Source of the DNA: Halorubrum salinarum
GTDB taxonomy: Archaea > Halobacteriota > Halobacteria > Halobacteriales > Haloferacaceae
Length of the DNA: 64,000 nt
Assembly: GCF_013267195.1 (NCBI RefSeq)
Contig: NZ_CP053941.1
Coordinates: 62,001 to 126,000 of the forward strand
Direction: 5' to 3'
The notes beneath the pieces were generated by a model that had not been told where the DNA came from, ran no database searches, and saw only the letters and a program-made list of their open reading frames with translations. Positions within the stretch are counted from its first letter, which is position 1. Each line of letters begins with the position of its first letter. This document shows, piece by piece, positions 1 to 64,000 of this stretch. Made by a program: the position numbers and the translations under genes.

Positions 1-1
1 A

Positions 2-199
2 CTCGGCGTCCACCCGATGCTGCGGCTCACGCCGCCGACGACCGCCCTCTCGGGGCTCGACCCCGAACGGGTCCTGACCGGGCACGGCGTCGGCGTCCAC
101 GAGCGCGCGGCCGTCGCCGTCGAGGACGCCCTCTCGGACTCCCGGTCGAAGGCGCCCGGGCTGTACGCGAAGACGCTCGCGTCGGCGCTGCCGTTCTGA
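2..199 (+). CDS. C-terminal end of an MBL-fold hydrolase-like protein (partial)
   Basis: The frame is already open at the window edge, so the N-terminal part of the gene lies outside; about 65 residues remain. The tail contains HPMLRLTPP followed by VLTGHGVGVHE, which resembles the last conserved GHG segment of haloarchaeal metallo-beta-lactamase-fold hydrolases. The metal-binding HxHxDH motif would lie upstream and cannot be seen. The MBL assignment is therefore an inference from a short tail; the coding call rests on the acidic haloarchaeal composition and an uninterrupted frame to the TGA. Confidence 0.55.
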   Translation, partial: LGVHPMLRLTPPTTALSGLDPERVLTGHGVGVHERAAVAVEDALSDSRSKAPGLYAKTLASALPF

Positions 200-306
200 G
201 CGGGAACGGCGGTGCCGCGGCGCCGCGGCGGCTTTCAGGGCCTTCGGGGCGTCGGCCGAGCGGTGCGTGACCTTTTGCCAATGCGTCCCGTAGCGACGGG
301 CGACCA

Positions 307-723
307 GTGATCTACGTCACCCGCGACCTGTTGACCGTGCTCCGCGAGCGCGCCGCGAGCGAGGACCCCGACGAGGTGAACGTCCGGCTCTCGGCGACGC
401 CCGCCGAGGAGTTCGAGGCGGACCTCGGGCTCGACCCGGCGACGCCGGTGGTGACGCACTTCACGCTCCCGTCGGTGGGCAGTTCGGTCAGCTCCGTGTT
501 CGGCGTCGACCTCGGCACGCCGGCCGGCGAGGGCGGCGCGCGGTTCCTCTCGCACCCGGACGGGTTCCTCGGCGTCTCCCGCACCGACGACCTCGCGGGC
601 GTGGTGATCGTCGCGGTCCCGCCGTACGACGCGGACTCGGTCGCCGCCTTCGACCGGACCGGGGACGGGGTCGAACTCGCCGTCGTCGACGCCGTCCCGC
701 CGACGGAGTCCGTGCCGGAGTGA
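307..723 (+). CDS. Conserved haloarchaeal hypothetical protein
   Basis: 138 residues from a GTG start (first residues MIYVTRDLL). It is acidic, with no signal peptide or membrane segment. It shows alternating short beta-like stretches (VVTHFTLP, GVVIVAVPPYDAD) and a SHPDGFLG segment that superficially recalls the HxHP loop of JAB/MPN metalloproteases, but the remaining JAMM ligands are not apparent, so no function is assigned. The gene is followed within 50 bases by another small gene on the same strand. A TTTTGCCAA stretch about 30 bases upstream may be its promoter. Confidence 0.6.
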   Translation: MIYVTRDLLTVLRERAASEDPDEVNVRLSATPAEEFEADLGLDPATPVVTHFTLPSVGSSVSSVFGVDLGTPAGEGGARFLSHPDGFLGVSRTDDLAGVVIVAVPPYDADSVAAFDRTGDGVELAVVDAVPPTESVPE

Positions 724-769
724 GCCGAGAGCAGGGGTTTCAAGCCGTCGGAGGGAGTATCCGGTCGCA

Positions 770-1096
770 ATGGCAGCACGGCCACCCGGTGGCGGCGATA
801 CGAAGGAACCGGAGGCGATCGAGTTCGGCATCGCCGCGCTCGACGCCCGGCTCGACGAGGCGGACGTGTCGTTCCCCGCGACGGCCGCGGAGCTCCGCGA
901 CGCGCTCGGCGATCAGGAGGTGCCCTACGACGCGCAGGGGCGCTCGATCGCGCTCTCGGACGCGCTCGACCGCGTGCCGCAACGGGAGTTCGAAAACGAG
1001 ACGGCGTTCCTCGACGCGCTCTACCCGGTGTTCGACGAGGCCCGCCGGGAGGAGCGCGGCGTGATCGCCAGCCTTCGCGACGCCTTACCCTTCTGA
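770..1096 (+). CDS. Small acidic haloarchaeal protein (DUF5789-like)
   Basis: 108 residues beginning MAARPPGGG. The core runs ADVSFPATAAELRDALGD, then VPYDAQGRSIALSD, ending in a helical segment (ETAFLDALYPVFDEARR). This layout resembles small haloarchaeal proteins filed under DUF5789, though the family name is from memory and unverified. No catalytic motif is visible. A GGTTTCAAG stretch about 30 bases upstream fits a haloarchaeal TATA-like element and a leaderless transcript. It lies just downstream of the 307-723 gene and may be co-expressed with it. Confidence 0.6.
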   Translation: MAARPPGGGDTKEPEAIEFGIAALDARLDEADVSFPATAAELRDALGDQEVPYDAQGRSIALSDALDRVPQREFENETAFLDALYPVFDEARREERGVIASLRDALPF

Positions 1097-1130
1097 GTCG
1101 GTCGGGCGCGGTCCGCCCGACCGAGACCCC

Positions 1131-1436
1131 TCACCGCGACTCGGCGATCTCGCTCGCTTCCTCGTCGGACTCGCCGGCGTCGTAGCGCTCGATGACGTCG
1201 TTGATCAGGACGACGTCGCCGACCGCGCGGACCCAGCGGTACGGGACGATGACGCCCGTCGAGCCGCTCACCTGCCCGGCGAACAGCTCGTGGTTGAGTT
1301 CGGCGACCGCGAGGCCGGTCACGGCGCGGGCGTCCAAGTCGAGCTGGATGTCCTCGATTTCGCCGACGAAGACGCCGTTGCTGGAGTACACCTCGCGGCC
1401 GACGAGCGACGTGATCTCTTCGGGGGCTGCGTTCAT
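1131..1436 (-). CDS. PRC-barrel domain protein
   Basis: 101 residues from ATG at 1436 (MNAAPEEITSLVG). The core LVGREVYSSNGVFVGEIEDI is the typical PRC-barrel opening, and GVIVPYRWVRAVGDVVLI matches its closing strands. I preferred 1436 over an upstream in-frame start because a CTAATAAG element (1460-1467) then sits 24-31 bases upstream, the right distance for a leaderless archaeal promoter. Archaeal PRC-barrel proteins include RNA-metabolism factors and the CdpB cell-division proteins; which group this belongs to cannot be told from the sequence alone. Confidence 0.75.
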   Translation of the reverse strand: MNAAPEEITSLVGREVYSSNGVFVGEIEDIQLDLDARAVTGLAVAELNHELFAGQVSGSTGVIVPYRWVRAVGDVVLINDVIERYDAGESDEEASEIAESR

Positions 1437-1459
1437 ACACGATACGGTCACGAGCGCGC

Positions 1460-1467
1460 CTAATAAG
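1460..1467 (-). promoter_or_regulatory. TATA-like element of the PRC-barrel gene
   Basis: On the minus strand this reads CTTATTAG, 24-31 bases before the ATG at 1436. The same octamer at the same distance precedes the IPP isomerase gene (37430-37437), supporting a real haloarchaeal promoter type. Confidence 0.55.
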
Positions 1468-1541
1468 CGTTCGTTGTCGAACGACGCGCGTCGGACGCCG
1501 TCCGGTCGCCGCCGTCCGAACCCCGCAACTCCCGGCGCCCG

Positions 1542-3836
1542 TCACTCCCGCGGCGCGATCACTTCGATCGGGTGGAGCGGCGACGCCTCCAGCAGGGCGT
1601 CGAGCTGTTCGGTACAGGAGGTGCCGGGCGCGACGACGGTCCGGTCGGTGTCGCCGAACTGCTCGACGAGGGGCTCGCCCACGTCCACGCTCAGCTCGTA
1701 GTAGTCCGTCTTGTAGCCGAACGAGCCCGCCATCCCGCAGCACTCGGTGTCGGAGACCAGCACGTCGTAGCCGAGCCGCTCGAAGGTCGCGGTCGCGTAC
1801 TCGCCCACCTCGACCGTGCGCGCCTGACAGTGCGGATGGTAGGCGATCCGCCTGCCCGACGCCACGGGACCGGTGCCCTCGCTCGGCGCGCGCAGCGCCG
1901 CGGGGTCGGCGCCGTTCTCCAGCAGGCCGAAGACGTACTCCATGGCGTCGTAGCTCGCGGCCGCGAGCCGCTCGTGGGAGTCGGTCGGGAGGAACCGCTC
2001 GTACTCGCGGCGGAACGTCGCGAGGTCGCTCGGCTCGATCACCACCACGTCGCGGCCGGCGTCGAGGTGGGGCGCCAGCCCGGCGTACACGTCCTCGGCG
2101 GCCGCCTCGGCGGTCGCAACCATCCCCTGCGACAGGGGCGGGCGACCGCTGCCGGGCAGGTCGGGCACCAGCACGCGGACGCCGAGCGCCTCCAGCGCCC
2201 TGACGGTCGCCTTGCCGCGCGCGACGTCGACGTAGTTCGTCGCGGTGTCGGGGTAGACGACCGCCTCGCGGGTCGCCTCGTCCGCCGGGACCGCGGGGCC
2301 GCCGCGGGCCTCGAACCACTCCACGAGCGACTCGCGCGCGAACGCGGGGAGGTCGCGGCGGCGGTCGATGCCGGCGACCCGCTCGGCGACCGCGCGCAGC
2401 GGGCCGACGTCCGCGAGCCGGTTGGCGAGCGGCGCCGTCTTGTGCCCCCACTTCGCGAGCGTCGCGTAGTTGCCCACGAGCCGGGTGCCGAGGTCGAGGC
2501 CGCCCGGCTCCTCGTCGGGGACCAGCTCCTCGAACGCCCAGTCGAGCTGGCTCGGGTCGGCCTCGCCGCGGTTGATCCGGTCGCGGACCGCGGTGTTGAT
2601 CCACGGGATGTCGATGCCGACCGGACACGCCGGGACGCAGCGCGAGCAGCCGGTACAGAGGTCGTTGAACTCGGCCGCGGTGTCGAGCCCCTCGATGCCC
2701 GCCTCCCAGCCCGTCGCGATGCCGCCGGAGTAGGTCTCGCCGCCGAACGCGTGCCCGCCGACGCTCTGGAAGTTGCCGCAGGCGTTCGAGCAGGCCGAAC
2801 AGCGGATGCAGTACAGCGTCTCCCTCAGCGTCTCGTCGTCGCGCATCGCCAAGCGCCCGTTGTCGATGAGCACGAGGTGGAACTCGCGGTCGGATTCCGA
2901 GCCGTCGGCCAGGGGGCCCTCGTCGGCCGCGAAGTCCGGCACCGGCGAGTCGACCGGCGGCGTGAGCGTCGAGATGTAGGAGGTCACGTCCTGCCCGGTC
3001 CCCGACCGGCCGATCAGCTCGACGAACGGCGAGAAGTCCTCGACGGTCGGGACGAGCTTCTCGACGCCCGCGACCGCGACGTGCGTGTCGGTCGCGGTCA
3101 CCGTCTTCCTGGCGTTGCCCTCGCTCGTCACGAGGAGCATGGTGCCCGAGTCCGCGGCGACGAAGTTCGCGCCGGTCATCCCGAGGTCGGCGTCCTCGAT
3201 CAGCTCGCCGAGCCGCTCGCGGGCGAACATCGTGAGCTCCTCGGCGGTCTCGGGCGGGTCGTCGGGGTCGAACCGCTCCGCGAACAGCTCGGCGATGGCC
3301 TCGCGGGACTTGTGGATCGCCGGCGCGACGATGTGCGACGGCTCCTCCTCGGCCAGCTGGAGCACCCACTCGCCGAGGTCCGTCTCGACGACCTCGACGC
3401 CGTCGTCCGCGAGCGCGTCGTTCACCTCGATCTCCTCGGAGGTCATCGACTTCGACTTCACCGCGCGCTCGGCGCCGCGCTCGGCCGCCACCTCCCGGAT
3501 GTACCGGTTGGCGTCGGCCGCGTCGTCGGCGAGGTAGACCGTCCCGCCGTTGGCCTCCACCGTCTCCGTCACCTCGTCGATGAGGGCCGGGAGGCGCTCG
3601 ATGGCGTCCTCCTTGATGGCCCGCGCCTCGTCTTTCAGCGCCTCGTAGCCGTCGAGGCGGGCGGTCGACTCGTAACGCCCCTCGTTGAAGCCGCGGGTGT
3701 TCGCCGCGACCGCGTCGCCCTCGGTCGCGAGCAGTTCGCGGATCCGGTCGGCCTTCGCCTCCCGGTCGAGGTCGCCCGGCGCCTCGGCGGGACGCGCGTC
3801 CTCCGTCCCCGCGCCGGGGTCGGCGTCGCTGCTCAT
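1542..3836 (-). CDS. LUD-domain iron-sulfur protein, LutB/LutA-type fusion
   Basis: 764 residues. The N-terminal half is a LUD domain (LutB/LldF type; TGANFVAADSGTMLLV and TVTATDTHVAVAGVEK). Two ferredoxin-like clusters follow at roughly residues 340 and 395 (CIRCSACSNAC and CTGCSRCVPACP). The C-terminal part carries a cysteine-rich CCG-type domain with ECCGMAGSFGY near residue 700, like LutA/GlcF/HdrB. Bacterial LutA and LutB are usually separate, so this is a fusion. It is expected to pass electrons from 2-hydroxyacid oxidation to the membrane chain. Its ATG overlaps the stop of the upstream LutC-like gene by four bases, so the two are translationally coupled. The opposite-strand neighbour is the dehydrogenase partner. 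Confidence 0.85.
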   Translation of the reverse strand: MSSDADPGAGTEDARPAEAPGDLDREAKADRIRELLATEGDAVAANTRGFNEGRYESTARLDGYEALKDEARAIKEDAIERLPALIDEVTETVEANGGTVYLADDAADANRYIREVAAERGAERAVKSKSMTSEEIEVNDALADDGVEVVETDLGEWVLQLAEEEPSHIVAPAIHKSREAIAELFAERFDPDDPPETAEELTMFARERLGELIEDADLGMTGANFVAADSGTMLLVTSEGNARKTVTATDTHVAVAGVEKLVPTVEDFSPFVELIGRSGTGQDVTSYISTLTPPVDSPVPDFAADEGPLADGSESDREFHLVLIDNGRLAMRDDETLRETLYCIRCSACSNACGNFQSVGGHAFGGETYSGGIATGWEAGIEGLDTAAEFNDLCTGCSRCVPACPVGIDIPWINTAVRDRINRGEADPSQLDWAFEELVPDEEPGGLDLGTRLVGNYATLAKWGHKTAPLANRLADVGPLRAVAERVAGIDRRRDLPAFARESLVEWFEARGGPAVPADEATREAVVYPDTATNYVDVARGKATVRALEALGVRVLVPDLPGSGRPPLSQGMVATAEAAAEDVYAGLAPHLDAGRDVVVIEPSDLATFRREYERFLPTDSHERLAAASYDAMEYVFGLLENGADPAALRAPSEGTGPVASGRRIAYHPHCQARTVEVGEYATATFERLGYDVLVSDTECCGMAGSFGYKTDYYELSVDVGEPLVEQFGDTDRTVVAPGTSCTEQLDALLEASPLHPIEVIAPRE

Positions 3837-4384
3837 CGCTCCCCCTCGCCGGGGTCGTCCTCGCGGAGCAGCACCACGTGGACCTCCTTCGGCCCGTGCG
3901 CGCCGTGGACGAGCCCGCCCATGTCCGCCGTCGCGCTCGGGCCGGTCGCGAACACCACGTCGACCGACTCGTCGCGCGCCCGCGGCCCGAGCCACTCGAA
4001 GGCGTCGGGCATGTCGGGGACCAAGTCCGCCTCGCGGAGGACGACGACGTGGCGGTCGACGAACAGGCTCACCGGCTCCGTGCCGGCCGCGTCCGCCTCC
4101 AGCGCGACGCTCCCGTACTCGGCGACGCCCAGCGACGCCGCCGTGACACCGGTGTGCGCCCCGCGCAGGTCGGCGGTGGTCGGTTCCGTCTCGATCCGCT
4201 CCGGGAGGGTCGCGGGCGAATCGGCGAAAGCGGCCGGCCCGGACCGGTCGAGCGGGACCCCGACCGCGGGCTCGCCCGCGGCCGCCTCGACCATGGCCGC
4301 GCACTCCGCCGGCGGCCCCGCCGAGACCGCGACGCCGAGGTCGTCGAGTCGACCCGTGAACGTCGACGTGTCTGCGAGCGACAT
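3833..4384 (-). CDS. LUD domain protein, LutC-like
   Basis: 183 residues from ATG at 4384 (MSLADTSTFTGRL); an in-frame ATG at 4408 is possible. It is a stand-alone LUD domain: SFLV-type strands (VSLFVDRHVVVLREADLVPD) and a closing VVFATGPSATADMGG followed by VHGAHGPKEVHVVLL, which is the usual LutC/YkgG ending. It is the first gene of a two-gene operon with the LUD/Fe-S fusion (ATGA overlap) and diverges from the GlcD-GlcF fusion gene across about 150 bases. Together they look like a D-lactate or glycolate oxidation system. Confidence 0.85.
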   Translation of the reverse strand: MSLADTSTFTGRLDDLGVAVSAGPPAECAAMVEAAAGEPAVGVPLDRSGPAAFADSPATLPERIETEPTTADLRGAHTGVTAASLGVAEYGSVALEADAAGTEPVSLFVDRHVVVLREADLVPDMPDAFEWLGPRARDESVDVVFATGPSATADMGGLVHGAHGPKEVHVVLLREDDPGEGER

Positions 4385-4443
4385 GGTGGTCACTTCGCCG
4401 GTCGGCATAAGGGTGTTGCGGCGCTTCTCGCGGACGCGAACCG

Positions 4444-4479
4444 GGCCGCGCGATCGGATGCGGCCGCGCGATCGGATGG
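4444..4479. repeat. Tandem 18-bp direct repeat in a divergent promoter region
   Basis: GGCCGCGCGATCGGATG occurs twice with an exact 18-base period (4444-4460 and 4462-4478). Each copy contains the palindromic core CGATCG. The pair lies between the divergent LUD operon (start 4384) and the GlcD-GlcF fusion gene (start 4539), where a shared regulator would bind. Confidence 0.7.
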
Positions 4480-4508
4480 AGTTCCCGCGACGCGCGGGCG
4501 GCAGGAGG

Positions 4509-4518
4509 TTTTTCATGG
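4509..4518 (+). promoter_or_regulatory. TATA-like element for the GlcD-GlcF fusion gene
   Basis: TTTTTCATGG lies 21-30 bases before the ATG at 4539. This decides the start: an alternative ATG at 4515 follows an AGGAGG (4503-4508), but it would fall inside the promoter element, so the leaderless start at 4539 is preferred. Confidence 0.45.
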
Positions 4519-4538
4519 TTCGACCGCGAGGGTCTCGC

Positions 4539-7500
4539 ATGGCCACCAACACGCCGGAGCCGGATCCGACGGACGGCGGGGACTTCGACTACACCGGCGG
4601 GTCCGTGGAGCGGCCGGACCTCGTCGACGCGCTCGACGCCCGCGTCGACGGCGACGTGCGGTTCGACGACTACTCGAAGCGGCTGTACGCGACCGACGCC
4701 TCGGCGTACGAGGTCACCCCAATCGGCGTCGTGATCCCGGAGTCGACGGCGGACGTCGCGGCCGTCCACGAGTACTGCTTCGCGGAGAGGATCCCCGTCC
4801 TCCCGCGCGGCGGCGGCACCTCCCTCGCCGGGCAGACCGTCAACGAGGCGGTCGTCCTCGACCTGACGGGCGAGATGGACGCGGTGATCGAGACCGACGC
4901 CGACGCGAAGACGGCCCGCGTCCAGGCCGGCGCGTACGTGGGCGACCTCAACGCCGCCGTCGAGGGCGACGGCCTGAAGTTCGCGCCGGACCCGGCGTGG
5001 CGCGACAAGTCGGCGGTCGGCGGCGCCATCGGCAACAACTCCACCGGCTCGCACTCGCTGAAGTACGGCAAGACGGACCACTACGTCGAGGAGGCCGAGG
5101 TCGTCCTCGCCGACGGCACCGTGGCGACGTTCGGCGAGGTCGCGGTCGAGGAGCTCCGCGAGTCCGCCGACGCCGACAGCGACGACCTGCTCCCCCGGAT
5201 CCACGCCGAGGTCGTCCGAGTCCTCGACGAGGAGGCCGACCGGATCGACGAGCGCTACCCGGAGCTGAAGCGGAACGTCTCCGGCTACAACCTCGACCGG
5301 CTCCTCGCCGAGTACCGCGGCGAGCACGGCGAGGCGGGCGTGGTCAACCTCGCCCGGCTCATGGCCGGCAGCGAGGGGACGCTCGCGACGGTCACCGAGG
5401 CGACCGTCTCGCTCGTCGAGATCCCCCAGACGAAGGCGGTGGCGCTGCTCACCTACGACGACCTGCTGGACGCGATGGAGGACGTGGCGGCATGCCTCGA
5501 ACACGACCCCGCCGCCGTCGAGGTGATGGACGACGTGCTGCTCGGCCTCGCGGCCGACACGCCTGAGTTCGAGGACGTGGTCGGGATGCTCCCGGACGGC
5601 ACCGACTCCGCGCTCCTCGTGGAGTTCTACGCCGACAGCGACGCCGAGGGGAAACGGAAGGTCGCGGACCTCATCGCCGACCGCGTGGGCGCCGCCGACG
5701 GAGACGGCGGCGTCGACACAGCGGTCGAGCCGAGCGCGGGCGCCGCCGAGACGACGAGCCACCCGCGCCGCGCGGCCCACGCCATGGAGGCCCACGACCC
5801 CGAGAAGCGCGACCGGTTCTGGAAGATGCGCAAGGCCGGCCTCCCGATCCTCCTCTCGCGGACCACCGACGAGAAGCACATCTCCTTCATCGAGGACTGC
5901 GCCATCCCGCCCGAGCACCTCCCCGAGTACACCCGCGAGTTCCAGGAGATCCTGGCCGACAACGACACGTTCGCGACCTTCTACGCGCACGCCGGCCCCG
6001 GCGTCCTCCACGTCCGCCCGCTGATCAACACGAAGGAGGTCGACGACGTGGAGGCGATGCTCGACATCGCCGACCGCGTCACCGACGCCGTGGTCCGGCT
6101 CGGCGGCTCGGTGTCCGGCGAGCACGGCGACGGCCGCGCGCGGACCCAGTGGAACCGGAAGCTGTACGGCGACGACCTCTGGGAGGCGTTCCGCGACCTG
6201 AAGACCGCGTTCGACCCCGACTGGCTGCTCAACCCGGGCAACGTCTGCGGGGAGGTCGACATGCGCGAGAACCTGCGGTTCGACGCCGACTACGAGTACG
6301 ACGCCGGCTTCGACCCCGCGATGGAGTGGGCGGTCGACAACGGGATGCAGGGGATGGTCGAACTGTGTCACGGCTGCGGCGGCTGCCGCGGCCCGCAGGA
6401 GACGACCGGCGGCGTGATGTGTCCGACCTACCGCGCCGCCGACGAGGAGATCCAGTCGACCCGCGGCCGGGCGAACATGCTCCGCGGGGCCATCAACGGC
6501 GAACTCCCCGACGACCCGACCGACGACGAGTTCGTCACCGAGGTGATGGACCTCTGTGTCGGCTGTAAGGGCTGTAAGGTGGACTGCCCGAGCGGCGTCG
6601 ACATGGCGAAGCTGAAGGCCGAGGTCGAGCACGCCCACCACGAGGAACACGGGGCCGACCTCCGGACGCGGCTGCTCGGCCGCTTCGAGTCGCTAGCCCC
6701 GCTCGCGTCGCGGTTCGCGCCCCTCTCGAACCTCCCGAACAAGATCCCCGGGAGCGGCCTCATCGCGGAGAAGGCGCTCGGCATCGCCAGGGAGCGCGAC
6801 CTGCCCACCTTCCGCTCGGAGACGCTCGTCGACTGGTTCGAGGCCCGCGGCGGCGCGGGCGTCCCGCGCGAGGAGGCCGCCCGCGAGGTCCTGCTGTTCC
6901 CCGACGTGTACACCACCTACACGAACCCCGGCGCCGGGAAGGCCGCGGTGCGCGTGCTGGAGGCCGCCGACTGCCACGTGCGGATCCCCGACGTGGACGG
7001 CAGCGGGCGCCCGCCCCACTCGAAGGGGCTGCTCGACGTGTCGCGCGCGACGGCGAGAGACGCCGTCGAGACGCTCGCGCCCGACGTGCGCGACGGCTGG
7101 GACGTGGTCGTCGTCGAGCCCTCCGACGCCGTGATGCTCCAGTCGGACTACCACGACCTGCTCGACGGCGACGCCAGCGACGTGCCCGACGCCGACGTGG
7201 CCGCCGTCTCCGAGAGCGCCTACGGCGTCATGGAGTACGTCGACGCCCACCGGCTCGACGAGGAGCTCGCCCTCGACGCCCCCACTGAGTCGCTCACCTA
7301 CCACGGCCACTGCCACCAGAAGGCGACGAAGAAGGACCACCACGCGGTCGGCGTCCTCCGGCGCGCCGGCTACGGCGTCGACCCGCTCGACTCCTCGTGT
7401 TGCGGCATGGCCGGCTCGTTCGGCTACGAGGCCGAGCACTACTCGATGAGCAAGGCCATCGGCGAGACGCTGTTCGAGCAGGTGGACGCCAGCGGCGGCG

Positions 7501-7610
7501 ACGCCCTCGTCGCGCCGGGCACCTCCTGCCGGACGCAGCTGGAGGAGGGCCCCGGCGAGGTACCGGAGCCGACGCACCCGATCCAGAAGCTGGCGGCCGC
7601 GCTGGCGTAG
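4539..7610 (+). CDS. FAD-linked 2-hydroxyacid dehydrogenase, GlcD-GlcF fusion
   Basis: 1023 residues. The N-terminal FAD-binding type-4 domain contains LPRGGGTSLAGQTV and GGAIGNNSTGSHSLKYGK; the FAD-oxidase C-terminal domain follows to about residue 560 (GGSVSGEHGDGRARTQW). Two iron-sulfur motifs come next near residues 609 and 671 (CHGCGGCRG..., CVGCKGCKVDCP), then a GlcF-like CCG domain with SCCGMAGSFGYEAEH near residue 953. This fuses the flavoprotein and electron-transfer subunits of D-lactate/glycolate dehydrogenase. It should oxidise a 2-hydroxyacid and feed electrons to the quinone pool. It diverges from the two LUD genes, its likely partners. The exact substrate cannot be read from sequence. 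Confidence 0.88.
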   Translation: MATNTPEPDPTDGGDFDYTGGSVERPDLVDALDARVDGDVRFDDYSKRLYATDASAYEVTPIGVVIPESTADVAAVHEYCFAERIPVLPRGGGTSLAGQTVNEAVVLDLTGEMDAVIETDADAKTARVQAGAYVGDLNAAVEGDGLKFAPDPAWRDKSAVGGAIGNNSTGSHSLKYGKTDHYVEEAEVVLADGTVATFGEVAVEELRESADADSDDLLPRIHAEVVRVLDEEADRIDERYPELKRNVSGYNLDRLLAEYRGEHGEAGVVNLARLMAGSEGTLATVTEATVSLVEIPQTKAVALLTYDDLLDAMEDVAACLEHDPAAVEVMDDVLLGLAADTPEFEDVVGMLPDGTDSALLVEFYADSDAEGKRKVADLIADRVGAADGDGGVDTAVEPSAGAAETTSHPRRAAHAMEAHDPEKRDRFWKMRKAGLPILLSRTTDEKHISFIEDCAIPPEHLPEYTREFQEILADNDTFATFYAHAGPGVLHVRPLINTKEVDDVEAMLDIADRVTDAVVRLGGSVSGEHGDGRARTQWNRKLYGDDLWEAFRDLKTAFDPDWLLNPGNVCGEVDMRENLRFDADYEYDAGFDPAMEWAVDNGMQGMVELCHGCGGCRGPQETTGGVMCPTYRAADEEIQSTRGRANMLRGAINGELPDDPTDDEFVTEVMDLCVGCKGCKVDCPSGVDMAKLKAEVEHAHHEEHGADLRTRLLGRFESLAPLASRFAPLSNLPNKIPGSGLIAEKALGIARERDLPTFRSETLVDWFEARGGAGVPREEAAREVLLFPDVYTTYTNPGAGKAAVRVLEAADCHVRIPDVDGSGRPPHSKGLLDVSRATARDAVETLAPDVRDGWDVVVVEPSDAVMLQSDYHDLLDGDASDVPDADVAAVSESAYGVMEYVDAHRLDEELALDAPTESLTYHGHCHQKATKKDHHAVGVLRRAGYGVDPLDSSCCGMAGSFGYEAEHYSMSKAIGETLFEQVDASGGDALVAPGTSCRTQLEEGPGEVPEPTHPIQKLAAALA

Positions 7611-7617
7611 GCTGGGC

Positions 7618-8628
7618 TCACTCGGACCCGGGTCGTCCCGCGCCCGCGACCGCGTCGCGCTCCCGCTCGCGGCGCCGCGCCAGCAGCCGCTCGATCCCCT
7701 TCCCCGGGCCGCCCTCGATGGGCCACCCCCGCGTGCGCCACTGCGGCGGCTCCGGCGAGAACTCCGGACAGGAGCCCGAGCACTCCCGCGCGGTCGGCAC
7801 CTTCCCTTTCGCGGCGCAGTGCGGGACGAGCGCGCGGCCCTCGCGCCGGAGTTCGAAGTGTCGGCAGTCGGGGCGCATCGTGTCGTGGAACGAGCGCCAC
7901 CCCTTCCCGTACGCCCGCTCGGCGATCTCCAGCCGCAGCGTCTCCGTCTCGGGGTCTCGGCGCTCGCCCTCGCCCGGCGCGAGGTCGCTCGGGTGCCACG
8001 CCACGTCCGCGGCGTCGGCGTCGACGCCCGCGGAGAAGTCAGTCGCGAGGATGCCCGCCTCGACGGGCAGCTCGCGGAGCAGGGCGGGCTCGACGCGCTC
8101 GCCGGTCGTCTCGGTCGCGAGCCACGCCTCGTCGGCGAGCGCGGCCTCGACGTCGTGGGCCAGTTGGTCGGCGAGCCGGTCGGCCGCCGAGCGGTCGAGG
8201 TCCGGCTTGTTCTCGACCGCGACGATCCGCTCGACCCAGCCCGGGTACGGGCGCACCCGCCGGATCTCGATGCGGTTGCCGTCGCGGCGCTTCTCGATCA
8301 GGTCCCGGCCCGCGGCGCGGTGGACCGCCTGCCGCACGTAGCGCCACGGGTAGCCCGGGTCGGGCAAGGCGTCGCGGTACCACGCCCACTCGGTGGGCGC
8401 GCCGCGGACCACGTGGAGGAGGTCGGAGTCGATGGTCCGGTCGCCGAACGCGCGCCGCCGCGCGAACGCCGCCGGGTCGACCTCGATCACGACCGTGTCC
8501 CAGCGGCGCTCCTTGGTGCCGAGCTGGCGGGCGACGATCGCCGGGCGCAGCCCCTCGCTGGGGTGCCAGGCCAGCTCGGCGTACCGACAGACCAGAAGCT
8601 CGTAGCCGAACTCGGCGTCTGGCGTCAC
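7618..8628 (-). CDS. DUF5787-like haloarchaeal protein with Cys cluster and possible nuclease core
   Basis: 336 residues from a GTG start. The N-terminal half contains TIDSDLLHVV (around residue 66) and IVAVENKPDLD (around residue 137); a spaced D...ExK pattern in beta-strand context resembles the PD-(D/E)XK nuclease core, but this is only an inference. The C-terminal part has a conserved-looking cysteine set, DCRHFELRR, PHCAAKG and ECSGSCPEF, plausibly binding zinc or an iron-sulfur cluster. I believe haloarchaeal homologues are called DUF5787, unverified. A CTTTTGTC element lies about 30 bases upstream. It converges on the GlcD-GlcF gene with only a seven-base gap. Confidence 0.7.
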   Translation of the reverse strand: MTPDAEFGYELLVCRYAELAWHPSEGLRPAIVARQLGTKERRWDTVVIEVDPAAFARRRAFGDRTIDSDLLHVVRGAPTEWAWYRDALPDPGYPWRYVRQAVHRAAGRDLIEKRRDGNRIEIRRVRPYPGWVERIVAVENKPDLDRSAADRLADQLAHDVEAALADEAWLATETTGERVEPALLRELPVEAGILATDFSAGVDADAADVAWHPSDLAPGEGERRDPETETLRLEIAERAYGKGWRSFHDTMRPDCRHFELRREGRALVPHCAAKGKVPTARECSGSCPEFSPEPPQWRTRGWPIEGGPGKGIERLLARRRERERDAVAGAGRPGSE

Positions 8629-8640
8629 TGGTCGACCAGT
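8627..8640. promoter_or_regulatory. Perfect 14-bp palindrome at the start of the DUF5787-like gene
   Basis: ACTGGTCGACCAGT reads identically on both strands. It overlaps the GTG start codon (8626-8628) and the probable transcription start, so it is a candidate repressor site. Chance occurrence cannot be excluded. Confidence 0.4.
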
Positions 8641-8680
8641 CGAGCGGGGCGGACAAAAGCGAACCGCCCGGGGCGGGCGC

Positions 8681-9127
8681 CTATACGTACTTGCCGTCTT
8701 CCTCGTCTTTCCGCTCGTCGAGGTACTCGTGGGCCTCCTCTAAGATGTCGCGCGGGCCGTCCTGCGTGATCGTGTTGATCGCCTGGTCGTAGTCGCGCCA
8801 CTGGAGGTCGCGGTGTTCCTTCGAGAGCTCCGCGCTCGCCTCGAACGAGCGGGCGATGAAGAGGTGGACCGTCTTGTGGATGGTCTTCCCGTTCGCCTCG
8901 AACACGTAGTCGTACTCCCTGCGGAACCCGTCGATCAGCCGGAAGTCCTCGATTCCGGCCTCCTCGCCGACTTCTCGTATCGCCGTCTGCTGGAGCTCCT
9001 CGTCCCCCTCGACCCCGCCTTTGGGGAACTCCCAGTCCCCCGGTCGGCTCTTCAGGAGCAGGTACTCCCGTTCGCCGCGGGTATCGCGGAAGAGGATGGC
9101 TCCGGCACTGGTCGCTTCGACCGTCAT
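8681..9127 (-). CDS. Nudix hydrolase, Ap4A hydrolase-like
   Basis: 148 residues from ATG at 9127 (MTVEATSAGAILF). It contains a full Nudix box, from GGVEGDEELQ through REVGEEAGI, matching Gx5Ex7REUxEExGU. The early segment GDWEFPKGG and the later DYDQAINTI resemble bis(5'-nucleosyl)-tetraphosphatase (asymmetrical), which cleaves dinucleoside polyphosphates. An in-frame upstream ATG at 9148 is less likely. It lies alone between a convergent-free gap and the DUF5787-like gene on the same strand. Confidence 0.85.
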   Translation of the reverse strand: MTVEATSAGAILFRDTRGEREYLLLKSRPGDWEFPKGGVEGDEELQQTAIREVGEEAGIEDFRLIDGFRREYDYVFEANGKTIHKTVHLFIARSFEASAELSKEHRDLQWRDYDQAINTITQDGPRDILEEAHEYLDERKDEEDGKYV

Positions 9128-9292
9128 TGGCCGCAGGTAAGCGATCACCCCTAAAGAGCGTGTCGGACTTCCGAACGGTCGTGTCAGTGCGGGCTGAAAG
9201 ACGAGACGGCGAGGTTCCGAGCATCGCCGGACGGTCGAAACGGCGCCACACCGCTCTCGGTACCGGTCAATAGCACTCCGTCGGTCTCATAG

Positions 9293-9304
9293 TTTGTTTT
9301 ATGA
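9293..9304 (+). promoter_or_regulatory. AT-rich promoter of the 9329 gene
   Basis: TTTGTTTTATGA stands out in a very GC-rich background and lies 25-36 bases before the ATG at 9329, fitting a leaderless start. Confidence 0.55.
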
Positions 9305-9328
9305 TTGCGTCGCACGTGACCCGGAATA

Positions 9329-9667
9329 ATGGGCGCGACCGCTGAGGTTCGGCGGCGGTGTCGGCTCGCGACGGAACCGCACCGCGACAGGGGCGTGACG
9401 CTCCACGGCGTCGACGGCCGGACGTATCACGCCATCGACGCGACCGAGGACGCCCGCGATCGCTTGGCTGACCTACGCCTCGGGGACGCGGTCGAAGTCG
9501 TCCTCGAATCCGTCCGCTGTCGGGGCGACGGCTGGCGGATCATCCGCTTACGCGAGGTCGACCGAGGGAACGCTCCGGCCGGCCGTCTTCAGGGAACTGG
9601 TCCGACGCAGCGCCGACCGTCCGGCGAGCGGGACGACTCCGCGGACCGGCTAAACGCGAAGCCGTAA
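9329..9667 (+). CDS. Haloarchaeal hypothetical protein with OB-like small domain
   Basis: 112 residues. The middle (GVTLHGVDGRTYHAIDATED to DAVEVVLESVRCRGDGWRI) looks like a small all-beta domain, possibly OB-like, with a hydrophilic arginine-rich tail. No enzymatic motif is seen. It is less acidic than its neighbours at both ends. The strong AT-rich promoter element directly upstream supports it being a real gene. Confidence 0.5.
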   Translation: MGATAEVRRRCRLATEPHRDRGVTLHGVDGRTYHAIDATEDARDRLADLRLGDAVEVVLESVRCRGDGWRIIRLREVDRGNAPAGRLQGTGPTQRRPSGERDDSADRLNAKP

Positions 9668-9828
9668 CTCGGGGTTCGAGCCGAACGCCGCCGCGGCGCG
9701 CGGCGGTGCGGATACCGCGGGCTACGCTCGGCTCCAGCGACCGTCGCGGCCGGGGCGAATTCGGGGCCGGAATCGCGGGTAGATGCGTTTTTACCGCTCG
9801 GGCGGCCATTGGCGGACGACCCCCAGCC

Positions 9829-10161
9829 ATGACCTTCGTCACGAAACTCGACTTCGCGTCCGGCGACCGCGACGTGCTCGTCGAGACCGTCCAGGAGCTC
9901 AAGGAGACGCTCGAACGCAAGGGCGCCGAGTGTAAGGGCCCGCACGCGAGCCCCTCGGAGCGCGTCACCGTCCCGCTGTACAAGGACCTCGCGCCCGGCG
10001 ACGAGTTCTCGCCGTGGCGCTACGACGTGTACCGCCGCTCGATGGAGATCCACGGCGCCGACGACATCGCGCGCGACGTGGTCGGCCGCGACTTCCCCGA
10101 CTCGATCCACGTCGAGGTCGAGGTCGACCAGAAGAAGCCGCTCGGGCACCGACGCGACTGA
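9829..10161 (+). CDS. uS10-like ribosomal family protein
   Basis: 110 residues from ATG at 9829. Features of the uS10/mL48 fold are present: the leading strand FVTKLDFASGD, a helix with ETVQELKETLERKG, the loop TVPLYKDLAPGD, and a final strand IHVEVEVDQ. It is not the standard archaeal rpsJ of the EF-1alpha operon, whose sequence and context differ; haloarchaea carry additional divergent S10-like proteins of unknown role. An upstream GTTTTTACC lies about 40 bases before the ATG. Longer in-frame starts upstream are unlikely because they would run through this element. Confidence 0.7.
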   Translation: MTFVTKLDFASGDRDVLVETVQELKETLERKGAECKGPHASPSERVTVPLYKDLAPGDEFSPWRYDVYRRSMEIHGADDIARDVVGRDFPDSIHVEVEVDQKKPLGHRRD

Positions 10162-10247
10162 GCCGGTCCCCCGTCCCGACCGGCCGGGCGACGCGGTCAC
10201 GGCTGCTTTTTCGGCGCGACGACACTCCCCAGCGAGCCGCCGATCCG

Positions 10248-11726
10248 TCAGCCGAGCGTCCGCAGGTTCTCCGTCGCGACGCGGTCCGGGAGCCGCTCCA
10301 GCGCCGCGTCGCACCACGCGTCGTGACCGAGCGTGAGCGTCGTCTCCGGATTGGCGTCCGCGAGCGCGGCCACGCCCGCCGCGGCCGCGACCTGCGCCGC
10401 GTCGTCGGTCCGCTCGGGCACCTCGGCGGTGAGGGGGTACGTCTCCGAGAGCGCGGGCGGGTAGGGGCCGAACGGCGGCTTCACGCGCCACACGGCGTCG
10501 TAGGCGTGGTCGGAGGGCGCCTTCGACTCGGTGAGCAACAGGTCGTCCGGCGCCGCCAGCCGGCCGAGGCGGTCCCGGTGCCGCCGCACTTCGGGCCGGC
10601 GAGCCGCCTCGTGGGAGGTGTAGAAGAACGCGTCCTTCGAGCCGGGGTCGGTGCGCTCTAGCTCCTCGGCGTGGTCGAGCAGCGCGCGGTAGCCGTCGAG
10701 CATCGCGGGGTGGCCGCGAGCGCGTCGGTCGACCAAGTCGAGCAGGTTCCCGGACCGGATCGCCTCCTTCACGCGGCGCAGCTCCTCGAAGGTGACGTGG
10801 AGGTTGTGCTCGGCCAGCAGCCGCTCCGTCTCGCCGTCGCCGAAGCCGCGGAGGTCGGCCGGGGCGTGGTCCGCGCAGACGGGACACGAGCAGGGGAAGT
10901 AGTCGAGATCCTCCAGGTGTTCCGTCCCCGACACCGTGAGGTAGCGGCCGTCGCGGGCCATCAGCGCGTAGGCGGCCGAGTCGAACAGGTCGCAGCCGGC
11001 CGCGACCGCGAGGGCTAACATCATGGGGTGGCCGGCGCCGAACAGGTGGACCGGGACGCCCGGGCCGAGCCCGCGCTTCGCCGCGCGGACCGCCTCCACC
11101 ACCTCGGCGTAGCGGTAGGAGTTGAGCAGCGGGACCATCGCGCCGACCGGGAACACGTCGAGGTCGGTCGCGGCCGCGTGCCGGCCGGCCTCCTCGCGGA
11201 GGTCGGCGTACGTCGCGCCCTGGACCGGGGCGTTGACGAGCATCTCGCCGGTGTCGGCGTCCTCCGCGTCCGCGAGCGCCTGCTTCGTGGTCGCCAGCTC
11301 CCGCTCCGCCCGCTCGCGGTCCGCGTCGGGCGGCGTCGGCACGTCGACGGGGGTCGCCACGTCGCTGCCGATCCGCCGCTGGAACTCGATGATCTCCGCG
11401 GTCGTCACGTCGATGTCGCCGTACTCGGCCAGCTGGAAGGAGCCGGAGTCGGTCATGATCGCGCCGTCGAACCCGAGGAACTCGTGGAGCCCCTCGTCGA
11501 CCACGCGGTCGCGGATGCGGTCCGTGCTGCGGATGATGTAGGAGTTCGTGATCAGCATCTCCGCGCCGAACTCCTCGCGGAGCCGCTCGGGCTCGATCGT
11601 GAGCACGTTGGGGTTGACCACGGGCAGAAGCGCCGGCGTCTCGACCGTGACGCCGGCGCGCGGGACCTCCAGCCGCCCGATCCGCCCGGCGGCGTCGTGG
11701 TCCCGGATCTCGAAGTGATCGCGCAT
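10248..11726 (-). CDS. tgtA: Archaeosine tRNA-guanine transglycosylase (catalytic part)
   Basis: 492 residues. It exchanges guanine-15 of tRNA for preQ0, the first step of archaeosine formation. The TIM-barrel core shows [10 protein letters not shown], the nucleophile region [10 protein letters not shown] near residue 90, and [11 protein letters not shown] zinc site, [11 protein letters not shown] near residue 277, is present. The protein ends without an obvious PUA domain, in line with haloarchaeal TgtA, where the PUA part is on the separate TgtA2/ArcS protein. The gene follows the Nif3-like gene on the same strand with an 80-base gap. Confidence 0.92.
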
Positions 11727-11806
11727 ACCCCGACTGCGCGGACGCGAGCGGTAAGGGTTGCGTTCGGCGGCGAGCGCGCCGCCGGGAGCGCGGTCGCGCC
11801 CCCCAG

Positions 11807-12583
11807 TTACAGCCCGGTCGGGTGCGAGAGGTACGTCGTCTCGACGCCCCAGTCGTCGGTCAGCGACTGGAGCGCGCGGACGCCGAACGTCTCCGTGGCG
11901 TAGTGGCCGGCGAGGAACACCGTGACCCCCGCCTCCCGCGCGTCGTGGTAGGCCTGCTGTTTCCCCTCGCCGGTGATCAGCGCGTCGGCGCCGGCGGCGA
12001 CCGCCTCGTCGAGCCAGTCGACCCCGGACCCGGTGACGACCGCGACCCGCTCGATCTCGTCGGGACCGAAGTCGAGCACCCGCGTCGGGGACGGCTCGCC
12101 GTCCGGCTGCCCCTCGAAGCCGTCGAGCGTCTCCCGGATCGCCGCCGCCGACCGCGGTTCCGCCGCTTCGCCGATCGTCCCGATCGTCACCGGCCCCATC
12201 TCGCCGAACGGGTCGCGGTCCGCGAGCCCGACCGCGTCCGCGACGCCCGCGGCGTTGCCCAGTTCCTGATGGCCGTCGAGCGGGAGGTGCGAGACGTACA
12301 GCGCGATATCGTGCTCGATCAGGGCCGCGATCCGGTCGTGGACCCGTCCGGTGACGCGCTCGATGCCGCCCCACGAGAGCCCGTGGTGGACGACGAGGGC
12401 GTCGGCATCCGCGTCGGCGGCGGCCTCGATCGTCGCCCGCGCGGCGTCGACCGCGAACGCGACGCGCTCGATCTCGGCGTCGTCCGGGCCTACCTGGAGC
12501 CCGTTCGCGCTCGCGTCGACGTCGGCGTACGCGGCCGTGTCGAGTTCGTCGTCGAGTCGGTCGACGTACTCGGAGAGCTTCAT
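11807..12583 (-). CDS. Nif3-like dinuclear metal centre protein
   Basis: 258 residues from [10 protein letters not shown]. Family hallmarks are visible: [20 protein letters not shown] (metal ligands), [16 protein letters not shown], and near the C-terminus [18 protein letters not shown] with [10 protein letters not shown]. Nif3/DUF34 proteins form hexameric rings with a dinuclear metal site; the bacterial relative is linked to GTP cyclohydrolase I type 2, but the true substrate is unsettled. It sits upstream of tgtA on the same strand. Confidence 0.88.
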
Positions 12584-12683
12584 ACCGACCCGTGGACCGG
12601 CCGGGGAATAAAGCGCGGCGGTCCGCGGGCACCGGCCCGGTCGGGATCGTGAGCGGTCGGTGACGCAGCGGCCGAGACGAGAA

Positions 12684-14024
12684 TCAGTCGTCGAGTTCCT
12701 CTGCGACGGAGTCCGGAATCGCGTCCGGGCCTCCGGCCCCGGCCTCGGTGAGGTCCGCCTCGTCCGGGGCCTCCGCCTGCGCGGTGAACTCGGGGTCGAA
12801 CAACTGGAGGGCGGTCCGGATCGTCTCCCAGTCGTCCTCGCCGGCGGCGTCCCGGAGCGACCGGGTGGGGGCGGCGAGCAGCTGGCCGACGAGCGCGTCC
12901 GCCAGGTCCTCGACCGTCTCGCGCTGCTCGTCGCTCAGGTCGCCCTGCGCCTCCAGCTTCGACATCGCGCGGTCGAGCTCGCGCGCCTTCACCTGGTCCG
13001 CGCCGGCGTACATCGCCGAGATGGCGTCGTCGGCGCGCTTGCGCTTGTACGCCTCCAGGATGCGGTCGAGCTCGTCGTCGATGATCGACTCGACCTTCCG
13101 GGCCTCCTCGGCGCGGCTCTCCCGGGTCCGCCGGGTGACGTCCTCGAGGTCGTCGATGTCGTAGACGGTGACGCCCTCGCGGGCGCCGGCCGCGGGGTCG
13201 ACGTCGCGGGGCTGCGCGATGTCGATACAGACGACGCGACCGGCGCCGTCGACGTAGGAGGGGTGGACGACGAGGTCGGGGCTCCCGGTCGCGGTGACGA
13301 CGAGGTCGGCCTCGGGGATCACCGCGGGGAGGTCGGCGAGCGACACCGCCTCCGCCGGGGTGTCGACCTCCTCGACGACGAACTCCGCGTGGGGCACGGT
13401 GCGGTTCGCGACGACGATCTCGGAGACGGCGGTGTCGTCGAGGGTCCGGGCCGCGAGCGTCCCCATCTCGCCGGCGCCGACGACGACGGCCGTCCCGTCG
13501 GTGAGGTCGATCTCGCCCGCCGCCAGCCGGACGGCCGCGGAGCCGAGCGAGACGACGCCCTCGTTGATCTCGGTCTCCGTCCGCGCGCGCTCGCCGACGT
13601 GGAGCGCCTTCGTCACGGCGTCTTTGAGTACCGGCCCGATGCCGCCCGCCGACTTCGACTCCTCGTAGGCCTCGCGCAGCTGGCCGATGATCTGGTCTTC
13701 GCCGAGCACGAGCGACTCCAGCCCGGAGGCGACGCGCATCAGGTGTTCCAGGCTCTCCTCGTGGTCGAGGCGGCGGACCGCCCCGGCGCGCACGTCGGGC
13801 GCGAACGTCGACAGCGCCGTCGCCCCGTCGACGGTCCGGTCGGTGACGACGTACGCCTCCGAGCGGTTACACGTCTGCACCGCGAACGCCTCTTCGACTC
13901 CCTCGCGTGCGAGCAGGTCCGAGACGGTCGCGCGGACGCCGTCGCCGCCGGCGGCCTCGATCTCGTCGACGGTCGCGTCGGCGTGGGCGACGCTCACACC
14001 GGCGATCGCACCCGTCTCTCTCAT
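12684..14024 (-). CDS. hemA: Glutamyl-tRNA reductase
   Basis: 446 residues from ATG at 14024 (MRETGAIAGVSV). It makes glutamate-1-semialdehyde, the first committed tetrapyrrole precursor. The catalytic cysteine motif AVQTCNRSEAY is near residue 55; the NADPH domain has VVVGAGEMGTLAARTL and the helical dimerisation domain follows, ending in an acidic tail. Its start overlaps the stop of the sirC-like gene by four bases, making it the last gene of an ahbAB-sirC-hemA operon. Confidence 0.95.
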   Translation of the reverse strand: MRETGAIAGVSVAHADATVDEIEAAGGDGVRATVSDLLAREGVEEAFAVQTCNRSEAYVVTDRTVDGATALSTFAPDVRAGAVRRLDHEESLEHLMRVASGLESLVLGEDQIIGQLREAYEESKSAGGIGPVLKDAVTKALHVGERARTETEINEGVVSLGSAAVRLAAGEIDLTDGTAVVVGAGEMGTLAARTLDDTAVSEIVVANRTVPHAEFVVEEVDTPAEAVSLADLPAVIPEADLVVTATGSPDLVVHPSYVDGAGRVVCIDIAQPRDVDPAAGAREGVTVYDIDDLEDVTRRTRESRAEEARKVESIIDDELDRILEAYKRKRADDAISAMYAGADQVKARELDRAMSKLEAQGDLSDEQRETVEDLADALVGQLLAAPTRSLRDAAGEDDWETIRTALQLFDPEFTAQAEAPDEADLTEAGAGGPDAIPDSVAEELDD

Positions 14025-14719
14025 CGGTCGAGTACCTCCTCGATCACGGTGTCGGCCTCTTGCCGTCCGTTGGATCTCCCCTTTTGTAAACCCTTCCAAA
14101 CCCCCCGGGATCTGACAACGCGCCGGACCGCTTCCCGGCGTTTCGCGGGCGGGACGCCCGCCGCTTTCAGCTCCTCGCGGATCTCGCCCGAGAGGGCCGC
14201 CATCGCGCCCGCCCCCTCGATCTCGGCCTCGATCCGCTCGCGCAGCGCCTTCGCGAGCGCGGGGCTCGTGCCCCCCGTCGAGAGCGCCACGGTGACGGGG
14301 TCGTCCTCCACCGTCGCGGGGACGACGACGCTCCCGGGGTCGCGGCCGCCCGACACGTCCGTCCGGTTGACGAGGATCCCGCGGTCCAGCGCGGCCGACT
14401 CGACGGCGGCGTTGACCGCGGCGTCGTCGGTCGCGGCGACCGCGAGCGCCGGGTCGAGGCGGTCGATCCAGTCGGGCACCGCCTCCGGGTCGGGGGCGGC
14501 GCGTATCAGTTCGACGGACGGCCCGTCCGGGCGCTCGGCCGTCTCGTGCTCGGCCGCCTCGTGCTCGTCGGCAAGCGACAGCAGCCGCTCGTCGAACTCG
14601 GGGCTGACGACGACGATCCGGGCCGCCTCGTCGAATCCCCGCGCCTTGCGCGCGCCGACGGCGCCGCCGCCGAAGACGGCGACCGTCTCGCCCGCGAGGT
14701 CGTGGTACAGCGGGGTCAC
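14021..14719 (-). CDS. Precorrin-2 dehydrogenase, SirC/CysG N-terminal type
   Basis: 232 residues from a GTG at 14719. It opens with the dinucleotide-binding VAVFGGGAVGARKARGF, then RIVVVSPEFDERL, LAVAATDDAAVNAAV and ILVNRTDVSGG, all typical of siroheme synthase N-terminal domains. It should oxidise precorrin-2 to sirohydrochlorin with NAD. The STGGTSPALAKALRERIE segment follows as in the family. The GTG overlaps the upstream TGA of ahbAB (GTGA) and its own stop overlaps the hemA ATG, so all three genes are translationally coupled. Confidence 0.88.
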   Translation of the reverse strand: MTPLYHDLAGETVAVFGGGAVGARKARGFDEAARIVVVSPEFDERLLSLADEHEAAEHETAERPDGPSVELIRAAPDPEAVPDWIDRLDPALAVAATDDAAVNAAVESAALDRGILVNRTDVSGGRDPGSVVVPATVEDDPVTVALSTGGTSPALAKALRERIEAEIEGAGAMAALSGEIREELKAAGVPPAKRREAVRRVVRSRGVWKGLQKGRSNGRQEADTVIEEVLDR

Positions 14720-15801
14720 GCCGTGTTGCTGTCCGCCCGGTCCGCGATGCGGATGCCGGTCTTCTTCAGGATGCGCGTCGAGAACAGCGTGTCCCAGTCG
14801 TCGGCGCCCACGTCCCAGTGCTCGTCCATGAGCTCCCTGACCTCCGCGATCCGGCGCTCGCTTTCCGCCTCCGTGCGGCCGTGCGTCATCGCAAAGAAGT
14901 TGTACTCCCAAACGCCGGCGTGGCGCGGGCGCTCGTAGCAGTGCGTGACGAAGTCCAGCGACGCGACCGCGGGCCCGACCTCGTCTAAGACCTCTTCGGG
15001 CACGTTCCAGACCGTCATCCCGTTCTCCGTGTAGCCGAGCGCGTAGTGGTTCGGGATGACGCCGACGCGGCGCACCTTCCCCTCCCGCTCGAACCGTTTG
15101 ATCGTCTCGACCACCCAGTCGACGTCGGCCCCGATCGCCGCCGCCACGTCGGCGTACGGCGTCTCCGTGATCGGGAGGCCGCCCTGGATCTCGACCACGA
15201 GGTCGCGCTCGTCGGGCGTGAGCGTCCCGCGGTCGCTCGGCGCGACCTCGGGACCCAGATGCGAGAGGTCCACGTCGCCGTCGGGCACCGGCCCGTCGAC
15301 GAGGAACTTCGCGCCGACGTGGAACTCCCGGAGCTTCGGGAGGTTGTACGTTTCCTGGCCCGTCGCGGCCTCGATCTCCGCGAGCACCTCCTCGACGCGG
15401 TCGTGGCCGTCCTTGTCCGGGTCGGGGTGGTCGGCGACGCTCACCACGAACCACATGTTGAGGTGGGGGTGCTCCCGCTCGTAGTTGTGCGCGACCGCGG
15501 TGAACTCGTTCACCGTCTCCGCGATCTCGTCGTAGCGGTCCTCCGGCGCGTGCATGGCGACGAGCGACGCCGCCCCGCCGATCTCCTCGGCATTGACGAG
15601 CGCGCCGAACCGCGAGAGGATTCCCTCCTCGTCGAGTTCGCGGACGCGCTCGCAGAGCGCCGGCCCCGTGACCTCGACGCCGCGCTCCCCGAGCGCGGCT
15701 GCCGCCGCGTCGAAGGGCCGCTCCGCGACCGGGAAGCCGCCCTGGAACGCGTTGATGATCGCGCGGTCGAGCGCCGTCAGATCCGCGTCGACCTCCTGCA
15801 T
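14716..15801 (-). CDS. ahbAB: Fused siroheme decarboxylase, AhbA-AhbB type
   Basis: 361 residues, about twice the size of a single AhbA or AhbB. Two Lrp/AsnC-like halves are seen, each with a winged-helix segment and an AsnC-type alpha-beta domain. Both carry the same motif: FQGGFPVAERPF near residue 20 and IQGGLPITETPY near residue 195. AhbA and AhbB decarboxylate siroheme to didecarboxysiroheme in the alternative haem pathway; the direct linkage to sirC and hemA strongly supports this over an AsnC regulator. Most archaea encode the two as separate subunits. First gene of the operon. Confidence 0.88.
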   Translation of the reverse strand: MQEVDADLTALDRAIINAFQGGFPVAERPFDAAAAALGERGVEVTGPALCERVRELDEEGILSRFGALVNAEEIGGAASLVAMHAPEDRYDEIAETVNEFTAVAHNYEREHPHLNMWFVVSVADHPDPDKDGHDRVEEVLAEIEAATGQETYNLPKLREFHVGAKFLVDGPVPDGDVDLSHLGPEVAPSDRGTLTPDERDLVVEIQGGLPITETPYADVAAAIGADVDWVVETIKRFEREGKVRRVGVIPNHYALGYTENGMTVWNVPEEVLDEVGPAVASLDFVTHCYERPRHAGVWEYNFFAMTHGRTEAESERRIAEVRELMDEHWDVGADDWDTLFSTRILKKTGIRIADRADSNTA

Positions 15802-15857
15802 GGACCGATCTCGGACCCGAGCGAGAATAAGCGATTCGACCCGTCGCCGCGACGGGT

Positions 15858-16325
15858 CTACCCGTCGAGGTCGCGGGCGATGTCCGCGAGCGACGACCGC
15901 GGCCCCCGGTTCGCGTCGTACAGGGTCCGCTCGCCCGGGATACGCAGCCCGTACAGCTCGCCGGGCACCACCACGTCGAGGACGACGCTGTCCCCGGGCT
16001 CCCGACCGTTCGCGTCGAGCCACTCGACCAAGCGGTTCGTCCCCTCGCCGGCCTCGCGCGCGAGCCGTCGGTTGTCGTACGCGCCGCGGAGCAGCCGCCC
16101 GTTCGAGTCGGCCGCGACCCGCGCGTGGTACTCCTCGCGGTCGATCGCGACGCGGATCACGTCCCCCGCGCTCACGCCGAGCGCGTCGCAGGCGCCGGAC
16201 TCGACGCGCCCGTCGAGCGCGTCGTCGTCCGGGAGCCTGACGCAGGGGCGGCTAGTGCCGCCGCTGCGGGCGAGCGAGACGCGAATCGAGGAAACGTCCT
16301 CGCCGTCGGAGGGAACGCGAGGCAT
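15858..16325 (-). CDS. Conserved haloarchaeal hypothetical protein (DUF7112-like)
   Basis: 155 residues. It contains SLARSGGTSRPCVRLPDD, then a small beta-barrel-like stretch GDVIRVAIDREEYHARV and GRLLRGAYDNRRLA, and a second VVLDVVVPGELYGLRIPG. This resembles a swapped-hairpin or PUA-like scaffold, but no function is known to me. I associate it with the haloarchaeal DUF7112 group, unverified. It lies ten bases downstream of the rps6e stop on the same strand and is probably co-transcribed with it. Confidence 0.65.
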   Translation of the reverse strand: MPRVPSDGEDVSSIRVSLARSGGTSRPCVRLPDDDALDGRVESGACDALGVSAGDVIRVAIDREEYHARVAADSNGRLLRGAYDNRRLAREAGEGTNRLVEWLDANGREPGDSVVLDVVVPGELYGLRIPGERTLYDANRGPRSSLADIARDLDG

Positions 16326-16334
16326 CGGGGCGCC

Positions 16335-16733
16335 TTACTCGTCGGCGTCGTCGTCGCCCTCGCCGAGCGCGGCCGCCACGTCGCCGTCGCCGTCGACGAC
16401 GCTGGCGTTGATCTGCGCGATGTCGTCGTCGATCTCGCGGCCGCGGACGGTGATCCGCTTGCGCTCGCCCTCGCGGGACGGCTCGAAGCCGACGCCGCCC
16501 TCTAAGAGGAGCTCCTTCAGGCGAGTGCCGGAGACGTCCTCGCGCATCGGGCGTCCGGTCTCGTCGGAGCCACCGGTGAGTTCGATGGTGTGTTCGGGGA
16601 GTCCGACCGCGTCGCCGCCGATCTCGTCGCCGAGTTCGCGACCGAGGAATCGGTTGGCGTCCTGTCCGTCGACCTCTCGCTGGAACGTCTCGCCGGTCTC
16701 GGGGTCGGCGACGACGACTTTGAATTCGGCCAT
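16335..16733 (-). CDS. rps6e: 30S ribosomal protein S6e
   Basis: 132 residues from ATG at 16733 (MAEFKVVVADPETG). The conserved eS6 core is clear: FLGRELGDEIGGDAVGL, ELTGGSDETGRPMREDV and RKRITVRGREID, with an acidic haloarchaeal C-terminus. The segment GVGFEPSREGERKR matches the family. A TTTTTATG element (16756-16762) lies about 25 bases upstream, consistent with a leaderless transcript. Confidence 0.95.
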   Translation of the reverse strand: MAEFKVVVADPETGETFQREVDGQDANRFLGRELGDEIGGDAVGLPEHTIELTGGSDETGRPMREDVSGTRLKELLLEGGVGFEPSREGERKRITVRGREIDDDIAQINASVVDGDGDVAAALGEGDDDADE

Positions 16734-16755
16734 GCGCGAACCCAGATGCCCGCGC

Positions 16756-16762
16756 ATAAAAA
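16756..16762 (-). promoter_or_regulatory. TATA-like element of rps6e
   Basis: Reads TTTTTATG on the minus strand, 23-29 bases before the rps6e ATG. Confidence 0.5.
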
Positions 16763-16799
16763 GCACGTCGAAACGTCGGAACCGCGGGCCGCGGCGCGC

Positions 16800-17528
16800 T
16801 CAGGCGTCTGCCCCGTCGACGCGGACGATCTCGCGTTCGCCGTCCCCCCACGCGCCCTCGACGAACGCGGCCTCGACGGCGCGAGCGACGGCGTCGGGGT
16901 CGTCCGGGCCGCCCGCGTCCGCGACGCTCCCGACCGATCCGGGGTCGAACGGCACGTCGAGCGCGCCGTAGACGCGGTCGGTGACTCGCGCGATCGGGTC
17001 GGGGTCCGCCGCCGCGGCGACGAGGACGCCCGCGACGAGCGCCGCGTCGGCGCGCACGCGCTGGGCGAGCCCCGCGATCTTCCCCCCGCTCGCGTCGCCG
17101 GCGCCGTCGGCGACCCGCAGCGAGTGGTCGCCGGGGCAGAACGCGTTCGGCGGCTCTCCGCGGACCACGTCCGCGCCGAGGTCGCGGAGCGCGTCGCGGA
17201 GCGTCTCGGTCGCCGTCTCGTACCGCGCGTCGATCGACCCGCGGCCGGCCCCGGTCGGCACCGCGACGCCGAACGACAGCGTCGATCCCGTGTACGCGAC
17301 CGCGCGGCCGCCCACGTCGCGCTCGACGGCCGGGAATCCCGCCGCCTCGGCCGCCCGCTTCGCCGCCTCGAACCCGGGCTCGCGGGCGTCGCGCCGGCCG
17401 AACGCGACCTGTCGCGGGGGCGCGGTGACGCGGACCGCGGGGACGCCGTCCCCGGCCGACGCGAGCAGGTCGGCCGTCGGCTCCCGGTCCGCGGCCGGCG
17501 TCGCGAACTCCCCTCTGAAGACGCGCAT
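16800..17528 (-). CDS. Biotin/lipoate ligase A/B family protein
   Basis: 242 residues. Features of the LplA fold: RVTAPPRQVAFGRRDA, ERDVGGRAVAYTGSTLSFGV (the substrate-binding GGRAV loop) and GGKIAGLAQR containing the expected lysine. Members attach lipoate, octanoate or biotin to carrier lysines, or transfer between carriers. Several haloarchaeal paralogues exist and the substrate here is not determined. It overlaps nothing and is followed by rps6e on the same strand with a 66-base gap. Confidence 0.8.
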   Translation of the reverse strand: MRVFRGEFATPAADREPTADLLASAGDGVPAVRVTAPPRQVAFGRRDAREPGFEAAKRAAEAAGFPAVERDVGGRAVAYTGSTLSFGVAVPTGAGRGSIDARYETATETLRDALRDLGADVVRGEPPNAFCPGDHSLRVADGAGDASGGKIAGLAQRVRADAALVAGVLVAAAADPDPIARVTDRVYGALDVPFDPGSVGSVADAGGPDDPDAVARAVEAAFVEGAWGDGEREIVRVDGADA

Positions 17529-17676
17529 GACGGAGCTGAGGGGGGGATCGCACAAGCCCTTTGCGCCGAGGGCGCCGCGCGGCGACGCCCGCGGATCTGC
17601 GCGGCCGGCGACCGTCCGCCCGCCGCCGTCCCGTGACACAACAGTTTTGTCGGCCCTGGAAGTGGTACAGGTATCG

Positions 17677-19356
17677 ATGAGCGATCTGGGCGCGCTACCG
17701 GTCCAAGCGTACCTGACCGCCTGCCTGCTGGCGGGGGGCATCGGGCTCTGGCTCGGCCGGGTCGCGTGGCGGGAGCGCGACGAGCCCGGGGGGATCGAGG
17801 TCGCGCTCTACCTCCTGTGCGGCGGCGGCGCCTCGCTCCTGTACGCCCTCCAGGTCGCCGCGTCCGGCGAGGTCGCGATGACGGTGGCGCTCAACCTGTC
17901 GACGCCGCTGCTGGGCGCGTTACCCGTCCTCTGGATCCTCTTCGCGCTGGCGTTCACCGGCCGCGACCGCTGGCGGACCGAGAACCGGATCGTCGCGCTC
18001 GCGACCCCCGCGTTCGTCTGGGTCCTGCTCGCGTGGTCGAGCGGCACCCACGGGCTCGCCCGCCGCTCGGTGACGCCGGTCACGGACGGGCCGTTCACGC
18101 TGCTCGGATACGGGCTCGGTCCCGCCGGGGGCCTGTTCGTCCTCCTCGGGTACGCGCTGTGCGTCGCCGGCGCGTTCCTCGTCGTCGACCTCTACGAGCG
18201 GACGGGGAACCGCTACCGGCTCCAGACGTTCGTCGTCCTGCTCGGCACGCTGTTTCCGTTCCTGGCCGGCATCGCGACGTTCGTCGACGTGGGCAGCTAC
18301 GCGAACCTCTCGTGGCTGCCGACGGCGTTCGTGATCCACGGCGTCTTCCTCTACGGCACCGTCTTCTGGCTCGGCACCCTCGACGCGGCGGTCGTCGCGC
18401 GCGACACCGCCGTCGAGGTGATGCAAGACCCCGTGATCGTCTCCGGCTCCGACGGACGAATCCGCGACCTGAACCCCGCCGCCGAGGCGATCCTCCCGCC
18501 GGACGCGGTCGGGTCCTCGCTGTCGGAGGTGTTCCCGCGCCTGGAGGTCGGCGTCGAACACCCGATCGCCATCGGCGGCCGACAGTTCGACATCCAGGAG
18601 AACCCGATCACCGACCCCCGGGGGACCGACCGCGGCCACGTCTTCCTGCTCCGCGACGTGACCGCCCGCGAGGAGCGACAGGCCGAGCTGGAGCGCCGAG
18701 AGGCCGAGCTCGAACGGCAGAACGAGCGCTTAGAGGAGTTCGCCGGCGTCGTCTCCCACGACCTGCGCAACCCCCTCGCCGCCGCGTCGGCGGGCGTCGA
18801 ACTGGCCCGCCAGCGCGGCGACGACCCCGACGGCGCCTTGGAGCGGGCGGCGAACGCCCACGAGCGGATGGACGACATGATCGAGGGGCTGCTCGCGCTG
18901 GCGACCGCCGGCGAGACGGTCGACGAGCTCGACCGTGTCTCGCTCGACGGGACGGTGCGGCGCGTCTGGTCGCGGCTCGAGACCGCCGAGGCGACCCTGA
19001 CCGTCGGGGGCGGCGACGCGACGGTGCTGGCGGACCGCGACCGCCTCGAACAGCTGGTCTCGAACCTGTTCCGCAACGCGGTCGACCACGCGGGCGAGGA
19101 CGTCGCCGTCACCGTCACCATCGAGGCCGACGGCGACCGGGTCGCGCTGGCGGTCGGCGACGACGGGCCCGGGGTCCCCGCGGCGGAGCGCGAGCGCGTC
19201 ACCGAGCGCGGCGTGTCGCTCGGCGGCGGGACCGGCCTGGGGCTGGCCATCGTCGGCGACATCGTCGAGGCGCACGGGTGGTCGCTCTCGGTCGCCGAGT
19301 CAGACGCCGGCGGCGCGGAGTTCGTCATCGAGGGGATGGAGGCGGCGGACGCGTGA
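17677..19356 (+). CDS. 7TM-sensor PAS histidine kinase
   Basis: 559 residues. About seven hydrophobic segments fill residues 8-235, resembling the archaeal histidine-kinase 7TM N-terminal domain. A PAS domain follows (MQDPVIVSGSDGRIRDLNPA), then a coiled-coil stretch of E/R-rich heptads, the H-box FAGVVSHDLRNPLA with His361, and a HATPase domain (NLFRNAVDHA, VGDDGPGVP, GGGTGLGLAIV). It should autophosphorylate and signal to a separate response regulator; none is encoded nearby. Its TGA overlaps the GTG start of the following M23-like gene, so the two are translationally coupled. Confidence 0.9.
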   Translation: MSDLGALPVQAYLTACLLAGGIGLWLGRVAWRERDEPGGIEVALYLLCGGGASLLYALQVAASGEVAMTVALNLSTPLLGALPVLWILFALAFTGRDRWRTENRIVALATPAFVWVLLAWSSGTHGLARRSVTPVTDGPFTLLGYGLGPAGGLFVLLGYALCVAGAFLVVDLYERTGNRYRLQTFVVLLGTLFPFLAGIATFVDVGSYANLSWLPTAFVIHGVFLYGTVFWLGTLDAAVVARDTAVEVMQDPVIVSGSDGRIRDLNPAAEAILPPDAVGSSLSEVFPRLEVGVEHPIAIGGRQFDIQENPITDPRGTDRGHVFLLRDVTAREERQAELERREAELERQNERLEEFAGVVSHDLRNPLAAASAGVELARQRGDDPDGALERAANAHERMDDMIEGLLALATAGETVDELDRVSLDGTVRRVWSRLETAEATLTVGGGDATVLADRDRLEQLVSNLFRNAVDHAGEDVAVTVTIEADGDRVALAVGDDGPGVPAAERERVTERGVSLGGGTGLGLAIVGDIVEAHGWSLSVAESDAGGAEFVIEGMEAADA

Positions 19357-20336
19357 CCGAACCGCAGGCCGAGGGGGCCGACACGCCCGGGACGACCGTC
19401 GCGCTCCCCGGTGAGGTCGTCAGCGAGTACGAGAAGTTCTCGCGGTTCAACTCCCCGTACCCGGCCCACGACCGCGGCCGCGCCGTCGACTTATACCCGG
19501 GCGACGGCGTCGGGCGCTCCCCGGTCGCCGGGGTCGTGAGCCACGTCCGCACCGTCGGCTGTCCGGACCGCCCGTACGCGGCCGCGGAGGACCACCTGAT
19601 CGTCGTCGACCTCGACGATGGGTGGTGCGCCCGGGCGGGCGTGCCCCCGGGCACCGTCGCGCGGATCCTCCACGTGATCCCCGAGGTGGAACCCGGCGAC
19701 CGGGTCGCCGTCGGCGACGCGCTCGGCCCAACGACGCGCTCCGGCTTCTTCGGCCAGTGGGTCGACGACCACGTCCACCTCGGCTTCCGGGCCCCGGACG
19801 CGGACCCCCTCCGGGCCAGCGGGTCCCTCCCGGTCGCCGCGGACGTGCCCGTGGAGCCGGTCGCCTGGGACGGGACGGGCGCCGTCGTGGAGCGCGGGCC
19901 GACCCACGTCGTCCTCGACGGGCCGCGCCGCTCCGGGGCCGGGCCGGCGTTCGCCGCGCTCGCGAGCGACGGGGGCGTCCCGCTCGACGGCGGGCTGACG
20001 CACTACGCGGGCGGCGGGACGTTCGCGCGCGCCCCGAAGCCGGCGGAGGGCGCGAGTACCGGAGCGCTCGGCCCGGGCGACGCCGTGTCGCTGCTCGGGA
20101 CGCGGGTCGGCACCGCGGCCGACCACGAGGCGCCGGGCGGCGCGCCGCGCGTCGAGTGGGACGCCGTCGACGTCCTCGCGAACGGCGAGCGCGTGACGGG
20201 GCTGTCCCTGTTCGCGGCCCGGAGCGACCGGTTCGGCGTCAAGGTGGTCTGTCCGGACCGCGATTTCGCCGTCGGCGAGCCGGTGACGGTCGAGGTCGTC
20301 CCGAGCGACGACCCGATCCGCCTCGGCGTCGGGTGA
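19353..20336 (+). CDS. M23/LytM-like domain protein, coupled to a sensor kinase
   Basis: 327 residues from a GTG that overlaps the kinase stop codon. Residues roughly 25-160 resemble an M23 peptidase fold: PAHDRGRAVDLYPGDG, PVAGVVSHVRTVG, RILHVIPEVEPGDRVAVGDA and the HxH signature WVDDHVHLGF. The first motif has His and Asp six residues apart rather than the usual three, so zinc binding is uncertain. The C-terminal half is beta-rich with no recognised domain. No signal peptide is seen, pointing to the cytoplasm. Haloarchaea lack peptidoglycan, so the substrate is not obvious. An alternative is a non-catalytic duplicated-hybrid (lipoyl/biotinyl-like) domain. Confidence 0.65.
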   Translation: MTEPQAEGADTPGTTVALPGEVVSEYEKFSRFNSPYPAHDRGRAVDLYPGDGVGRSPVAGVVSHVRTVGCPDRPYAAAEDHLIVVDLDDGWCARAGVPPGTVARILHVIPEVEPGDRVAVGDALGPTTRSGFFGQWVDDHVHLGFRAPDADPLRASGSLPVAADVPVEPVAWDGTGAVVERGPTHVVLDGPRRSGAGPAFAALASDGGVPLDGGLTHYAGGGTFARAPKPAEGASTGALGPGDAVSLLGTRVGTAADHEAPGGAPRVEWDAVDVLANGERVTGLSLFAARSDRFGVKVVCPDRDFAVGEPVTVEVVPSDDPIRLGVG

Positions 20337-20411
20337 GCGGCGACGGGAATCGCCGGCCGGTTGTCTCGCGTTTCCGGGGGGTACAAGCCGGCCCGGCGTC
20401 TGCCGGAAAAC

Positions 20412-20909
20412 ATGGACCGCACGGACATCGCCGAGATGGACCCGCTGCCCGACGCGGCGACCGAGTTCGTCGAGCGGAAGCTGGAGGACGAGCACGGCTA
20501 CCTCTCGTGGCTGAACACGTCGGTCGAGACGATCGAACGCGGCCGCGTCGTCCTCTCGATCCCCTTCGACGACAAGCTCACCAACGCGGACGGGCGGACG
20601 ATCCACGGCGGCGTGGCGGCGACGCTGATCGACACGGCCGGCGGCGTGGCTCAGCGCACGACGTTCGAGGACCCCCTCGACGGCGGCGTGGCGACGGTGA
20701 ACCTCAACGCGAACTACCTCCGCCCCGCGAACGGCGACCTCCGCGCGGAGGCCGAGGTGGTGCGCGCGGGCGGCTCGATCGGGGTCAGCGAGATGACGGT
20801 CACCACCGCCGGAAACGGGGGCGAGGCGACCGCGGACGACGACGCGAGCGACGGGGACCGGTCGGAGGTCGTCGTCGGTCAGGGCTCGTTCCGGCTGTTC
20901 CGCGAGTAG
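20412..20909 (+). CDS. PaaI-type hotdog thioesterase
   Basis: 165 residues from ATG at 20412. The hotdog core shows NADGRTIHGGVAATLIDTAGG, where the HGG motif and following helix are diagnostic, then VNLNANYLRPANGDL and AEAEVVRAGGSIGVSEM. It should hydrolyse acyl- or aryl-CoA thioesters. A short acidic insertion precedes the last strand. Its last 31 bases overlap the 3' end of the convergent moeA gene. Confidence 0.88.
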   Translation: MDRTDIAEMDPLPDAATEFVERKLEDEHGYLSWLNTSVETIERGRVVLSIPFDDKLTNADGRTIHGGVAATLIDTAGGVAQRTTFEDPLDGGVATVNLNANYLRPANGDLRAEAEVVRAGGSIGVSEMTVTTAGNGGEATADDDASDGDRSEVVVGQGSFRLFRE

Positions 20910-22927
20910 CCGGGGAGGTCGGCCAGGATCGAGTCGAGGGGCGGCTCGGCCTCGTCAGCGGCCGCGTCGTCGTCGGCATCTACGCCGTCGCCGGCGCCAG
21001 TCCCGAGCGCCGCCGCCAGCGCCGCGACCGGCTCGCGGTCCGCGCGGTCGGGGGCGGCCCGCACGGCGACCGACTGCTCGCCGAGCGAGACGAAGTCACA
21101 GCCGAGCCGCTCCGCCGTCTCGCGGAGGCCCAGGCCGGCGTCCGCGTCGCCGGCGACGACGGCGCGGACCGGGCTCTCGAACGCCTTCGCGGTCCGCTCG
21201 TAGCCGTCGATCCGCTCGGCCAGGTCGCGGCGGTCGGCGTCGCGGTCGGCCGCGAGGTCGTCGAGCGTCGCGTCGAGGCTGCGCCGGAGCCCCGAGACGG
21301 TCGGCCGGTTGCGGAGGCGGAGGTCGCGGTCGACGAGGTCCGCGAGCCCGGTCACGTCGTCCGGGTTGCCATCGGGGACGACGAGCCCCCACTCGCGAGT
21401 CCAGCCGCCGAGGACCGCGGCGTCGACGTCGCGGTCGGTCGGGCCCGCGGTCACGGCCACGTCGGGGACGCCGTCGCGGAGCCGGCGGAGCCCCTCGCGC
21501 GAGCCGACGGCGAGGTACCGCGGGTTCGCGAGCCGGTCGAGCAGGCGGTTGAGCGCGGGGTCGTCCTCGCCGACGCCGAGCAGCGTCGGCGCGCGCACGT
21601 CCGGCGAGAACAGGTCGACTGAGACCGTCTCGCCGGCGTCGAGGTACTCCGTGTCCGGGTCGACCGCGACGACGCCGTCCGCCTCGACGAGGCTCGTCGT
21701 CGCCCCCGACCCCTTGTCGACCGGGTAGACGAGCGGGCGATTGCCGTCGTCGAGGTCGAGCAGGCCGACGGGCATCAGCCGCAGGCGCCCCTCGCCGTAC
21801 CGCTCTCCGACGCCCATCCGGCCCTCGACGGTCGCGGTCGCGGGCTCGTCCCGCCCGGCCGCCTCGCGGATCGCGGGAGCGACGAACGTCCGGAAGATGG
21901 TGAGCGCGGACACCGGGTACCCCGGGAGGCCGATGTACGCCGACTCGCCGGCGTCGGCGGCGTCGCCCGTCTGTCCGTCGCCGTCGGCCCCGTCGCCCGA
22001 CCGGTCGAGGCGACCGACGAGCATCGGCTTGCCGGGCTTGACGGCGACGCCGTGGAGGAGGAGCTCGCCGCGCGCCTCGATCACGCGGTAGATGACGTCG
22101 ACCGCGCTCGCCGAGGTCGACCCCGAGGAGAGCACGAGGTCGCACTCGTCGGCCGCGCGGCGGAGCAGCCGCTCCATCTCCGCGTAGTCGTCGCCGGCGT
22201 GCGGGTAGAGGACGGGCTCGCCGCCGGCCTCCTCGACGCCCGCCGCGATCGTCGTCGAGTTCACGTCGTATATCTCGCCGCGCTCGGGGTCGAGCTCCTC
22301 GCCCGGCCGGACCAGCTCGTCGCCGGTCGAAACGATGCCGACGCGCGGGCGTCCCTCGACCGGGACCTCGTCAACGCCGAGCGCGGACAGCAGGCCGATC
22401 TCACGGGGCGTCAGCCGCGTCCCGGGGCCGAGCGCGCGGGCGCCGGCGGCGATGTCGGTCCCCGCGGTCATCACGTGGTCGCCCGGCGCGACCGACGTGC
22501 GGACCGCGATGCGAGAGGCGTCGCCGTCGGTCGCGTCGTCCCCGCCGACCTCGTCCGTCCGCTCGACCATCACGACCGCGTCGGCGCCGTCGGGCATCAC
22601 CGCGCCCGTGGATATCTCCGCGCAGGTCCCCGGCTCGACGGTCACGTCCGGCGCCGCGCCCGCGTGGACCGCGCCGACCAGGTCGAGCTCGGCGGGGTCG
22701 GCCTCGTCGGCGCCGAAGGTGTCGCGCGCCCGCACCGCGTACCCGTCCATCGAGGCGCGGTCGAAGCCCGGCACGTCGATTGCGGCGTCGACGCGCTCGG
22801 CGAGGACGCGGCCGCGGGCCTCCCGCAGCGGGACCGTCTCCGGCGACGGCGAGAGGTCCAGCGACGCGATCGCCTCGCGGGCGGCCTCGGGGGTCGCGAG
22901 GTCGCGGAACTCCTTGCGGTCGCTCAT
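20879..22927 (-). CDS. moeA: Molybdopterin molybdenumtransferase MoeA with C-terminal PBP-like domain
   Basis: 682 residues, far longer than plain MoeA (about 400). The MoeA part has PGFDRASMDGYAVRARDT, GTCAEISTGAVMPDGADAVV, VGIVSTGDELV and LSSGSTSASAVD, followed by GLPGYPVSALTIF. From about residue 430 a periplasmic-binding-like domain follows (RYLAVGSREGLRRLRDG, DVAVTAGPTDRDVDAAV, FVSLGEQSVAV), of the kind fused to MoeA in many archaea. It inserts molybdate (or tungstate) into adenylated molybdopterin. Its ATG overlaps the stop of the upstream second moeA, and its 3' end overlaps the thioesterase gene by 31 bases. Confidence 0.9.
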   Translation of the reverse strand: MSDRKEFRDLATPEAAREAIASLDLSPSPETVPLREARGRVLAERVDAAIDVPGFDRASMDGYAVRARDTFGADEADPAELDLVGAVHAGAAPDVTVEPGTCAEISTGAVMPDGADAVVMVERTDEVGGDDATDGDASRIAVRTSVAPGDHVMTAGTDIAAGARALGPGTRLTPREIGLLSALGVDEVPVEGRPRVGIVSTGDELVRPGEELDPERGEIYDVNSTTIAAGVEEAGGEPVLYPHAGDDYAEMERLLRRAADECDLVLSSGSTSASAVDVIYRVIEARGELLLHGVAVKPGKPMLVGRLDRSGDGADGDGQTGDAADAGESAYIGLPGYPVSALTIFRTFVAPAIREAAGRDEPATATVEGRMGVGERYGEGRLRLMPVGLLDLDDGNRPLVYPVDKGSGATTSLVEADGVVAVDPDTEYLDAGETVSVDLFSPDVRAPTLLGVGEDDPALNRLLDRLANPRYLAVGSREGLRRLRDGVPDVAVTAGPTDRDVDAAVLGGWTREWGLVVPDGNPDDVTGLADLVDRDLRLRNRPTVSGLRRSLDATLDDLAADRDADRRDLAERIDGYERTAKAFESPVRAVVAGDADAGLGLRETAERLGCDFVSLGEQSVAVRAAPDRADREPVAALAAALGTGAGDGVDADDDAAADEAEPPLDSILADLPGYSRNSRNEP

Positions 22928-24186
22928 TCGGTCACCTCCCAGAGCTCGACGTCGACGGTCTCGCCGGCGTCGAGCCCCTCGCGCGGCTCGGGGACGACGA
23001 CCCAGCCCTCGGCGAGCGCGACGCTGGAGAGGATCCCGGAGCCGCTGGCGCGCGTCGGCGTCGCGGTCGGGAGGGCGTCGTCTCCCTCGCCGTCGGTCGA
23101 ATCTCCGCTCTCGTCCGGCTCCGCCAGCGACACCCGCGCGAACGTCCGCACGCCAGGCTCGCTCGCGACCTTCCGGTCGAGCGTGGCGCGGCGCGTCGGG
23201 AACGGGTCGGCGTCGGTCCCGCCCGCCCGCTTCAGCGCGGGGCGGAGGAACTGCGCCGCGTTGACGATACACGCGACCGGGTAGCCCGGGAGCGAGACGA
23301 TCGGCGTCCCCTCGGCCGCCCCGAGGCACACCGGGTGGCCGGGCTTCAGCGCGACGCCGTGGACGAGCACCTCGCCGAGGCCGTCGACGACCTCGGGGAT
23401 CAGGTCGCGCTCGCCGACCGAGGAGCCACCGGTGGTGACGACCACGTCGGCGTCGAGGTCGGCCGCGACCGCCTCGCGGAGCGCGTCCGGGTCGTCGGTG
23501 ACCACGTCGCGGTACCGGGCCTCGCCGCCCCAGCGCTCAACGAGCCGGGAGACGGTGAGTCCGTTCGTCTCGATCACCTGGCCGGGGCCGGGGTCGGACT
23601 CGACGAGCTCCTCGCCGGTCGGGATGACGGCCACCTCGGGCGGCTCCCTGACCGTCACCTCGTCGAGGCCGACCGAGCGAAGGAGGCCGAGGTCGGAGGG
23701 GCGCAGGACGTGGCCGGGCTCGTACAGCCGCTGGCCGTCCGCCACGTCCTCGCCGGCCTCGCCGACGTTCTCGCCGGTCGCGACCGCGTCGAACACCTCG
23801 ACCTCGTCGCCGACCGCCTCGACCTGCTCGACCATCACGACGGCGTCGGCGCCCTCGGGGACCGCGCTGCCGGTGTGGACGCGCGCGGCCTCGCCGGGCG
23901 CGACGGCGTCGGCCTCGGCGGGCTTGGCCGCGAGGACCGCCGGCGAGCGGTCGCCGGCGCCGAAGGTGTCGCTCGCGTGGACCGCGTACCCGTCCATCGC
24001 GGCCCGGTCGTACCCCGGGACCGGCGCGGGCGCGTCAATCGGTTCGGCGACGACGCGGCCGTCCGCCGCCGCGACCGGGACCGACTCCGTCCGGTCGTGG
24101 GGCGTGACGGCGTCGAGCAGCGTCGCCCTCGCGTCCGCGACCCGGGTCCGCCGCTTGAACCCGGACTCGCGTCTGTCGTGGCTCAT
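22924..24186 (-). CDS. moeA: Molybdopterin molybdenumtransferase MoeA, second copy
   Basis: 420 residues, standard MoeA length. Motifs include PGYDRAAMDGYAVHASDTFG, AARVHTGSAVPEGADAVVMV, VAVIPTGEELV, VVTTGGSSVGERD and VALKPGHPVCLG. It is the upstream gene of a two-gene moeA operon with an ATGA overlap. The two products are clearly paralogous but only the downstream one has the extra binding domain. A division of labour, for example molybdenum versus tungsten, is conceivable but not shown by sequence. Confidence 0.92.
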   Translation of the reverse strand: MSHDRRESGFKRRTRVADARATLLDAVTPHDRTESVPVAAADGRVVAEPIDAPAPVPGYDRAAMDGYAVHASDTFGAGDRSPAVLAAKPAEADAVAPGEAARVHTGSAVPEGADAVVMVEQVEAVGDEVEVFDAVATGENVGEAGEDVADGQRLYEPGHVLRPSDLGLLRSVGLDEVTVREPPEVAVIPTGEELVESDPGPGQVIETNGLTVSRLVERWGGEARYRDVVTDDPDALREAVAADLDADVVVTTGGSSVGERDLIPEVVDGLGEVLVHGVALKPGHPVCLGAAEGTPIVSLPGYPVACIVNAAQFLRPALKRAGGTDADPFPTRRATLDRKVASEPGVRTFARVSLAEPDESGDSTDGEGDDALPTATPTRASGSGILSSVALAEGWVVVPEPREGLDAGETVDVELWEVTE

Positions 24187-24310
24187 GGGATCACATTCGC
24201 GGCCGCGGGCAAAAACCCCGTTCTCCGCGGGCGCGGGCGCCGTCGTCTCCGGCCGCCGACCGCTTCGCGTCGCTCCGTCGCTGTGCCGCTTCGTCGCTCC
24301 GCTTCGTCCG

Positions 24311-25255
24311 TCAGGCGAACCAGGAGAGGAGTCGCCGGGTGCGGTGGGCCGACTGGAGCGCGGCCACCTTCGCGGCGACGGCGCCGTCGACCGCGGTCCG
24401 CTTGGTGGCCCGCGCGCCCCGCGCGGCGCCGGTCCGCGCGTAGTAGGCCGACCGGCGCCCGGCCGCGCCGACGTAGTGTTTCGCCGCCATCCGGATCGGC
24501 GCGCGCCGTCCCTCGACGGTCGTCGTGCCGCGGCGGATCGCCGCCAGCACGTCGTCGGCGGTGACCTCGCGGACCGATCCGGCGCCCTCGATCGTCAGGT
24601 CGGTGTACGCCCGGCCGACGTACTGGAGGTGGTGCGCGTCACTCGCGGCCACGCCGGGGTAGCCGTGTTCCGCCGCGAACCGCCGCGCGCGGCGGTTCCG
24701 GTACCCGGTGAACAGCCACGCGTTGAACACCTCGATGGCGTCGACCTCGGTGGCCGTCGCCGGTTCGGGGGTCGCCCCGCCGTTCGGCGTCGGTTCGGGC
24801 GCCGCCGATTCGACCGCCTCGCCCTCAGCCTCATTGGCCGGGCCAGGGGTCGCCGTCGCCTCGTCGGCCGGGCCGGGGGTCGGGATGTTGCGCTGGCGGA
24901 CGCCGTGGCGCGAGCGCTGGAACGGATGGGGAACGATCGCGACGCCGCCGCGATCGCGGACCCAGCGGACCGTCTCGGCGTAGGGGCGCCCGCGGGGCGG
25001 CATCCGGTCGACGCCGACCGCGAGCAGGTGGCCGTGCGCGGTCGACACCTCCACGCCGGGGATCCCGATCAGCCCGTACTCGTGGGCGATCTCGGCCGCG
25101 CGCTTCGACTCCCGGATCACGTCGTGGTCGGTGATGACGACCGCGTCGAGGCCGATCTCTGCCGCGTGTTCCAAGATTAGCTCGACGGGCTCGTGGCCGT
25201 CGTAGCTCCCCTCCGAGTGGACGTGCGGGTCGATGCTGACGGTGACGCTGGACAC
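24311..25255 (-). CDS. PHP-domain metal-dependent phosphoesterase
   Basis: 314 residues. PHP motifs: IDPHVHSEGSYDGH near the start, VVITDHDVI, IGIPGVEVSTAHGHLLAVG, VAIVPHPFQRSRHGV and GVAASDAHHLQYVG, which supply the expected metal ligands. An acidic, proline-rich insertion of roughly 50 residues with a repeated PGPA-E-A pattern interrupts the domain after the HPF motif. The C-terminal 60 residues are Arg/Ala-rich and unusually basic for a haloarchaeon. It probably hydrolyses a small phosphate ester or nucleic-acid phosphate. A clear TATA box lies upstream. Confidence 0.85.
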   Translation of the reverse strand: MSSVTVSIDPHVHSEGSYDGHEPVELILEHAAEIGLDAVVITDHDVIRESKRAAEIAHEYGLIGIPGVEVSTAHGHLLAVGVDRMPPRGRPYAETVRWVRDRGGVAIVPHPFQRSRHGVRQRNIPTPGPADEATATPGPANEAEGEAVESAAPEPTPNGGATPEPATATEVDAIEVFNAWLFTGYRNRRARRFAAEHGYPGVAASDAHHLQYVGRAYTDLTIEGAGSVREVTADDVLAAIRRGTTTVEGRRAPIRMAAKHYVGAAGRRSAYYARTGAARGARATKRTAVDGAVAAKVAALQSAHRTRRLLSWFA

Positions 25256-25277
25256 GCCCGGACTACGCGGCGGGAAG

Positions 25278-25285
25278 TATATAAA
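25278..25285 (-). promoter_or_regulatory. TATA box of the PHP gene
   Basis: TTTATATA on the minus strand, 23-30 bases before the ATG at 25255; a textbook leaderless archaeal promoter. Confidence 0.7.
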
Positions 25286-25312
25286 TGGGCCAGCGACGGC
25301 GCCCGGGCGGGC

Positions 25313-26257
25313 TCAGCCGAACAGCCCCTTGATCTTGTCGACGACCGATTCGTCCTCGGCGGCCTCCTCGGCATCCTTCCGCTGCTGTTCGCGCAGCTCG
25401 CGGAGCTTCGCGGCCTGGTCGTCGGTCCCCTGGCCGCTGTCGGTCTTCACGTCGCCGCCCTGGAGCCCCTTCAGCTCCGAGACCGCGTCGTTGACCGCGC
25501 CGGAGGTCGTCCGCGTCTCGGTCGCGGAGCCCGCCAGCTTCTCGGCGTCGACGTCCGCGTCGTCGACCGCGCTGGTGTTCAGTTCGAGCCGGCGCGTCTC
25601 GGAGCGCTCGACGCCGCCCCACGTCAGCTCCGCGTCTTCCAGCTCGCGCTCGATGTCGGCGCGGACCGACTCCTCGGTGACGGCCTCGCCGTCGCCGCCG
25701 GCCGCGTCCGACCCCGACCCGCCGCCCGCGTCCGCGGCGCCGCTCCCGGCCTCGGACGCGCCGCTCCCGACCGCGCCGCCCGCGGCGCGCTCGACGCGGT
25801 GGGCGACCAAGGCGCCGCCCGTCGCGCCGATGACCGCGACCAGCCCGAGGGTGTAGCCCGCGACGATCTGCGCGCTGTAGTCGGGGTTGGCGACGACGTT
25901 CCAATTGCGCGGGTACGCCCAGGTGAACGCGGCGGTGCCGACGAGGGTGATCGCGACGCCGACGCCCGCGAGGTACAGCATTCGGCGGTCGACCGGGAGG
26001 AGGACGACGATGCCGAACAGCAGGGCGGGGAGCCCGGCCGCGGCGGCGACGGCCGCGACCTCGCGGACCGCGTACGTCGAGAGCGCGGTCGGGTCGAGCG
26101 TCGCGCTGTAGAGGAACACGACGACCCCGATCACCCCGAGGGCGATTCCGGCGGAGAACAGCCCGAACCCCGCGTACACGTCGATCGTCCGGTCCGGGTC
26201 GCCGACGTATCGGCGGTAGTACTCGATGAGGACGTTCTCTGCGTCCGCTTCGCTCAT
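25313..26257 (-). CDS. Haloarchaeal membrane protein (DUF7139-like) with cytoplasmic tail
   Basis: 314 residues. After a short cytosolic start with YRRYVGDPDRTIDVY, four or five hydrophobic segments occupy residues 30-165. An Ala/Gly/Ser-rich linker leads to a soluble acidic tail containing ATETRTTSGAVNDAVSEL and a closing VVDKIKGLFG amphipathic helix. No transport or catalytic motif is visible. I associate it with a haloarchaeal permease-like group called DUF7139, unverified. The ATETRT motif is shared with the 98-residue protein at 27363-27659. Confidence 0.65.
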   Translation of the reverse strand: MSEADAENVLIEYYRRYVGDPDRTIDVYAGFGLFSAGIALGVIGVVVFLYSATLDPTALSTYAVREVAAVAAAAGLPALLFGIVVLLPVDRRMLYLAGVGVAITLVGTAAFTWAYPRNWNVVANPDYSAQIVAGYTLGLVAVIGATGGALVAHRVERAAGGAVGSGASEAGSGAADAGGGSGSDAAGGDGEAVTEESVRADIERELEDAELTWGGVERSETRRLELNTSAVDDADVDAEKLAGSATETRTTSGAVNDAVSELKGLQGGDVKTDSGQGTDDQAAKLRELREQQRKDAEEAAEDESVVDKIKGLFG

Positions 26258-26400
26258 ACGCGAACGTTTCCGCCGAGTGTAATGACTGTTACCCCGGCGG
26301 TCCCGACCGCGCGGCGGCGCTCGTCCGGAGCGGTCGGCGGTCGACCCCCGCCGACCCGTGCGTTTTTCACCGCGGGCGACGAGTTTCCACGCGAGAATCC

Positions 26401-26577
26401 GTGACGCCCGAGTGCCCCCGCTGCGGCGCCGCCCTGTCGTCGCTGTCGCTGGGCGCCGCCACCGCCGTCGCCTGCGAGGAGTGCGGCTACGCCGACGTCG
26501 AGGCCGACCACTCCGGCGAGCCGGAGCTCGCCGAGAGCTGGGCGGACGCGCTCGCGCGCTTCGAGGAGAACCAGTAG
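26401..26577 (+). CDS. Small zinc-ribbon protein
   Basis: 58 residues from a GTG at 26401. The opening CPRCGAALSSLSLG and the following CEECGYADVE form two CxxC knuckles of a zinc ribbon, followed by a short acidic helix (PELAESWADALARFEE). A GTTTTTCACC element lies about 35 bases upstream. Such micro-proteins are numerous in haloarchaea and a few have regulatory roles; this one cannot be assigned. It ends 20 bases before the next gene on the same strand, so the two may form an operon. Confidence 0.7.
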   Translation: MTPECPRCGAALSSLSLGAATAVACEECGYADVEADHSGEPELAESWADALARFEENQ

Positions 26578-26597
26578 CGGTCGACCCAACCCACACC

Positions 26598-27350
26598 ATG
26601 CCCACGCTCGACATCTCCGAGGACCACGCCGACCGGATCGAAGCGCTCCGCGCGGAGCTGGCCGCGGCCCACGCCGGCCCCTACGCCTCCGTCGACCGCG
26701 AGGACGCGCTCGCGTACCTGCTCGACCTCGCGGACGCCGTCGACGACCCGGACCGCGTCGCGGCGCCGGCGACCGACGACCAAGACGGTAGCGAGCGGAC
26801 GGCGGCCGCGGGCGACGACGAGCCCTTCGACCGCGACCGCGCCCGGGAGCTGCTGGCGTCGCGGAACCGCCGCCGCAGCGACCCGGACCCGGACGACCCG
26901 ATGGACCTGTCCGACATCGCCGCCGCCTTCGAGGTCACCGGCCGCAGCGAGATGACGAAAGACGAGCTGATCGACGCCGTCCTCGACGCGGCGGCGGCCC
27001 TCGCCGCGGACCCGTTCTCGCGCGTGGACATCGACCTCGACGACGACGCGGACGCGGAGGATGCGGACGACGCGGGCGACGACGAGGGCAACGGAACTGA
27101 AGCGGACGACGACGGCGACGGAACTGAAGCGGACGACGACGGCGCCGACGCGAGCGAGGACGCGGCCGGCGGGAGCGACGACGGCGGCGCCGGCCAGTTG
27201 GACGCGATGATGAGCCTGCTCGACACCCACGCGGACAAGTGGCGCGAGGCGGACGGCGACGCGCGGTACGAGGTCGACCTCCCGGACGGGAGCGTCGAGA
27301 CGGCGCGGACGAAGGACGACGTGCGCGCGCTGCTGTTCCGGAACTACTGA
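26598..27350 (+). CDS. Acidic haloarchaeal protein with SAP/Rho-N-like segment
   Basis: 250 residues. Residues 1-50 form a predicted helical region with DREDALAYLLDLADAVDD. A middle segment MDLSDIAAAFEVTGRSEMTKDELIDAV resembles a small SAP/Rho-N-type helix-extended-helix fold that often contacts nucleic acid. A very acidic linker with a duplicated nine-residue unit follows, and the last 40 residues (DARYEVDLPDGSVETARTKDD) look like a compact closing domain. No known function. It follows the zinc-ribbon gene and precedes another acidic small gene, all on the plus strand. Confidence 0.6.
   Translation: MPTLDISEDHADRIEALRAELAAAHAGPYASVDREDALAYLLDLADAVDDPDRVAAPATDDQDGSERTAAAGDDEPFDRDRARELLASRNRRRSDPDPDDPMDLSDIAAAFEVTGRSEMTKDELIDAVLDAAAALAADPFSRVDIDLDDDADAEDADDAGDDEGNGTEADDDGDGTEADDDGADASEDAAGGSDDGGAGQLDAMMSLLDTHADKWREADGDARYEVDLPDGSVETARTKDDVRALLFRNY
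27091..27144 (+). repeat. Perfect 27-bp tandem repeat in a coding region
   Basis: The unit starting ACGGAACTGAAGCGGACGAC is present twice without mismatch (27091-27117 and 27118-27144), encoding a duplicated GTEADDDG-type acidic unit in the linker. It looks like recent slippage or unequal exchange. Confidence 0.8.
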
Positions 27351-27362
27351 CGGGGACCACAC

Positions 27363-27659
27363 ATGGGATTCATCGACGCGGTCCGCGCGTGGCTCTTCGG
27401 CGCGGACGACGACGCGACCGACGCGGACGAATCGGGCGACGAGGCGGGAACGAGCGGCGACGACGACGGGGACACGAGCGACGGCGACGAGCCGGGCGGG
27501 CTCGACCCCGCCGGCGCGACCGAGACGCGCACCGCGAGCGCCACCGACGACGCGGTCGACGCGCTCCGCGACGTGCGGCGGTCGCAGGACGCGGGGAGTG
27601 CGGGCGACGCGGACGACGACCGTACGAAGCCGTCCGACGAGGGCGGTACCAACCGTTAG
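27363..27659 (+). CDS. Small acidic protein with ATETRT motif
   Basis: 98 residues. It begins with an amphipathic MGFIDAVRAWLFGADD, continues as an Asp/Gly/Ser-rich disordered stretch and then contains GATETRTASATDDAVDALRD. That motif closely matches ATETRTTSGAVNDAVSEL in the membrane protein at 25313-26257. The rest is low complexity. Coding is supported by composition, a twelve-base gap to the upstream gene and the motif match. No function can be given. Confidence 0.55.
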   Translation: MGFIDAVRAWLFGADDDATDADESGDEAGTSGDDDGDTSDGDEPGGLDPAGATETRTASATDDAVDALRDVRRSQDAGSAGDADDDRTKPSDEGGTNR

Positions 27660-27683
27660 GTACCCGGAGGCGAACAGGGGCGT

Positions 27684-28196
27684 ATGACAGACGCGTCCGG
27701 CGACGGCGAGTTCCAGTCCCTCGACGACCTCCCCGACGACCCGACCGACCGGGAGTACGTCGAGCGAGCGATCAGGCTCTCCGAGGAGGCGGTCGAGGCC
27801 GGCAATACGCCGTTCGGCGCGCTGCTCGTGGTCGACGGCGAGGTCGTCGGCGAGGCGCACAACGAGACGCGGACCGAGGGCGACGTGGCGGCCCACCCCG
27901 AGTTGACCCTCGCGCGCTGGGCGGCCCGCGAGCTCGACGCCGACGAGCTCGACGACTGTACGATGTACGCCAGCACGGAGCCGTGCCCGATGTGCGCGAC
28001 GGCGATCCACTACGCGGGCGTCGGGCGGGTCGTCTTCGGCGTCGACGGCGAGACCCTCGGCGAGCTCTCCGGGGATGTGGTGCCGATCCCCCTCGAAGAG
28101 GTGATCCGGCGCGCCGACGGCGACACGACCGTCGAGGGACCGGTCGCCGTCGAGTCCGCGATGGCGGTCCACGACGACTTCTTCCGCGAGCCGTGA
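27684..28196 (+). CDS. Nucleoside/nucleobase deaminase, CDA fold
   Basis: 170 residues. The zinc-site motifs are present: AAHPELTLARWAARE (HxE) and STEPCPMCATAIHYAG (PCxxC). The early GNTPFGALLVVDGEVVGEAHN is typical of the guanine deaminase/TadA branch. HPE instead of the more usual HAE is a small departure. Candidate substrates are guanine, cytosine derivatives or tRNA adenosine; the family alone does not decide. Its TGA overlaps the GTG start of the PfkB kinase, suggesting a shared role in nucleoside or sugar salvage. Confidence 0.85.
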   Translation: MTDASGDGEFQSLDDLPDDPTDREYVERAIRLSEEAVEAGNTPFGALLVVDGEVVGEAHNETRTEGDVAAHPELTLARWAARELDADELDDCTMYASTEPCPMCATAIHYAGVGRVVFGVDGETLGELSGDVVPIPLEEVIRRADGDTTVEGPVAVESAMAVHDDFFREP

Positions 28197-29341
28197 CGAC
28201 GGGACCGGAGGCGGGCGGCGACGGCGGGGGCGATGCCGCGGACCGCGCCGCCGACGAAACCCCCGCCGTCCTCTCCGTCGGCGCCGCGGCCATCGACGAG
28301 TGGTACGCGGTCAGCAACCTCCCGGAGCCGGACGGCGGCGCGTTCGCCAGCGAGGTCACCTCCGCGTTCGGGGGCGTCGGCGCCAACGTCGCGGTCGCGC
28401 TGGACCGCCTCGGCCGCGACGCCGGCCTCGTCAGCCGCGTCGGCGACGACGAGTACGGGCGCCGCGCGCTGGCGTACCTCGACGAGACCGGCGTCGACGG
28501 GACCCACGTGGCCGTCGGCGACGCCGCCCACACGCGCTCGCTCATCCTCCGCGACCCCGACGGGGAGCGCGCCATCGTCACCGCGGGCGAGAGCTTCCGC
28601 GGCCTCCGCCCGGACGGGGACGCGCTCGCGGCGATGGCGGACGCCGACGTCGTCTTCCTCACCGCCTACGCGCCCGACCGCGCGGCGCGGCGGATCCTCG
28701 ACCGAGTGGAGTCGCTCAGGGCGGCCGCGGCCGACGCGGGCGACGCCCCGCCCGCGCTCGTCTTCGACCTCTCCGGGGCCGTCGAGGAGCTGGTCGGGCG
28801 CGGTACCGAGCCGGCGACGATCCACCGGTTCCTCCACCGCGCCGACCTGTTCGTCGCGGACGGCGTCGCCGCCCGGGCGTTCTTCGGCTCGGCGGCGGCC
28901 GCGGTCGAGCGGGTCGCGGCCGCGCAGCGTCGGGCGGAGACCGAGGCCGACTCCGAGACCGGGCCCGGGACCCTGTCGCGCCGCGGCCCGACGTGGCCCC
29001 GCGCCGTCCTCACGCGCGGCGCGGACGGGATGACCGCGGTCGCCGGCGCCGAGGCGTCCCGGTTCGACGCGTTCGACGTCGAGACGGTCGACTCGACCGG
29101 CGCCGGCGACGCCTTCACCGCGGGGCTGATCGACCGGTGGCTCGCGGGGGAACCGCGGGGAGCGGACGAGTCGCGGGAGACCTCGGCCGACCGCGAGGCC
29201 GTCGCTTCCGGCGTCCGGTTCGCGGCCGCCGTCGCCGCGATCAACTGTACGAGCCGGTTCACGCAGCCCGGGCTCCCGACCCGCGACGAGGTCGAGGCGT
29301 TCCTCGCCGAGCGCGGGTTCGGGTCCGACGGGAGCCCGTAG
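28193..29341 (+). CDS. PfkB-family sugar/nucleoside kinase
   Basis: 382 residues from a GTG overlapping the deaminase stop. Ribokinase-fold motifs: LSVGAAAIDEWYAV, FGGVGANVAVALDRLGRDA near the N-terminus, and the catalytic signature VDSTGAGDAFTAGL near residue 305, where Asp is the general base. An insertion rich in Glu/Ala separates strands near residue 245. The tail carries an acidic loop before VAAINCTSRFTQPGLP. Substrate could be ribose, a nucleoside or another furanose; coupling to a deaminase favours nucleoside metabolism. Convergent with the BtpA gene. Confidence 0.88.
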   Translation: MTTGPEAGGDGGGDAADRAADETPAVLSVGAAAIDEWYAVSNLPEPDGGAFASEVTSAFGGVGANVAVALDRLGRDAGLVSRVGDDEYGRRALAYLDETGVDGTHVAVGDAAHTRSLILRDPDGERAIVTAGESFRGLRPDGDALAAMADADVVFLTAYAPDRAARRILDRVESLRAAAADAGDAPPALVFDLSGAVEELVGRGTEPATIHRFLHRADLFVADGVAARAFFGSAAAAVERVAAAQRRAETEADSETGPGTLSRRGPTWPRAVLTRGADGMTAVAGAEASRFDAFDVETVDSTGAGDAFTAGLIDRWLAGEPRGADESRETSADREAVASGVRFAAAVAAINCTSRFTQPGLPTRDEVEAFLAERGFGSDGSP

Positions 29342-29376
29342 CGACCGGGCCGGGCGCGCGGGCCGGCCGGCGGGAG

Positions 29377-30204
29377 CTACCGCGCCTCGTCGGCGGTCGC
29401 GACGAGGTCCGCGACGCGGTCGGCGTCGACCGGGGCGGTCGTCTCGCCGCCCGCCTTGAGCGCGGTGCCGACGATCGCGCCGTCGGCGACCGCGAGCAGG
29501 TCGGCGACGGTCTCCGGCGTGACCCCGCTGCCGACGAGGACGGGCGTTTCGAGGCCGTGGCGCTCGCGCTCCGCGACGACCGCCTCCAGCGCGCCGGCGT
29601 CGACCGCCTCGCCGGTCCCCGAACCGGAGGCGATGACGGCGTCGGCGAGGCCGCGCTCGGCGGTGTCGGCGAACGACTCGGCGGTGTACCCCTCGGGCGT
29701 CAGCGGCGCGGAGTGTTTCACGTCGGTGTCGGCGAAGACGCCGACGTCGACGCCGAGGCGCTCCCTGAGCCGGAGCGTCTCGTGGGCGCGCCCCTGGACG
29801 ATCCCCTGGTCCGTCACGCGGGCGCCGGTGTGGACGTTCACGCGGACGAAGTCGGCGTCGACCGCGGCGGCGACGGAGAGGGCGGCCTCGGCGTCGTTCC
29901 GGAGGACGTTGATCCCGAGCGGGAGGTCGGTCTCGGCCGCGACCGCCGTCGCGGCGCGGGTCACGCCCGCGACGACGTGGGGCGGGACCTCGTCGGGGTA
30001 GAACGGCGCGTCGCCGAAGTTCTCGATCACGATCCCGTCCACGCCGCCGCGGTCGAGCGCCCGCGCGTCGCTCGCGGCCCGGTCGACCGCCGCGCGCATC
30101 GCCTCGCGCCCGTCGTCCGGCGCCCGGGGGGCTCCGGGGAGCGGCGGGAGGTGTACCATGCCGAGGAGCGGCGCGGCCGTGCCGAAGGTGGATTCGAACT
30201 CCAT
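29377..30204 (-). CDS. BtpA/SgcQ family protein
   Basis: 275 residues. A TIM-barrel protein with LLGMVHLPPLPGAPRAP at the start, GVDGIVIENFGDAPFYPDEV, RVNVHTGARVTDQGIVQGRA, VFADTDVKHSAPL and VLVGSGVTPETVADLL, all BtpA hallmarks. In cyanobacteria BtpA is needed for photosystem I stability; SgcQ relatives in enterobacteria are in sugar operons. In haloarchaea, a sugar or nucleoside catabolic role seems more likely, and the convergent PfkB kinase fits that idea. Confidence 0.88.
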   Translation of the reverse strand: MEFESTFGTAAPLLGMVHLPPLPGAPRAPDDGREAMRAAVDRAASDARALDRGGVDGIVIENFGDAPFYPDEVPPHVVAGVTRAATAVAAETDLPLGINVLRNDAEAALSVAAAVDADFVRVNVHTGARVTDQGIVQGRAHETLRLRERLGVDVGVFADTDVKHSAPLTPEGYTAESFADTAERGLADAVIASGSGTGEAVDAGALEAVVAERERHGLETPVLVGSGVTPETVADLLAVADGAIVGTALKAGGETTAPVDADRVADLVATADEAR

Positions 30205-30280
30205 CGTCGGGAGCGACGCGGCGCCCCGACAAAAGCCTCCCCACAGCGTTTAGGCCGGTGCCCGTCTGAATCCGACCGAG

Positions 30281-30745
30281 ATGGGAATCGACGCGACGGA
30301 GCCCGGCGACGGCGACGTGACGCTCGTCTTCTCGCTCGGCGCCGCGCGCTCGCTCGCCGACCCGCCCGCGGCGTTCGCCGACGCGCGCCGGTGGAGCCGC
30401 CACGTCGGCGTCGTCGCGAACGAGGCGGACCGGGTGGCGGCGTTCGCCCGCGAGCACGGCGTCGAGAACGACTACGCCCTCCGGAGCTGGGACAAGTGGG
30501 GCACGCTCACCGACGTCCGCGAGGAGAGCGCCGCCCCGCGGTACGTCTTCGTCGGCACCACCCGCGCGGACGAGCGCGTCGCGACCGAGACGGGGTACGA
30601 GTTCCTCCGGGTCGACGAGGCCGCCGAGAAGGCCGGCTGGGAGCTCTCCGAGCCGGGGGCGCCGGACGCCGCCGACGAGGGGCGCGCCGGCCGGCTCGCG
30701 CGGGCCCGGCGCGCGCTCCGGAACGCGCTTTCGCGGTTCCGGTGA
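30281..30745 (+). CDS. Haloarchaeal protein, DUF7124-like (copy 1)
   Basis: 154 residues. Core: [58 protein letters not shown] and [17 protein letters not shown], followed by a basic Arg/Ala-rich tail. A paralogue with the same order of motifs is at 49385-49801. I associate both with the haloarchaeal DUF7124 group, unverified. No catalytic residues are recognised. The first copy has the extra basic tail, which is unusual in an acidic proteome and may bind nucleic acid or membrane. Confidence 0.7.
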
Positions 30746-30827
30746 GTGCCGCGCGCCCCTTCGGCGGTCGGAGACGCCGGCCTTCCGCCCGCGGAAGGTA
30801 CAAACCGCTCGTGGCCCAACGTGGGGT

Positions 30828-31175
30828 ATGTCCTCACCGCTCGCGGACGAGCCGGTCGAGCCGGCCGGCGACGACGCGGAACCGCTCGACGAAGAGGAGT
30901 ACGCCGATTACGCCGCCGAACTCGGCGACGCCTGGGAGGTGATCGACGAGCACCACCTGGAGGCCAGCTACGAGTTCCCCGACTTCGAGACGGCGCTTTC
31001 GTTCACGAACGACGTGGGCGAGCTCGCCGAGGCGGAGTGGCACCACCCCGACATCGCGCTGTCGTGGGGCGAGGTCGGCATCGAGATGTGGAGCCACGAG
31101 GTCGGCGGCCTGACGCGCGCCGACTTCGTGATGGCGGCGCGGATGGACCGCCTGTACGCCGACTACGGGGAGTGA
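30828..31175 (+). CDS. Pterin-4a-carbinolamine dehydratase
   Basis: 115 residues. The family signature is complete: [19 protein letters not shown] with the HHP triad, then [19 protein letters not shown]. The N-terminal 25 residues are an acidic extension. The enzyme dehydrates 4a-hydroxytetrahydropterins, recycling pterin cofactors; archaeal copies are also found without aromatic amino-acid hydroxylases and may serve molybdopterin or other pterin metabolism. No partner hydroxylase is seen in the window. Confidence 0.92.
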
Positions 31176-31196
31176 CCCGACGCATCAACGAACGGC

Positions 31197-31202
31197 TTTA
31201 AA
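31197..31202 (+). promoter_or_regulatory. TATA box of the 31227 gene
   Basis: TTTAAA lies 25-30 bases before the ATG at 31227, with only GC-rich sequence around it. Confidence 0.65.
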
Positions 31203-31226
31203 CCCCTGCCGGCGAAACGTCGGGTA

Positions 31227-31709
31227 ATGAGCGAGAACGTCTTCCTGGTCCCGATCGACCCGGAGAACTTCGACCGAACGGTCCGGACCCCGGTCGATCT
31301 CACCGACTACCCCGATCGCCCCGAACCCCTCGCCGACCTCGACGAGGCCCGCCTGTGGGCCGTCGACGACGACAGCGGCAACGGGTCGACGTTCGAGAAG
31401 ATGGAGTCGGGCGACCTCCTGCTGTTCTACGCGGACGACGAGTACGTCGCGACCGGCCGCGTCGGCGAGGCGTTCGCGGACGAGGACCGCTGGGCGAGCG
31501 GGACGTTCTGGACCGCCTTCCCGACCACGCGCGTGTACACGGTCACCGACTTCGGCGCCGTCTCCGCCCCGAAGCGCGCCGTCAACCGCATCTTCGACTA
31601 CTCGTCGTCGTACACGCCCGGCTTCATGCGCGTCGCGGACAGCCGCGTGACGGCCGAGCTCTCTTCGATCGAGTCCGCGCTGGAACACTACACGAAGCGG
31701 AACGCCTGA
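31227..31709 (+). CDS. EVE/PUA-like domain protein
   Basis: 160 residues. The layout VFLVPIDPENFDRTV, ARLWAVDDDSGNGSTFEKM, SGDLLLFYADDEYVATGRV and ASGTFWTAFPTTRVYTVTDF suggests a PUA-superfamily barrel like EVE or ASCH domains, which read modified bases in DNA or RNA and often occur near restriction or defence genes. Here it stands alone with a clear promoter, convergent with a P-loop ATPase gene. The fold call is by eye and moderate. Confidence 0.6.
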   Translation: MSENVFLVPIDPENFDRTVRTPVDLTDYPDRPEPLADLDEARLWAVDDDSGNGSTFEKMESGDLLLFYADDEYVATGRVGEAFADEDRWASGTFWTAFPTTRVYTVTDFGAVSAPKRAVNRIFDYSSSYTPGFMRVADSRVTAELSSIESALEHYTKRNA

Positions 31710-31732
31710 TCGCGGGCCGCGCAGGCGGGTTC

Positions 31733-32647
31733 TCAGTTCTTGGCCGCGTCGACCAGCGCCGCGTACGCCGGCTCGTACGCCGCCGCCACGCGGTCGGGGT
31801 CGCCGCGGACCTCGCCCGACAGCGCCGGGAGCGGCTCGGTCGCGAGCGGTTCGATCATCTCGGTCACCGCGTCGACGTGCTCCTCGCGGGTCCCCTCGCG
31901 CGGGCTCCCGGCGGCGACCGCGCGGGCCTTCGCGTAGCGGTCGCCCGCGTAGATCCGGGCGCGGCCGGGGTCAACGACCGCGACCGCGTCAGGCGCGACC
32001 GGGCCGTCGCGGGGCAACGTCCCGGCCACGTCGGCGTACGACTCGACGACGACCGGGACCGGCGTGCGGGCGACGCGGTCGGCGAGGCGTTCGATCGCGG
32101 GCAGGTGTGTCTCGGCCATCACGTCGTTGAACTCGGGCACGTCGCGCACGCGGGTCGCCTCCGCCAGCGGGAGGCGGTCGGTCAGTCCGTCGGGGAGCAG
32201 CCCCGCCTCCGCGGCCGCGCCGTTGACGACGAACCGCGTTCCGGCGTCGGTCGTCACGCGGTCGCAAAGGAAGGTGCGGTCGGCGTCGCCGAGCATCCCG
32301 GTCCGGCCCGGGGTCGGCTTCCAGAGCCTGTGGACGGGGTTGATCGACTCGGGCGTGACCGCCGACGCCGACGGCGACGAGTCGTCGGCCGCCGCCAGGG
32401 GGCGAGTGTTCGCGGCCGCGAGCGTGCGGGCGTCCTTCCCGTACAGGCGGCCCGCGTCGGTCGCGACCCGGTAGTCGTCGTGGTCGAACCAGTAGTCGTT
32501 GCCGGCGCGGGGCTTGACGCCGACCGCGTCGCCCGCGCGCTCGGCGAGGTGCGCGACCAGCCCCGCCGAGAAGGTGGTCTTCCCGGCGTCGACGCGCGAG
32601 CCCCCGGCGACGAGGAAGGTCGGCGGGTCGGAGCGGTCCCCGGTCAC
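31733..32647 (-). CDS. P-loop ATPase/GTPase of unknown role
   Basis: 304 residues from a GTG start. Walker A is LVAGGSRVDAGKTTFSAGL at residues 12-30. Later segments VVVESYADVAG and AVAVVDPGRARIYAGDRY fit the switch and base-recognition areas of SIMIBI-type NTPases such as the MobB or dethiobiotin-synthetase groups, but the family is not certain. The GTG overlaps the stop of the upstream small gene (GTGA), so they are translationally coupled. Its substrate is unknown. Confidence 0.75.
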   Translation of the reverse strand: MTGDRSDPPTFLVAGGSRVDAGKTTFSAGLVAHLAERAGDAVGVKPRAGNDYWFDHDDYRVATDAGRLYGKDARTLAAANTRPLAAADDSSPSASAVTPESINPVHRLWKPTPGRTGMLGDADRTFLCDRVTTDAGTRFVVNGAAAEAGLLPDGLTDRLPLAEATRVRDVPEFNDVMAETHLPAIERLADRVARTPVPVVVESYADVAGTLPRDGPVAPDAVAVVDPGRARIYAGDRYAKARAVAAGSPREGTREEHVDAVTEMIEPLATEPLPALSGEVRGDPDRVAAAYEPAYAALVDAAKN

Positions 32648-32973
32648 GCCGACCCGTCGCCGTCGTCGGCCTCAGCCTCGGCGTCCGGATCGGCCTCGGG
32701 GTCCGCGTCGGTCGCGAGCCCGTAGTACCCCGGGCCGTCCTCGGTCAGCGGCTCGGCGACGACCATCTCTTCGGCGTGGACCATCACCCACGGGACCGCC
32801 CAGTCGACCAGCACGGCCTCGGTGTCCGGGTCGACCTCGGCGTCCGGCTCTAACCCCTGAAGCAGGCGCCCGATCTCCGGGATGGTGTACATCTGGTCCG
32901 GCTCGAACAGCTCCGCGGGCTCGTAGAAGTCGCACGGGTAAGTGGCGTCGAACGCCGACTTCGGTTCGGGCAT
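32644..32973 (-). CDS. Haloarchaeal hypothetical protein, DUF5827-like
   Basis: 109 residues. Core: YPCDFYEPAELFEPDQMYTI, IGRLLQGLEPDAEVD, and AVPWVMVHAEEMVVAEPL, ending in a strongly acidic tail. I associate it with the DUF5827 group, unverified. The stop overlaps the GTG start of the P-loop ATPase, hinting that the two proteins work together. No motif explains its function. Confidence 0.65.
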   Translation of the reverse strand: MPEPKSAFDATYPCDFYEPAELFEPDQMYTIPEIGRLLQGLEPDAEVDPDTEAVLVDWAVPWVMVHAEEMVVAEPLTEDGPGYYGLATDADPEADPDAEAEADDGDGSA

Positions 32974-33047
32974 GCGCGGCGATACGCGGCCGCGTCCGTA
33001 AACGCTGCCGATACGACCCGAATCGATCCGAGATCAACTGATCCGAT

Positions 33048-33352
33048 GCGGTGGCGCGTGCCTGCGAGGCCGCGAAGCGGCCGAGTAGCACGCGCGAGGG
33101 AGTCAGTCGCCGGAGCGAAGCGACGGCGACTGACGAGGCTGGGGAGGTGTGAGGTGCTGTGCCGTCGCGGTCGGGTGGGACTCAAAGGGGCAGCCGCGAG
33201 GGCGACGGCGCGCGACGTAAGGACCGCAAGGAGCGAGCAGCGCGAGCGACTGAGGACCGCAACGAGCGCACCGAGCCCTCGCGGCTGGGGCTTTGGAAGT
33301 GTTCATCGCACACTCGTTGATCGCGTATCGCCGAGCGGCTGGGGCTTTTGCG
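33048..33352 (+). repeat. Dispersed non-coding repeat, copy A
   Basis: This roughly 305-base segment matches, in reverse orientation, 58530-58837. Shared blocks in order include GCGGTGGCGCGTGCCTGCGA, AGCACGCGCGAGGGAGTC, GAGCGAAGCGACGGCGAC, GACGAGGCTGGGGAGG, AGGGGCAG and CTGGGGCTTTGGA, with more divergent sequence between. Both copies end with a second GGGxCTTT block about 45-50 bases after the first. No supported ORF is inside. The whole gap from 32974 to 33467 holds only this repeat and the sod terminator. Confidence 0.8.
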
Positions 33353-33422
33353 GTGCTTGTCCCGGCTGTTTTCCAAGCAGCCGCGGCACGGACAGGAGTC
33401 ACTATTAGTGTAGCGTACTGCG

Positions 33423-33471
33423 AAAAAATGCGGATCTCGACGCGCGTAACGCGTCCTCTCGGGCGCGTTAC
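33423..33471 (-). terminator. Hairpin terminator of the superoxide dismutase gene
   Basis: On the minus strand, GTAACGCG and CGCGTTAC (33464-33471 and 33446-33453) form an eight-base-pair stem with a ten-base loop, starting at the sod UAA codon itself. A run of six T follows about 18 bases later (33423-33428). This is a clear candidate for transcription termination in an otherwise GC-rich region. Confidence 0.65.
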
Positions 33472-34067
33472 TCGAACAGCTCGACGGCCTGCTCGTAGCG
33501 GTCCGACGGCTCGTTCCAGTCGACGACCTCGAAGAAGTTGTCGACGAACTCGCCGCGGGCCGGGCCGTAGTCGTGGTAGTAGGAGTGCTCCCACACGTCC
33601 AGCGCGAGGATCGGGTGGCCGCCCCAGATCGCGCCCTGGTCGTGCTTGTCGACCACGACGTTGCGGAGCTGGTTCGAGAACGTGTCGTACACCAGGAGCG
33701 CCCAGCCGCTGGCCGCGGAGGCCGCCGCCTCGAACTCGCCCTTCCAGGCCTCGTACGAGCCGAAGTCCTCCTCGATGCGGTCGGCCAGCTCACTCTCGGG
33801 CTCGTCGCCGCCCTCCGGCGACATGTTCTGCCAGAACAGGTCGTGGAGGATGTGGCCCGAAGAGTTGTGGGTCACGTTGCGGATGGCGCCGCCGGACGAA
33901 GAGAAGTCGCCGGCCTCGCGGTTCTCTTCGAGCGTCTCCTCGGCGGAATTCCAGCCGTTGACGTACCCCTGGTGGTGGGTGTCGTGATGCCATTCGAGCA
34001 CCTGCTCGGAAATGTGGGGCTCAAGCGCGTCGTACTCGTACGGGAGCGGATCGAGTTCGTAGCTCAT
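33468..34067 (-). CDS. sod: Superoxide dismutase, Mn/Fe type
   Basis: 199 residues from ATG at 34067. Metal ligands and motifs are present: LEWHHDTHHQGYVNGWN, NSSGHILHDLFWQNMSP, and LDVWEHSYYHDYGPARGEF. The sequence resembles haloarchaeal Mn-SODs, which convert superoxide to hydrogen peroxide and oxygen in the cytoplasm. An AGGTGAT Shine-Dalgarno sequence lies seven bases before the ATG, so this is a leadered message, unlike most neighbours. Hairpin terminator directly after the stop. Confidence 0.96.
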   Translation of the reverse strand: MSYELDPLPYEYDALEPHISEQVLEWHHDTHHQGYVNGWNSAEETLEENREAGDFSSSGGAIRNVTHNSSGHILHDLFWQNMSPEGGDEPESELADRIEEDFGSYEAWKGEFEAAASAASGWALLVYDTFSNQLRNVVVDKHDQGAIWGGHPILALDVWEHSYYHDYGPARGEFVDNFFEVVDWNEPSDRYEQAVELFE

Positions 34068-34073
34068 GCTTGT

Positions 34074-34110
34074 ATCACCTATCACGAACATGTGCCGGAA
34101 ACCTGTTAAA
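34074..34110 (-). promoter_or_regulatory. sod promoter and ribosome binding site
   Basis: TTTAACA (34104-34110) is the likely TATA box and AGGTGAT (34074-34080) is complementary to the 16S 3' end. The 36-43 base distance from TATA box to ATG predicts a short leader. Confidence 0.6.
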
Positions 34111-34310
34111 GATAATGCGGCACGCGCTACCACGCGGCACCGGACGTGAGTGTTATCGGGAGTTTCGGGGCTCCAACGGTGTGGTTGCGGTTCCGCGAGT
34201 GCGCGCGTCGAACGCGGAAGCCACTCGTGAAAGGCGCCCGAAACGAAGACGTAACTGAAAGTGGTTTCTCGGTCGGCGGGCCACTCTCCGGTGTCGGATC
34301 CGCGTGCTCA

Positions 34311-34428
34311 CGGTGCGACTGGGATTCGAACCACGGTCGCTCCCTGCGGTCGCTCTCTGATTCGAATCCAGCTACCGCTCTCGGCTCACTGGCGTCCGCG
34401 GAGAAGCGGTGGGACTGGGATTCGAACC
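34311..34428 (-). repeat. Two extra copies of the tRNA-Ser 3' end
   Basis: The 22 bases that end the tRNA-Ser gene (plus-strand CGGTGGGACTGGGATTCGAA CC at 34527) recur exactly at 34407-34428 and with one mismatch at 34311-34332. Each covers the T-arm and acceptor 3' strand plus discriminator. Spacing is about 96 and 120 bases. The interval 34138-34526 otherwise holds no gene. Such 3'-end duplicates are what site-specific integration at a tRNA leaves behind. Confidence 0.75.
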
Positions 34429-34526
34429 GATGCGAGACGGTCGCCCTCGCTCCGCTCGGGCGCTGCGACTCGCAGGCTTCGAATCCCGCACGTGGCGCGC
34501 GCAGCGCGATGTGCGCTGCGCGCTTA

Positions 34527-34610
34527 CGGTGGGACTGGGATTCGAACCCAGGAAGCCGTGAGGCTACCTGCTTTCAAGGCAGGCGCAATGGGCCACTCTG
34601 CCATCCCACC
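34527..34610 (-). tRNA. tRNA-Ser (anticodon TGA)
   Basis: 84 bases with a seven-pair acceptor stem GGTGGGA/TCCCACC and G discriminator. The anticodon stem CCTGC/GCAGG encloses CTTGAAA, giving anticodon TGA, and a long variable arm typical of tRNA-Ser precedes the T-arm CTGGG-TTCGAAT-CCCAG. CCA is not encoded. No intron is seen. Confidence 0.95.
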
Positions 34611-34817
34611 GCTCGGTGCGTTCCGACGCCGTCGTCCGATCCGGAGTCGACGACCGGTGGGTCCCGCAGCCGATTCGGGGCCGTCGAGATCGCCGGCACT
34701 CGTCGCGACGCGGCGTCGGTTATCGATCCGTTCGAGGGAGTTTGAAGCTATCGCTCTCGCGACTCCCCGCTCGACGACCGCGGTCTGTCGCGGTACGCCG
34801 GCGCGAGCGGGCACGGG

Positions 34818-35786
34818 CTACTCGCCGACGGCCGACCCGTGTCGGCGACGGACGGTCTCGGCCAGCGCCTCGTCGGTCGACACGCCCCCCCGCGTGACCC
34901 GCACCCACCCGAGTATCAGTCCGAGCATCACGAGCGTCGGGAGGACGACCAACAGCAACTCGATAGCGCCCGCCCCGAGGCTCCGGTCGAGCCTGACGAG
35001 CGCCGGGAACCCGCTGTCGGCCAGTCCGAACACCGACACCGTCCAGAAGTTGGTCGCGAAGTGGAGCCCGACGGGGAACGCGAGGCTGCCGGTGAGGACG
35101 TACGCGGCCGCGAAGTACACCGCCGCGGCCATCGCCTGGCCGGCGGCGAAGATCGGGCTCGCCCCTTGGGCGGCGACGAGGGCGTGCGCGGGGCCGAACG
35201 CGAGCACGCTCGCGCCGCCGGCGACCAGGACCGCTCGCCGGGGTTCGAGCCCGCGTGCGGCCAGCCCCTCGCTCGCGTTGACGATGAACACCCCGCGGAA
35301 GAGCAGCTCCTCCCAGAGCGCGACGCCGACGAACCCGACGGCCGTCGCCGCGACCGCGACGGCGACCGCCGGGGCGCCGCCGCCGCTCGCGACTCCGGGA
35401 GAGAGCGTCTCCACGACGCGCCCGGTCCCGGTCGCCAGCAGGAGGGCCGTGACGAGCCCCTGGAAGACGCACCCGACGGCGACCGCCGCGAGGAAGTCGC
35501 GCGCCCAGCGGCGGTCGAGCGCGAGGCCGTACCCGCGCACCGGTCGCTCGCCGGGGACGAGCGAGGCCACCAGCGCGTACGCCCCGACGGCGAGGAGGAC
35601 GATCAACGCCACCGGACCGTTGACCAGCACGCCCGGGACCTCGACTCGCCCGAGCAGCCGACTACCGGTGAGCAGCGCTCCGAGCACCACGGCGAACCCG
35701 AGCAGGATCCGCCACGTCGCGCGCAGCCGATCCCCCTCGCCGCCCCACAGCAGGCGCCGGAACGCGTCGCTCGCCGAAAGCCCCAT
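34818..35786 (-). CDS. CPBP-family intramembrane metalloprotease
   Basis: 322 residues with about eight hydrophobic segments. The diagnostic glutamate motif is ALWEELLFRGVFIV near residue 160, followed by LAFGPAHAL and the second histidine motif FPVGLHFATNFW. These are the catalytic residues of the CPBP/Rce1 glutamic-type membrane protease family. Substrates could be prenylated or bacteriocin-like peptides; most archaeal members are uncharacterised. The preceding 207-base gap up to the tRNA holds nothing I can assign. Confidence 0.9.
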   Translation of the reverse strand: MGLSASDAFRRLLWGGEGDRLRATWRILLGFAVVLGALLTGSRLLGRVEVPGVLVNGPVALIVLLAVGAYALVASLVPGERPVRGYGLALDRRWARDFLAAVAVGCVFQGLVTALLLATGTGRVVETLSPGVASGGGAPAVAVAVAATAVGFVGVALWEELLFRGVFIVNASEGLAARGLEPRRAVLVAGGASVLAFGPAHALVAAQGASPIFAAGQAMAAAVYFAAAYVLTGSLAFPVGLHFATNFWTVSVFGLADSGFPALVRLDRSLGAGAIELLLVVLPTLVMLGLILGWVRVTRGGVSTDEALAETVRRRHGSAVGE

Positions 35787-35933
35787 CGTGACAGATCGGT
35801 AACGAATAGACGAACATAAACCTCGTGGCCGTTCGAGCGGAGGATCAGAACCCGATCGAGGGCCGCGAACTGGTGACGCGACGCCACCGCGGCGGGGAAG
35901 CTCGGAGCCGGGCCGGACTCGGACGGGTGGCCG

Positions 35934-36689
35934 TCAGTCCCGAACCAACCGCTGCTCGCCGTCCTCGACGACCACGTCGAGCCCCTTCTCGTGGACGAAC
36001 GCGGCCGTGTAGTCGGGCACCACGCGCTCCGCGGCGAACCGCGCGCGGAGCATCGGCACCACGTCGAGGAGGTCGTCACCGGTCTCCAGCGAGGGCGACG
36101 GCTCGACGAAGTCCACCGACCGGTCGGCGTCGCGGCCGCGCTCCGCGAGCGTCGGCAACGCCGGCGCCTCGAACGCGCCGTCGAAGTCGATCGGCCGAGT
36201 GAATCCCGCGTAGTACGCCCGGCCGTTCGACGAGGGGCCGAGGACGACCTCTGTCGTCCGGAGCTTCATCGCCGCCGAGTCGACGATGGTGCGCGAGAGC
36301 AGCGGCGCCGTCGGGGTGACGACCGCGACGGAGTCGGCGCCCTCCTCGCGCAGCAGGTGCGTGACGGTGTTGCCGGCGCGCGCGCCGAACGAGGACCCCA
36401 CCTGCCGCTCGAAGCGGACTTCGTCGGTGCCGCCGAGGGTGTCCGCGACGAGCGTTCGGAGCTCCGCCTCGGGGCTCGTCTCGGTCCGGTAGTCGGCGGG
36501 GAGGTCGTCCTCGTCGGGGTAGTTGACGAGGAGTTCGCCGCCCGAGCGCTCGACCGCGAGGACGGCGTCGCGGAACTGCGCCTCGTAGAGGTCGGCCGCC
36601 TCGGCGGGCGACAGCGGCGTCGAATCGGCGATCGCGGTTCCGACGAGCCCCTCGCGGGGCGGGTTCGCCAGCAGGGCGACGACGGTCAT
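35934..36689 (-). CDS. DUF2064-like putative nucleotidyl/glycosyltransferase
   Basis: 251 residues. The beginning MTVVALLANPPREGLV, then DAVLAVERSGGELLVNYPDE, and the central SFGARAGNTVTHLLREEG with VAVVTPTAPLLSRTIVDSA resemble the CofC/DUF2064 branch of nucleotide-sugar-transferase folds, although the classic DxD is replaced by a TPTAPLL stretch. Function unknown. The gene lies alone between the CPBP protease and the isomerase, all on the minus strand. Confidence 0.6.
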   Translation of the reverse strand: MTVVALLANPPREGLVGTAIADSTPLSPAEAADLYEAQFRDAVLAVERSGGELLVNYPDEDDLPADYRTETSPEAELRTLVADTLGGTDEVRFERQVGSSFGARAGNTVTHLLREEGADSVAVVTPTAPLLSRTIVDSAAMKLRTTEVVLGPSSNGRAYYAGFTRPIDFDGAFEAPALPTLAERGRDADRSVDFVEPSPSLETGDDLLDVVPMLRARFAAERVVPDYTAAFVHEKGLDVVVEDGEQRLVRD

Positions 36690-36791
36690 ATCGGAACGCG
36701 GCGCGGGAGCGCCTTCAACTCGCTGCTTCGGTCCGGCGGGAACCCGACCGCGGCGCGAGCCCGCGGGACCGACGCGCGTCGGTCGGCCCGC

Positions 36792-37406
36792 TCAGGAGAA
36801 GTCGCGCCGCATCGCGATCTCGAACCACGGGCAGAGGCGGAGCTGGCGGTACAGCTCGGGGTGCTCGTGGAGGTGGTCGTAGTCGGCCCACAGCATGCCG
36901 CCGATCTCCTCCTCGTCCGGGTCGAGGGTCGTGTCGTCGAGGGTGACCTTCAGCACCGCGCAAACCTCCCACTCGACGCCCTCGTTGGGGTAGTAGCGCT
37001 TGTACTCGAACTTGTCCGTTACCCGGAGGTCGTCGTACTGGTCGGGCGAGATGCCCAGTTCCTCCTCGAGCCGCTGTTCGGTGGCCTCCTCCTGTGACTG
37101 CCCCTCGACGGGGTGGGAGGCGACCGTGCCGTCCCAGTGGCCGTCCCAGAGGCGCTTGGTCGGCGCGCGCTGGGCCAGCAGGACGTGTCCGTCCCCGTCG
37201 AAGACGAGGCAGGTGAACGCGCGGTGGCGGATCCCGTCGCCGGTGTGCGCGTCGAGCCGGTTCACCGTCCCCTGCGCGACGTCGTCGGGGTCGACGGCGA
37301 TGACGTCCTGAAGGGCGTTCTCGTGGTCTGCGTCGGTCGTGTCCTCGGGCTCGCTCGCGCCGTCGCCGGCGGGGTCCCCCGGTGCGGCCGCGTCTTCGGA
37401 ACTCAT
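36792..37406 (-). CDS. idi: Isopentenyl-diphosphate delta-isomerase, type 1 (Nudix)
   Basis: 204 residues, with an acidic N-terminal extension of about 45. It interconverts IPP and DMAPP for archaeal lipid and carotenoid synthesis. Visible: HRAFTCLVFDGDGHVLLAQR, LWDGHWDGTVASHPVEGQS, RLEEELGISPDQ and EWEVCAVLKV with its metal-binding Glu. The position that holds the catalytic cysteine in the bacterial enzyme (NSVCGHP) is Ala here (TVASHP). Haloarchaeal homologues may share this, so activity may rely on other residues. CTTATTAG promoter 24-31 bases upstream. Confidence 0.85.
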   Translation of the reverse strand: MSSEDAAAPGDPAGDGASEPEDTTDADHENALQDVIAVDPDDVAQGTVNRLDAHTGDGIRHRAFTCLVFDGDGHVLLAQRAPTKRLWDGHWDGTVASHPVEGQSQEEATEQRLEEELGISPDQYDDLRVTDKFEYKRYYPNEGVEWEVCAVLKVTLDDTTLDPDEEEIGGMLWADYDHLHEHPELYRQLRLCPWFEIAMRRDFS

Positions 37407-37429
37407 GCGCGTTACGTCGCGGACCAGGG

Positions 37430-37437
37430 CTAATAAG
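37430..37437 (-). promoter_or_regulatory. TATA-like element of idi
   Basis: CTTATTAG on the minus strand, 24-31 bases before the ATG at 37406; identical in sequence and spacing to the element before the PRC-barrel gene. Confidence 0.55.
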
Positions 37438-37622
37438 GGTTCGATACCGCGGCCGCTCGCGAGCCCCGAGGGCGCCTCGCCGCGGCAACCGGCGCTCCCG
37501 GACGCCCGTTCCCGCGCTACCCACCGTCTCCCCCCCGGCGTCCGGTCGCGTCCGCCGCGGGGTCGCCCGCGACCGGCGGCGCTTCGACGCTCTTAACCGC
37601 GTCCCGGCGCTACTTCGCGCGG

Positions 37623-39032
37623 ATGAGTGACCCGGCGCTCGACGTCGTCGAGTTCGTGTTGACGACGCACTTCTACACGCAGGACCGCGACCTCGACGAG
37701 AACGACCTGCCCCCCCGCTTCCGGCAGGTGTTCTGGTCGGCCGACGCCGCCGACGACGCCCCCGGCGGCGTGGAGCGACCGCTGAAGGCGACCGACGAGA
37801 CCACCCGCACCGCGACCGGCGTCGAGCGGCCGTGGGAGGCGGTCTCGGACCTCCTCTTCACCCAGCGCACGGAGTTCTCCGGCGAGATCTCGCTGACCCA
37901 GCCCGCGATGGGGCTGGAGTGGTACCGCGATCACGCGGACGACGACCGTATCGCCGGGAACCCGACGGTCGTCGCCGCGATGGCCGCCGCCGAGGACCTC
38001 GAACCGCCGGTGACCCGCGAGGAGGCCCGTGAGGACGTGCGGCCGGTCCAGGCCGACCGCGTCTGGATCGACGCGCTGCTCGCGGAGTACTTCGACGAGG
38101 ACGAGGACGGCGAGATGCTCGACCTCGTCAACGTCCGGGCGCCCGAGGAGATCGAGACGACGCTGGCCGACCTCGTGTTGACCGGCGACCAGGAGGGCGA
38201 GATCCAGAAGATCGTCAAGGCGATCGAGCACCGCGAGTACCTCGCGGAGATCGGCCTCCGCGAGATCGGCAAGCTGCTGTTCGTCGGCCCGCCGGGCACC
38301 GGGAAGACGACCGTCTCGCGCGCGCTCGCCCACGAGCTCGGGCTCCCGTTCGTCGAGGTGAAGCTCTCGATGATCACGAGCCAGTACCTCGGCGAGACGT
38401 CGAAGAACGTCGAGAAGAGCTTCGAGGTCGCCAAGCGGCTCTCGCCGTGTATCCTCTTCATCGACGAGTTCGACTCGGTGGCGAAGACGCGCCGCTCGGA
38501 CGAGCACGCCGCCCTGAAGCGCGCGGTCAACACCCTCCTCAAGTCGATCGACGAGGTGTCGCTCGTGCGCGACGAGGTGCTGCTAATCGGCGCGACGAAC
38601 CACCCGGACCAGCTCGACGCCGCGGCGTGGCGCCGATTCGACGAGATCGTAAACTTCCCCAAGCCGGACCGCGACATGCGCGCCGACATCCTCCGCGTCG
38701 TGACCAAGGAGATGCAGATCGCCGACTTCGACCCCGAGGAGGTCGCCGACCGGACCAGCGGGCTCACGGGCTCCGACCTCCGGATGGTGCTCCGCGAGGC
38801 CGTCCTCGGCGCGCTCACCGAGGACCGGATGACGATCACGCAGGCGGACGTGATGGAGGCGGTCCAGGACTTCGAGGAGCGCGATAACCTGAAGAACATG
38901 GACATGATCGACGGCGAGGGCGCCGAGGTGCTCGGCGAGACGAGCTCCGGCGAACAGGAGCACACCCACGACGAGTCCGGCGACGGGTCGCACGACCACG
39001 ACCACGCCGCGCACGGCGCCTCGCACGACTGA
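37623..39032 (+). CDS. AAA-family ATPase with His-rich tail
   Basis: 469 residues. An N-terminal domain of about 190 residues is specific to haloarchaeal homologues. The AAA module has Walker A FVGPPGTGKTTVSRAL, Walker B CILFIDEFDSVAKTR, sensor-1 LLIGATNHPDQLD and the arginine-bearing RRFDEIVNFPKPD, then a helical lid (SGLTGSDLRMVLREAV). The last 25 residues are rich in His (EHTHDESGDGSHDHDHAAHG). It resembles proteasome-like or Cdc48-like AAA proteins with a single ring. Function unknown. Confidence 0.88.
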   Translation: MSDPALDVVEFVLTTHFYTQDRDLDENDLPPRFRQVFWSADAADDAPGGVERPLKATDETTRTATGVERPWEAVSDLLFTQRTEFSGEISLTQPAMGLEWYRDHADDDRIAGNPTVVAAMAAAEDLEPPVTREEAREDVRPVQADRVWIDALLAEYFDEDEDGEMLDLVNVRAPEEIETTLADLVLTGDQEGEIQKIVKAIEHREYLAEIGLREIGKLLFVGPPGTGKTTVSRALAHELGLPFVEVKLSMITSQYLGETSKNVEKSFEVAKRLSPCILFIDEFDSVAKTRRSDEHAALKRAVNTLLKSIDEVSLVRDEVLLIGATNHPDQLDAAAWRRFDEIVNFPKPDRDMRADILRVVTKEMQIADFDPEEVADRTSGLTGSDLRMVLREAVLGALTEDRMTITQADVMEAVQDFEERDNLKNMDMIDGEGAEVLGETSSGEQEHTHDESGDGSHDHDHAAHGASHD

Positions 39033-39047
39033 GCGACGCCGCGGCGC

Positions 39048-40052
39048 TCAGGCGAACGTGTCGACGACGGTCCCCGTCCCCTCCCCCGTGGTGTAGTAGT
39101 AGCCGTCGGCCTCGGAGAGCGTCCCCCAGTCCGCCCAACTGCCCTCGTAGTTCCGCGCGTCCGTCCGGCCGAGCTGATCGAGGATGAACCAGCCGACGGA
39201 ACCGCGGACGCCGGTCTGACAGTACGTGATCGCCGGCTCGCCGTCGTCCGAGAGCCCGGCGTCGTCGAGCCAGAGGGTCTCGAGGTCCGCCGGCGAGCGG
39301 AGCCGCCCCGCTTCGCCGTCGATGCTCTGGACGAAGTGGAGGTTCGTCGCGCCGGTGATGTGCCCGAACCGGTCGAGGTCGCCCCGCCGGTCCTGCCCCC
39401 AGTACTCCGCCGTCGAGCGCATGTCGAGGATCGGGACCGCGGCGTCGTCCTCGGAGACGCGCTCCGCGACGAACTCGCGGGTCGCCACGACGCCGGTGTC
39501 TATCGCCGGCTCGTACGCCGTCTCGCTCGCCGACGGCGCCGCCGACGTCGTCTCCTCGCCGGCCGCCTCCCAGACGGAGAACCCGCCGTCGAGGAGGCTG
39601 ACGCTCCCGCGGTGGCCGACGGCGTTGAGCGTGTAGATGGCGTACGTCTCCCAGAGGCCCGAGGCGGCGCCGTACACCACCACGTCGTCGTCGCGAGCGA
39701 TCCCCGCCCGCGAGAGCGTCCGCGCGATCGCACCGGGGTCGGCCTCGAACCCGTCCGGCGTCTCGGCCGAGTGGCTCTCGAGCATCGCCGAGGTGGAGAA
39801 GCGGTGGGCGCCGGGGATCCGAGCCTTGTCGAACGCCGACTCGTCGCGGACGTCGAGCAGCGCCACGCTGTCGCGGTTCTCGGAGAGCCAGCGGGCGTCG
39901 ACGACGTCGTCGAACGCCTCGGCCGCGGGGGTGCTGTACGCCGCCGGGCGTCCGTCGTCGAGGACGCCGAGGCAGCCGGCGGTCGCCGCGAGCGCCGCGC
40001 CGCCGGCGGCCAGCGCCTCGCGCCTGGAGAGCCGCGCGTGTCTCCCTGTCAT
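39048..40052 (-). CDS. Tat-exported rhodanese lipoprotein
   Basis: 334 residues. A twin-arginine signal with lipobox is visible: LSRREALAAGGAALAATAGC, so it is probably a Tat substrate anchored by lipid outside the cell. Two rhodanese domains follow. The first ends in VVYGAASGLWE with Gly in the cysteine position, so it is inactive; the second has AITYCQTGVRGSVGWF with the catalytic Cys. This matches thiosulfate/3-mercaptopyruvate sulfurtransferases, which use the C-terminal domain. It converges on the AAA ATPase gene. Confidence 0.88.
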   Translation of the reverse strand: MTGRHARLSRREALAAGGAALAATAGCLGVLDDGRPAAYSTPAAEAFDDVVDARWLSENRDSVALLDVRDESAFDKARIPGAHRFSTSAMLESHSAETPDGFEADPGAIARTLSRAGIARDDDVVVYGAASGLWETYAIYTLNAVGHRGSVSLLDGGFSVWEAAGEETTSAAPSASETAYEPAIDTGVVATREFVAERVSEDDAAVPILDMRSTAEYWGQDRRGDLDRFGHITGATNLHFVQSIDGEAGRLRSPADLETLWLDDAGLSDDGEPAITYCQTGVRGSVGWFILDQLGRTDARNYEGSWADWGTLSEADGYYYTTGEGTGTVVDTFA

Positions 40053-40178
40053 TCGTTCGCAAGTCGTGACCCGACGGGGTTAACGCTGTCTCCGAACCGT
40101 CGCCGGTGTCGGCGGTGTCGTCGGTGTCGGCGGTGTCGCCCCGTCGCGAGCGCGGGCCCGGGGACCTCGGGGGCGATC

Positions 40179-40754
40179 TCAGCGCCGAACGCCGACGACC
40201 GTGTAGCCGAAGCCGCGGTCGACGATCCGGGGGTCGAGGCCGACCCCGTCCATCGCGGCCGCGAGGTCGGCCGGCGTCCGGAACCGCGATTTCATGCCGA
40301 TCGCGTGCTCGCCGGCGACGAGCAGCCGACCGAGCGGGTGACTCGGGTCGAACTCGCGGACGACGAGCGCGCCGCCGGGCGCGAGCGCGCGGGCCGCCTC
40401 CGCGAGCGCGGCGTCGTGGTCGGGCAGGTGGTGGAGGGCGTCGACGACCGTGACGGCGTCGACGCTCGCGTCGCGGAACGGCAGGCGCCCGGCGTCGGCG
40501 GCGAGCCCGTCGAGGCCGCGGCCGCGGCGCGCCCGCGAGAGCATCTCGACGGAGGCGTCGACTACCGTGATGTCCGGGCCCGTCAGCGCGGCCGCCGCGC
40601 GGCCCGAGCCCCCGCCGACGTCGAGGAGGCGCTCGATCGGCCGCGTCGCGTGGTCGAGGCCGGCGGCGAGCGCCTCGCCGTCCGCCGGCGGCATCGCGAG
40701 GTCGTACAGCGGGGCCGTCCGGTCGAAGAAGTCCACGTCGCCGAGGCCGTACAT
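40179..40754 (-). CDS. Class I SAM-dependent methyltransferase
   Basis: 191 residues from ATG at 40754. Motif I is RLLDVGGGSGRAAAAL, motif II area VVDASVEMLSRARR, motif III LPFRDASVDAVTVVDALHHL, and the post-III APGGALVVREFDP. It belongs to the UbiE/COQ5-like group; candidates include quinone or small-molecule substrates. A TTG at 40781 would extend it by nine residues but sits close to the shared TATA box. Divergent from the acetyltransferase gene. Confidence 0.85.
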   Translation of the reverse strand: MYGLGDVDFFDRTAPLYDLAMPPADGEALAAGLDHATRPIERLLDVGGGSGRAAAALTGPDITVVDASVEMLSRARRGRGLDGLAADAGRLPFRDASVDAVTVVDALHHLPDHDAALAEAARALAPGGALVVREFDPSHPLGRLLVAGEHAIGMKSRFRTPADLAAAMDGVGLDPRIVDRGFGYTVVGVRR

Positions 40755-40795
40755 GAGCGGTCCGACCGCCGCGACGGACAAAGAGCCACCGACCC

Positions 40796-40801
40796 TATTT
40801 A
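40796..40801 (+). promoter_or_regulatory. TATA box of the acetyltransferase gene
   Basis: TATTTA lies 25-30 bases before the ATG at 40826. Its reverse complement TAAATA may also serve the divergent methyltransferase gene 42 bases away. Confidence 0.55.
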
Positions 40802-40825
40802 CCCGTTCGCCGCCGTACGATCCCC

Positions 40826-41461
40826 ATGGAGTACGCGCTCGTGTGTCCGCCCGGCGAGGGGGAGACCCTCCGGCTCGACTACCGAGCGTTCGCGTACGCC
40901 GGCAAGTTCGTCGTCGGCGGGCCGGGGAAGGCGGTGGTCCGGACGCCGGACGGGTCCCCGGCGGCGCCGGGCTGGGAGCCGGACGAACCGCTGCCCGACA
41001 CGGTCGACCCCGAGGCGTTCGACGACGAGGTGATCGCGGCCGTCTCCTTCTCGCCCGACCGGACCGACCCCGACTGCTGCCGGCTGCGGTACGTCACGGT
41101 CCACGCGGCGCGCCGCGGGGAGGGGATCGGCCCGGAGCTGATCGGCGAGACCGTCGCCGACTTGGCCGTCGCCGGCTTCGAGCGCGTGAAGATCGCCGTG
41201 AACAACCCGTTCGCCTACGAGGCGTGCCACAAGTGCGGCTTCGCCTACACGGGCGAGCGCACCGGGATCGCCGAACTGGAACTCGAGCGGCCGGCCGGGG
41301 CGCCAGCCGACATCGACCCGGAGCGGTACCGCGAGGGGCTGTCTGCGTTCCGCGAGACGGACGGCGAACTGAGCCGGGCCGAGCGCCGGTTCGTCGCGGA
41401 GCGACTGGAGCGCGGGCCGCCGCCGGTGGCGGACGCGGCGAACTCCGGGGGAGATCCCTAG
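40826..41461 (+). CDS. GNAT-family N-acetyltransferase
   Basis: 211 residues. The acetyl-CoA binding region is LRYVTVHAARRGEGIGPELI, matching the R-x-x-G-x-G loop, followed by VKIAVNNPFAYEACHKCGF and YTGERTGIAELEL. The C-terminal 60 residues form a separate helical tail. The conserved cysteines (DPDCCRLR, ACHKCGF) may be structural. Acceptor unknown. Its stop overlaps the convergent TspO gene by four bases. Confidence 0.85.
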   Translation: MEYALVCPPGEGETLRLDYRAFAYAGKFVVGGPGKAVVRTPDGSPAAPGWEPDEPLPDTVDPEAFDDEVIAAVSFSPDRTDPDCCRLRYVTVHAARRGEGIGPELIGETVADLAVAGFERVKIAVNNPFAYEACHKCGFAYTGERTGIAELELERPAGAPADIDPERYREGLSAFRETDGELSRAERRFVAERLERGPPPVADAANSGGDP

Positions 41462-41970
41462 TTGAGCGACCAGATGGCGTAGTTGAGCGCGGTCGCGAAG
41501 CAGACCCACGCGAGGTAGGGGACGAGCAGCGCCGCGGCCCGGCGGTCGACGCGGTCGAACAGCCGGATCGTCGCGGCGACGAGCGGGAGGAGGACGGCGA
41601 GGACGGCGAGGCCGAGGTCGGCGCGTTCGAGCCCCCAGAAGGTCGGCGACCACGCGACGTTGACGGCGAGCTGGACGCCGAACAGCGCGAGCGCCGTCCG
41701 GACGCGCCCCGCCGGCACCGCGCCGTCGCGCCCGGCTATGTAGACGAGGGCCGCGGCGGCGCCGCACAGCGCGTACAGGATCGGCCAGACGACGCCGAAC
41801 GCCCAGCCCGGCGGGTAGAAGGCGGGGAGCTCAAGCGACGCGAACCACGCGCTCTGCGTCGTGGTGAAGGGGACGCCGAGCGCGCCGATCAGGTTGACCG
41901 CGACCGCCGCGGCGGCGATGAGGAGGGCGTCGCGGCGGTCCGGGAGCCGAGAGGTCGCGGTCGTCGCCAT
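41458..41970 (-). CDS. TspO/MBR family membrane protein
   Basis: 170 residues with five predicted membrane helices. Family motifs: LELPAFYPPGWAFGVVWPIL, ALFGVQLAVNVAWSPTFWG and PYLAWVCFATALNYAIW. The TspO proteins bind tetrapyrroles and other lipophilic ligands and affect stress responses; a haloarchaeon may use it in haem or carotenoid-related regulation. The N-terminus is a short basic stretch. It lies immediately upstream of the AI-2E-type transporter gene in the opposite order (both minus strand). Confidence 0.93.
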   Translation of the reverse strand: MATTATSRLPDRRDALLIAAAAVAVNLIGALGVPFTTTQSAWFASLELPAFYPPGWAFGVVWPILYALCGAAAALVYIAGRDGAVPAGRVRTALALFGVQLAVNVAWSPTFWGLERADLGLAVLAVLLPLVAATIRLFDRVDRRAAALLVPYLAWVCFATALNYAIWSLN

Positions 41971-42003
41971 GGGCGACCTTCGCGGGCTGAGCGGTTAAAT
42001 CCG

Positions 42004-43020
42004 TCAGATCGCGTCGTAGTCCTCGCGGAACGTCTCCAGCGTGGCCGCGAGCACGCCGATCACGATCGGCCCGACGAACAGGCCGGTGAAGCCGACCGAG
42101 TAGATGCCGCCGAACACGCCGAGGAGGATGATCGCGGGGTTGAGGTGCGCCCGCTGGTCGATGACGAGCGGCCGGGCGTAGTTGTCGACCATCGCGATCA
42201 CCGCGACGCCGTACACCGCGAGGAAGACCCCGGCCGTGACCTGGTCGACGATCACGAGGTAGGCCGCGGCGGGCCCCCACACGAAGAAGGCGCCGATGAG
42301 CGGTAACAGCGCCAGCACCGCCATCACGAACGTCCAGAACACCACGTTCGGAATCCCGGCGACCCAGAGCCCGACCCCGGCGATGACGGCCTGAAGCAGC
42401 GAGACGGAGATGTGGCCGATCACCACCCCGCGCGTCATCGCGTCGATCCGGTCGACGAGGTCCGCCGTGACGTCGGGCGGCAGCGGGCTCGTGTCCCGGA
42501 TCCACCGCACGAACGCCGGCCCGTCGATGAGGGTGTAGTAGAGCAGGAACAGCGCGAGCGACAGGCCGACCGAGGCCCGGAGCCCCGTGGTGACCACGCC
42601 GCTGAACCCGCCGAACAGGACCTCGACGAGCAGTTCGCCGGCGGTCTGGAGCAGGTCGGCGACCTCGGGGTCCTGTCCGGTGAGCGCCGCGATCTCGGCT
42701 TCGATCGCCGCGACGTTGATCGCGGAGTCGCCCGCGGCGATGGCCGTGAGGTCGCGCACGAACACCCACGAGATGTACGCCAGCGGGATGATTACGGCGA
42801 CGATGGCGGAGAAGATGAGCGTCAGCGCCGAGAGCATCTGTCCGAAGCGCTTCGAGACGCGGGCCCGGAGCCACCGCGAGAGCCGGCGGTGGAACGGGTA
42901 GAGGACGAACGCGAGGATCGCCGCGGCGATCACGTACTCGACGAACGGGAGAATGACGAAGAGGGTCAACAGCGCGACCGACCCCATGAGGAGAAGCAGG
43001 AACGATTGCCCGCGGTTCAT
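42004..43020 (-). CDS. AI-2E family transporter
   Basis: 338 residues and seven to eight membrane segments. The PFHRRLSRWLRARV stretch, the extended soluble loop between segments 3 and 4, FLLYYTLIDGPAFVRWIRD, and the closing AHLNPAIILLGVFGG and FVGPIVIGVLAATL are typical of the YdiK/TqsA (AI-2E exporter) family. Substrate in archaea is unknown. A TATA box lies 24-30 bases upstream. Confidence 0.92.
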   Translation of the reverse strand: MNRGQSFLLLLMGSVALLTLFVILPFVEYVIAAAILAFVLYPFHRRLSRWLRARVSKRFGQMLSALTLIFSAIVAVIIPLAYISWVFVRDLTAIAAGDSAINVAAIEAEIAALTGQDPEVADLLQTAGELLVEVLFGGFSGVVTTGLRASVGLSLALFLLYYTLIDGPAFVRWIRDTSPLPPDVTADLVDRIDAMTRGVVIGHISVSLLQAVIAGVGLWVAGIPNVVFWTFVMAVLALLPLIGAFFVWGPAAAYLVIVDQVTAGVFLAVYGVAVIAMVDNYARPLVIDQRAHLNPAIILLGVFGGIYSVGFTGLFVGPIVIGVLAATLETFREDYDAI

Positions 43021-43043
43021 GGAAGTCGGTGTCTCCCCCGGAA

Positions 43044-43050
43044 TATAAAT
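43044..43050 (-). promoter_or_regulatory. TATA box of the AI-2E transporter gene
   Basis: ATTTATA on the minus strand, 24-30 bases before the ATG at 43020, again indicating a leaderless transcript. Confidence 0.65.
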
Positions 43051-43218
43051 ATGCGCGGCGGGCGGAGCCGACCGACGGAGACTCCGGTCGGAGCCGCCCC
43101 GGAACGACGGCAGCGCCTCTCGGCGGCGCGGAGTGCGCGCGCCCAGCGACCACGTCGATCAGAGGCGCTTGTCCCTCGATGAGCGCTGACGTTAGGCTCA
43201 TCGCCCGCGACGAATCAC

Positions 43219-43236
43219 GTTAAATCCGGTTAAATC
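43219..43236 (+). repeat. Tandem GTTAAATC pair upstream of a secreted-protein gene
   Basis: GTTAAATC occurs at 43219-43226 and 43229-43236, one helical turn apart, 60-80 bases before the ATG at 43298. It may be a regulator site or a second promoter. The nearer GTTTATTC (43265-43272) is the likely TATA box. Confidence 0.4.
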
Positions 43237-43297
43237 AGCGACAGCGGCGCTAACGGTCTCGCCCGTTTATTCCCGTCAGGCCCCACGTGACGAGCGC

Positions 43298-43882
43298 ATG
43301 AGTCGAAGCACAATCGCCGCGATCGTCGCGGCCGCGCTGCTGTGTGTCGCCGGCGTCGCCGGCGCGACCGGTGCCGCCACCCCGGGTGCCGGCCAGCTCG
43401 CACAGACCGACGACCAGTCGACGAGCGCCGCAACCATCGACGCGAGCGCGACGATCGATAACGAGACCCTCGTCGTGACCGTCACGGCCGACGACGAGCC
43501 CGCCGAGAACGTCTCGGTCAGCTACGACGACCGGACCGTACAGACCGGCGCGGACGGCACCGCATCGTTCGCCGTCGCCGACGACGACGAGGCGGAGATC
43601 GAGATCGAAACCGAGGGGGTCGAGGGCGAACTCGAGTACGCCGTCGCCAACGGCTCGCTGACGCTCCTCGAAGAGGAGTACGAGTACGATCGCGACGTCG
43701 ACGCCGACGATGACGACGACGCGGCCGAGGAGGCTGACGACGCGGCCGAGGAGGCTGACGACGAGGCCGAAGAAGACGACGATGAAGAGGAGGACGACGA
43801 AGATGACGAGGAGGACGATGACGACGACGACGAAGAGGCGGAAGCCGAAGACGACGATGAAGCGGACGAAGACGACGACTGA
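43298..43882 (+). CDS. Secreted protein with beta domain and polyacidic tail
   Basis: 194 residues. A Sec-type signal peptide (STIAAIVAAALLCVAGVAGA) is followed by a short spacer and an Ig-like or carboxypeptidase-regulatory-like beta domain (ETLVVTVTADDEPAENVSVS, VQTGADGTASFAVADDDEAE). From about residue 130 the chain is nearly all Asp, Glu and Ala, including a repeated DDAAEEA unit. Two N-glycosylation sequons are seen (NVS, NGS). It is probably extracellular and may bind cations or the S-layer. The base composition of the tail is GA-rich, lower in GC than the neighbours. Confidence 0.75.
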   Translation: MSRSTIAAIVAAALLCVAGVAGATGAATPGAGQLAQTDDQSTSAATIDASATIDNETLVVTVTADDEPAENVSVSYDDRTVQTGADGTASFAVADDDEAEIEIETEGVEGELEYAVANGSLTLLEEEYEYDRDVDADDDDDAAEEADDAAEEADDEAEEDDDEEEDDEDDEEDDDDDDEEAEAEDDDEADEDDD

Positions 43883-44054
43883 CGCGCGGTGACCCCGGTG
43901 ACTCGGATGTCTTCGGCGTGACCCACACCGAACGCTAATCGCTTTTTGCTGGTTCGCCTGCCAGCCGCGCCGCTACCGGTCGTCTAAGCGTGCGCGTCAC
44001 GCACCGCGGACAAGCTGAGAGATCAATTCGACGGTCGACGTGAGCGAGGACGAC

Positions 44055-44651
44055 TCAGGCGCTGGCCTCGTCCTCGTCGAGGCCGGGCGCGGCCGCGGCG
44101 TCGACCTCGTCCGGCTCCTCCGTGTCGCCGCCGACGACCGTCTCGCCGTCGTCGGTCTCGACGTACACGTCGTCCGCGAAGCCGGCCAGGGCGTTCTCGT
44201 ACTCCGGCGAGGCGAGCTTCTCCGGGGTCTCCGGCGCGTCGACGATTCCCTCCGGCGGGCGGAAGTCGCCGAGCGGGTCGTCGATCGTGATCCCGTACTC
44301 GGTGAAGAAGGACTCGTACCGGCGGTAGTGGGGCTCCAGCTCGTCGCCGGGGATCTCCATCATCTCCGTCCAGCCGTAGTTGAAGAAGTCGAAGTTCGCC
44401 TGGACGTGGGTAATTTCCCGGGCCTCGGCCTCCGGGAAGCCGGCCTCCAACGCGGCGACGTAGGTGTCCATCGTCGCGTCGAAGAAGCTGTCGAGGTGGT
44501 CGCGGCGCTCCTCCCGGCGGTCCTCGTCGGCCTTGTTGAGGAAGATGCTCGTGTGGAGGTCGACGAGTTTGTCGTTGGCGACGTCGCCGACGACCGGCGT
44601 GGTCAACGCCTTCTTGGCGGCCCAGTGGCGGATGTTCTGCCGGATTTTCAT
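44055..44651 (-). CDS. Haloarchaeal protein, DUF6149-like
   Basis: 198 residues from ATG at 44651. The helical N-terminus KIRQNIRHWAAKKALTTPVV, then LVDLHTSIFLNKADEDRR, NFDFFNYGWTEMMEIPGDEL and a proline-rich PPEGIVDAPETPEKL segment lead to an acidic tail. I associate it with DUF6149, unverified. No motif for catalysis. The 172-base gap between this gene and the secreted-protein gene (43883-44054) contains a CGCTTTTTGCTGG stretch that may terminate transcription from either side but nothing else recognisable. Confidence 0.65.
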   Translation of the reverse strand: MKIRQNIRHWAAKKALTTPVVGDVANDKLVDLHTSIFLNKADEDRREERRDHLDSFFDATMDTYVAALEAGFPEAEAREITHVQANFDFFNYGWTEMMEIPGDELEPHYRRYESFFTEYGITIDDPLGDFRPPEGIVDAPETPEKLASPEYENALAGFADDVYVETDDGETVVGGDTEEPDEVDAAAAPGLDEDEASA

Positions 44652-44805
44652 ACGCGTCGTTGGGTCGGGACGCTCTTGAATGTGTGGCGTCGGGGCCGCG
44701 AGCGACCTCCGCGAACCCGTCGCGGACGGGCGGCGCGTGCTCGTGTGCGACGCAGGCCCCGCCGCGGAACTGTTATTGCGCTCAGCAAACAATATTGTCG
44801 CAGAC

Positions 44806-45384
44806 ATGGACACGGACGAGGCGACCGACGACTGGGCGGCACAGGTGGAGGCGCAGCGGGAGGCGAAGACCCGACAGTTCCGCGAGTCGGCGCGGTCGCC
44901 GCTGCCGGTCTCGATGCGGGGCGACGGGTTCCCCGGACTGGCGTACTACGACCCGGACCCGGCGTACCGGTTCGTCCTCCCTCTTCACGAGCACGACGAG
45001 AAGGAGACGGTGACCGTCGAGACGACGGCCGAGGGCGAACAGACGTACCGCCGGTGGGGGGAGTTCCGCTTCGAGGTCGACGGCGAGGCGGCGACGCTCC
45101 AGGCGTATCGGCCGGCAGACGGCGCGGACCGGTTCTGGGTGCCGTTCCGCGACGCGACGAGCGGCGACGAGACGTACGGCGCGGGCCGGTACCTCGACTT
45201 AGAGCCCGACCGCGACCGCGTCGACGGCGAGTGGGTTGTGGACTTCAACCTCGCGTACAACCCGACGTGCGCGTACAACCACGCCTACGAGTGCCCGCTC
45301 GTCCCGACGGAGAACTGGCTCGACGTGGCGATCGAGGCCGGCGAGAAGGACTTCCCCGCGGAGCCGGCCGGCGCCGACCACTGA
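44806..45384 (+). CDS. DUF1684 domain protein
   Basis: 192 residues. The domain is recognised by GLAYYDPDPAYRFVLPLH, RRWGEFRFEVDGEAATLQAY, RFWVPFRDATSGDETYGAGR, and the conserved closing NLAYNPTCAYNHAYECPLVP and ENWLDVAIEAGEKDF. Family function is not established; the YNPxCAYN and CPLxPxEN motifs with conserved cysteines suggest metal or redox chemistry. The gene is divergent from the DUF6149-like gene. Confidence 0.85.
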   Translation: MDTDEATDDWAAQVEAQREAKTRQFRESARSPLPVSMRGDGFPGLAYYDPDPAYRFVLPLHEHDEKETVTVETTAEGEQTYRRWGEFRFEVDGEAATLQAYRPADGADRFWVPFRDATSGDETYGAGRYLDLEPDRDRVDGEWVVDFNLAYNPTCAYNHAYECPLVPTENWLDVAIEAGEKDFPAEPAGADH

Positions 45385-45508
45385 GCCGCGGCGAACTGTC
45401 GCCCGCGAGCGCCCCCGAGTAGGTGGTTTTCGGCGGGTATGCGTGGCCGTATCACGGGTTCGGACGCGGATGACAACCCACATTAACCATGAATCCGAAC
45501 GGCCGGAC

Positions 45509-46747
45509 ATGAGCGATTCGTACGTGATCATCGGTGACGGTATCGCGGGCGCGTCCGCGGCCGAGACGCTCCGCGAGGAAGCGCCCGACGCCGAGATCAC
45601 GGTTCTCACGGACGAGGGTGAGTCCCTCTACAACCGGATTCTGATCAAGGAGTACGCGAAGGGGAAGCTGCCCGAGGCCCCGATCTCGATCCACCAAGAG
45701 GACTGGTACGACGAGCACGACGTCGACCTCCGGCTGAACACGGTCGTCGTCGACATCGACGTGGAGAACGACGCGGTTCACACCCACGAGGGGGAGACCT
45801 TCGAGTACGACTCCCTCCTGCTCGCCATCGGCGGCACGCCCCAGCAGCTCCCGGTCGAGAACGCCGACGCCGACGGGATCCACCACTTCTGGACGTTCCA
45901 GGACGCCCGCAACATCAAAGAGAGCGTGGAGGGCGCCGAGAAGGGCGTCATCGTCGGCGCCGGCCTCCTCGGCATCGACTTCGCGGCCATCTGCGGCGCG
46001 CAGGGCGTCGAGGCGAAGTACCTCATGCGCGGCGACTGCTGGTGGCGCTACGCGCTCTCCGAGGAGGGCGCGGAGATCATGCACGAGGCGATGCGCGAGC
46101 GCGGCGTCGAGCCGGTCTTCGACTCCGGCGTCGACCGCTTCGAGGTCGACGACGAGGGCCACGTCGAGGCCGCGGTCGACCCGAACGGCGAGCGCTACGA
46201 GTGCGACTTCGCCGGCGTCGCCATCGGCCTGAACTTCAACACCGAGCTCGTCGAGGACACGCCGCTTGAGCTCGACGACGGCATCGTCGTCGACGAGTTT
46301 ATGCGCACCAACGTCGACAACGTGTTCGCCGCGGGCGACATCACCACGTTCAACGACCTCATCCTCGGCGAGCGCGCGAAGAACGGCTCGTGGGGCTCCG
46401 CGAAAGAGCAGGGGTCCATCGCGGCCCGCAACATGCTCGACTACGGCAGCGAGGCGTTCAAGTGGGTCTCCTCGTACTCGATCACGCACTTCGACTTCCC
46501 GTTCCTCTCGTTCGGTCACCCGACGCTCGGCGAGGAGTCGGTGGAGGCGACCACCGGCGACGGCGAGTGGCGCCGCGTCGCGCTGAAGGACGGCAAGGTC
46601 GTCGGCGGCGTGCTCATCGGCGACCTCTCGCCGCAGTCCGCGTTCAAGCAGCTGATGCGCGAGGGCCGCGACGTGAGCGGACAGACCGACCTCCTCATGG
46701 AGCCCGGGTTCTCCGTCGACGACCTCGCGGCGACGACGGAGCAGTAG
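45509..46747 (+). CDS. NAD(P)/FAD-dependent oxidoreductase
   Basis: 412 residues from ATG at 45509 (MSDSYVIIGDGIAGASAAE); the CATTAACC element 22-29 bases upstream favours this start over an ATG at 45470. FAD motif at the N-terminus, NAD motif VIVGAGLLGIDFAAICG near residue 150, and the FAD-binding NVFAAGDITTFND near residue 270. It resembles the NirB N-terminal and rubredoxin/ferredoxin reductase group. Partner unknown. The electron acceptor might be a ferredoxin or rubredoxin; none is encoded nearby. Confidence 0.88.
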   Translation: MSDSYVIIGDGIAGASAAETLREEAPDAEITVLTDEGESLYNRILIKEYAKGKLPEAPISIHQEDWYDEHDVDLRLNTVVVDIDVENDAVHTHEGETFEYDSLLLAIGGTPQQLPVENADADGIHHFWTFQDARNIKESVEGAEKGVIVGAGLLGIDFAAICGAQGVEAKYLMRGDCWWRYALSEEGAEIMHEAMRERGVEPVFDSGVDRFEVDDEGHVEAAVDPNGERYECDFAGVAIGLNFNTELVEDTPLELDDGIVVDEFMRTNVDNVFAAGDITTFNDLILGERAKNGSWGSAKEQGSIAARNMLDYGSEAFKWVSSYSITHFDFPFLSFGHPTLGEESVEATTGDGEWRRVALKDGKVVGGVLIGDLSPQSAFKQLMREGRDVSGQTDLLMEPGFSVDDLAATTEQ

Positions 46748-46800
46748 AACGCGACGCCGCGTCCGACTACCTTTTCGCCCGCGAGGCGTACTCTCCGCTC

Positions 46801-48996
46801 ATGAACGCTGGACGACTTCCCGACGGGGACTTCTTCGCCTCCTTCGTCGCGGAGTGTTCGGACCCGGTCATCTCCGTCGACGGCGAGGGAGTGATCGTCC
46901 ACGCGAACCCGGCGGCCGCGTCGGCGTTCGGCTACGAGCCGAACGAGCTACAGGGACGCGAACTCGCGTCCATCATCGCGTCAGACGCCGGCGACGCGGG
47001 GGCTGAGTCGGCTCGGGAGCGGATCGCGCGGGTCGAGGGACTCGACGAGAGCGGGAGCGTTTCGGTGCCGATCCGCCACGCCGACGGCCACACGGTGACG
47101 TTCTCCGTGCGCTTCCACGAACACGTTCCCGGCGGGGAGGGAGGCGACGGTGGCGACGAGGCGGACCGTGACGGCCGCGATCCGGTGTACACTGGGATCT
47201 TCCGTGACGGCGTCGAGGAGGTCGGCGGCCGGCGGGCGGAGACGTTCCGCAACCTCGTCGAACACGCCGGCCACGCGATTTACGTCACCGACACAGACGG
47301 AACGATCGAGTACGTCAACCCGGCGTTCACCGAGCACACCGGCTACGAGCCGGAGGAGGCCCTGGGCGAGACCCCGGCGATACTCAACTCCGGCGAGATG
47401 CCCGACGAGTACTTCGACGCGCTGTGGGCGACCCTGCTGGACGGCGAGGTGTGGGAGGAGGAGATAGTCGACCGACGCCGCGACGGCGAGCCGTATCACG
47501 CCCACCAGACGATCGCGCCCGTGGTCGACGACGACGGGGAGGTGTCGCGGTTCGTCGCCATTCAGACGGACATCACGGAGCGGAAGGCCGCCACGGGGCG
47601 GCTGAAGCAGTACCGGGACATCGTCGAACGGCTCGACGACCCGGTGCTCCTCCAGAACCGCGACGGCGAGTTCGAACTGCTGAACGAGGCCGTGAGCGAG
47701 TTCGCGGGCGTCGACCGCGAGGCGCTGTACGGCACCGACGAGTTCGCGCTCATGGATCCGGCGGCCGCGGCCGAGATAGACGAGCGCCGGCGGGAGGTGC
47801 TCGAACGCGAGGAGACGGTCGAGTACGAGGTCTCGCCCGAGTTCCCGACGAGCGGCCGCGAGGCGACGTTCAGCACGCAGCGGTACCCGTACTACGACGC
47901 CGACAGCGAACTGGCCGGGACCTTCGCCATCTGCCGGAACGTCACCGACCGCAAGCGCCGGGAGCGGGAGCTGGAACGGTACGAGCGCGCCATCAACGGG
48001 GCGACGGACCTCATCGCCGCGGTCGACCGCGACGGGCGGCTGCTGTTCGCCAACCCGCAGTACCGGGAGTACCACGGGATCGGCGACCGCGACGTGACGG
48101 ATCTGACGCTCGCCGACGTCGTCCCGGAGGGGAGCTACGAGCGCGTCGAGAGACAGGTGGAGCGGGCGCTCCGCGGCGAGTCCGTCGAGTACCGGACGAC
48201 GCGGACCCACCCGACCCGCGGGAAGCGGACGTTCGACGTCCGGTACTACCCGCTCGACAGTCCCGACGGCGAGGCGCCCGCCGGCGTGGTCGGCGTGCTC
48301 CGGGACGTGACAGACAGCGAGAACCGCGCGCGACAACTGCGGGTCGTCGACCGCGTCCTCCAGCACAACCTCCGGAACGCGCTGACGGTCGTCAGGGGGC
48401 GCGCACAGCAGATCGCGGCTGGCGACGCCGACCCGGCCGCCGCCGCGGAGTACGTCGTCTCCCGGGCCGACGACCTCTTAGAGACCAGCGAGAAGGCCCA
48501 TCACATCACCGAGATACTGAGCGACGGGGCGGAGACGGAGCGCGTCGACGTCGGCCGGATCGTCCGACAGGTGGCGGCCGCGGCGGCCGACGAGTTCCCG
48601 AGCGCGACCGTCGACGTCTCGGTGCCGGACGACGGGATCGCGGTCGCGTCCGCGACGACGTGGCTCTCGCGGGCGGTGGACGAGCTGATCCGGAACGCGA
48701 TCGTTCACCACGACCGGGACCGACCGACGGTCGAGGTGTCGGTCGAGACGAGCGACGACTCGGTCGCGGTCCGCGTCGCCGACGACGGGCCGGGACTGAG
48801 CGACATGAACCGAGACGTGCTCGTCGACGGCGCCGCGGTCGACGCGCTGTACCACGGCAGCGGCCTCGGCCTTTGGCTCGTCTACTGGGTCGTACAGCAG
48901 TCGGGCGGCTCGGCGGCCGTCGCGGACGCGGAGCCCCGCGGCACGGCGGTCACGCTCACGCTGTCGCGCCGGGAAGGCCGACTCCCCGGCGAGTGA
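46801..48996 (+). CDS. Cytoplasmic multi-PAS histidine kinase
   Basis: 731 residues, no membrane segment. Four PAS domains are seen, starting near residues 15, 145, 270 and 395 (for example VISVDGEGVIVHANPA, IYVTDTDGTIEYVNPAFTEH, LIAAVDRDGRLLFANPQ). The H-box is VLQHNLRNALTVVRG with His522, the haloarchaeal HxLRN type, and the ATPase domain has NAIVHHD, VADDGPGL and GSGLGLWLVYW. It should sense redox, light or small ligands and pass phosphate to an unlinked regulator. The CCTTTTCG stretch about 30 bases upstream fits a leaderless promoter. Confidence 0.92.
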   Translation: MNAGRLPDGDFFASFVAECSDPVISVDGEGVIVHANPAAASAFGYEPNELQGRELASIIASDAGDAGAESARERIARVEGLDESGSVSVPIRHADGHTVTFSVRFHEHVPGGEGGDGGDEADRDGRDPVYTGIFRDGVEEVGGRRAETFRNLVEHAGHAIYVTDTDGTIEYVNPAFTEHTGYEPEEALGETPAILNSGEMPDEYFDALWATLLDGEVWEEEIVDRRRDGEPYHAHQTIAPVVDDDGEVSRFVAIQTDITERKAATGRLKQYRDIVERLDDPVLLQNRDGEFELLNEAVSEFAGVDREALYGTDEFALMDPAAAAEIDERRREVLEREETVEYEVSPEFPTSGREATFSTQRYPYYDADSELAGTFAICRNVTDRKRRERELERYERAINGATDLIAAVDRDGRLLFANPQYREYHGIGDRDVTDLTLADVVPEGSYERVERQVERALRGESVEYRTTRTHPTRGKRTFDVRYYPLDSPDGEAPAGVVGVLRDVTDSENRARQLRVVDRVLQHNLRNALTVVRGRAQQIAAGDADPAAAAEYVVSRADDLLETSEKAHHITEILSDGAETERVDVGRIVRQVAAAAADEFPSATVDVSVPDDGIAVASATTWLSRAVDELIRNAIVHHDRDRPTVEVSVETSDDSVAVRVADDGPGLSDMNRDVLVDGAAVDALYHGSGLGLWLVYWVVQQSGGSAAVADAEPRGTAVTLTLSRREGRLPGE

Positions 48997-49088
48997 GGCG
49001 TCTACGGCGGGCTCGCCGAGCCCGTGGCCCCGGTCGGGACGACGGCCGCCGCGAAACGCTTATGATTAATCGTGTTATACGGTATCAC

Positions 49089-49304
49089 ATGTCACTCAGA
49101 GACACCGGGCGACGGCTGCGGCTCCGCCGCACCGGCCGCGTCCCGTCGGACGCGCGCGTCCGCCACTACGACGAACTGGACGACGACGAGCAGGGCGTCG
49201 TGCGGGAGCTGGCGGGCGAGCCGTGGACGGCGCCCGAGACCGGCGACCTCGACGACGGCGACGTGGTGAAGTTCACCGACTACTACCTGGTCCGGTCGCG
49301 GTGA
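49089..49304 (+). CDS. Small haloarchaeal hypothetical protein
   Basis: 71 residues from ATG at 49089 (MSLRDTGRRLRLRR). The basic start contrasts with the acidic rest: HYDELDDDEQGVVRELAGE and DLDDGDVVKFTDYYLVRSR. The last motif, DDGDVVKFTDYY, recurs in many small haloarchaeal proteins. The AT-rich TTATGATTAATCGTGTTATA 15-40 bases upstream is a strong promoter candidate. Function unknown. Confidence 0.7.
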   Translation: MSLRDTGRRLRLRRTGRVPSDARVRHYDELDDDEQGVVRELAGEPWTAPETGDLDDGDVVKFTDYYLVRSR

Positions 49305-49384
49305 CGGCGGCCGTCTCGGGGTGAGCGGCCGGCGGGCTACGCGGAAGCGAAGTTGTTTTCGCCGGCGGGCGGCAAGCGGGGCGC

Positions 49385-49801
49385 ATGGACAGCGGCGGAT
49401 CCACAGACATGACGCTGGCGTTCGAGTTGGAGGCGCTGAAAGCGCTCGCGGACCCCAACGCGGTGTTCAACAACGCCCGGCAGTGGACGGAGTACGTCGG
49501 GGTCGTCAGCGAGAAGCCCACCTACGTCGTCACGAACTTCACGCGGAAACACCGCGTGCGACAGGACTTCTTCTCCGGCCCGCGCGGCGTCGAGGAGAGC
49601 TTAGAGAACATCAGCGGACAGTTCGACACGGACCGGCACGTCTTCGTCGGCGTCGACGACGAGGACGCGGCCGTCGCCGAGGCGACCGGGTGGGAGTTCC
49701 TCCAGGTCGAGGACGCCGCCGAGGCCGCGGGGTGGACGCTCGCGACGGGCGAGCCGGACGACGAGGCGCCCGAGGAGCGGGCGCGCGACGACTGGCCCTG
49801 A
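49385..49801 (+). CDS. Haloarchaeal protein, DUF7124-like (copy 2)
   Basis: 138 residues. Core: MTLAFELEALKALADPNAVF, NNARQWTEYVGVVSEKPTY, RHVFVGVDDEDAAVAEATG and WEFLQVEDAAEAAGWTLAT. The order and sequence match the protein at 30281-30745, so the two are paralogues; this copy lacks the basic tail. A second in-frame ATG at 49412 is possible but the TTGTTTTCG element fits the first. Function unknown. Confidence 0.7.
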   Translation: MDSGGSTDMTLAFELEALKALADPNAVFNNARQWTEYVGVVSEKPTYVVTNFTRKHRVRQDFFSGPRGVEESLENISGQFDTDRHVFVGVDDEDAAVAEATGWEFLQVEDAAEAAGWTLATGEPDDEAPEERARDDWP

Positions 49802-49844
49802 CGAGACCGGGAGGTGTTTTGACGCGGGCGCCGAAGGCGGACGT

Positions 49845-50585
49845 ATGACCGACCACGGCGACGATAGCCACGACGGCGACCATTCTGGAGACGGTCACGA
49901 TGGCCACGGCCACAGTCACGATGACCACAGTGGCCAGCACGGCCACGATGACCACAGCCACGGCCACGATCACGGTGACCACGACCATCACCACCACGAC
50001 GCGGACTCGGTCGCGGTCGCGGTCGTCACGGTGTCCTCGTCGCGGGGCGCGGACGAGGACCCGGCCGGCGACTACGTCGAGACGGCGTTCGAGGAGGCGG
50101 GCCACGAGGTGTCGGTCCGCGAACTGATCCCGGACGACTACGACAGCGTTCAGGGCACCGTCGACCGCCTCGCTCGCCGGAAGGACACCGACGTGGTGGT
50201 GACGACCGGCGGGACGGGCGTCACGCCCGACGACGTGACGCCGGAGGCGGTCCGCGGCCTGTTCGCGAAGCGGCTCCCCGGGTTCGGCGAGCTGTTCCGC
50301 CGGCTCTCCTACGAGGAGATCGGCACGCGGACCATCGGCTCGCGCGCCGTCGCCGGCGTCGTCTCCGCCACGCCGGTGTTCTGTCTCCCGGGATCGGAGA
50401 ACGCGGTCCGGCTCGGCGTCGACGAGATCGTCCTCGCCGAGGTCGGCCACCTCGTCGGGCTCGCCGGCCGCGGGCTCGACGACGACGGCGAACCGGCCGA
50501 GGACGAGAACGGAGAGGGAGGGCAGGGTGACGACGCGGATAGCCGCGACGGCGGAGGGGGCGACGAGGAAGGCGGAGACGCCTGA
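49845..50585 (+). CDS. MoaB/MogA-like molybdopterin protein with His-rich N-terminus
   Basis: 246 residues. Residues 1-52 are almost entirely His, Asp and Gly (HGHSHDDHSGQHGHDDHSHG). The domain that follows has VVTVSSSRGADEDPAGDYVE, VVVTTGGTGVTPDDVTPEAV, and RTIGSRAVAGVVSATPVFCL with LPGSENAV, all typical MoaB/MogA adenylyltransferase motifs. It should adenylate molybdopterin before metal insertion by MoeA; the two moeA genes lie about 27 kb away. The His-rich part may bind nickel, zinc or another metal. The tail is acidic and glycine-rich. Confidence 0.88.
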   Translation: MTDHGDDSHDGDHSGDGHDGHGHSHDDHSGQHGHDDHSHGHDHGDHDHHHHDADSVAVAVVTVSSSRGADEDPAGDYVETAFEEAGHEVSVRELIPDDYDSVQGTVDRLARRKDTDVVVTTGGTGVTPDDVTPEAVRGLFAKRLPGFGELFRRLSYEEIGTRTIGSRAVAGVVSATPVFCLPGSENAVRLGVDEIVLAEVGHLVGLAGRGLDDDGEPAEDENGEGGQGDDADSRDGGGGDEEGGDA

Positions 50586-50597
50586 CCCAGGGGGCGC

Positions 50598-51191
50598 TCA
50601 GACGGCGGTGAGGAAGTTCCGGATGAGGTCGTGGCCCGACCCGGTCAACACGCTCTCCGGGTGGAACTGGACCGCCTCGATCGGGTGCTCGCGGTGGCAG
50701 ATCCCCATCACGATCGACTCGCCGTCGTGGTCCGTGGTGGCCGTGACGTCGAACGCCTCGGGGACTTCGGTGGCCGCCAGCGAGTGGTAACGGCCGGCGC
50801 GGAATCCCTGGTCGAGCCCGCGGAACACGCCCTCCCCGTCGTGGTCGACGGGGAACGCCTTGCCGTGGACGGGCTCGGGGGCGTGCCCGACGGTCCCGCC
50901 GTACTCGTAGACCGCGGCCTCCAAGCCGAGACAGACGCCGAGCGTCGGCACCGACGGCGAGAGGTCGCGGAGCACCGACATCGTCACGCCCACGTCGCGG
51001 TCGTTCTTCGGGTGGCCGGGCCCCGGACTGATGATCACGGCGTCGGGCTCGGCCGACTCGATCTCGTCGAGCGACGCCGTGTTCTTGAACACGTCGACGG
51101 CGACCGGCTCCCCGCCGATCGTCTGGTCGGAGACGTACTCGACGAGGTTGTAGGTGAACGAGTCGAAGTTGTCGACGACGGCGACCTTCAT
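50598..51191 (-). CDS. trpG: Anthranilate synthase component II (glutamine amidotransferase)
   Basis: 197 residues. Class I amidotransferase: VVDNFDSFTYNLVEY, VIISPGPGHPKNDRDVG, the nucleophile PTLGVCLGLEAAVYEY near residue 85, and IEAVQFHPESVLTGSG with the catalytic His and Glu. It supplies ammonia to TrpE. It is the last gene of trpDFEG, with its ATG overlapping the trpE stop by four bases. It could also serve para-aminobenzoate synthesis, but operon context favours tryptophan. Confidence 0.95.
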   Translation of the reverse strand: MKVAVVDNFDSFTYNLVEYVSDQTIGGEPVAVDVFKNTASLDEIESAEPDAVIISPGPGHPKNDRDVGVTMSVLRDLSPSVPTLGVCLGLEAAVYEYGGTVGHAPEPVHGKAFPVDHDGEGVFRGLDQGFRAGRYHSLAATEVPEAFDVTATTDHDGESIVMGICHREHPIEAVQFHPESVLTGSGHDLIRNFLTAV

Positions 51192-52864
51192 CGCTCGGCC
51201 TCCGTGCCGGTGGCGAGCGGCCCGTCGTCGCCCTCGGCGGGCGCCGCCGAGTCGGCGTCGCCGTCCCGCGCTTCGTCCTCGCGGATGCGGTCGATCGCGG
51301 TCAACACGCCGTCCATCTTCTGTTCGGTCTCCTCGTACTCGGCCGCGGGGTCGGAGTCGGCGACGAGGCCAGCGCCGGCGCGCACGCCGACGACGGACTC
51401 GTCGCCCGACTCGTCGAGCGTCGCGGTCCGGATGACGATCGCGAAGTCCGCGTCGCCGGTCCACGAGTAGTAGCCGACGCCGCCGCCGTACGCCTCCCGC
51501 GGGGTCGTCTCCAGGTCGTCGATGATCTCCATCGCGCGCACCTTCGGCGCGCCGGTGAGCGTCCCGGCCGGGAACGTCGCGCGCGTCGCGTCGAACGCGT
51601 CGGCGTCGGCCGCGAGCGTCCCGGTCACGGTCGACTCGATGTGCTGGACGTGGCTGTACTTCAGCACGTTCATGAACTCCTCGACACGGACGGAGCCCGG
51701 CTCGGAGACGCGCCGCACGTCGTTGCGCGCGAGGTCGACGAGCATCGTGTGCTCGGCGCGCTCCTTGCCGTCCGCGAGCATCTCGCCCGCGAGCCGCCGG
51801 TCCTCGACCGGGCTCGTGCCGCGCGGGCAAGTGCCGGCGATCGGGTTCGAGACGACGCGGTCGCCCTGGACCGACACGAGCGTCTCCGGGCTCGCGCCGA
51901 CGACGGTCCGGTCATCGTGCCGGAGCACGTACATGTACGGCGAGGGGTTCACGTCGCGGAGCGCCGCGTACAGCCCGAGCGAGTCGACCTCGCCGCGGAG
52001 CTCGCGACTGCGCGAGATCACGCCCTGATAGATGTCGCCGTCGAGGACGTGTCGCTTGGCGGTCCGGACGGCCTCCTCGTACTCCTCGCGCGGGTCCGCG
52101 GACTCCTCGCGCACGCGGACCCCGTCCGGGTCGGGCGGCGCGGCCTCGCGCAGTTCGGCCGCGACCCGCTCCGCCTCCGCGACGAGGTCGTCGTAGACGG
52201 CGGCGGGGTCGTCGTCGACGCCGATCACGGGCGTGAACACCAGCTCGGCGCCGCCCTCCTTCTCGTCGAAGACGACGGTCCGGGTCGTGAGCGCGAACTC
52301 GGCGTCGGGGAACTCCGTCTCGGGGCGCTCGACGCCGACCTCCTCCAGCCAGAGGTCGTACACCGCCTCGTACGCGAGGAACCCGACGAACCCGCCCGAG
52401 AGGATCTGCCGATCGGTGTCCGGGAAGCCGCGCAGGCTCACGTCCGGGAACGCCGCGCGGACGCGGTCGACCGCGTCGCCCGCGGCGGGTCCGAGGTCGC
52501 CGTCGGTCGCACCCGCGCCAGCGCCGACGAACTCGGCGGCCGGTCCCAGCTCGGTCACCTCGGTGCGGTCGGGGTGGACCGAGACGATCGCCTCGGGGTC
52601 GTAGCCGACGAACGAGTAGCGGGCGTGCCGGTCCGCCTTCCCGCCCGCGGTGAACGCGCCGTCGGGGTCGCTGGAGGCGACCTTCTCGCCGGACTCCAGC
52701 AGGAAGCCGTACGGCCCCTCGCCGACGAGGGTCGCGTACGCGCCCAGGGGGGGCACGTCGGCGTCGAGCGCGGCCGACGCGCGGACCACGACCGGCCGCT
52801 CGGCGTCGGCCGCGAGGTCGACGAACTCGGCCTTCGTCCGGTTCAGCGGGGGCGCGTCGCTCAT
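51188..52864 (-). CDS. trpE: Anthranilate synthase component I
   Basis: 558 residues. Chorismate-binding domain motifs: GDIYQGVISRSRELRGEVD, NPSPYMYVLRHDD, VSNPIAGTCPRG, AEHTMLVDLARNDVRRV, SHVQHIESTVTGTL and TLTGAPKVRAMEIID. The N-terminal domain has an acidic insertion. The C-terminal acidic tail is haloarchaeal. It converts chorismate to anthranilate with TrpG, and is likely subject to tryptophan feedback. Start overlaps the trpF stop by four bases. Confidence 0.95.
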   Translation of the reverse strand: MSDAPPLNRTKAEFVDLAADAERPVVVRASAALDADVPPLGAYATLVGEGPYGFLLESGEKVASSDPDGAFTAGGKADRHARYSFVGYDPEAIVSVHPDRTEVTELGPAAEFVGAGAGATDGDLGPAAGDAVDRVRAAFPDVSLRGFPDTDRQILSGGFVGFLAYEAVYDLWLEEVGVERPETEFPDAEFALTTRTVVFDEKEGGAELVFTPVIGVDDDPAAVYDDLVAEAERVAAELREAAPPDPDGVRVREESADPREEYEEAVRTAKRHVLDGDIYQGVISRSRELRGEVDSLGLYAALRDVNPSPYMYVLRHDDRTVVGASPETLVSVQGDRVVSNPIAGTCPRGTSPVEDRRLAGEMLADGKERAEHTMLVDLARNDVRRVSEPGSVRVEEFMNVLKYSHVQHIESTVTGTLAADADAFDATRATFPAGTLTGAPKVRAMEIIDDLETTPREAYGGGVGYYSWTGDADFAIVIRTATLDESGDESVVGVRAGAGLVADSDPAAEYEETEQKMDGVLTAIDRIREDEARDGDADSAAPAEGDDGPLATGTEAER

Positions 52865-53505
52865 GCCAGCTCCATCTCCCGGCCCGCGTTCGCGACGAAG
52901 CGGGCGACCGCGTTGTGGTCCTTCCGGCCGCCCTCGATCTCGACGCCCGAGGCGACGTCGACCGCGAAGGGGTCGGCGACGCGGACCGCCTCGGCGACGT
53001 TGTCGGCCGTGAGCCCGCCCGCCAGCACGACCGGGGTCGTGAGCCGGGCGGCGAGGTCGCCGGTCGCGCGCCAGTCGTGCGTCTCGCCCGTCCCGCCCGC
53101 GCCCGAGTCGTCGGTGGAGTCGACGACCAGCGCGTCGACCGCGCCGTCCAGCTCCTCCGCGCGGGCCGGGTCGTCGGCGTCGACCGTGAGCAGCACCTTC
53201 CGCTCCGTCTCCGCGCGGACGTACCGCAGCTCGTCGAGCGTCCACTCGCCGTGGAGCTGGATCGCGTCGGGGGCGACCGTCCGGGCCAGCTCGACCGCGC
53301 GCTCGGCGGAGTCGGGCATCGTCACGAGCGTCGCGGTGACGAACGGGGGCACGGCGGCGAGCAGCTCGGCCGCCGTCGCCGGGTCGACCTCGCGCGGCGA
53401 GTCGACCGGGACCTCCGTGATCACGCCGACCGCGTCGGCGCCCGCGTCGACCGCGGCGCGGAGGTCGGCCTCGTCGGTGAGCCCGCAGATCTTCACCCGG
53501 GCCAT
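52861..53505 (-). CDS. trpF: Phosphoribosylanthranilate isomerase
   Basis: 214 residues. The TIM-barrel motifs VKICGLTDEADLRAAVDAGA, DAIQLHGEWTLDELRYV, VVLAGGLTADNVAEAV and FAVDVASGVEIEGGRKDHN are diagnostic. It performs the Amadori rearrangement after TrpD. The ATG overlaps the trpD stop codon by one base (TGATG), so translation is coupled. Confidence 0.95.
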   Translation of the reverse strand: MARVKICGLTDEADLRAAVDAGADAVGVITEVPVDSPREVDPATAAELLAAVPPFVTATLVTMPDSAERAVELARTVAPDAIQLHGEWTLDELRYVRAETERKVLLTVDADDPARAEELDGAVDALVVDSTDDSGAGGTGETHDWRATGDLAARLTTPVVLAGGLTADNVAEAVRVADPFAVDVASGVEIEGGRKDHNAVARFVANAGREMELA

Positions 53506-54554
53506 CAGTCGTCGTCCTCCGCGGTCGCGCCGAGCCCGCCGTCGACCGGCTCGCCGTCGCCGCAGAGCGCCGCGAACTTCTCGGCGGCCGCGCCGGAGTC
53601 GATCGCCTCGGCCGCCCGCTCGACGCCCGCAGCGAGCGTGTCGGCCTCGCCGGCGACGTAGATCGCCGCGCCCGCGTTCGCCAGGATCAGGTCGCGCTTC
53701 GGGCCCGTGACGGAGCCGTCGACGATCCCGCGCAGGTCCGCCGCGTTCTCCTCCGGACCGCCGCCGGCGACCGCGTCGATCGGGGCCCGGTCGAGCCCGA
53801 GGTCCTCCGGCGCGATGGTGAACTCGGTCACGTCCTCGCCGTCGACCTCGGCGGCGACCGTCTCGTCGTGGATGCCGATCTCGTCCATCCCGGCGCCGTG
53901 GACGACGAGGGCGCGCTCGACGGGCATGTGCGCGAGCGAGCGCGCGATGACGGGCACGAGGTTGGGGTCGTAGACGCCGAGCACCTGCGCGTCGGCGCCC
54001 GCGGGGTTCGTGAGCGGCCCGAGGACGTTGAATATCGTCCGCATGCCGAGCTCCTTCCGGGGGCCGATGACGGCCTTCATCGCCGGGTGGAAGACCGGCG
54101 CGAGCATGAAGCCGATCCCGTCCGCCTCGATCGCCGCCTCGACGGCTGGCGGTTCGGCCTCCACGTCGGCGCCGGCGACCTCCAGCACGTCCGCGCTCCC
54201 CGACGACGAGGAGACGGAGTAGTTGCCGTGCTTCGCGATCGGCACCCCGGCCCCCGCGGCGACGATCGCGGCGGTCGTCGACACGTTGATCGTGTCGTAG
54301 TCGTCGCCACCGGTGCCGCAGGTGTCGACGAGCGGCTCGCGGTCGGGCTCGATCGTGCGCGCCGCGTCGCGCATCCCCTGCGCGAAGCCGGCGATCTCGG
54401 CCTCGGTCTCGCCCTTCGTCCGGAGCGCGGCCAGCAGCGCCCCGATCTGGGCGTCCGTCGCCTCCTCGAAGACCAGCCGCGCGGCCTCGCGCGCCTCGGC
54501 TACGGTCAGATCCTCCCCGTCCGTCACGCGCTCGACCGTGTCGTTGAGATTCAT
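53505..54554 (-). CDS. trpD: Anthranilate phosphoribosyltransferase
   Basis: 349 residues from ATG at 54554. Motifs: LVDTCGTGGDDYDTINVST, PIAKHGNYSVSSSSGSADVL, FMLAPVFHPAMKAVIGPRKE, and FNVLGPLTNPAGADAQVLGV. It transfers phosphoribose from PRPP to anthranilate. It is the first gene of trpDFEG; trpCBA are not in this window. An operator-like palindrome lies between its TATA box and the predicted transcription start. Confidence 0.95.
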   Translation of the reverse strand: MNLNDTVERVTDGEDLTVAEAREAARLVFEEATDAQIGALLAALRTKGETEAEIAGFAQGMRDAARTIEPDREPLVDTCGTGGDDYDTINVSTTAAIVAAGAGVPIAKHGNYSVSSSSGSADVLEVAGADVEAEPPAVEAAIEADGIGFMLAPVFHPAMKAVIGPRKELGMRTIFNVLGPLTNPAGADAQVLGVYDPNLVPVIARSLAHMPVERALVVHGAGMDEIGIHDETVAAEVDGEDVTEFTIAPEDLGLDRAPIDAVAGGGPEENAADLRGIVDGSVTGPKRDLILANAGAAIYVAGEADTLAAGVERAAEAIDSGAAAEKFAALCGDGEPVDGGLGATAEDDD

Positions 54555-54586
54555 TGTGTCCACCGATGTAGTATTCCGCGTTGTGA

Positions 54587-54611
54587 TGTACAAGTATGTA
54601 CACTAATTTAA
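54587..54611 (-). promoter_or_regulatory. trpDFEG promoter with TRP-box-like palindrome
   Basis: Plus-strand TGTACAAGTATGTACA (54587-54602) consists of two TGTACA hexamers four bases apart. The minus-strand TATA element TTAAATTA (54604-54611) directly precedes it. The transcription start is predicted near 54581, giving a leader of about 27 bases with GGTGG before the ATG. A protein on this palindrome would block initiation. TGTACA is, as I recall, the TRP-box consensus bound by the tryptophan-dependent repressor TrpY of Methanothermobacter. Confidence 0.65.
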
Positions 54612-54719
54612 CGCTGTCGCCGTGACGGGAAGCGGTACCACGCGCCGTGAACGCGGAAGAACACGAGGAGAGGCGACCGAGAGCGGAGAAGCGACGCCGA
54701 CGGCAGAGCGGATCAGCCC

Positions 54720-55421
54720 CTACGCCGGGTCGAGCGCCCGCGACCCGTCGGCCTCGACGACGACCACGGGGACCTCGGCGTCGCCGATGACGGTGTCGGT
54801 CGTGGAGCCGAAGACGAAGCGGCCGACGGTCCCGGTGGTCGGCGCGCCGACGACGACGAGGTCGTAGTACGCCGACTGCTCGACGATCGCGCCCGCCGCG
54901 GTCCGGTCCTCGACGAGCCATCTGTCCGCGCGGTCGAACCCGCCGAGCCTGTCCTCGGCCGCGTCGAGGAGCCGCTCGCCGGCCGCCGCGTAGTCGGTGT
55001 CGTCCGCGTCGCTTGCGGCGACGACCGTGCCGGAGGCGTCCTCGTCGGGTCCGGCGTCGGCGAGCGCCGCGTCCGAGGGGACGACGTGGAACAGTTCGAG
55101 CCACGAGTCGGTCTCCGACGCGATTTCCCGCGCCACGTCGACGGTCGCGCCAGAGTGCGGGCCGGGGCCGACGGCGACGAGGACCGAGGAGACCCGGTCG
55201 GGGCGGTCCGCGCGGTCGGCGCCGTTCAGCGACACGTCGGCGGCGGCCAGGACCTCGCCCGCCTCGTCGACCGCGGGCCGGATGACGGGGTCGCCGACCG
55301 CGGGCTCGGCCGCGTGGCCGGCGCCCCCGGTCCCGACCGAACCGCCCGACCCGCCGCGTGCCCCGCCGTTTCGCGTCCCGCCCTCGCGGGCGTTTCCACC
55401 GTCGGCGTCGCTCCTGTCCAT
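54720..55421 (-). CDS. Universal stress protein (UspA family) with Gly-rich extension
   Basis: 233 residues. The Usp domain covers about residues 75-233: VSSVLVAVGPGPHSGATVDV, LELFHVVPSDAA, and the ATP-binding loop VVVGAPTTGTVGRFVFGST followed by EVPVVVVEADG. The N-terminal 75 residues are Gly/Asp-rich and not part of the usual fold. It probably binds ATP. The gene is alone in its unit; the 165 bases between it and trpD hold only the trp promoter. Confidence 0.85.
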   Translation of the reverse strand: MDRSDADGGNAREGGTRNGGARGGSGGSVGTGGAGHAAEPAVGDPVIRPAVDEAGEVLAAADVSLNGADRADRPDRVSSVLVAVGPGPHSGATVDVAREIASETDSWLELFHVVPSDAALADAGPDEDASGTVVAASDADDTDYAAAGERLLDAAEDRLGGFDRADRWLVEDRTAAGAIVEQSAYYDLVVVGAPTTGTVGRFVFGSTTDTVIGDAEVPVVVVEADGSRALDPA

Positions 55422-55535
55422 GTGCGAACGTCTGACGCTCGTCAGATAAATCCCGTTGGTTCCGCGACCGTCACGGTCCGAGGCGGTGCGCTGCGGGGCC
55501 GGACCCGGGAGGTCGCGACCCGAGACGCGGGCGCG

Positions 55536-56819
55536 CTACTCCCGGAAGAACGCCTCGTCCTCGAACGGCTCCGCCTCGCCCTCCACCGCGAGCACGTCGA
55601 GCGCGGTCACCTCGGCGCCGACGCCGAGCAGGCCGGCGAGGCTCGGCTCGGTGCGTCCTTCGTCGCCGGAGATCAGCTCCTTGATGTAGAGCCCGCCCTC
55701 GCCGCTGATCTCGACCGTCGCGCGCCGCGGGTCGTCGAGTTCGGCGGTCGCCTCGTACACGTCGCGCTCGCGGGTGATGCTCGCGCGGCGGTGGTCGACG
55801 CGGTTCGGCGTGTACTGCTCGACGGTCGCCCCCTCCAGCTCCGCGACCGCGGCGGCGAGCGCGTCGGCGTCGACGTCGGCGTCGAACGCCACCTGCGCGC
55901 GGTACCGCTTCCCGGCGTCGTGCTCCTTCACGCGCTCGACCATGTCGTAGGTCGCGAGCCGGAGCCCCTCGACCTCGACCGCACCGTCGGCGAACGCGTT
56001 GATGTCCGACTGGAGGCGGTCGGTGTCGACCCGGCGCCGGCGCGGCTCCTCGACCTCGATCACGAACGGGCGGCCGGTGCCGAGCATGAGGGCGTCGACG
56101 TCCTCGCGGCCCGCGCCGTGGAACGTCGCCTCGGTCCCGTCCATCACGTCCTCGACGATCGGCGCGGTGTACTCCTCGACGCTGTCGTCGTAGAGGTAGC
56201 CGGAGCCGCCGCAGTGGTCGCAGGGGTCGGCGCCCTGCCGCCCGGAGCCCTTACACTCGCGGCAGGGCCACTCGGTCTGGGGGATGTCGCGCTCTAGCTT
56301 CCGATACCGGCCGTAGACGAACGTGGAGTTCACCTTCGCGTCTATCTCGTCTTCGGCCAGGTCGATCGTGAACTGGACGTCCGGGCGGTCGAAGGAGACC
56401 TCGGCGCCCGTGGTCCGCCCGACCCGCTTGCCGACCTCGCGGTTGAACTCCGACTTGAACGGCTCGCCCGCGTCCTCGTCGAGGCCGGCGTCGGCGCGGA
56501 GCAGGGCCTCGTTCTCCTCGATCAGCGGCGGCGGGCGCGTGCCCACGTTGTACGTGTCGAACTCGATCCCCTCGACCGCCTCGGCGGCGCGGGCGGCCCA
56601 GTCGTCGAACTCGGCGCAGCGCCCCTCGCACACCCAGCAGTCCGCGGTGTCGACCGCCTCGTGGTCCTCGTCGTCGCGCAGCGCGAGCGACACCCGGAGC
56701 GCCGAGCCGCGGTCGGCGTTCGACAGCCCGAAGCTCCGGTCGGCGACGAGCCGGCCGAGACAGGCGTCGCACACGGGCCCCGTCTCGGTCGCGCGCGCCG
56801 CGACGTCGAGTACGTCCAT
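55536..56819 (-). CDS. pus10: tRNA pseudouridine synthase Pus10
   Basis: 427 residues. It makes pseudouridine at tRNA positions 54 and 55 in archaea. The N-terminal THUMP-like part begins with VCDACLGRL and CWVCEGRCAEF, a cysteine pair set that binds zinc. The catalytic loop is HGAGREDVDALMLGTGRPF with the key Asp. An insert near residue 185 has two DnaJ-like CxxCxGxG knuckles (PCRECKGSG and CDHCGGSGY). The C-terminus has KELISGDEGRTEPSLAGLLG as in the family. Divergent from nth. Confidence 0.94.
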   Translation of the reverse strand: MDVLDVAARATETGPVCDACLGRLVADRSFGLSNADRGSALRVSLALRDDEDHEAVDTADCWVCEGRCAEFDDWAARAAEAVEGIEFDTYNVGTRPPPLIEENEALLRADAGLDEDAGEPFKSEFNREVGKRVGRTTGAEVSFDRPDVQFTIDLAEDEIDAKVNSTFVYGRYRKLERDIPQTEWPCRECKGSGRQGADPCDHCGGSGYLYDDSVEEYTAPIVEDVMDGTEATFHGAGREDVDALMLGTGRPFVIEVEEPRRRRVDTDRLQSDINAFADGAVEVEGLRLATYDMVERVKEHDAGKRYRAQVAFDADVDADALAAAVAELEGATVEQYTPNRVDHRRASITRERDVYEATAELDDPRRATVEISGEGGLYIKELISGDEGRTEPSLAGLLGVGAEVTALDVLAVEGEAEPFEDEAFFRE

Positions 56820-56963
56820 ACGCCATCCAGCGCGCCGGGTGGTAACTGTCTTACTACTCGGTCGAGGCCCGGCGGCCGAGACCCGGCGGCCGAGCGACGG
56901 CTCGCCCCGCGGACGAGGGGCGCAGTCGGATCGTTCAATGTCGCCCGGGCGGAGGGGATCCGT

Positions 56964-57647
56964 ATGGGAACGCCACGCGATGCGCGGGAGGAACAGGTCG
57001 CCGAGGTCCTCGACCGGCTGTACGAGGAGTACCCGGACTCGACCATCTCGCTCAACTACTCGAACCGGCTGGAGCTGCTGATCGCGGTCATCCTCTCGGC
57101 GCAGTGCACCGACGAGCGCGTGAACTCGGTGTGCGCCGACCTGTTCGAGACGTACGAGACGCCCGAGGAGTACGCGAACGCCCCCCAAGAAGAGCTCGCG
57201 GAGGCGATAAACTCGATTACCTACTACAACAACAAGGCGAAGTACATCCGCTCCGCGTGCGCGGACATCGCGGAGCAGCACGGCGGTGAGGTGCCGGACA
57301 CGATGTCGGACCTGACCGACCTCGCGGGCGTCGGCCGCAAGACCGCGAACGTCGTCCTCCAGCACGGCCACGACGTGGTCGAGGGCATCGTCGTCGACAC
57401 CCACGTCCAGCGGCTCACGCGGCGGCTGGGGATCACCGAGGAGGAGCGTCCGGAAGCGATCGAACAGGACCTGCTCGACGTGGTCCCCGAGAGCGACTGG
57501 CAGCAGTTCACGCACCTCATGATCGACCACGGTCGCGCGACGTGTACCGCGATCAACCCCGACTGCGCCGACTGCGTGCTCGCCGACGTCTGCCCCTCGG
57601 AGAAGGGCGACGGCGATGTGGACCTCGCGAGCGGCGAGGCGTGGTGA
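56964..57647 (+). CDS. nth: Endonuclease III (base-excision DNA glycosylase/AP lyase)
   Basis: 227 residues from ATG at 56964. Helix-hairpin-helix LAGVGRKTANVVLQHG carries the catalytic Lys, and VVDTHVQRLTRRLG carries the catalytic Asp. The [4Fe-4S] motif C-x6-C-x2-C-x5-C is complete near the C-terminus (CTAINPDCADCVLADVC). It removes oxidised pyrimidines and nicks abasic sites. An upstream extension of the frame is not supported, since it would enter the divergent pus10 region. Confidence 0.95.
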   Translation: MGTPRDAREEQVAEVLDRLYEEYPDSTISLNYSNRLELLIAVILSAQCTDERVNSVCADLFETYETPEEYANAPQEELAEAINSITYYNNKAKYIRSACADIAEQHGGEVPDTMSDLTDLAGVGRKTANVVLQHGHDVVEGIVVDTHVQRLTRRLGITEEERPEAIEQDLLDVVPESDWQQFTHLMIDHGRATCTAINPDCADCVLADVCPSEKGDGDVDLASGEAW

Positions 57648-57759
57648 GCGGGTCGGAGAGCGCCCGGGACCGATAGCGTTCGGCACGGAGTATTTAAAGA
57701 CCCCGCCGATGCGGGGAACGGCCCGGATCCGTCCCGCCGGGAGGGAACCCGCTCGTCGC

Positions 57760-57797
57760 TTTATACGGGGAACCGGCGTATCGGTAACCGAGGAGAG
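57760..57797 (+). promoter_or_regulatory. DoxX promoter and ribosome binding site
   Basis: TTTATA (57760-57765) and AGGAG (57791-57795) eight bases before the ATG at 57803 predict a short leader. A second TATTTAAA (57691-57698) followed by a CCCCGC-CGAT-GCGGGG hairpin (57701-57716) lies further upstream and may be either another promoter or the end of the nth transcript. Confidence 0.5.
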
Positions 57798-57802
57798 ACA
57801 CT

Positions 57803-58357
57803 ATGTCCACCAAAACCACGAACGAGTTCGGCGGCGAGATTGGCGGAATCACCCTGTTGGGGAAGGCGCACTCGCTGTCGGCGCTGTTCATCGTCCTGCT
57901 CCGGGCGACCATCGGCGGGATGATCCTGTTCGCCGGCCTCGGGAAGGTCTCCGAGTGGCCGTTCGACGCCGCGGGCTACCTCGCGAACATCAACCCGGCG
58001 AGCCCGGTCAGCGGGCTGTACGGGGCGATGGCGTCGAGCCCGGCGCTGATGGAGGTCGTCAACGTGATCGTTCCGGTCACGCAGGTGCTCATCGGCGCGG
58101 CGCTCGTCGCGGGCGCGTTCGTCCGACTGGCCGCGCTCGGCGGCGCGATCCAGATGACGCTGTTCTACCTCGGCGGGTGGAGCGGCGAGGCGCTCGCGCT
58201 GTTCGACTCGACGCTGGTGTACGCGATGGTATTCCTCACCGTCGCCGCCTTCGGCGCGGGCCGCGTCCTCGGACTGGACGCCTACATCGAGCGGATCGAG
58301 GTCGGCGGGCAGGCGCTCGTCGAGCGGTTCCCGAAGCTCCGCTACGTCCTCGGCTGA
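57803..58357 (+). CDS. DoxX-family membrane protein
   Basis: 184 residues with four membrane helices. The first helix has [20 protein letters not shown] with the conserved FAGLGK-type motif, then [20 protein letters not shown] and [13 protein letters not shown]. DoxX/DoxD-like proteins are linked to quinone redox chemistry and thiol stress in bacteria and Acidianus, but the role in haloarchaea is not known. One of few leadered genes here, with AGGAG before the start. Confidence 0.85.
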
Positions 58358-58529
58358 ACGGGGCCGACGCGGCGCGGGGGGAACCGGGCGCGTGACGGCG
58401 CGCCGCCGACTCGTTTTCGATATGCGACGTACGGTGTGGCTGCTTCACTTTTCGCAATCAGTTTTGGAACGGAGAGCGGCCGCGTTGCCACCGCGCGTTG
58501 ATAAATGTCTGACTGTGAATCGCCGGGGG

Positions 58530-58837
58530 ATGCCTCCAAAGACCCAGCTACTCGGCGAGACGCGGCCGCTGCTGCCGAGGAGACCTCCAAAGCCCCAGTC
58601 GCGAGGAGCCCGTACGCTCGCTGCGCTCCTCACTCGGTCGCTACCGCTCTCTCGTTCCGGTGCTTGCGTCGCCTACGGGCTCCTCTCGACTGCCCCTTCG
58701 AGTCCCGCCCCGCACGGCACCGCACCTCACGCCTCCCCAGCCTCGTCGGTCGCCGTCGCTTCGCTCGGCGACCGACTCCCTCGCGCGTGCTGTCTCGCGA
58801 CCGCCGGAGGCGGCCGCTCGCAGGCACGCGCCACCGC
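58530..58837 (-). repeat. Dispersed non-coding repeat, copy B (inverted)
   Basis: The reverse complement of this segment aligns with copy A at 33048-33352 over its full length. Matching blocks appear in the same order: GCGGTGGCGCGTGCCTGCGA at 58837 downward, AGCACGCGCGAGGGAGTC, GAGCGAAGCGACGGCGAC, GACGAGGCTGGGGAGG, AGGGGCAGT, CTGGGGCTTTGGAGG and a final CTGGGTCTTTGGAGG. The gap from 58358 to 58928 holds this repeat and the gshA promoter and no supported gene. Confidence 0.8.
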
Positions 58838-58896
58838 GACGGCTCGTGCTGGTGTGGCCGCTCGCGACACCTGGCCTCCGTTTCGGGTTCCAATCG

Positions 58897-58903
58897 ATAT
58901 AAG
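58897..58903 (+). promoter_or_regulatory. TATA box of gshA
   Basis: ATATAAG lies 26-32 bases before the ATG at 58929, immediately after the repeat copy B region. Confidence 0.6.
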
Positions 58904-58928
58904 ACCGCGCGGGCGGAACGGGGGCGTA

Positions 58929-60008
58929 ATGGAACTCGGTTCGCGGGACGCGTTCTCCCGGATGGGGACGCTCGGCATCGAGGAGGAGTTCTACATCGTC
59001 GATGCCGACGGCTACCCCACGTCAGGGACGGACGACCTCGTGTACGGCCGCGACCCGCCGGCGGCGGTGCCGGAGGGGTTCGACCACGAGCTGTTCGAGT
59101 GCACGATAGAGGCCCAAACCGAGACGATGGCGGACCCCGCGGACGCCGCGGACGCGCTCGAAACGGTCCGCGAGGCGCTCGTCGACCACGCCGCCGCGGA
59201 CGGCTATCGGATCGCGGCCGCCGGCCTCCACCCGGCGGCGAAGTGGCGCGAGCTCGACCACGTCGAGAAGCCCCGGTACCAGGCCCAACTGGACCGAATC
59301 CAGTACCCCCAACACCGGAACACGACCGCGGGGCTCCACGTCCACGTCGGCGTCGACGACGCGGACAAGGCCGTCTGGGTCGCGAACCGCCTGCGGTGGC
59401 ACTGTCCCGTGCTGCTCGCGCTGTCGGCCAATTCGCCGTTCTGGAACGGGTTCGACACCGGGCTCGCCTCGGCCCGCGCGAAGGTGTTCGAGAACCTCCC
59501 GAACACCGGTATCCCGTCGGCGTTCGAGGACTTCGACGCGTTCCGGCGGTACGAGCGCCGGATGGTCGAGACCGACTCCATCGCCGACCGCGGCGAACTG
59601 TGGTTCGACGTGCGCCCCCACACGGGTCACGGCACGGTCGAGGTGCGGGCGCCGGACGCCCAGCGCGACCCCGACGTGTCCCTCGCGCTCGCCGAGTACG
59701 TCCGGGCGCTGGTCGTCGACTACGCCGAGCGGTACGAGGACGGCGAGTCGCCCGCGTCGCTGCGCCGGGAACTGCTCGACGAGAACAAGTGGCGGGCGAT
59801 CCGGCACGGACACGACGCCGCGTTTGTCGACCGCGACGGCGAGGGGACGACCCCGCTGGGCGAGGTGGTCGACGCCGAGTGCGACCGGCTCGGGATCGAC
59901 GGTATCCGCGAGGTGTACGAGGCCGAGAGCGGCGCCGCGCGCCAGCGCCGGATCCGCGAGGAGTCGGGCGCCGACGCGCTGCGCGCGGACCTCCTCGTGA
60001 GTCCCTGA
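58929..60008 (+). CDS. gshA: Glutamate-cysteine ligase (haloarchaeal gamma-glutamylcysteine synthesis)
   Basis: 359 residues from ATG at 58929. The GCS2-type fold shows [67 protein letters not shown] and [19 protein letters not shown]. Haloarchaea use gamma-glutamylcysteine as their main small thiol instead of glutathione, and this enzyme makes it from Glu, Cys and ATP. The start is supported by the TATA box. No GshB is nearby, as expected. Confidence 0.9.
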
Positions 60009-60122
60009 CGCCGTCGTCATCCCCTGACACCGGGGCCGAAAGCCCCGAGACGCGCTCCCGGCGTTCCGTCGGAACGAAAGCGACGAGAAACCCTTTTGGC
60101 CGCGTAGCTCCCACTCTCCGCC

Positions 60123-60686
60123 ATGACCGCGAACGATTCACCCTCCGAACCGGGCGACGACGCAGAGGAGTCCCCGACGGAGCGGACCCGCGAGGAGCTG
60201 CGGAAGACGAAGGAGCGGCTCGGCGAGGGCGCCGACAGGGCGGTGAAGGGGTTCGACGACAACGTCGTCGACCTGCTCGCGTGGCTGCTCGACACCGAGA
60301 CCCGGGCCCGCATCTACGTCTACCTGCGCGACAACCCCCACAGCACGAGCGACGAGGTCGCCGACGGCACGGGATTGTACCCGAGCACCGTCCGCGAGGC
60401 GCTCGCCGAGCTCCACGACGAGGGCACCGTCGAGCGCGACAAGCGGAAGGCCGAGGGGGCGGGCAACAACCCCTACGAGTACGAGGCCATCGCGCCGAGC
60501 GACCTCGTCCGCGGCGTCGTCGGCGACGTCCAGGCGGAGCTGAACGCCGTCTTCAACCTCGACCGCCGGCTCGGCGGCGAGTCGCCCGACGGCGACACCG
60601 AGCCCGTCCAGATCTCCGTGGACGGCGACGGCGAGCCCGTCGGCGACGCGGACGCGGACGACGGCGGCGACGAGCCGTCGAACTGA
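60123..60686 (+). CDS. Winged-helix transcription regulator-like protein
   Basis: 187 residues. An acidic N-terminus with charged helix TREELRKTKERLGEGADRAV is followed by a winged helix: LLDTETRARIYVYLRDNPHS, TSDEVADGTGLYPSTVREAL and ELHDEGTVERDKR. The C-terminus is acidic. The GLYPSTVREAL helix would be the DNA-recognition part. Ligand unknown. CCCTTTTGG about 30 bases upstream fits a leaderless promoter. It precedes coaD on the same strand. Confidence 0.82.
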   Translation: MTANDSPSEPGDDAEESPTERTREELRKTKERLGEGADRAVKGFDDNVVDLLAWLLDTETRARIYVYLRDNPHSTSDEVADGTGLYPSTVREALAELHDEGTVERDKRKAEGAGNNPYEYEAIAPSDLVRGVVGDVQAELNAVFNLDRRLGGESPDGDTEPVQISVDGDGEPVGDADADDGGDEPSN

Positions 60687-60706
60687 GCCGGCGGCGGTTC
60701 GGGACC

Positions 60707-60712
60707 ATTTAA
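60707..60712 (+). promoter_or_regulatory. TATA box of coaD
   Basis: ATTTAA lies 25-30 bases before the ATG at 60737 in a GC-rich background. Confidence 0.6.
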
Positions 60713-60736
60713 GTTCGACCCGCGTAACGGAGAGGC

Positions 60737-61231
60737 ATGAACGTCGCGCTGGGGGGTACGTTCGATCCCGTTCACGACGGCCACCGCAAGCTGTTCGAAC
60801 GGGCGTTCGAGCTGGGTGACGTCACCGTCGGGCTCACCTCCGACGAGCTGGCGCCGGAGACCCGACACGTCGAGCGGTACGTCCGCCCCTACGACCGACG
60901 CGAGCGCGACCTCGAGGCGGAGCTGGCCCCCCGCGCCGAGGCGCACGGCCGCGACTACGAGATCCGCGAGCTGACGGAGCCGACCGGCATCGCCGTCGAG
61001 CCGGAGTTCGACGCGCTGATCGTGTCCCCCGAGACGAAGGCGGGCGGCGAGCGGATCAACGATATCCGCGCCGAGCACGGCCGCGACCCGCTCGACCTGG
61101 TCGTCGTGGACCACGTGGCGGCGGAGGACGGCGAGCGCATCTCCTCGACGCGGATCGTCGCGGGCGAGATCGACGAGCACGGCAACCTCACCCCCGACCG
61201 CGAGGGGCGGGGCGCGACGCGCCCGGAATGA
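60737..61231 (+). CDS. coaD: Phosphopantetheine adenylyltransferase, archaeal type
   Basis: 164 residues. The nucleotidyltransferase motif MNVALGGTFDPVHDGHRKLF and the later ISSTRIVAGEIDEHG are clear, together with VSPETKAGGERIND. It joins phosphopantetheine and ATP to dephospho-CoA, one step from CoA. Its stop overlaps the ATG of the following membrane protein gene (ATGA). The convergent neighbour is a CoA-disulfide-reductase-like enzyme. Confidence 0.94.
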   Translation: MNVALGGTFDPVHDGHRKLFERAFELGDVTVGLTSDELAPETRHVERYVRPYDRRERDLEAELAPRAEAHGRDYEIRELTEPTGIAVEPEFDALIVSPETKAGGERINDIRAEHGRDPLDLVVVDHVAAEDGERISSTRIVAGEIDEHGNLTPDREGRGATRPE

Positions 61232-61686
61232 CCGGCAGCGACGCGAGCGAGGCGGACGCGGCCGCCTCCCGGCGCGCGACGTTGCGTCGGATCGCCCTCG
61301 GCGAATCCGGCTTCGAGCGGGCGACGGTGTGGAGCGCGGTCGGCTTCGCGCTGTCGTACGCGGCCTTCGACGCGACGGCCGCGGTCGGCGTCGGCGACCC
61401 GGCGGTCGTCGGCGCCCTCGCCGCGGTGACGGCGGTCGCCGCGGTCGCGTTCGCGGCGACCGGGGGCGGCGCGTTCCCGGCGATCCTCCTGACGTACGGC
61501 CCGTTCGCGGGGACGTTCCTCCGGGGACTCGGGCCGGAGCCGTACGTCCTCCCGTTCACCGCCGGCGGCCCGGCGACCGCCGCGTTCACCGCCCCGCTCG
61601 CGCTCGCCGGCGCGGTCGCGGTCGCGGTCGGCGCCGCGTCGACGGTCATCGGGTACCTTCTCTCGCGTATCGCCGCGTCACGGTAG
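61228..61686 (+). CDS. Small Ala-rich membrane protein
   Basis: 152 residues with four or five hydrophobic segments (FALSYAAFDATAAV, VGALAAVTAVAAVAFAAT, AILLTYGPFAGTFL, PLALAGAVAVAVGAAS) after a short Arg-containing start. No motif indicates a function. It overlaps coaD by four bases and is therefore translationally coupled to it, but it need not act in the CoA pathway. It may be a haloarchaeal-specific membrane protein. Confidence 0.6.
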   Translation: MTGSDASEADAAASRRATLRRIALGESGFERATVWSAVGFALSYAAFDATAAVGVGDPAVVGALAAVTAVAAVAFAATGGGAFPAILLTYGPFAGTFLRGLGPEPYVLPFTAGGPATAAFTAPLALAGAVAVAVGAASTVIGYLLSRIAASR

Positions 61687-61704
61687 GATCGAACTCGGGC
61701 CGTC

Positions 61705-63150
61705 TCAGTCGTCGAGCGTCCCGTTCAGCACCTTCGCGGCGACGAGTATCGGGTCCCACACCGGGCTGAACGGCGGCGCGTACGCGAGGTCGAGCCGCTC
61801 GACCTCGGAGACGGTCATGTCCGCCTCGATGGCGGTCGCGAGCGTGTCGATCCGGACCGCCGCGCGGTCAGTGCCGACGATGCTCCCGCCGAGCAGCCGC
61901 CCCGTGTCGCGGTCGGCGACGAGCGTCACGTCCGTCTCGGCCGCGCCCGGGTAGTAGCCGGAGCGCGACCCCGCGGTCACCGTCTCGCTCACCGGGTCGA
62001 ACCCGGCGGCCTCGGCCTCGTCGCGGTCCAAGATCCCGACGCGGGCGGCCTCGGCGTCGAACGCCTTCACCGCCGCGGTGCCCGCGATGTCGCCGACCGG
62101 CGTCGGGTTGCCGGCGACCGTCGCCCCGATAGCGCGCCCGGCGCGGTTCGCGGTGAGGCCGAGCGGGACCCAGTCCGGCTCGCCGGTCACCGCGTGGCGC
62201 GCGGTCGCGCAGTCGCCCGCGGCGTACACGTCCGGGAGGCTGGTGCGGCCGTGGTCGTCGACCCGGATCGCCTCGCCGGGCCCGAGGTCGACGCCGGTGC
62301 CGTCGAGCAGGTCGGTGTTCGGCCGGATCCCGACGCCGACGACCGCCATGTCGACGGGGACTCGCTCCGGCGCCTCGCCGCCGCCGGCTCCGACCTCGAT
62401 CGCCTCGATCCGACCGTCGCCGACGAGCGCGTCGACCGGGGCGTTCGTGTGGACGGTCACGCCCTCGGCTTCGAGCGCCGCCTCGACGCGGTTCCCGACG
62501 GTCTCGCCGAACGGCGAGAGGAGGTGCCCGGAGCGGTGGAAGACGTGGACGTCCAGCCCGCGCTCCGTGAGCGCCTCGGCGACCTCGACGCCCACGTACC
62601 CGCCGCCGACGACCGCCGCGGTCTCGGGGGCCGGCATCGCGGCGTTGCGGTCGACGCGCTCACGGTCGACGGCGCTCACGTCGGCGCGGGCCGGGTCGTA
62701 GGCGTCCGGCTCGGCGACGTAGGCGTCGATGGCGGCGGCCGCGTCCATGTCGTGGAGCGTGAACGCGCCGTCGACGCCGCGCACGTCGAAGGGGCCGGTG
62801 GTCGCGCGCGCTCCAGTGGCGACGAGCAGGTCGCCGTACGCCCGCTCGAAGCGGTCGCCGTCGGCCGTCTCGACCGTCACGCGCTTCGCGTCGGGGTCGA
62901 CGGCGACGACCTCGTGACCCCGCTGGAGGTCGATCCCGCGCTCGTCGACCTCGCTCGGCGACAGCGACAGCAGGTTCGACATGCGGTCGACGTAGCCGGC
63001 GATGAAGTACGGCATCCCGCAGTAGGCGTACGAGATCCACCGGCCCTTCTCGAAGACGACGACCTCGCGGTCGGGCGCCTCGCGTCGGAACTTACTGGCC
63101 GCGCTCAACCCCGCCGCGTCGGCCCCGACGACCACGAACGGATCGCTCAT
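61705..63150 (-). CDS. CoA-disulfide reductase/NADH oxidase-like flavoprotein
   Basis: 481 residues. FAD motif VVVGADAAGLSAASKF, then the redox cysteine SYAYCGMPYFIAG near residue 44 in the place expected for CoA-disulfide reductase or NADH oxidase. NAD motif AAVVGGGYVGVEVAEAL near residue 180, YAAGDCATARH and a C-terminal dimerisation domain with GTAAVKAFDAEAARVGI. The position next to coaD and near gshA fits thiol redox. NADH oxidase to water or peroxide is the main alternative. The start codon is an ATG after a clear gap. Confidence 0.87.
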   Translation of the reverse strand: MSDPFVVVGADAAGLSAASKFRREAPDREVVVFEKGRWISYAYCGMPYFIAGYVDRMSNLLSLSPSEVDERGIDLQRGHEVVAVDPDAKRVTVETADGDRFERAYGDLLVATGARATTGPFDVRGVDGAFTLHDMDAAAAIDAYVAEPDAYDPARADVSAVDRERVDRNAAMPAPETAAVVGGGYVGVEVAEALTERGLDVHVFHRSGHLLSPFGETVGNRVEAALEAEGVTVHTNAPVDALVGDGRIEAIEVGAGGGEAPERVPVDMAVVGVGIRPNTDLLDGTGVDLGPGEAIRVDDHGRTSLPDVYAAGDCATARHAVTGEPDWVPLGLTANRAGRAIGATVAGNPTPVGDIAGTAAVKAFDAEAARVGILDRDEAEAAGFDPVSETVTAGSRSGYYPGAAETDVTLVADRDTGRLLGGSIVGTDRAAVRIDTLATAIEADMTVSEVERLDLAYAPPFSPVWDPILVAAKVLNGTLDD

Positions 63151-63235
63151 GGCCGGACATCGACGGGGCGGGTGAAAAAGTCACGCCGCGGGTGCGGACC
63201 GGGCACGCGACCGGCCGGGTGCGGGCGCGGGGCGA

Positions 63236-63679
63236 TCAGTCGCCGCCGTCGTCCGCCAGCCGCGAGAGGGTCTCGCGGGCGTTCGCGACCGCCTTCTCCT
63301 TTTTGGCCGGGTACGCCTCGACCTTCGTGCGAACGGTGACCCCCGGTCCGAGCCTGACGTCGCCGCGGAACGCCGCCTGCTTGTCGAGGCGGAGGAACAG
63401 CGCGCAGTTGTCGTCAACCCGCTCGTCGAGCTCGTCGAGGACGCGGTCGAGGTCCTCCAACTCGGAGAGCCGGTCGAGGACGTGGCGCATCTCGTCGGCC
63501 CGCTCGACCCGGGCCGAGAGCACGACGATCCGGTCCCCGTGATGGCCGACGTTCTCGACGCGGTCAAGTTCGACGTCCTCCGGCAGGAGCGAGCGGAGCG
63601 CCTGCTCGACCCGTTTGACGTCCTCCGTGGCGTACGAGAACGCGCGGAGGTCGACGTAATGGAAGGGGACTTTCGGCAT
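63236..63679 (-). CDS. RNA-binding protein, COG1325 type
   Basis: 147 residues. VPFHYVDLRAFSYATEDVKR, then ENVGHHGDRIVVLSARVERA, LDELDERVDDNCALFLRLDK and VRTKVEAYPAKKEKAV are the hallmarks of the archaeal COG1325 (predicted exosome-associated or RNA-binding) family, seen near genes for RNA processing. It is less acidic at the centre. The gene is upstream of the flavoprotein and downstream of the DUF1918-like gene on the minus strand. Confidence 0.8.
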   Translation of the reverse strand: MPKVPFHYVDLRAFSYATEDVKRVEQALRSLLPEDVELDRVENVGHHGDRIVVLSARVERADEMRHVLDRLSELEDLDRVLDELDERVDDNCALFLRLDKQAAFRGDVRLGPGVTVRTKVEAYPAKKEKAVANARETLSRLADDGGD

Positions 63680-63701
63680 GCGGTACGGGGTGGGGGCGGC
63701 G

Positions 63702-63890
63702 TTACTCCTCGCTCTCGACGGCGTCGAGCGCGTCCTCCGGGACGCCCGTCTCCTGACCGTCCTCGAAGCTGACGGTGTACGTCGCGTCGCCGAACATCGT
63801 CTCCATCACCTGCGTGATCGTGCCCGACTCGCCGTCGTACTCGCTGTGCTTGTCGTGGAGCACGACCTCGTCTTCCTTCTCGAAGCTCAT
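63702..63890 (-). CDS. DUF1918-like small protein
   Basis: 62 residues. The short beta-barrel pattern DEVVLHDKHSEYDGESGTIT, then DATYTVSFEDGQETGVPEDA resembles the SH3/KOW-like DUF1918 domain. It may bind nucleic acid or a protein partner. The TATA-like CTTTTAAC 24-30 bases upstream makes it likely a leaderless gene. It ends 22 bases before the COG1325 gene and may be co-transcribed with it. Confidence 0.75.
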   Translation of the reverse strand: MSFEKEDEVVLHDKHSEYDGESGTITQVMETMFGDATYTVSFEDGQETGVPEDALDAVESEE

Positions 63891-63913
63891 GGCGATTCGT
63901 TCCGCCGGGACGG

Positions 63914-63919
63914 TTAAAA
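63914..63919 (-). promoter_or_regulatory. TATA box of the DUF1918-like gene
   Basis: TTTTAA on the minus strand, 24-29 bases before the ATG at 63890. No gene is seen in the last 110 bases of the window. Confidence 0.55.
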
Positions 63920-64000
63920 GCGCGCGGATCCCGACCGAGACGAGGGACGTGAGACGGCGACGGCCTCGGGGAAGCCGCCACCCGTCGCCTCACGTCACGG

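Follow-up and report, generated by a model that had tools for sequence, protein, structure and literature searches.

The window, i.e., the whole stretch of 64,000 nucleotides from Halorubrum salinarum that was analysed, covers C1:62001-126000 of a 3.34 Mb genome in three contigs, and contains two copies of a non-coding repeat in opposite orientation. Copy 1 (33048-33350, + strand) has sod and a DUF5827 gene as neighbours, and copy 2 (58538-58840, - strand) a DoxX-like gene and the gene for glutamate-cysteine ligase (GCS2). When positions 33031-33400 were compared with the window by blastn, the second copy was found at 58845-58538 on the minus strand with 244 of 317 positions identical (77%; E 7e-59), the two copies aligning over 317 columns; the next-best match of the same query had an E value of 0.066. 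The alignment is continuous and not the scatter of short matches that a dot plot might have revealed, and chance resemblance of the two copies was therefore rejected. The initial annotation had described a repeat with an inverted partner, a doubled block at one end and no plausible gene in either copy. All of this is borne out: neither copy is a gene, and copy 1 carries the block as CTGGGGCTTTGG at 33285-33296 and again as CTGGGGCTTTT at 33339-33349, the second being part of a further tail unit of ~55 bp that is present in many copies. The repeat was also described as a unit of ~305 bp; the repeat stands, but its extent is better given as a conserved core of ~250 bp (33048-33299) followed by a tail that varies. 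A second sod-like gene is located at C1:190921-191522 and is 96% identical to the sod gene of the window over 602 bp; similar second sod copies are found in several other Halorubrum genomes, which suggests gene conversion between these paralogs.

Anatomy of the element

The core of copy 1 (33048-33299, + strand) comprises three hairpins together with two conserved stretches rich in G, and is bounded by GCGGTGGCGCG and CTGGGGCTTTGG. Hairpin 1 (33054-33095, +) has a constant outer stem, GCGCGUGC/GCACGCGC, and a variable inner stem closed by a GAA triloop at 33074-33076, while hairpin 2 (33102-33134, +) ends in the tip GCGAAGC with a GAA triloop at 33117-33119. Between hairpins 2 and 3 lies the near-invariant sequence GACGAGGCTGGGGAGG-GTGAGG, followed by a G-rich stretch ending in GGGACTCAAAGGGGC. 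The most conserved linear stretch, GACGAGGCTGGGGAGGTGTGAGG (33132-33154, +), is made up of invariant alignment columns and served as a probe, and the class-wide motif GGGTGGGACTCAAAGGGGC is found at 33173-33191 (+). Hairpin 3 (33183-33295, +) has a base formed by the pairing of CAAAG and CTTTG, with a GGG/GGG internal loop, and continues as a long stem that covaries and contains tandem G.A steps. In copy 1 the tail (33296-33349, +) is a unit of ~55 bp ending in the second CTGGGGCTTTT block. The core of copy 2 is located at 58586-58837 (- strand) and its tail, with a second CTGGGTCTTT block, at 58538-58585 (-). More generally, one or more units of ~55 bp are found 3' of the core, each ending in a sequence like TATTTATAAGCGAG, a similar box is found 5' of the core, and in relatives the tail units are tandem repeats with TATTTATAAGCGA.

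Of 84 copies, 32 have a TTTATAA-like box (one mismatch at most) in the left flank and 33 in the right flank, compared to ~2% of shuffled flanks, and the boxes at the two ends stand in direct register. In these 32 of 84 copies the left box is no more than 35 bp away from the left end, and it begins only 11-24 bp before GGTGGCG. Two copies elsewhere (L045:1501-1816 and L047:1501-1798) share an inserted pair of perfect hairpins (~55 bp) within hairpin 3, and other hairpin insertions are present in other copies.

Distribution in the genome and across Halobacteria

A genome-wide self-search, which the initial annotation had recommended, gave at least 48 distinct copies. Those found all lie on the main chromosome C1 (2.94 Mb) and none on C2 or C3, which comprise the other 0.40 Mb. 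The number is a lower bound made up from two genome searches, with the best ~40 scored candidates of each, and a profile hit in a fetched flank. The pair of copies first noticed is thus real, but it represents two of at least 48. Full-length copies are 73-84% identical to the query copies and partial ones up to 86%.

The 47 copies examined sit in intergenic gaps, and 43 of them are free of overlap with ORFs, which were called from a simple GC score by codon position. Such positions would suit a leader or terminator acting in cis on the neighbouring genes. However, the orientation of the 5' and 3' neighbours follows no rule (same/opposite in 15 cases, opposite/opposite in 13, opposite/same in 9, same/same in 9 and no 3' gene called in one; 47 copies), and such a role is for this reason highly improbable. 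The proximity of both window copies to oxidative-stress genes, pointed out in the initial annotation, is not supported as a rule for the family, as the 47 copies are found in gaps with every combination of gene orientation, and the genes enclosed by paired copies include histidine and thiazole biosynthesis besides msrA. Four such pairs on C1 (L008, L014, L022, and L043/L018) are arranged tail to tail, 0.5-1.2 kb apart, with a single gene between them; the enclosed genes are DUF7130 with a rubredoxin-like domain, His_biosynth, MsrA, and Thi4. In named species a copy pair is again found around a Thi4-like gene (L123), and pairs are found around a ferredoxin-like gene (L125, L167). A composite transposon was considered and rejected, because the genes inside the four tail-to-tail pairs look like ordinary housekeeping genes.

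Outside the genome studied, blastn matches were obtained in 28 of 39 genomes, i.e., in 23 of 23 from the genus and 5 of 16 others. Among the 292 Halobacteria genomes searched, which represent 77 genera, the core motif GGGACTSRAAGGGGC was found in 193 genomes and 51 genera, and a reversed-motif control gave two matches in all. All 35 Halorubrum genomes carry it, with 4 to 169 exact occurrences each (some 40-fold range), a count of modules and not of proven full elements. Where loci were fetched with the other conserved stretch, the profile matched 107 of 120 with an E value of 1e-8 or lower; one of the 13 without a hit is a Rhizobium contig that looks like a chance match. The family is not confined to chromosomes, plasmid copies being present in Halobaculum and Haloarcula. 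In phage records no match to the element was found, and although 31 viral contigs contain the short motif, none has the downstream GGGGCTTT partner; an origin from phages or viruses was accordingly rejected. The parts of the PMC literature covered name no such family and gave no match to the sequence strings, and an entry in a supplementary table, under PATE or a repeat number, is possible.

On the Haloarcula megaplasmids (L210, L211, L278, and L279) a related element adjoins a gene annotated as SOSS complex subunit B, which is of the single-strand-binding type, in three of four cases, and the same elements lie next to a stretch that resembles the non-coding portion of the small plasmid pNB101.

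Conserved fold and strand polarity

The core folds into three hairpins. In the 48 copies of the genome 43 pairs in six helices, of which helices 1 and 2 make up hairpin 1 and helices 3-6 hairpin 3, are paired in 98.3% of 2046 cells, compared to 28.6-43.9% when the partners are slid by 1 to 3 columns. Covariance over copies, another analysis that had been proposed, shows changes on both sides in 25 of the 43 pairs (241 cells), a level reached in none of 500 shuffles. An unguided RNAalifold prediction gave 51 pairs, 25 with double changes, and the 8 doubtful ones were left out of the count of 43. As the structure was derived from the same alignment it is favoured over its slid versions, but this alone does not explain the number of compensatory cells. 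The fold extends to other genera, where 8.7 of 9 basal positions of hairpin 3 pair in 30 module instances (partner permutation: mean 5.87, maximum 6.63 in 1000 permutations) and where the letters mostly differ, with 23 distinct 5' arms in 30. The initial annotation was therefore right in its picture of a structured repeat that is dispersed and non-coding and has variable parts between conserved patches; these variable parts are covarying hairpin arms.

The mismatches within the arms reveal a polarity. The arms of each hairpin were aligned with equal scores for all mismatches. Of 123 copies, 88 could be parsed and the 35 unparsed ones were left out; in these 88 copies hairpins 1 and 2 have 42 G.T against 5 A.C, and 368 G.A against 3 C.T. 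A functional duplex would give symmetric mismatches, and it follows that one strand is under selection. In hairpin 3 the polarity is less clean, with 151 A.C plus C.A, which we put down to internal loops. A role as double-stranded protein-binding sites, e.g., in chromosome organisation or repair, would fit the finding that 48 of 48 copies found in the genome are on the main chromosome and that their position is often kept. Covarying arms with single-strand polarity are on the other hand not expected of such sites, nor are motif numbers that differ this widely, and we regard the role as quite improbable.

The tips of the hairpins bear on the question of whether the selected strand is DNA or RNA. 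Among 264 tips of the three hairpins 149 were GNA, 18 GNYA, 1 GNRA, 0 UNCG, and 4 TNC, the complement of GNA; the remainder were 73 other triloops, 2 other tetraloops, and 17 longer loops. Similarly, 39 tips from 28 modules of other genera comprised 19 GNA, 2 TNC, and 0 GNRA. As a control, the genome's own rRNA operon was folded in 300-nt windows; its 150 tips included 0 GNA, 19 GNRA, and 6 of UNCG or CUUG type, and 1237 perfect palindromes outside the elements in named loci gave 13 GNA and 14 TNC. Energy folding yielded GNA hairpins in 54 of 210 cases in real cores compared to 23 of 864 in shuffled cores. According to the relevant passages of a DNA aptamer paper, GNA or GNNA loops with at least two G-C pairs give extraordinarily stable DNA mini-hairpins (PMC4686876). 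Since the tips are mostly GNA triloops, and the rRNA control has none, the loop type, on which the argument rests, suggests that the element folds as single-stranded DNA. The share of G.T among pairs upon RNA folding is lower in cores than in rRNA windows (7.0% vs. 11.1%), a weak difference in the same direction.

Two observations from this part of the analysis count against the DNA reading. The mismatch polarity of hairpin 3 is unclean, as noted above, and DNA energy parameters do not single out the + strand: the folding z was -2.68 for the + strand and -4.59 for the - strand with DNA parameters, and -5.96 and -5.45, respectively, with RNA parameters. Thermodynamic folding used as a test of DNA versus RNA thus gives no preference for DNA.

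The main rival to the DNA reading is a family of structured non-coding RNA genes, transcribed from each copy, in which the fold binds protein or RNA. The strong covariation and the G-U pairs on one strand agree with it, as do the folding z of -5.96 and the TTTATAA box within 35 bp of the left end. A normal archaeal start is situated some 25 bp downstream of the TATA box. As the left box is located 11-24 bp before GGTGGCG, a normal start would however be expected to cut into hairpin 1. The tips are moreover GNA triloops instead of GNRA or UNCG, and the exact motif number ranges from 4 to 169 within one genus. A search of Rfam 15 gave no gathering match at the element and only hits at chance level, and a known RNA family was rejected on this basis. 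Altogether we find an RNA gene family rather unlikely. Of the options put forward initially, i.e., a mobile element, a structured RNA or a protein-binding array, a dispersed element that folds as a single strand is accordingly favoured, and RNA is disfavoured by the DNA-type loops.

Shared sites, mobility and relation to known systems

Many of the sites are common to several species. At the sod site a clear element in the same orientation is present in 12 of 21 Halorubrum sequences, including the window; one further sequence has a weak hit elsewhere, and one of those without the element is incomplete. At the gcs site 10 of 21 sequences carry the element, and in one of the remaining sequences a remnant of an end is still visible. 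In 17 comparisons of both flanks with named loci the element was in the same orientation in 14, in the opposite orientation in one and missing in two, numbers that are biased upwards as the loci were chosen for carrying an element somewhere. Two places in the window itself are empty but occupied in sister species: at 12625-12686 a gap of 61-63 bp corresponds to 417-514 bp with an element in G017, G043, and G042, and at 25300-25313 a gap of 13 bp corresponds to 398-470 bp with an element in G017, G042, and G044. The edges of the empty forms have diverged, so that the lengths are compatible with insertion or loss and exact ends are not readable. The same site can thus be occupied in one species and empty in another, and movement is not frequent, because many sites are common to several species. 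Both the shared sites and the empty sites, which are too unclean to define ends or prove insertion over deletion, count against the DNA reading.

Despite the often shared site and orientation, copies resemble their paralogs more than their orthologs. Orthologous pairs were scored in 11 cases (a twelfth is absent from the scored set), and in all 11 some of the 122 other copies were closer than the ortholog, which ranked 3 to 121. The alignments also show mosaics; at one site, for example, hairpin 3 is nearly identical between species, whereas hairpins 1 and 2 bear no relation to each other's counterparts in either length or sequence. The copies within a genome are thus homogenised. Gene conversion among dispersed copies would be the simplest account of the ortholog ranks and the mosaics as judged from the alignments; insertion recurring at one place would be an alternative. 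The palindromes could also be a mutational by-product, made and perfected by template switching during replication and spread by gene conversion, the folded strand being functionless. Whole hairpin arms are indeed swapped or replaced between orthologous copies and extra perfect hairpins are inserted in some, but template switching yields plain complementary arms and not strand-polar G.A and G.T, and near-invariant unpaired stretches are kept across genera. We therefore think this improbable, if slightly less so than double-stranded binding sites.

The initial annotation had also suggested looking for target-site duplications. In 19 copies with both boxes, whose exact ends are uncertain, the flanks gave no signal of target duplication, the identity of left and right 15-mers being 9.58 within and 9.27 between copies, and no terminal inverted repeats were seen in flank alignments. 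The genome contains four Y1 transposase genes, none of which adjoins a copy. On C1, where two of them lie, the closest of the copies listed is some 28 kb away from one gene and more than 100 kb from the other. The core profile gave no hit at E 10 or better within the four Y1 loci (3.3 kb each), and in nine genomes the number of Y1 genes does not follow the number of motifs. A Y1 transposase as partner was rejected because adjacency, profile match and a link to motif number were all missing. The failure to find a transposase partner, together with a Y1 number unrelated to motif number, is a further point against the DNA reading.

Among known systems the closest are the PATEs (palindrome-associated transposable elements). 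The passages describing them in Haloquadratum and other haloarchaea report palindromes related to IS605-type ends and located near the element ends, and describe elements that lack inverted ends, target duplications and coding capacity, some of the repeats being oppositely oriented at one and the same place (PMC3119063). As far as that description goes, the element studied here is similar in being non-coding, palindromic and present in many copies, in having neither terminal inverted repeats nor target duplication, in carrying hairpins 1 and 3 near its two ends, in having a core (~250 bp) too short for a transposase, and in sometimes being opposite at a shared place. On the same basis it differs in that the core in its entirety forms a single conserved fold of three hairpins and contains linear motifs that are near-invariant, that the core motif occurs in 51 of the 77 genera searched, that copies are 73-86% alike in one genome and have compensatory changes, and that an IS605-type relative was not found at the four Y1 loci of the genome. 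By analogy the element may work like a PATE, but it is not filed as one here because a relation to IS605-type palindromes was not found in a search limited to those four loci.

The likeness to other systems is more partial. REP/BIME palindromes of bacteria are intergenic, occur in many copies, have single-strand polarity and are linked to Y1 enzymes. The present element shares the first three of these properties, but is much longer and multi-hairpin, and unlike REP/RAYT it has no flanking Y1 (RAYT) gene at the four Y1 loci. Single-strand origins of rolling-circle plasmids are non-coding, folded single-stranded DNA of ~200-300 nt and are therefore similar in kind and length, and the Haloarcula megaplasmid element adjoins pNB101-like sequence; in the pNB101 stretch inspected no class-wide motif was seen, however, and the link to rolling-circle origins is indirect. 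With MITEs the element has in common that it is short, non-coding and dispersed, and it differs from them by the lack of terminal inverted repeats and of a target duplication signal, the latter also being missing from some MITEs.

Taken as a whole, we tentatively prefer to see the family as dispersed elements of Halobacteria that lack a transposase and most likely work in the form of a folded single DNA strand, the one reading GCGGTGGCGCG...CTGGGGCTTTGG. It is conceivable that this strand becomes exposed and then folds, that the folded strand is recognised by a protein acting on single-stranded DNA (a nuclease of the HUH type working in trans, e.g., a Y1 transposase or a rolling-circle Rep), and that the recognising enzyme spreads the element. 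Ectopic gene conversion between copies may subsequently replace modules in place, so that the site would be kept and the sequence overwritten. It is also possible, and still more tentative, that these are class-wide haloarchaeal elements selected to fold as single-stranded DNA, i.e., a multi-hairpin, recognised device for transposition, priming or recombination that is homogenised in place. Compensatory covariation is usually taken as a sign of functional RNA. The fold of the element covaries strongly, yet its loops are of the stable DNA mini-hairpin type, and the rRNA of the same genome provides a clean control. If the DNA reading is correct, loop type could help to separate selection on RNA from selection on single-stranded DNA by sequence alone, haloarchaea would be the source of a large natural family of folded DNA, and many unannotated intergenic repeats across the class would be accounted for.

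At four loci from other genera (L223, L240, L244, and L245) two modules stand back to back with their motifs ~40-50 bp apart.

Follow-up and report, generated by a model that had tools for sequence, protein, structure and literature searches.

We identified a conserved array of TGTAC/GTACA half-sites in the promoter of the trpDFEG operon of Halorubrum salinarum and other haloarchaea. We consider it probable that this array is a TRP-box-type operator whose likeliest reader is the genome's TrpY homologue, which would act as a tryptophan-dependent repressor here and also at the separate trpCBA operon. TRP boxes and TrpY are already known from Methanothermobacter. For haloarchaea, a search of the open literature, with subscription papers outside its scope, found no description of TRP boxes or of TrpY function, and a 2019 study stated that it could not estimate what TrpY homologues do in the branches that contain haloarchaea (PMC6737238).

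The array lies in a window of 64,000 nucleotides, C1:62001-126000 of the genome, which is the whole stretch of DNA analysed here. An earlier note on this window had placed two TGTACA hexamers, separated by four bases, between the TATA element and the predicted transcription start of trpDFEG, and both hexamers are indeed exact and found there (54587-54602, with AGTA between them). Read along the minus strand, a BRE-like element (CGACAGCG) and the TATA element (TTAAATTA) are followed by the two hexamers, by a predicted transcription start at the A at 54584, and by the trpD ATG at 54554, an arrangement that suggests a leader of about 30 nucleotides (Table 1). The third half-site, within this leader, is degenerate in this genome. 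The content of the operon, trpD-trpF-trpE-trpG, was confirmed gene by gene with HMMs. The gene 5' of trpD on the same strand (window 54720-55421) is a 233-amino-acid ORF that has no NCBIfam match and resembles universal stress protein.

The same note held that single hexamers may occur by chance inside genes but a spaced pair at a promoter does not, and this distinction is borne out in the window. Its five further TGTACA hexamers all fall inside long ORFs, mostly as GTGTAC, and none of them has a partner at 10 bp. No exact TGTACA-N4-TGTACA pair appeared in 100 dinucleotide shuffles of the window. A whole-genome pattern search found one exact copy of TGTACA-AGTA-TGTACA in the 3.34-Mb genome, at trpD.

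Table 1. Promoter elements, half-sites and genes of the trpDFEG operon, in window coordinates.
Feature	Position	Strand	Evidence
BRE-like element CGACAGCG	54612..54619	-	Sequence; consensus CGACA, positions -6..-2 at 69-93% in 128 promoters
TATA element TTAAATTA	54604..54611	-	Sequence; TTAA columns 84-99% in 128 promoters
Half-site 1 TGTACA, array position 0	54597..54602	-	Exact; at least 5/6 matches in 115/128 trpD promoters
Half-site 2 TGTACA, +10	54587..54592	-	Exact; at least 5/6 matches in 118/128 trpD promoters
Putative initiator, consensus YYRYAA	54581..54586	-	TATA spacing and YYRYAA motif in alignment
Half-site 3 ACTACA (consensus GTACAT), +30, 5' leader	54567..54572	-	TACA core; columns 42-46 at 76-100% in 128 promoters
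Possible Shine-Dalgarno GGTGGA (consensus GGTG)	54559..54564	-	GGTG conserved ahead of start codon; putative role
trpD, first gene of the operon	53505..54554	-	TIGR01245, E 2.7e-123
trpF	52861..53511	-	Phosphoribosylanthranilate isomerase models, E 4.5e-48
trpE	51188..52864	-	TIGR01820, E 2.1e-174
trpG, start approximate	50598..51200	-	NF041322, E 1.6e-105

TrpD orthologues are present in 138 of the 146 genomes of the order. From these genomes we aligned 128 fetched upstream regions of sufficient length, oriented and without gaps, which represent 14 haloarchaeal families. All 128 alignable promoters carry the BRE/TATA region, TGTAC, TTGTACAT, an initiator and GTACAT, with half-sites at 0, +10 and +30 in a 10-bp phase, and their consensus is cCGAcAcgcTTAAgtcgaTGtAC..attTGTaCAttA.AA.aCgAA...GTACAttggtG. 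This 53-nt architecture scores between 30 and 48 of 53 in the 128 promoters, and the maximum among 640 dinucleotide shuffles is 26. By family-weighted information the half-site columns hold 0.8-2.4 bits, most of them above 1.2; no conservation is seen in the flank 40-13 bp 5' of the aligned block, where the mean is 0.09 bits. The same architecture is found in 26 named haloarchaea from 22 genera, for example Haloferax, Natrinema, Halorussus and Natrialba.

The individual half-sites vary among the families. Family f7, to which Natrinema and Natronococcus belong, has a degraded half-site 2 (TTGRNCAT), and half-site 3 matches TGTACA at five or six of its six positions in 77 of the 128 promoters. 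The skipped +20 register carries little signal except in family f9. Two f9 genomes (L155 and L157; G009 and G037) have trpD promoters with all four registers, 0, 10, 20 and 30, and the layout of initiator and leader in these promoters is unlike that of other haloarchaea.

The exact pair is kept in nine of nine genomes of the same genus, yet it occurs in just 21 of the 146 genomes of the order, where it is mainly limited to Halorubrum and a few others and has been lost in most families. Seventeen of the 22 exact pairs in these 146 genomes are at trpD, and a reversed control pattern gave four matches. Since only 21 of 146 genomes contain exact TGTACA-N4-TGTACA, we rejected this pair as the conserved unit. 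What is conserved instead is a set of TGTAC/GTACA half-sites spaced in 10-bp phase, the third of which falls within the 5' leader. The alignment of trpD upstream regions that the earlier note had proposed thus upholds the site, in 128 of 128 promoters, but replaces the exact pair with phased half-sites.

An array is also associated with the second trp operon, trpCBA, whose first gene, trpC, is at C1:2779502 in this genome. Directly 5' of trpC lies TGAACA-GATA-CGTACA-TTAG-TGTATA (C1:2779428-2779453). The trpD pair is the only exact one in the genome, but an equivalent array does exist at trpC. Among 30 trpC loci, 24 contain a GTAC-N6-GTNC-N6-GTAC array in the region from TATA to the start codon at a threshold of at least 13 of 18 for the triple-array score; six of 1500 shuffles reached 13 and none reached 14. 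A fourth register, TGAAC, is weaker and often shares bases with the start codon, and trpC appears to be leaderless. No trpC arrays were found in family f9. The trpC half-sites overlap the TATA box, whereas those of trpD are situated between TATA and the predicted start, and this difference in spacing favours an operator over a core-promoter element.

When 59 genomes were searched for the exact triple site, 12 matches were returned, and coordinate comparison placed all 12 at trpC or trpD; the reversed control returned none. To judge from these searches, the haloarchaeal array appears close to specific for both trp operons. A wider regulon in haloarchaea was rejected, since the search of the 59 genomes gave trpC and trpD alone. 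The sole other triple with two mismatches in this genome, at C1:1259293, is poor in its core and resembles a chance match. Separately, a TGTACA-N4-TGTACA pair is conserved at a TFB gene, just 5' of its TATA region (G000:C1:2825918-2825933, L003, with one mismatch; G044:C7:427694-427709, L422, exact, in H. sodomense), and may be a further target or an unrelated site.

A TrpY-like regulator, for which the earlier note had suggested a search, is encoded in this genome and in nearly all relatives. An ACT-domain screen of the genome found a 166-amino-acid protein (C1:1473047-1473544, minus strand) that matches NCBIfam model NF053754, 'TrpY family transcription regulator', over residues 2-164 of 166 with 230.2 bits (E 1.2e-68), in excess of the curated cut-off of 180 bits. 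Of 295 genomes of the phylum, 280 encode a member of the family, nearly always as a single copy. Two named controls, Haloferax volcanii and Methanosarcina acetivorans, possess a member, and another, Methanocaldococcus jannaschii, lacks one. The protein is 98-99% identical to TrpY of several named Halorubrum species.

An AlphaFold model of this TrpY homologue, made with 39 haloarchaeal sequences (pLDDT 84, pTM 0.57), has helices at residues 13-25, 44-51 and 55-67; these fit a winged helix-turn-helix, with 44-51 and 55-67 as the helix-turn-helix itself. C-terminal to these helices, the model has the beta-alpha-beta-beta-alpha-beta arrangement of an ACT fold, in agreement with a match to Pfam PF01842. 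A Foldseek comparison with the PDB pairs the ACT half with IlvN (E 6e-5) and lists no match for the N-terminal half alone; no sequence relative was found in the PDB. From the model, the protein is predicted to carry an N-terminal helix-turn-helix. Its gene is unlinked to the trp genes (trpY at C1:1473047, trpD at 116554 and trpC at 2779502). None of 28 haloarchaeal trpY upstream regions contains the array, and on this ground we rejected autoregulation of haloarchaeal trpY through the same box.

As in TRP boxes, multiple copies of TGTACA are present, two of them exact here and the others as phased half-sites in the 128 promoters, and they occupy positions in the trp promoters that could block transcription. 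Half-sites one helical turn apart, located from TATA to the predicted start at trpD and across TATA at trpC, have the geometry of a repressor that blocks TBP, TFB and RNA polymerase. The single-copy TrpY-family protein would bind adjacent half-sites as a dimer, on one face of the helix, and its ACT domain would sense tryptophan. When tryptophan is plentiful, the bound regulator would keep TFB and RNA polymerase off the trpD promoter; when tryptophan is scarce, the regulator would be released and trpDFEG expressed. The separate trpCBA operon would be governed by the same protein via the array that overlaps the trpC TATA box. TrpY is, on the evidence of sequence, the putative binder of the trpD array, with tryptophan its presumed ligand and repression the presumed direction of control.

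Published work bears on several parts of this model. Both trp operons of Halobacterium salinarum are induced in the absence of aromatic amino acids (PMC4162585). The trpCBA promoter of H. volcanii was reported as not tightly regulated, according to Large 2007 as cited in PMC13147458, and control may accordingly be modest. In Thermococcus kodakarensis, TrpY neither binds the trp promoter nor acts on trp (PMC6737238), and family membership is therefore insufficient proof of the role.

A genuine trp operator could also be read by a different regulator, most plausibly one of the Lrp/AsnC family, and the main named rival reader is LrpA2 of H. salinarum (OE2776F). Proteins of the Lrp family occupy phased sites as multimers. 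However, the box agrees with TGTACA, reportedly the TRP-box consensus of TrpY, and the array also marks trpB2, which is said to be a TrpY target in Methanothermobacter. LrpA2 is up 14.9-fold without aromatic amino acids and has been put forward as controlling their synthesis (PMC4162585). The array is nevertheless conserved across lineages that have a single-copy TrpY, and overall we regard a reader of the Lrp/AsnC type as unlikely.

Readings that dispense with a specific regulator appear less probable again. The conserved block is in part core promoter and Shine-Dalgarno-like sequence, and it might be mostly an extended core promoter and translation start (BRE, TATA, initiator and Shine-Dalgarno). 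This is quite improbable given that the half-site columns outside the core elements keep the information content reported above, that the phased half-sites of trpC are placed differently relative to TATA, and that exact searches find the array at no other promoters. A trpD leader peptide or RNA attenuator is more improbable still. The predicted start is downstream of half-sites 1 and 2, trpC is seemingly leaderless, and the short ATG frame that runs across the array in some promoters (for example ATGTACGGATTT...) shuts immediately in many species (ATGTACTGA; Haloferax prahovense, Natrinema). We rejected the leader peptide because such frames are not kept among the 26 named haloarchaea. Finally, lone hexamers do occur in genes, but the absence of pairs from shuffled sequence and the concentration of order-wide pairs at trpD leave a chance pair with a negligible probability, and conservation in all 128 promoters excludes it.

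Beyond the order, we located trpD in 32 genomes that belong to the same phylum and scanned regions of up to 14 kb. Arrays are present near trp genes in 15 of the 32, where base shuffles lead one to expect about 0.03 per 14-kb region. They are 46-66 bp before trpD in eight genomes of f19, which is probably Methanosarcinaceae, and in one of f40. One f19 genome and three of f25 have the array before trpC, some 2.8-3.6 kb upstream of trpD, and in one genome each of f27 and f34 it precedes trpE. Seventeen of these 32 TrpY-bearing relatives have no array near trpD in the scanned regions, and none was found near trpD in nine of nine f21 genomes. We suspect that f21 corresponds to Thermococcales, the group in which TrpY reportedly leaves trp uncontrolled (PMC6737238), and its TrpY is among the more diverged (39-40% identical, two aligned).

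Arrays precede trpB2 in two non-haloarchaeal genomes. In f25 (L294-L299; G171, G153) they are also found before genes for a small membrane protein, an ECF-type ATPase, a phenylacetate-CoA ligase and an LctP-type permease, as well as before trpB2. The small membrane protein has no NCBIfam match, and we take it to be a tryptophan uptake component. The distribution of arrays suggests that f25 likely has a wider aromatic regulon.

A circuit either old or transferred had been envisaged at the outset. The equivalent sites at trp genes of non-haloarchaeal relatives tip this clearly towards old, and the circuit looks vertically inherited. We lean towards the view that TrpY and the TRP box constitute the ancestral tryptophan switch of the lineage from which haloarchaea and several related groups descend, which would have been passed on vertically through the splitting of the operon and the unlinking of the regulator, with a wider regulon in some relatives. 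That wider regulon would include trpB2, a candidate tryptophan uptake system and an aromatic-acid CoA ligase. The switch would be among the few archaeal transcription circuits traceable over several orders. The arrays give haloarchaeal TrpY specific, testable targets in trpDFEG and trpCBA, with operator predictions at the level of single bases and tractable hosts such as Haloferax, and they are relevant to trp-based selection and tryptophan-induced expression systems in Haloferax.

The closest known system is that of Methanothermobacter thermautotrophicus, with its trpEGCFBAD operon and trpY. Xie and Reeve are said to have described TGTACA in 2005 as the TRP-box consensus for TrpY. In Methanothermobacter, trpY reportedly adjoins the trp operon in divergent orientation and is autoregulated, and trpB2 is reportedly another TrpY target. 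The likeness consists of several TGTACA copies at a trp promoter and of a TrpY-family protein, and trpB2 is marked in relatives too. Unlike in Methanothermobacter, the haloarchaeal trp genes form two operons, trpCBA and trpDFEG, and trpY is unlinked to them and has a promoter without the array, so that the layout is not the same. The haloarchaeal half-sites are moreover degenerate and in strict 10-bp phase, and TrpY binding is predicted here, whereas the M. thermautotrophicus protein binds TRP boxes and represses (PMC6737238).

Two other archaeal systems invite comparison. LrpA2 and Trh of the haloarchaeon Halobacterium salinarum are likewise tied to the supply of aromatic amino acids through their expression, but they belong to the Lrp family rather than to that of TrpY, and the literature examined gave no binding site for them that matches the array. 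Tar (TK0271), which acts on the aro and trp operons of Thermococcus kodakarensis, is likewise a case of archaeal transcriptional control of trp genes; however, it is a different regulator, and an activator.
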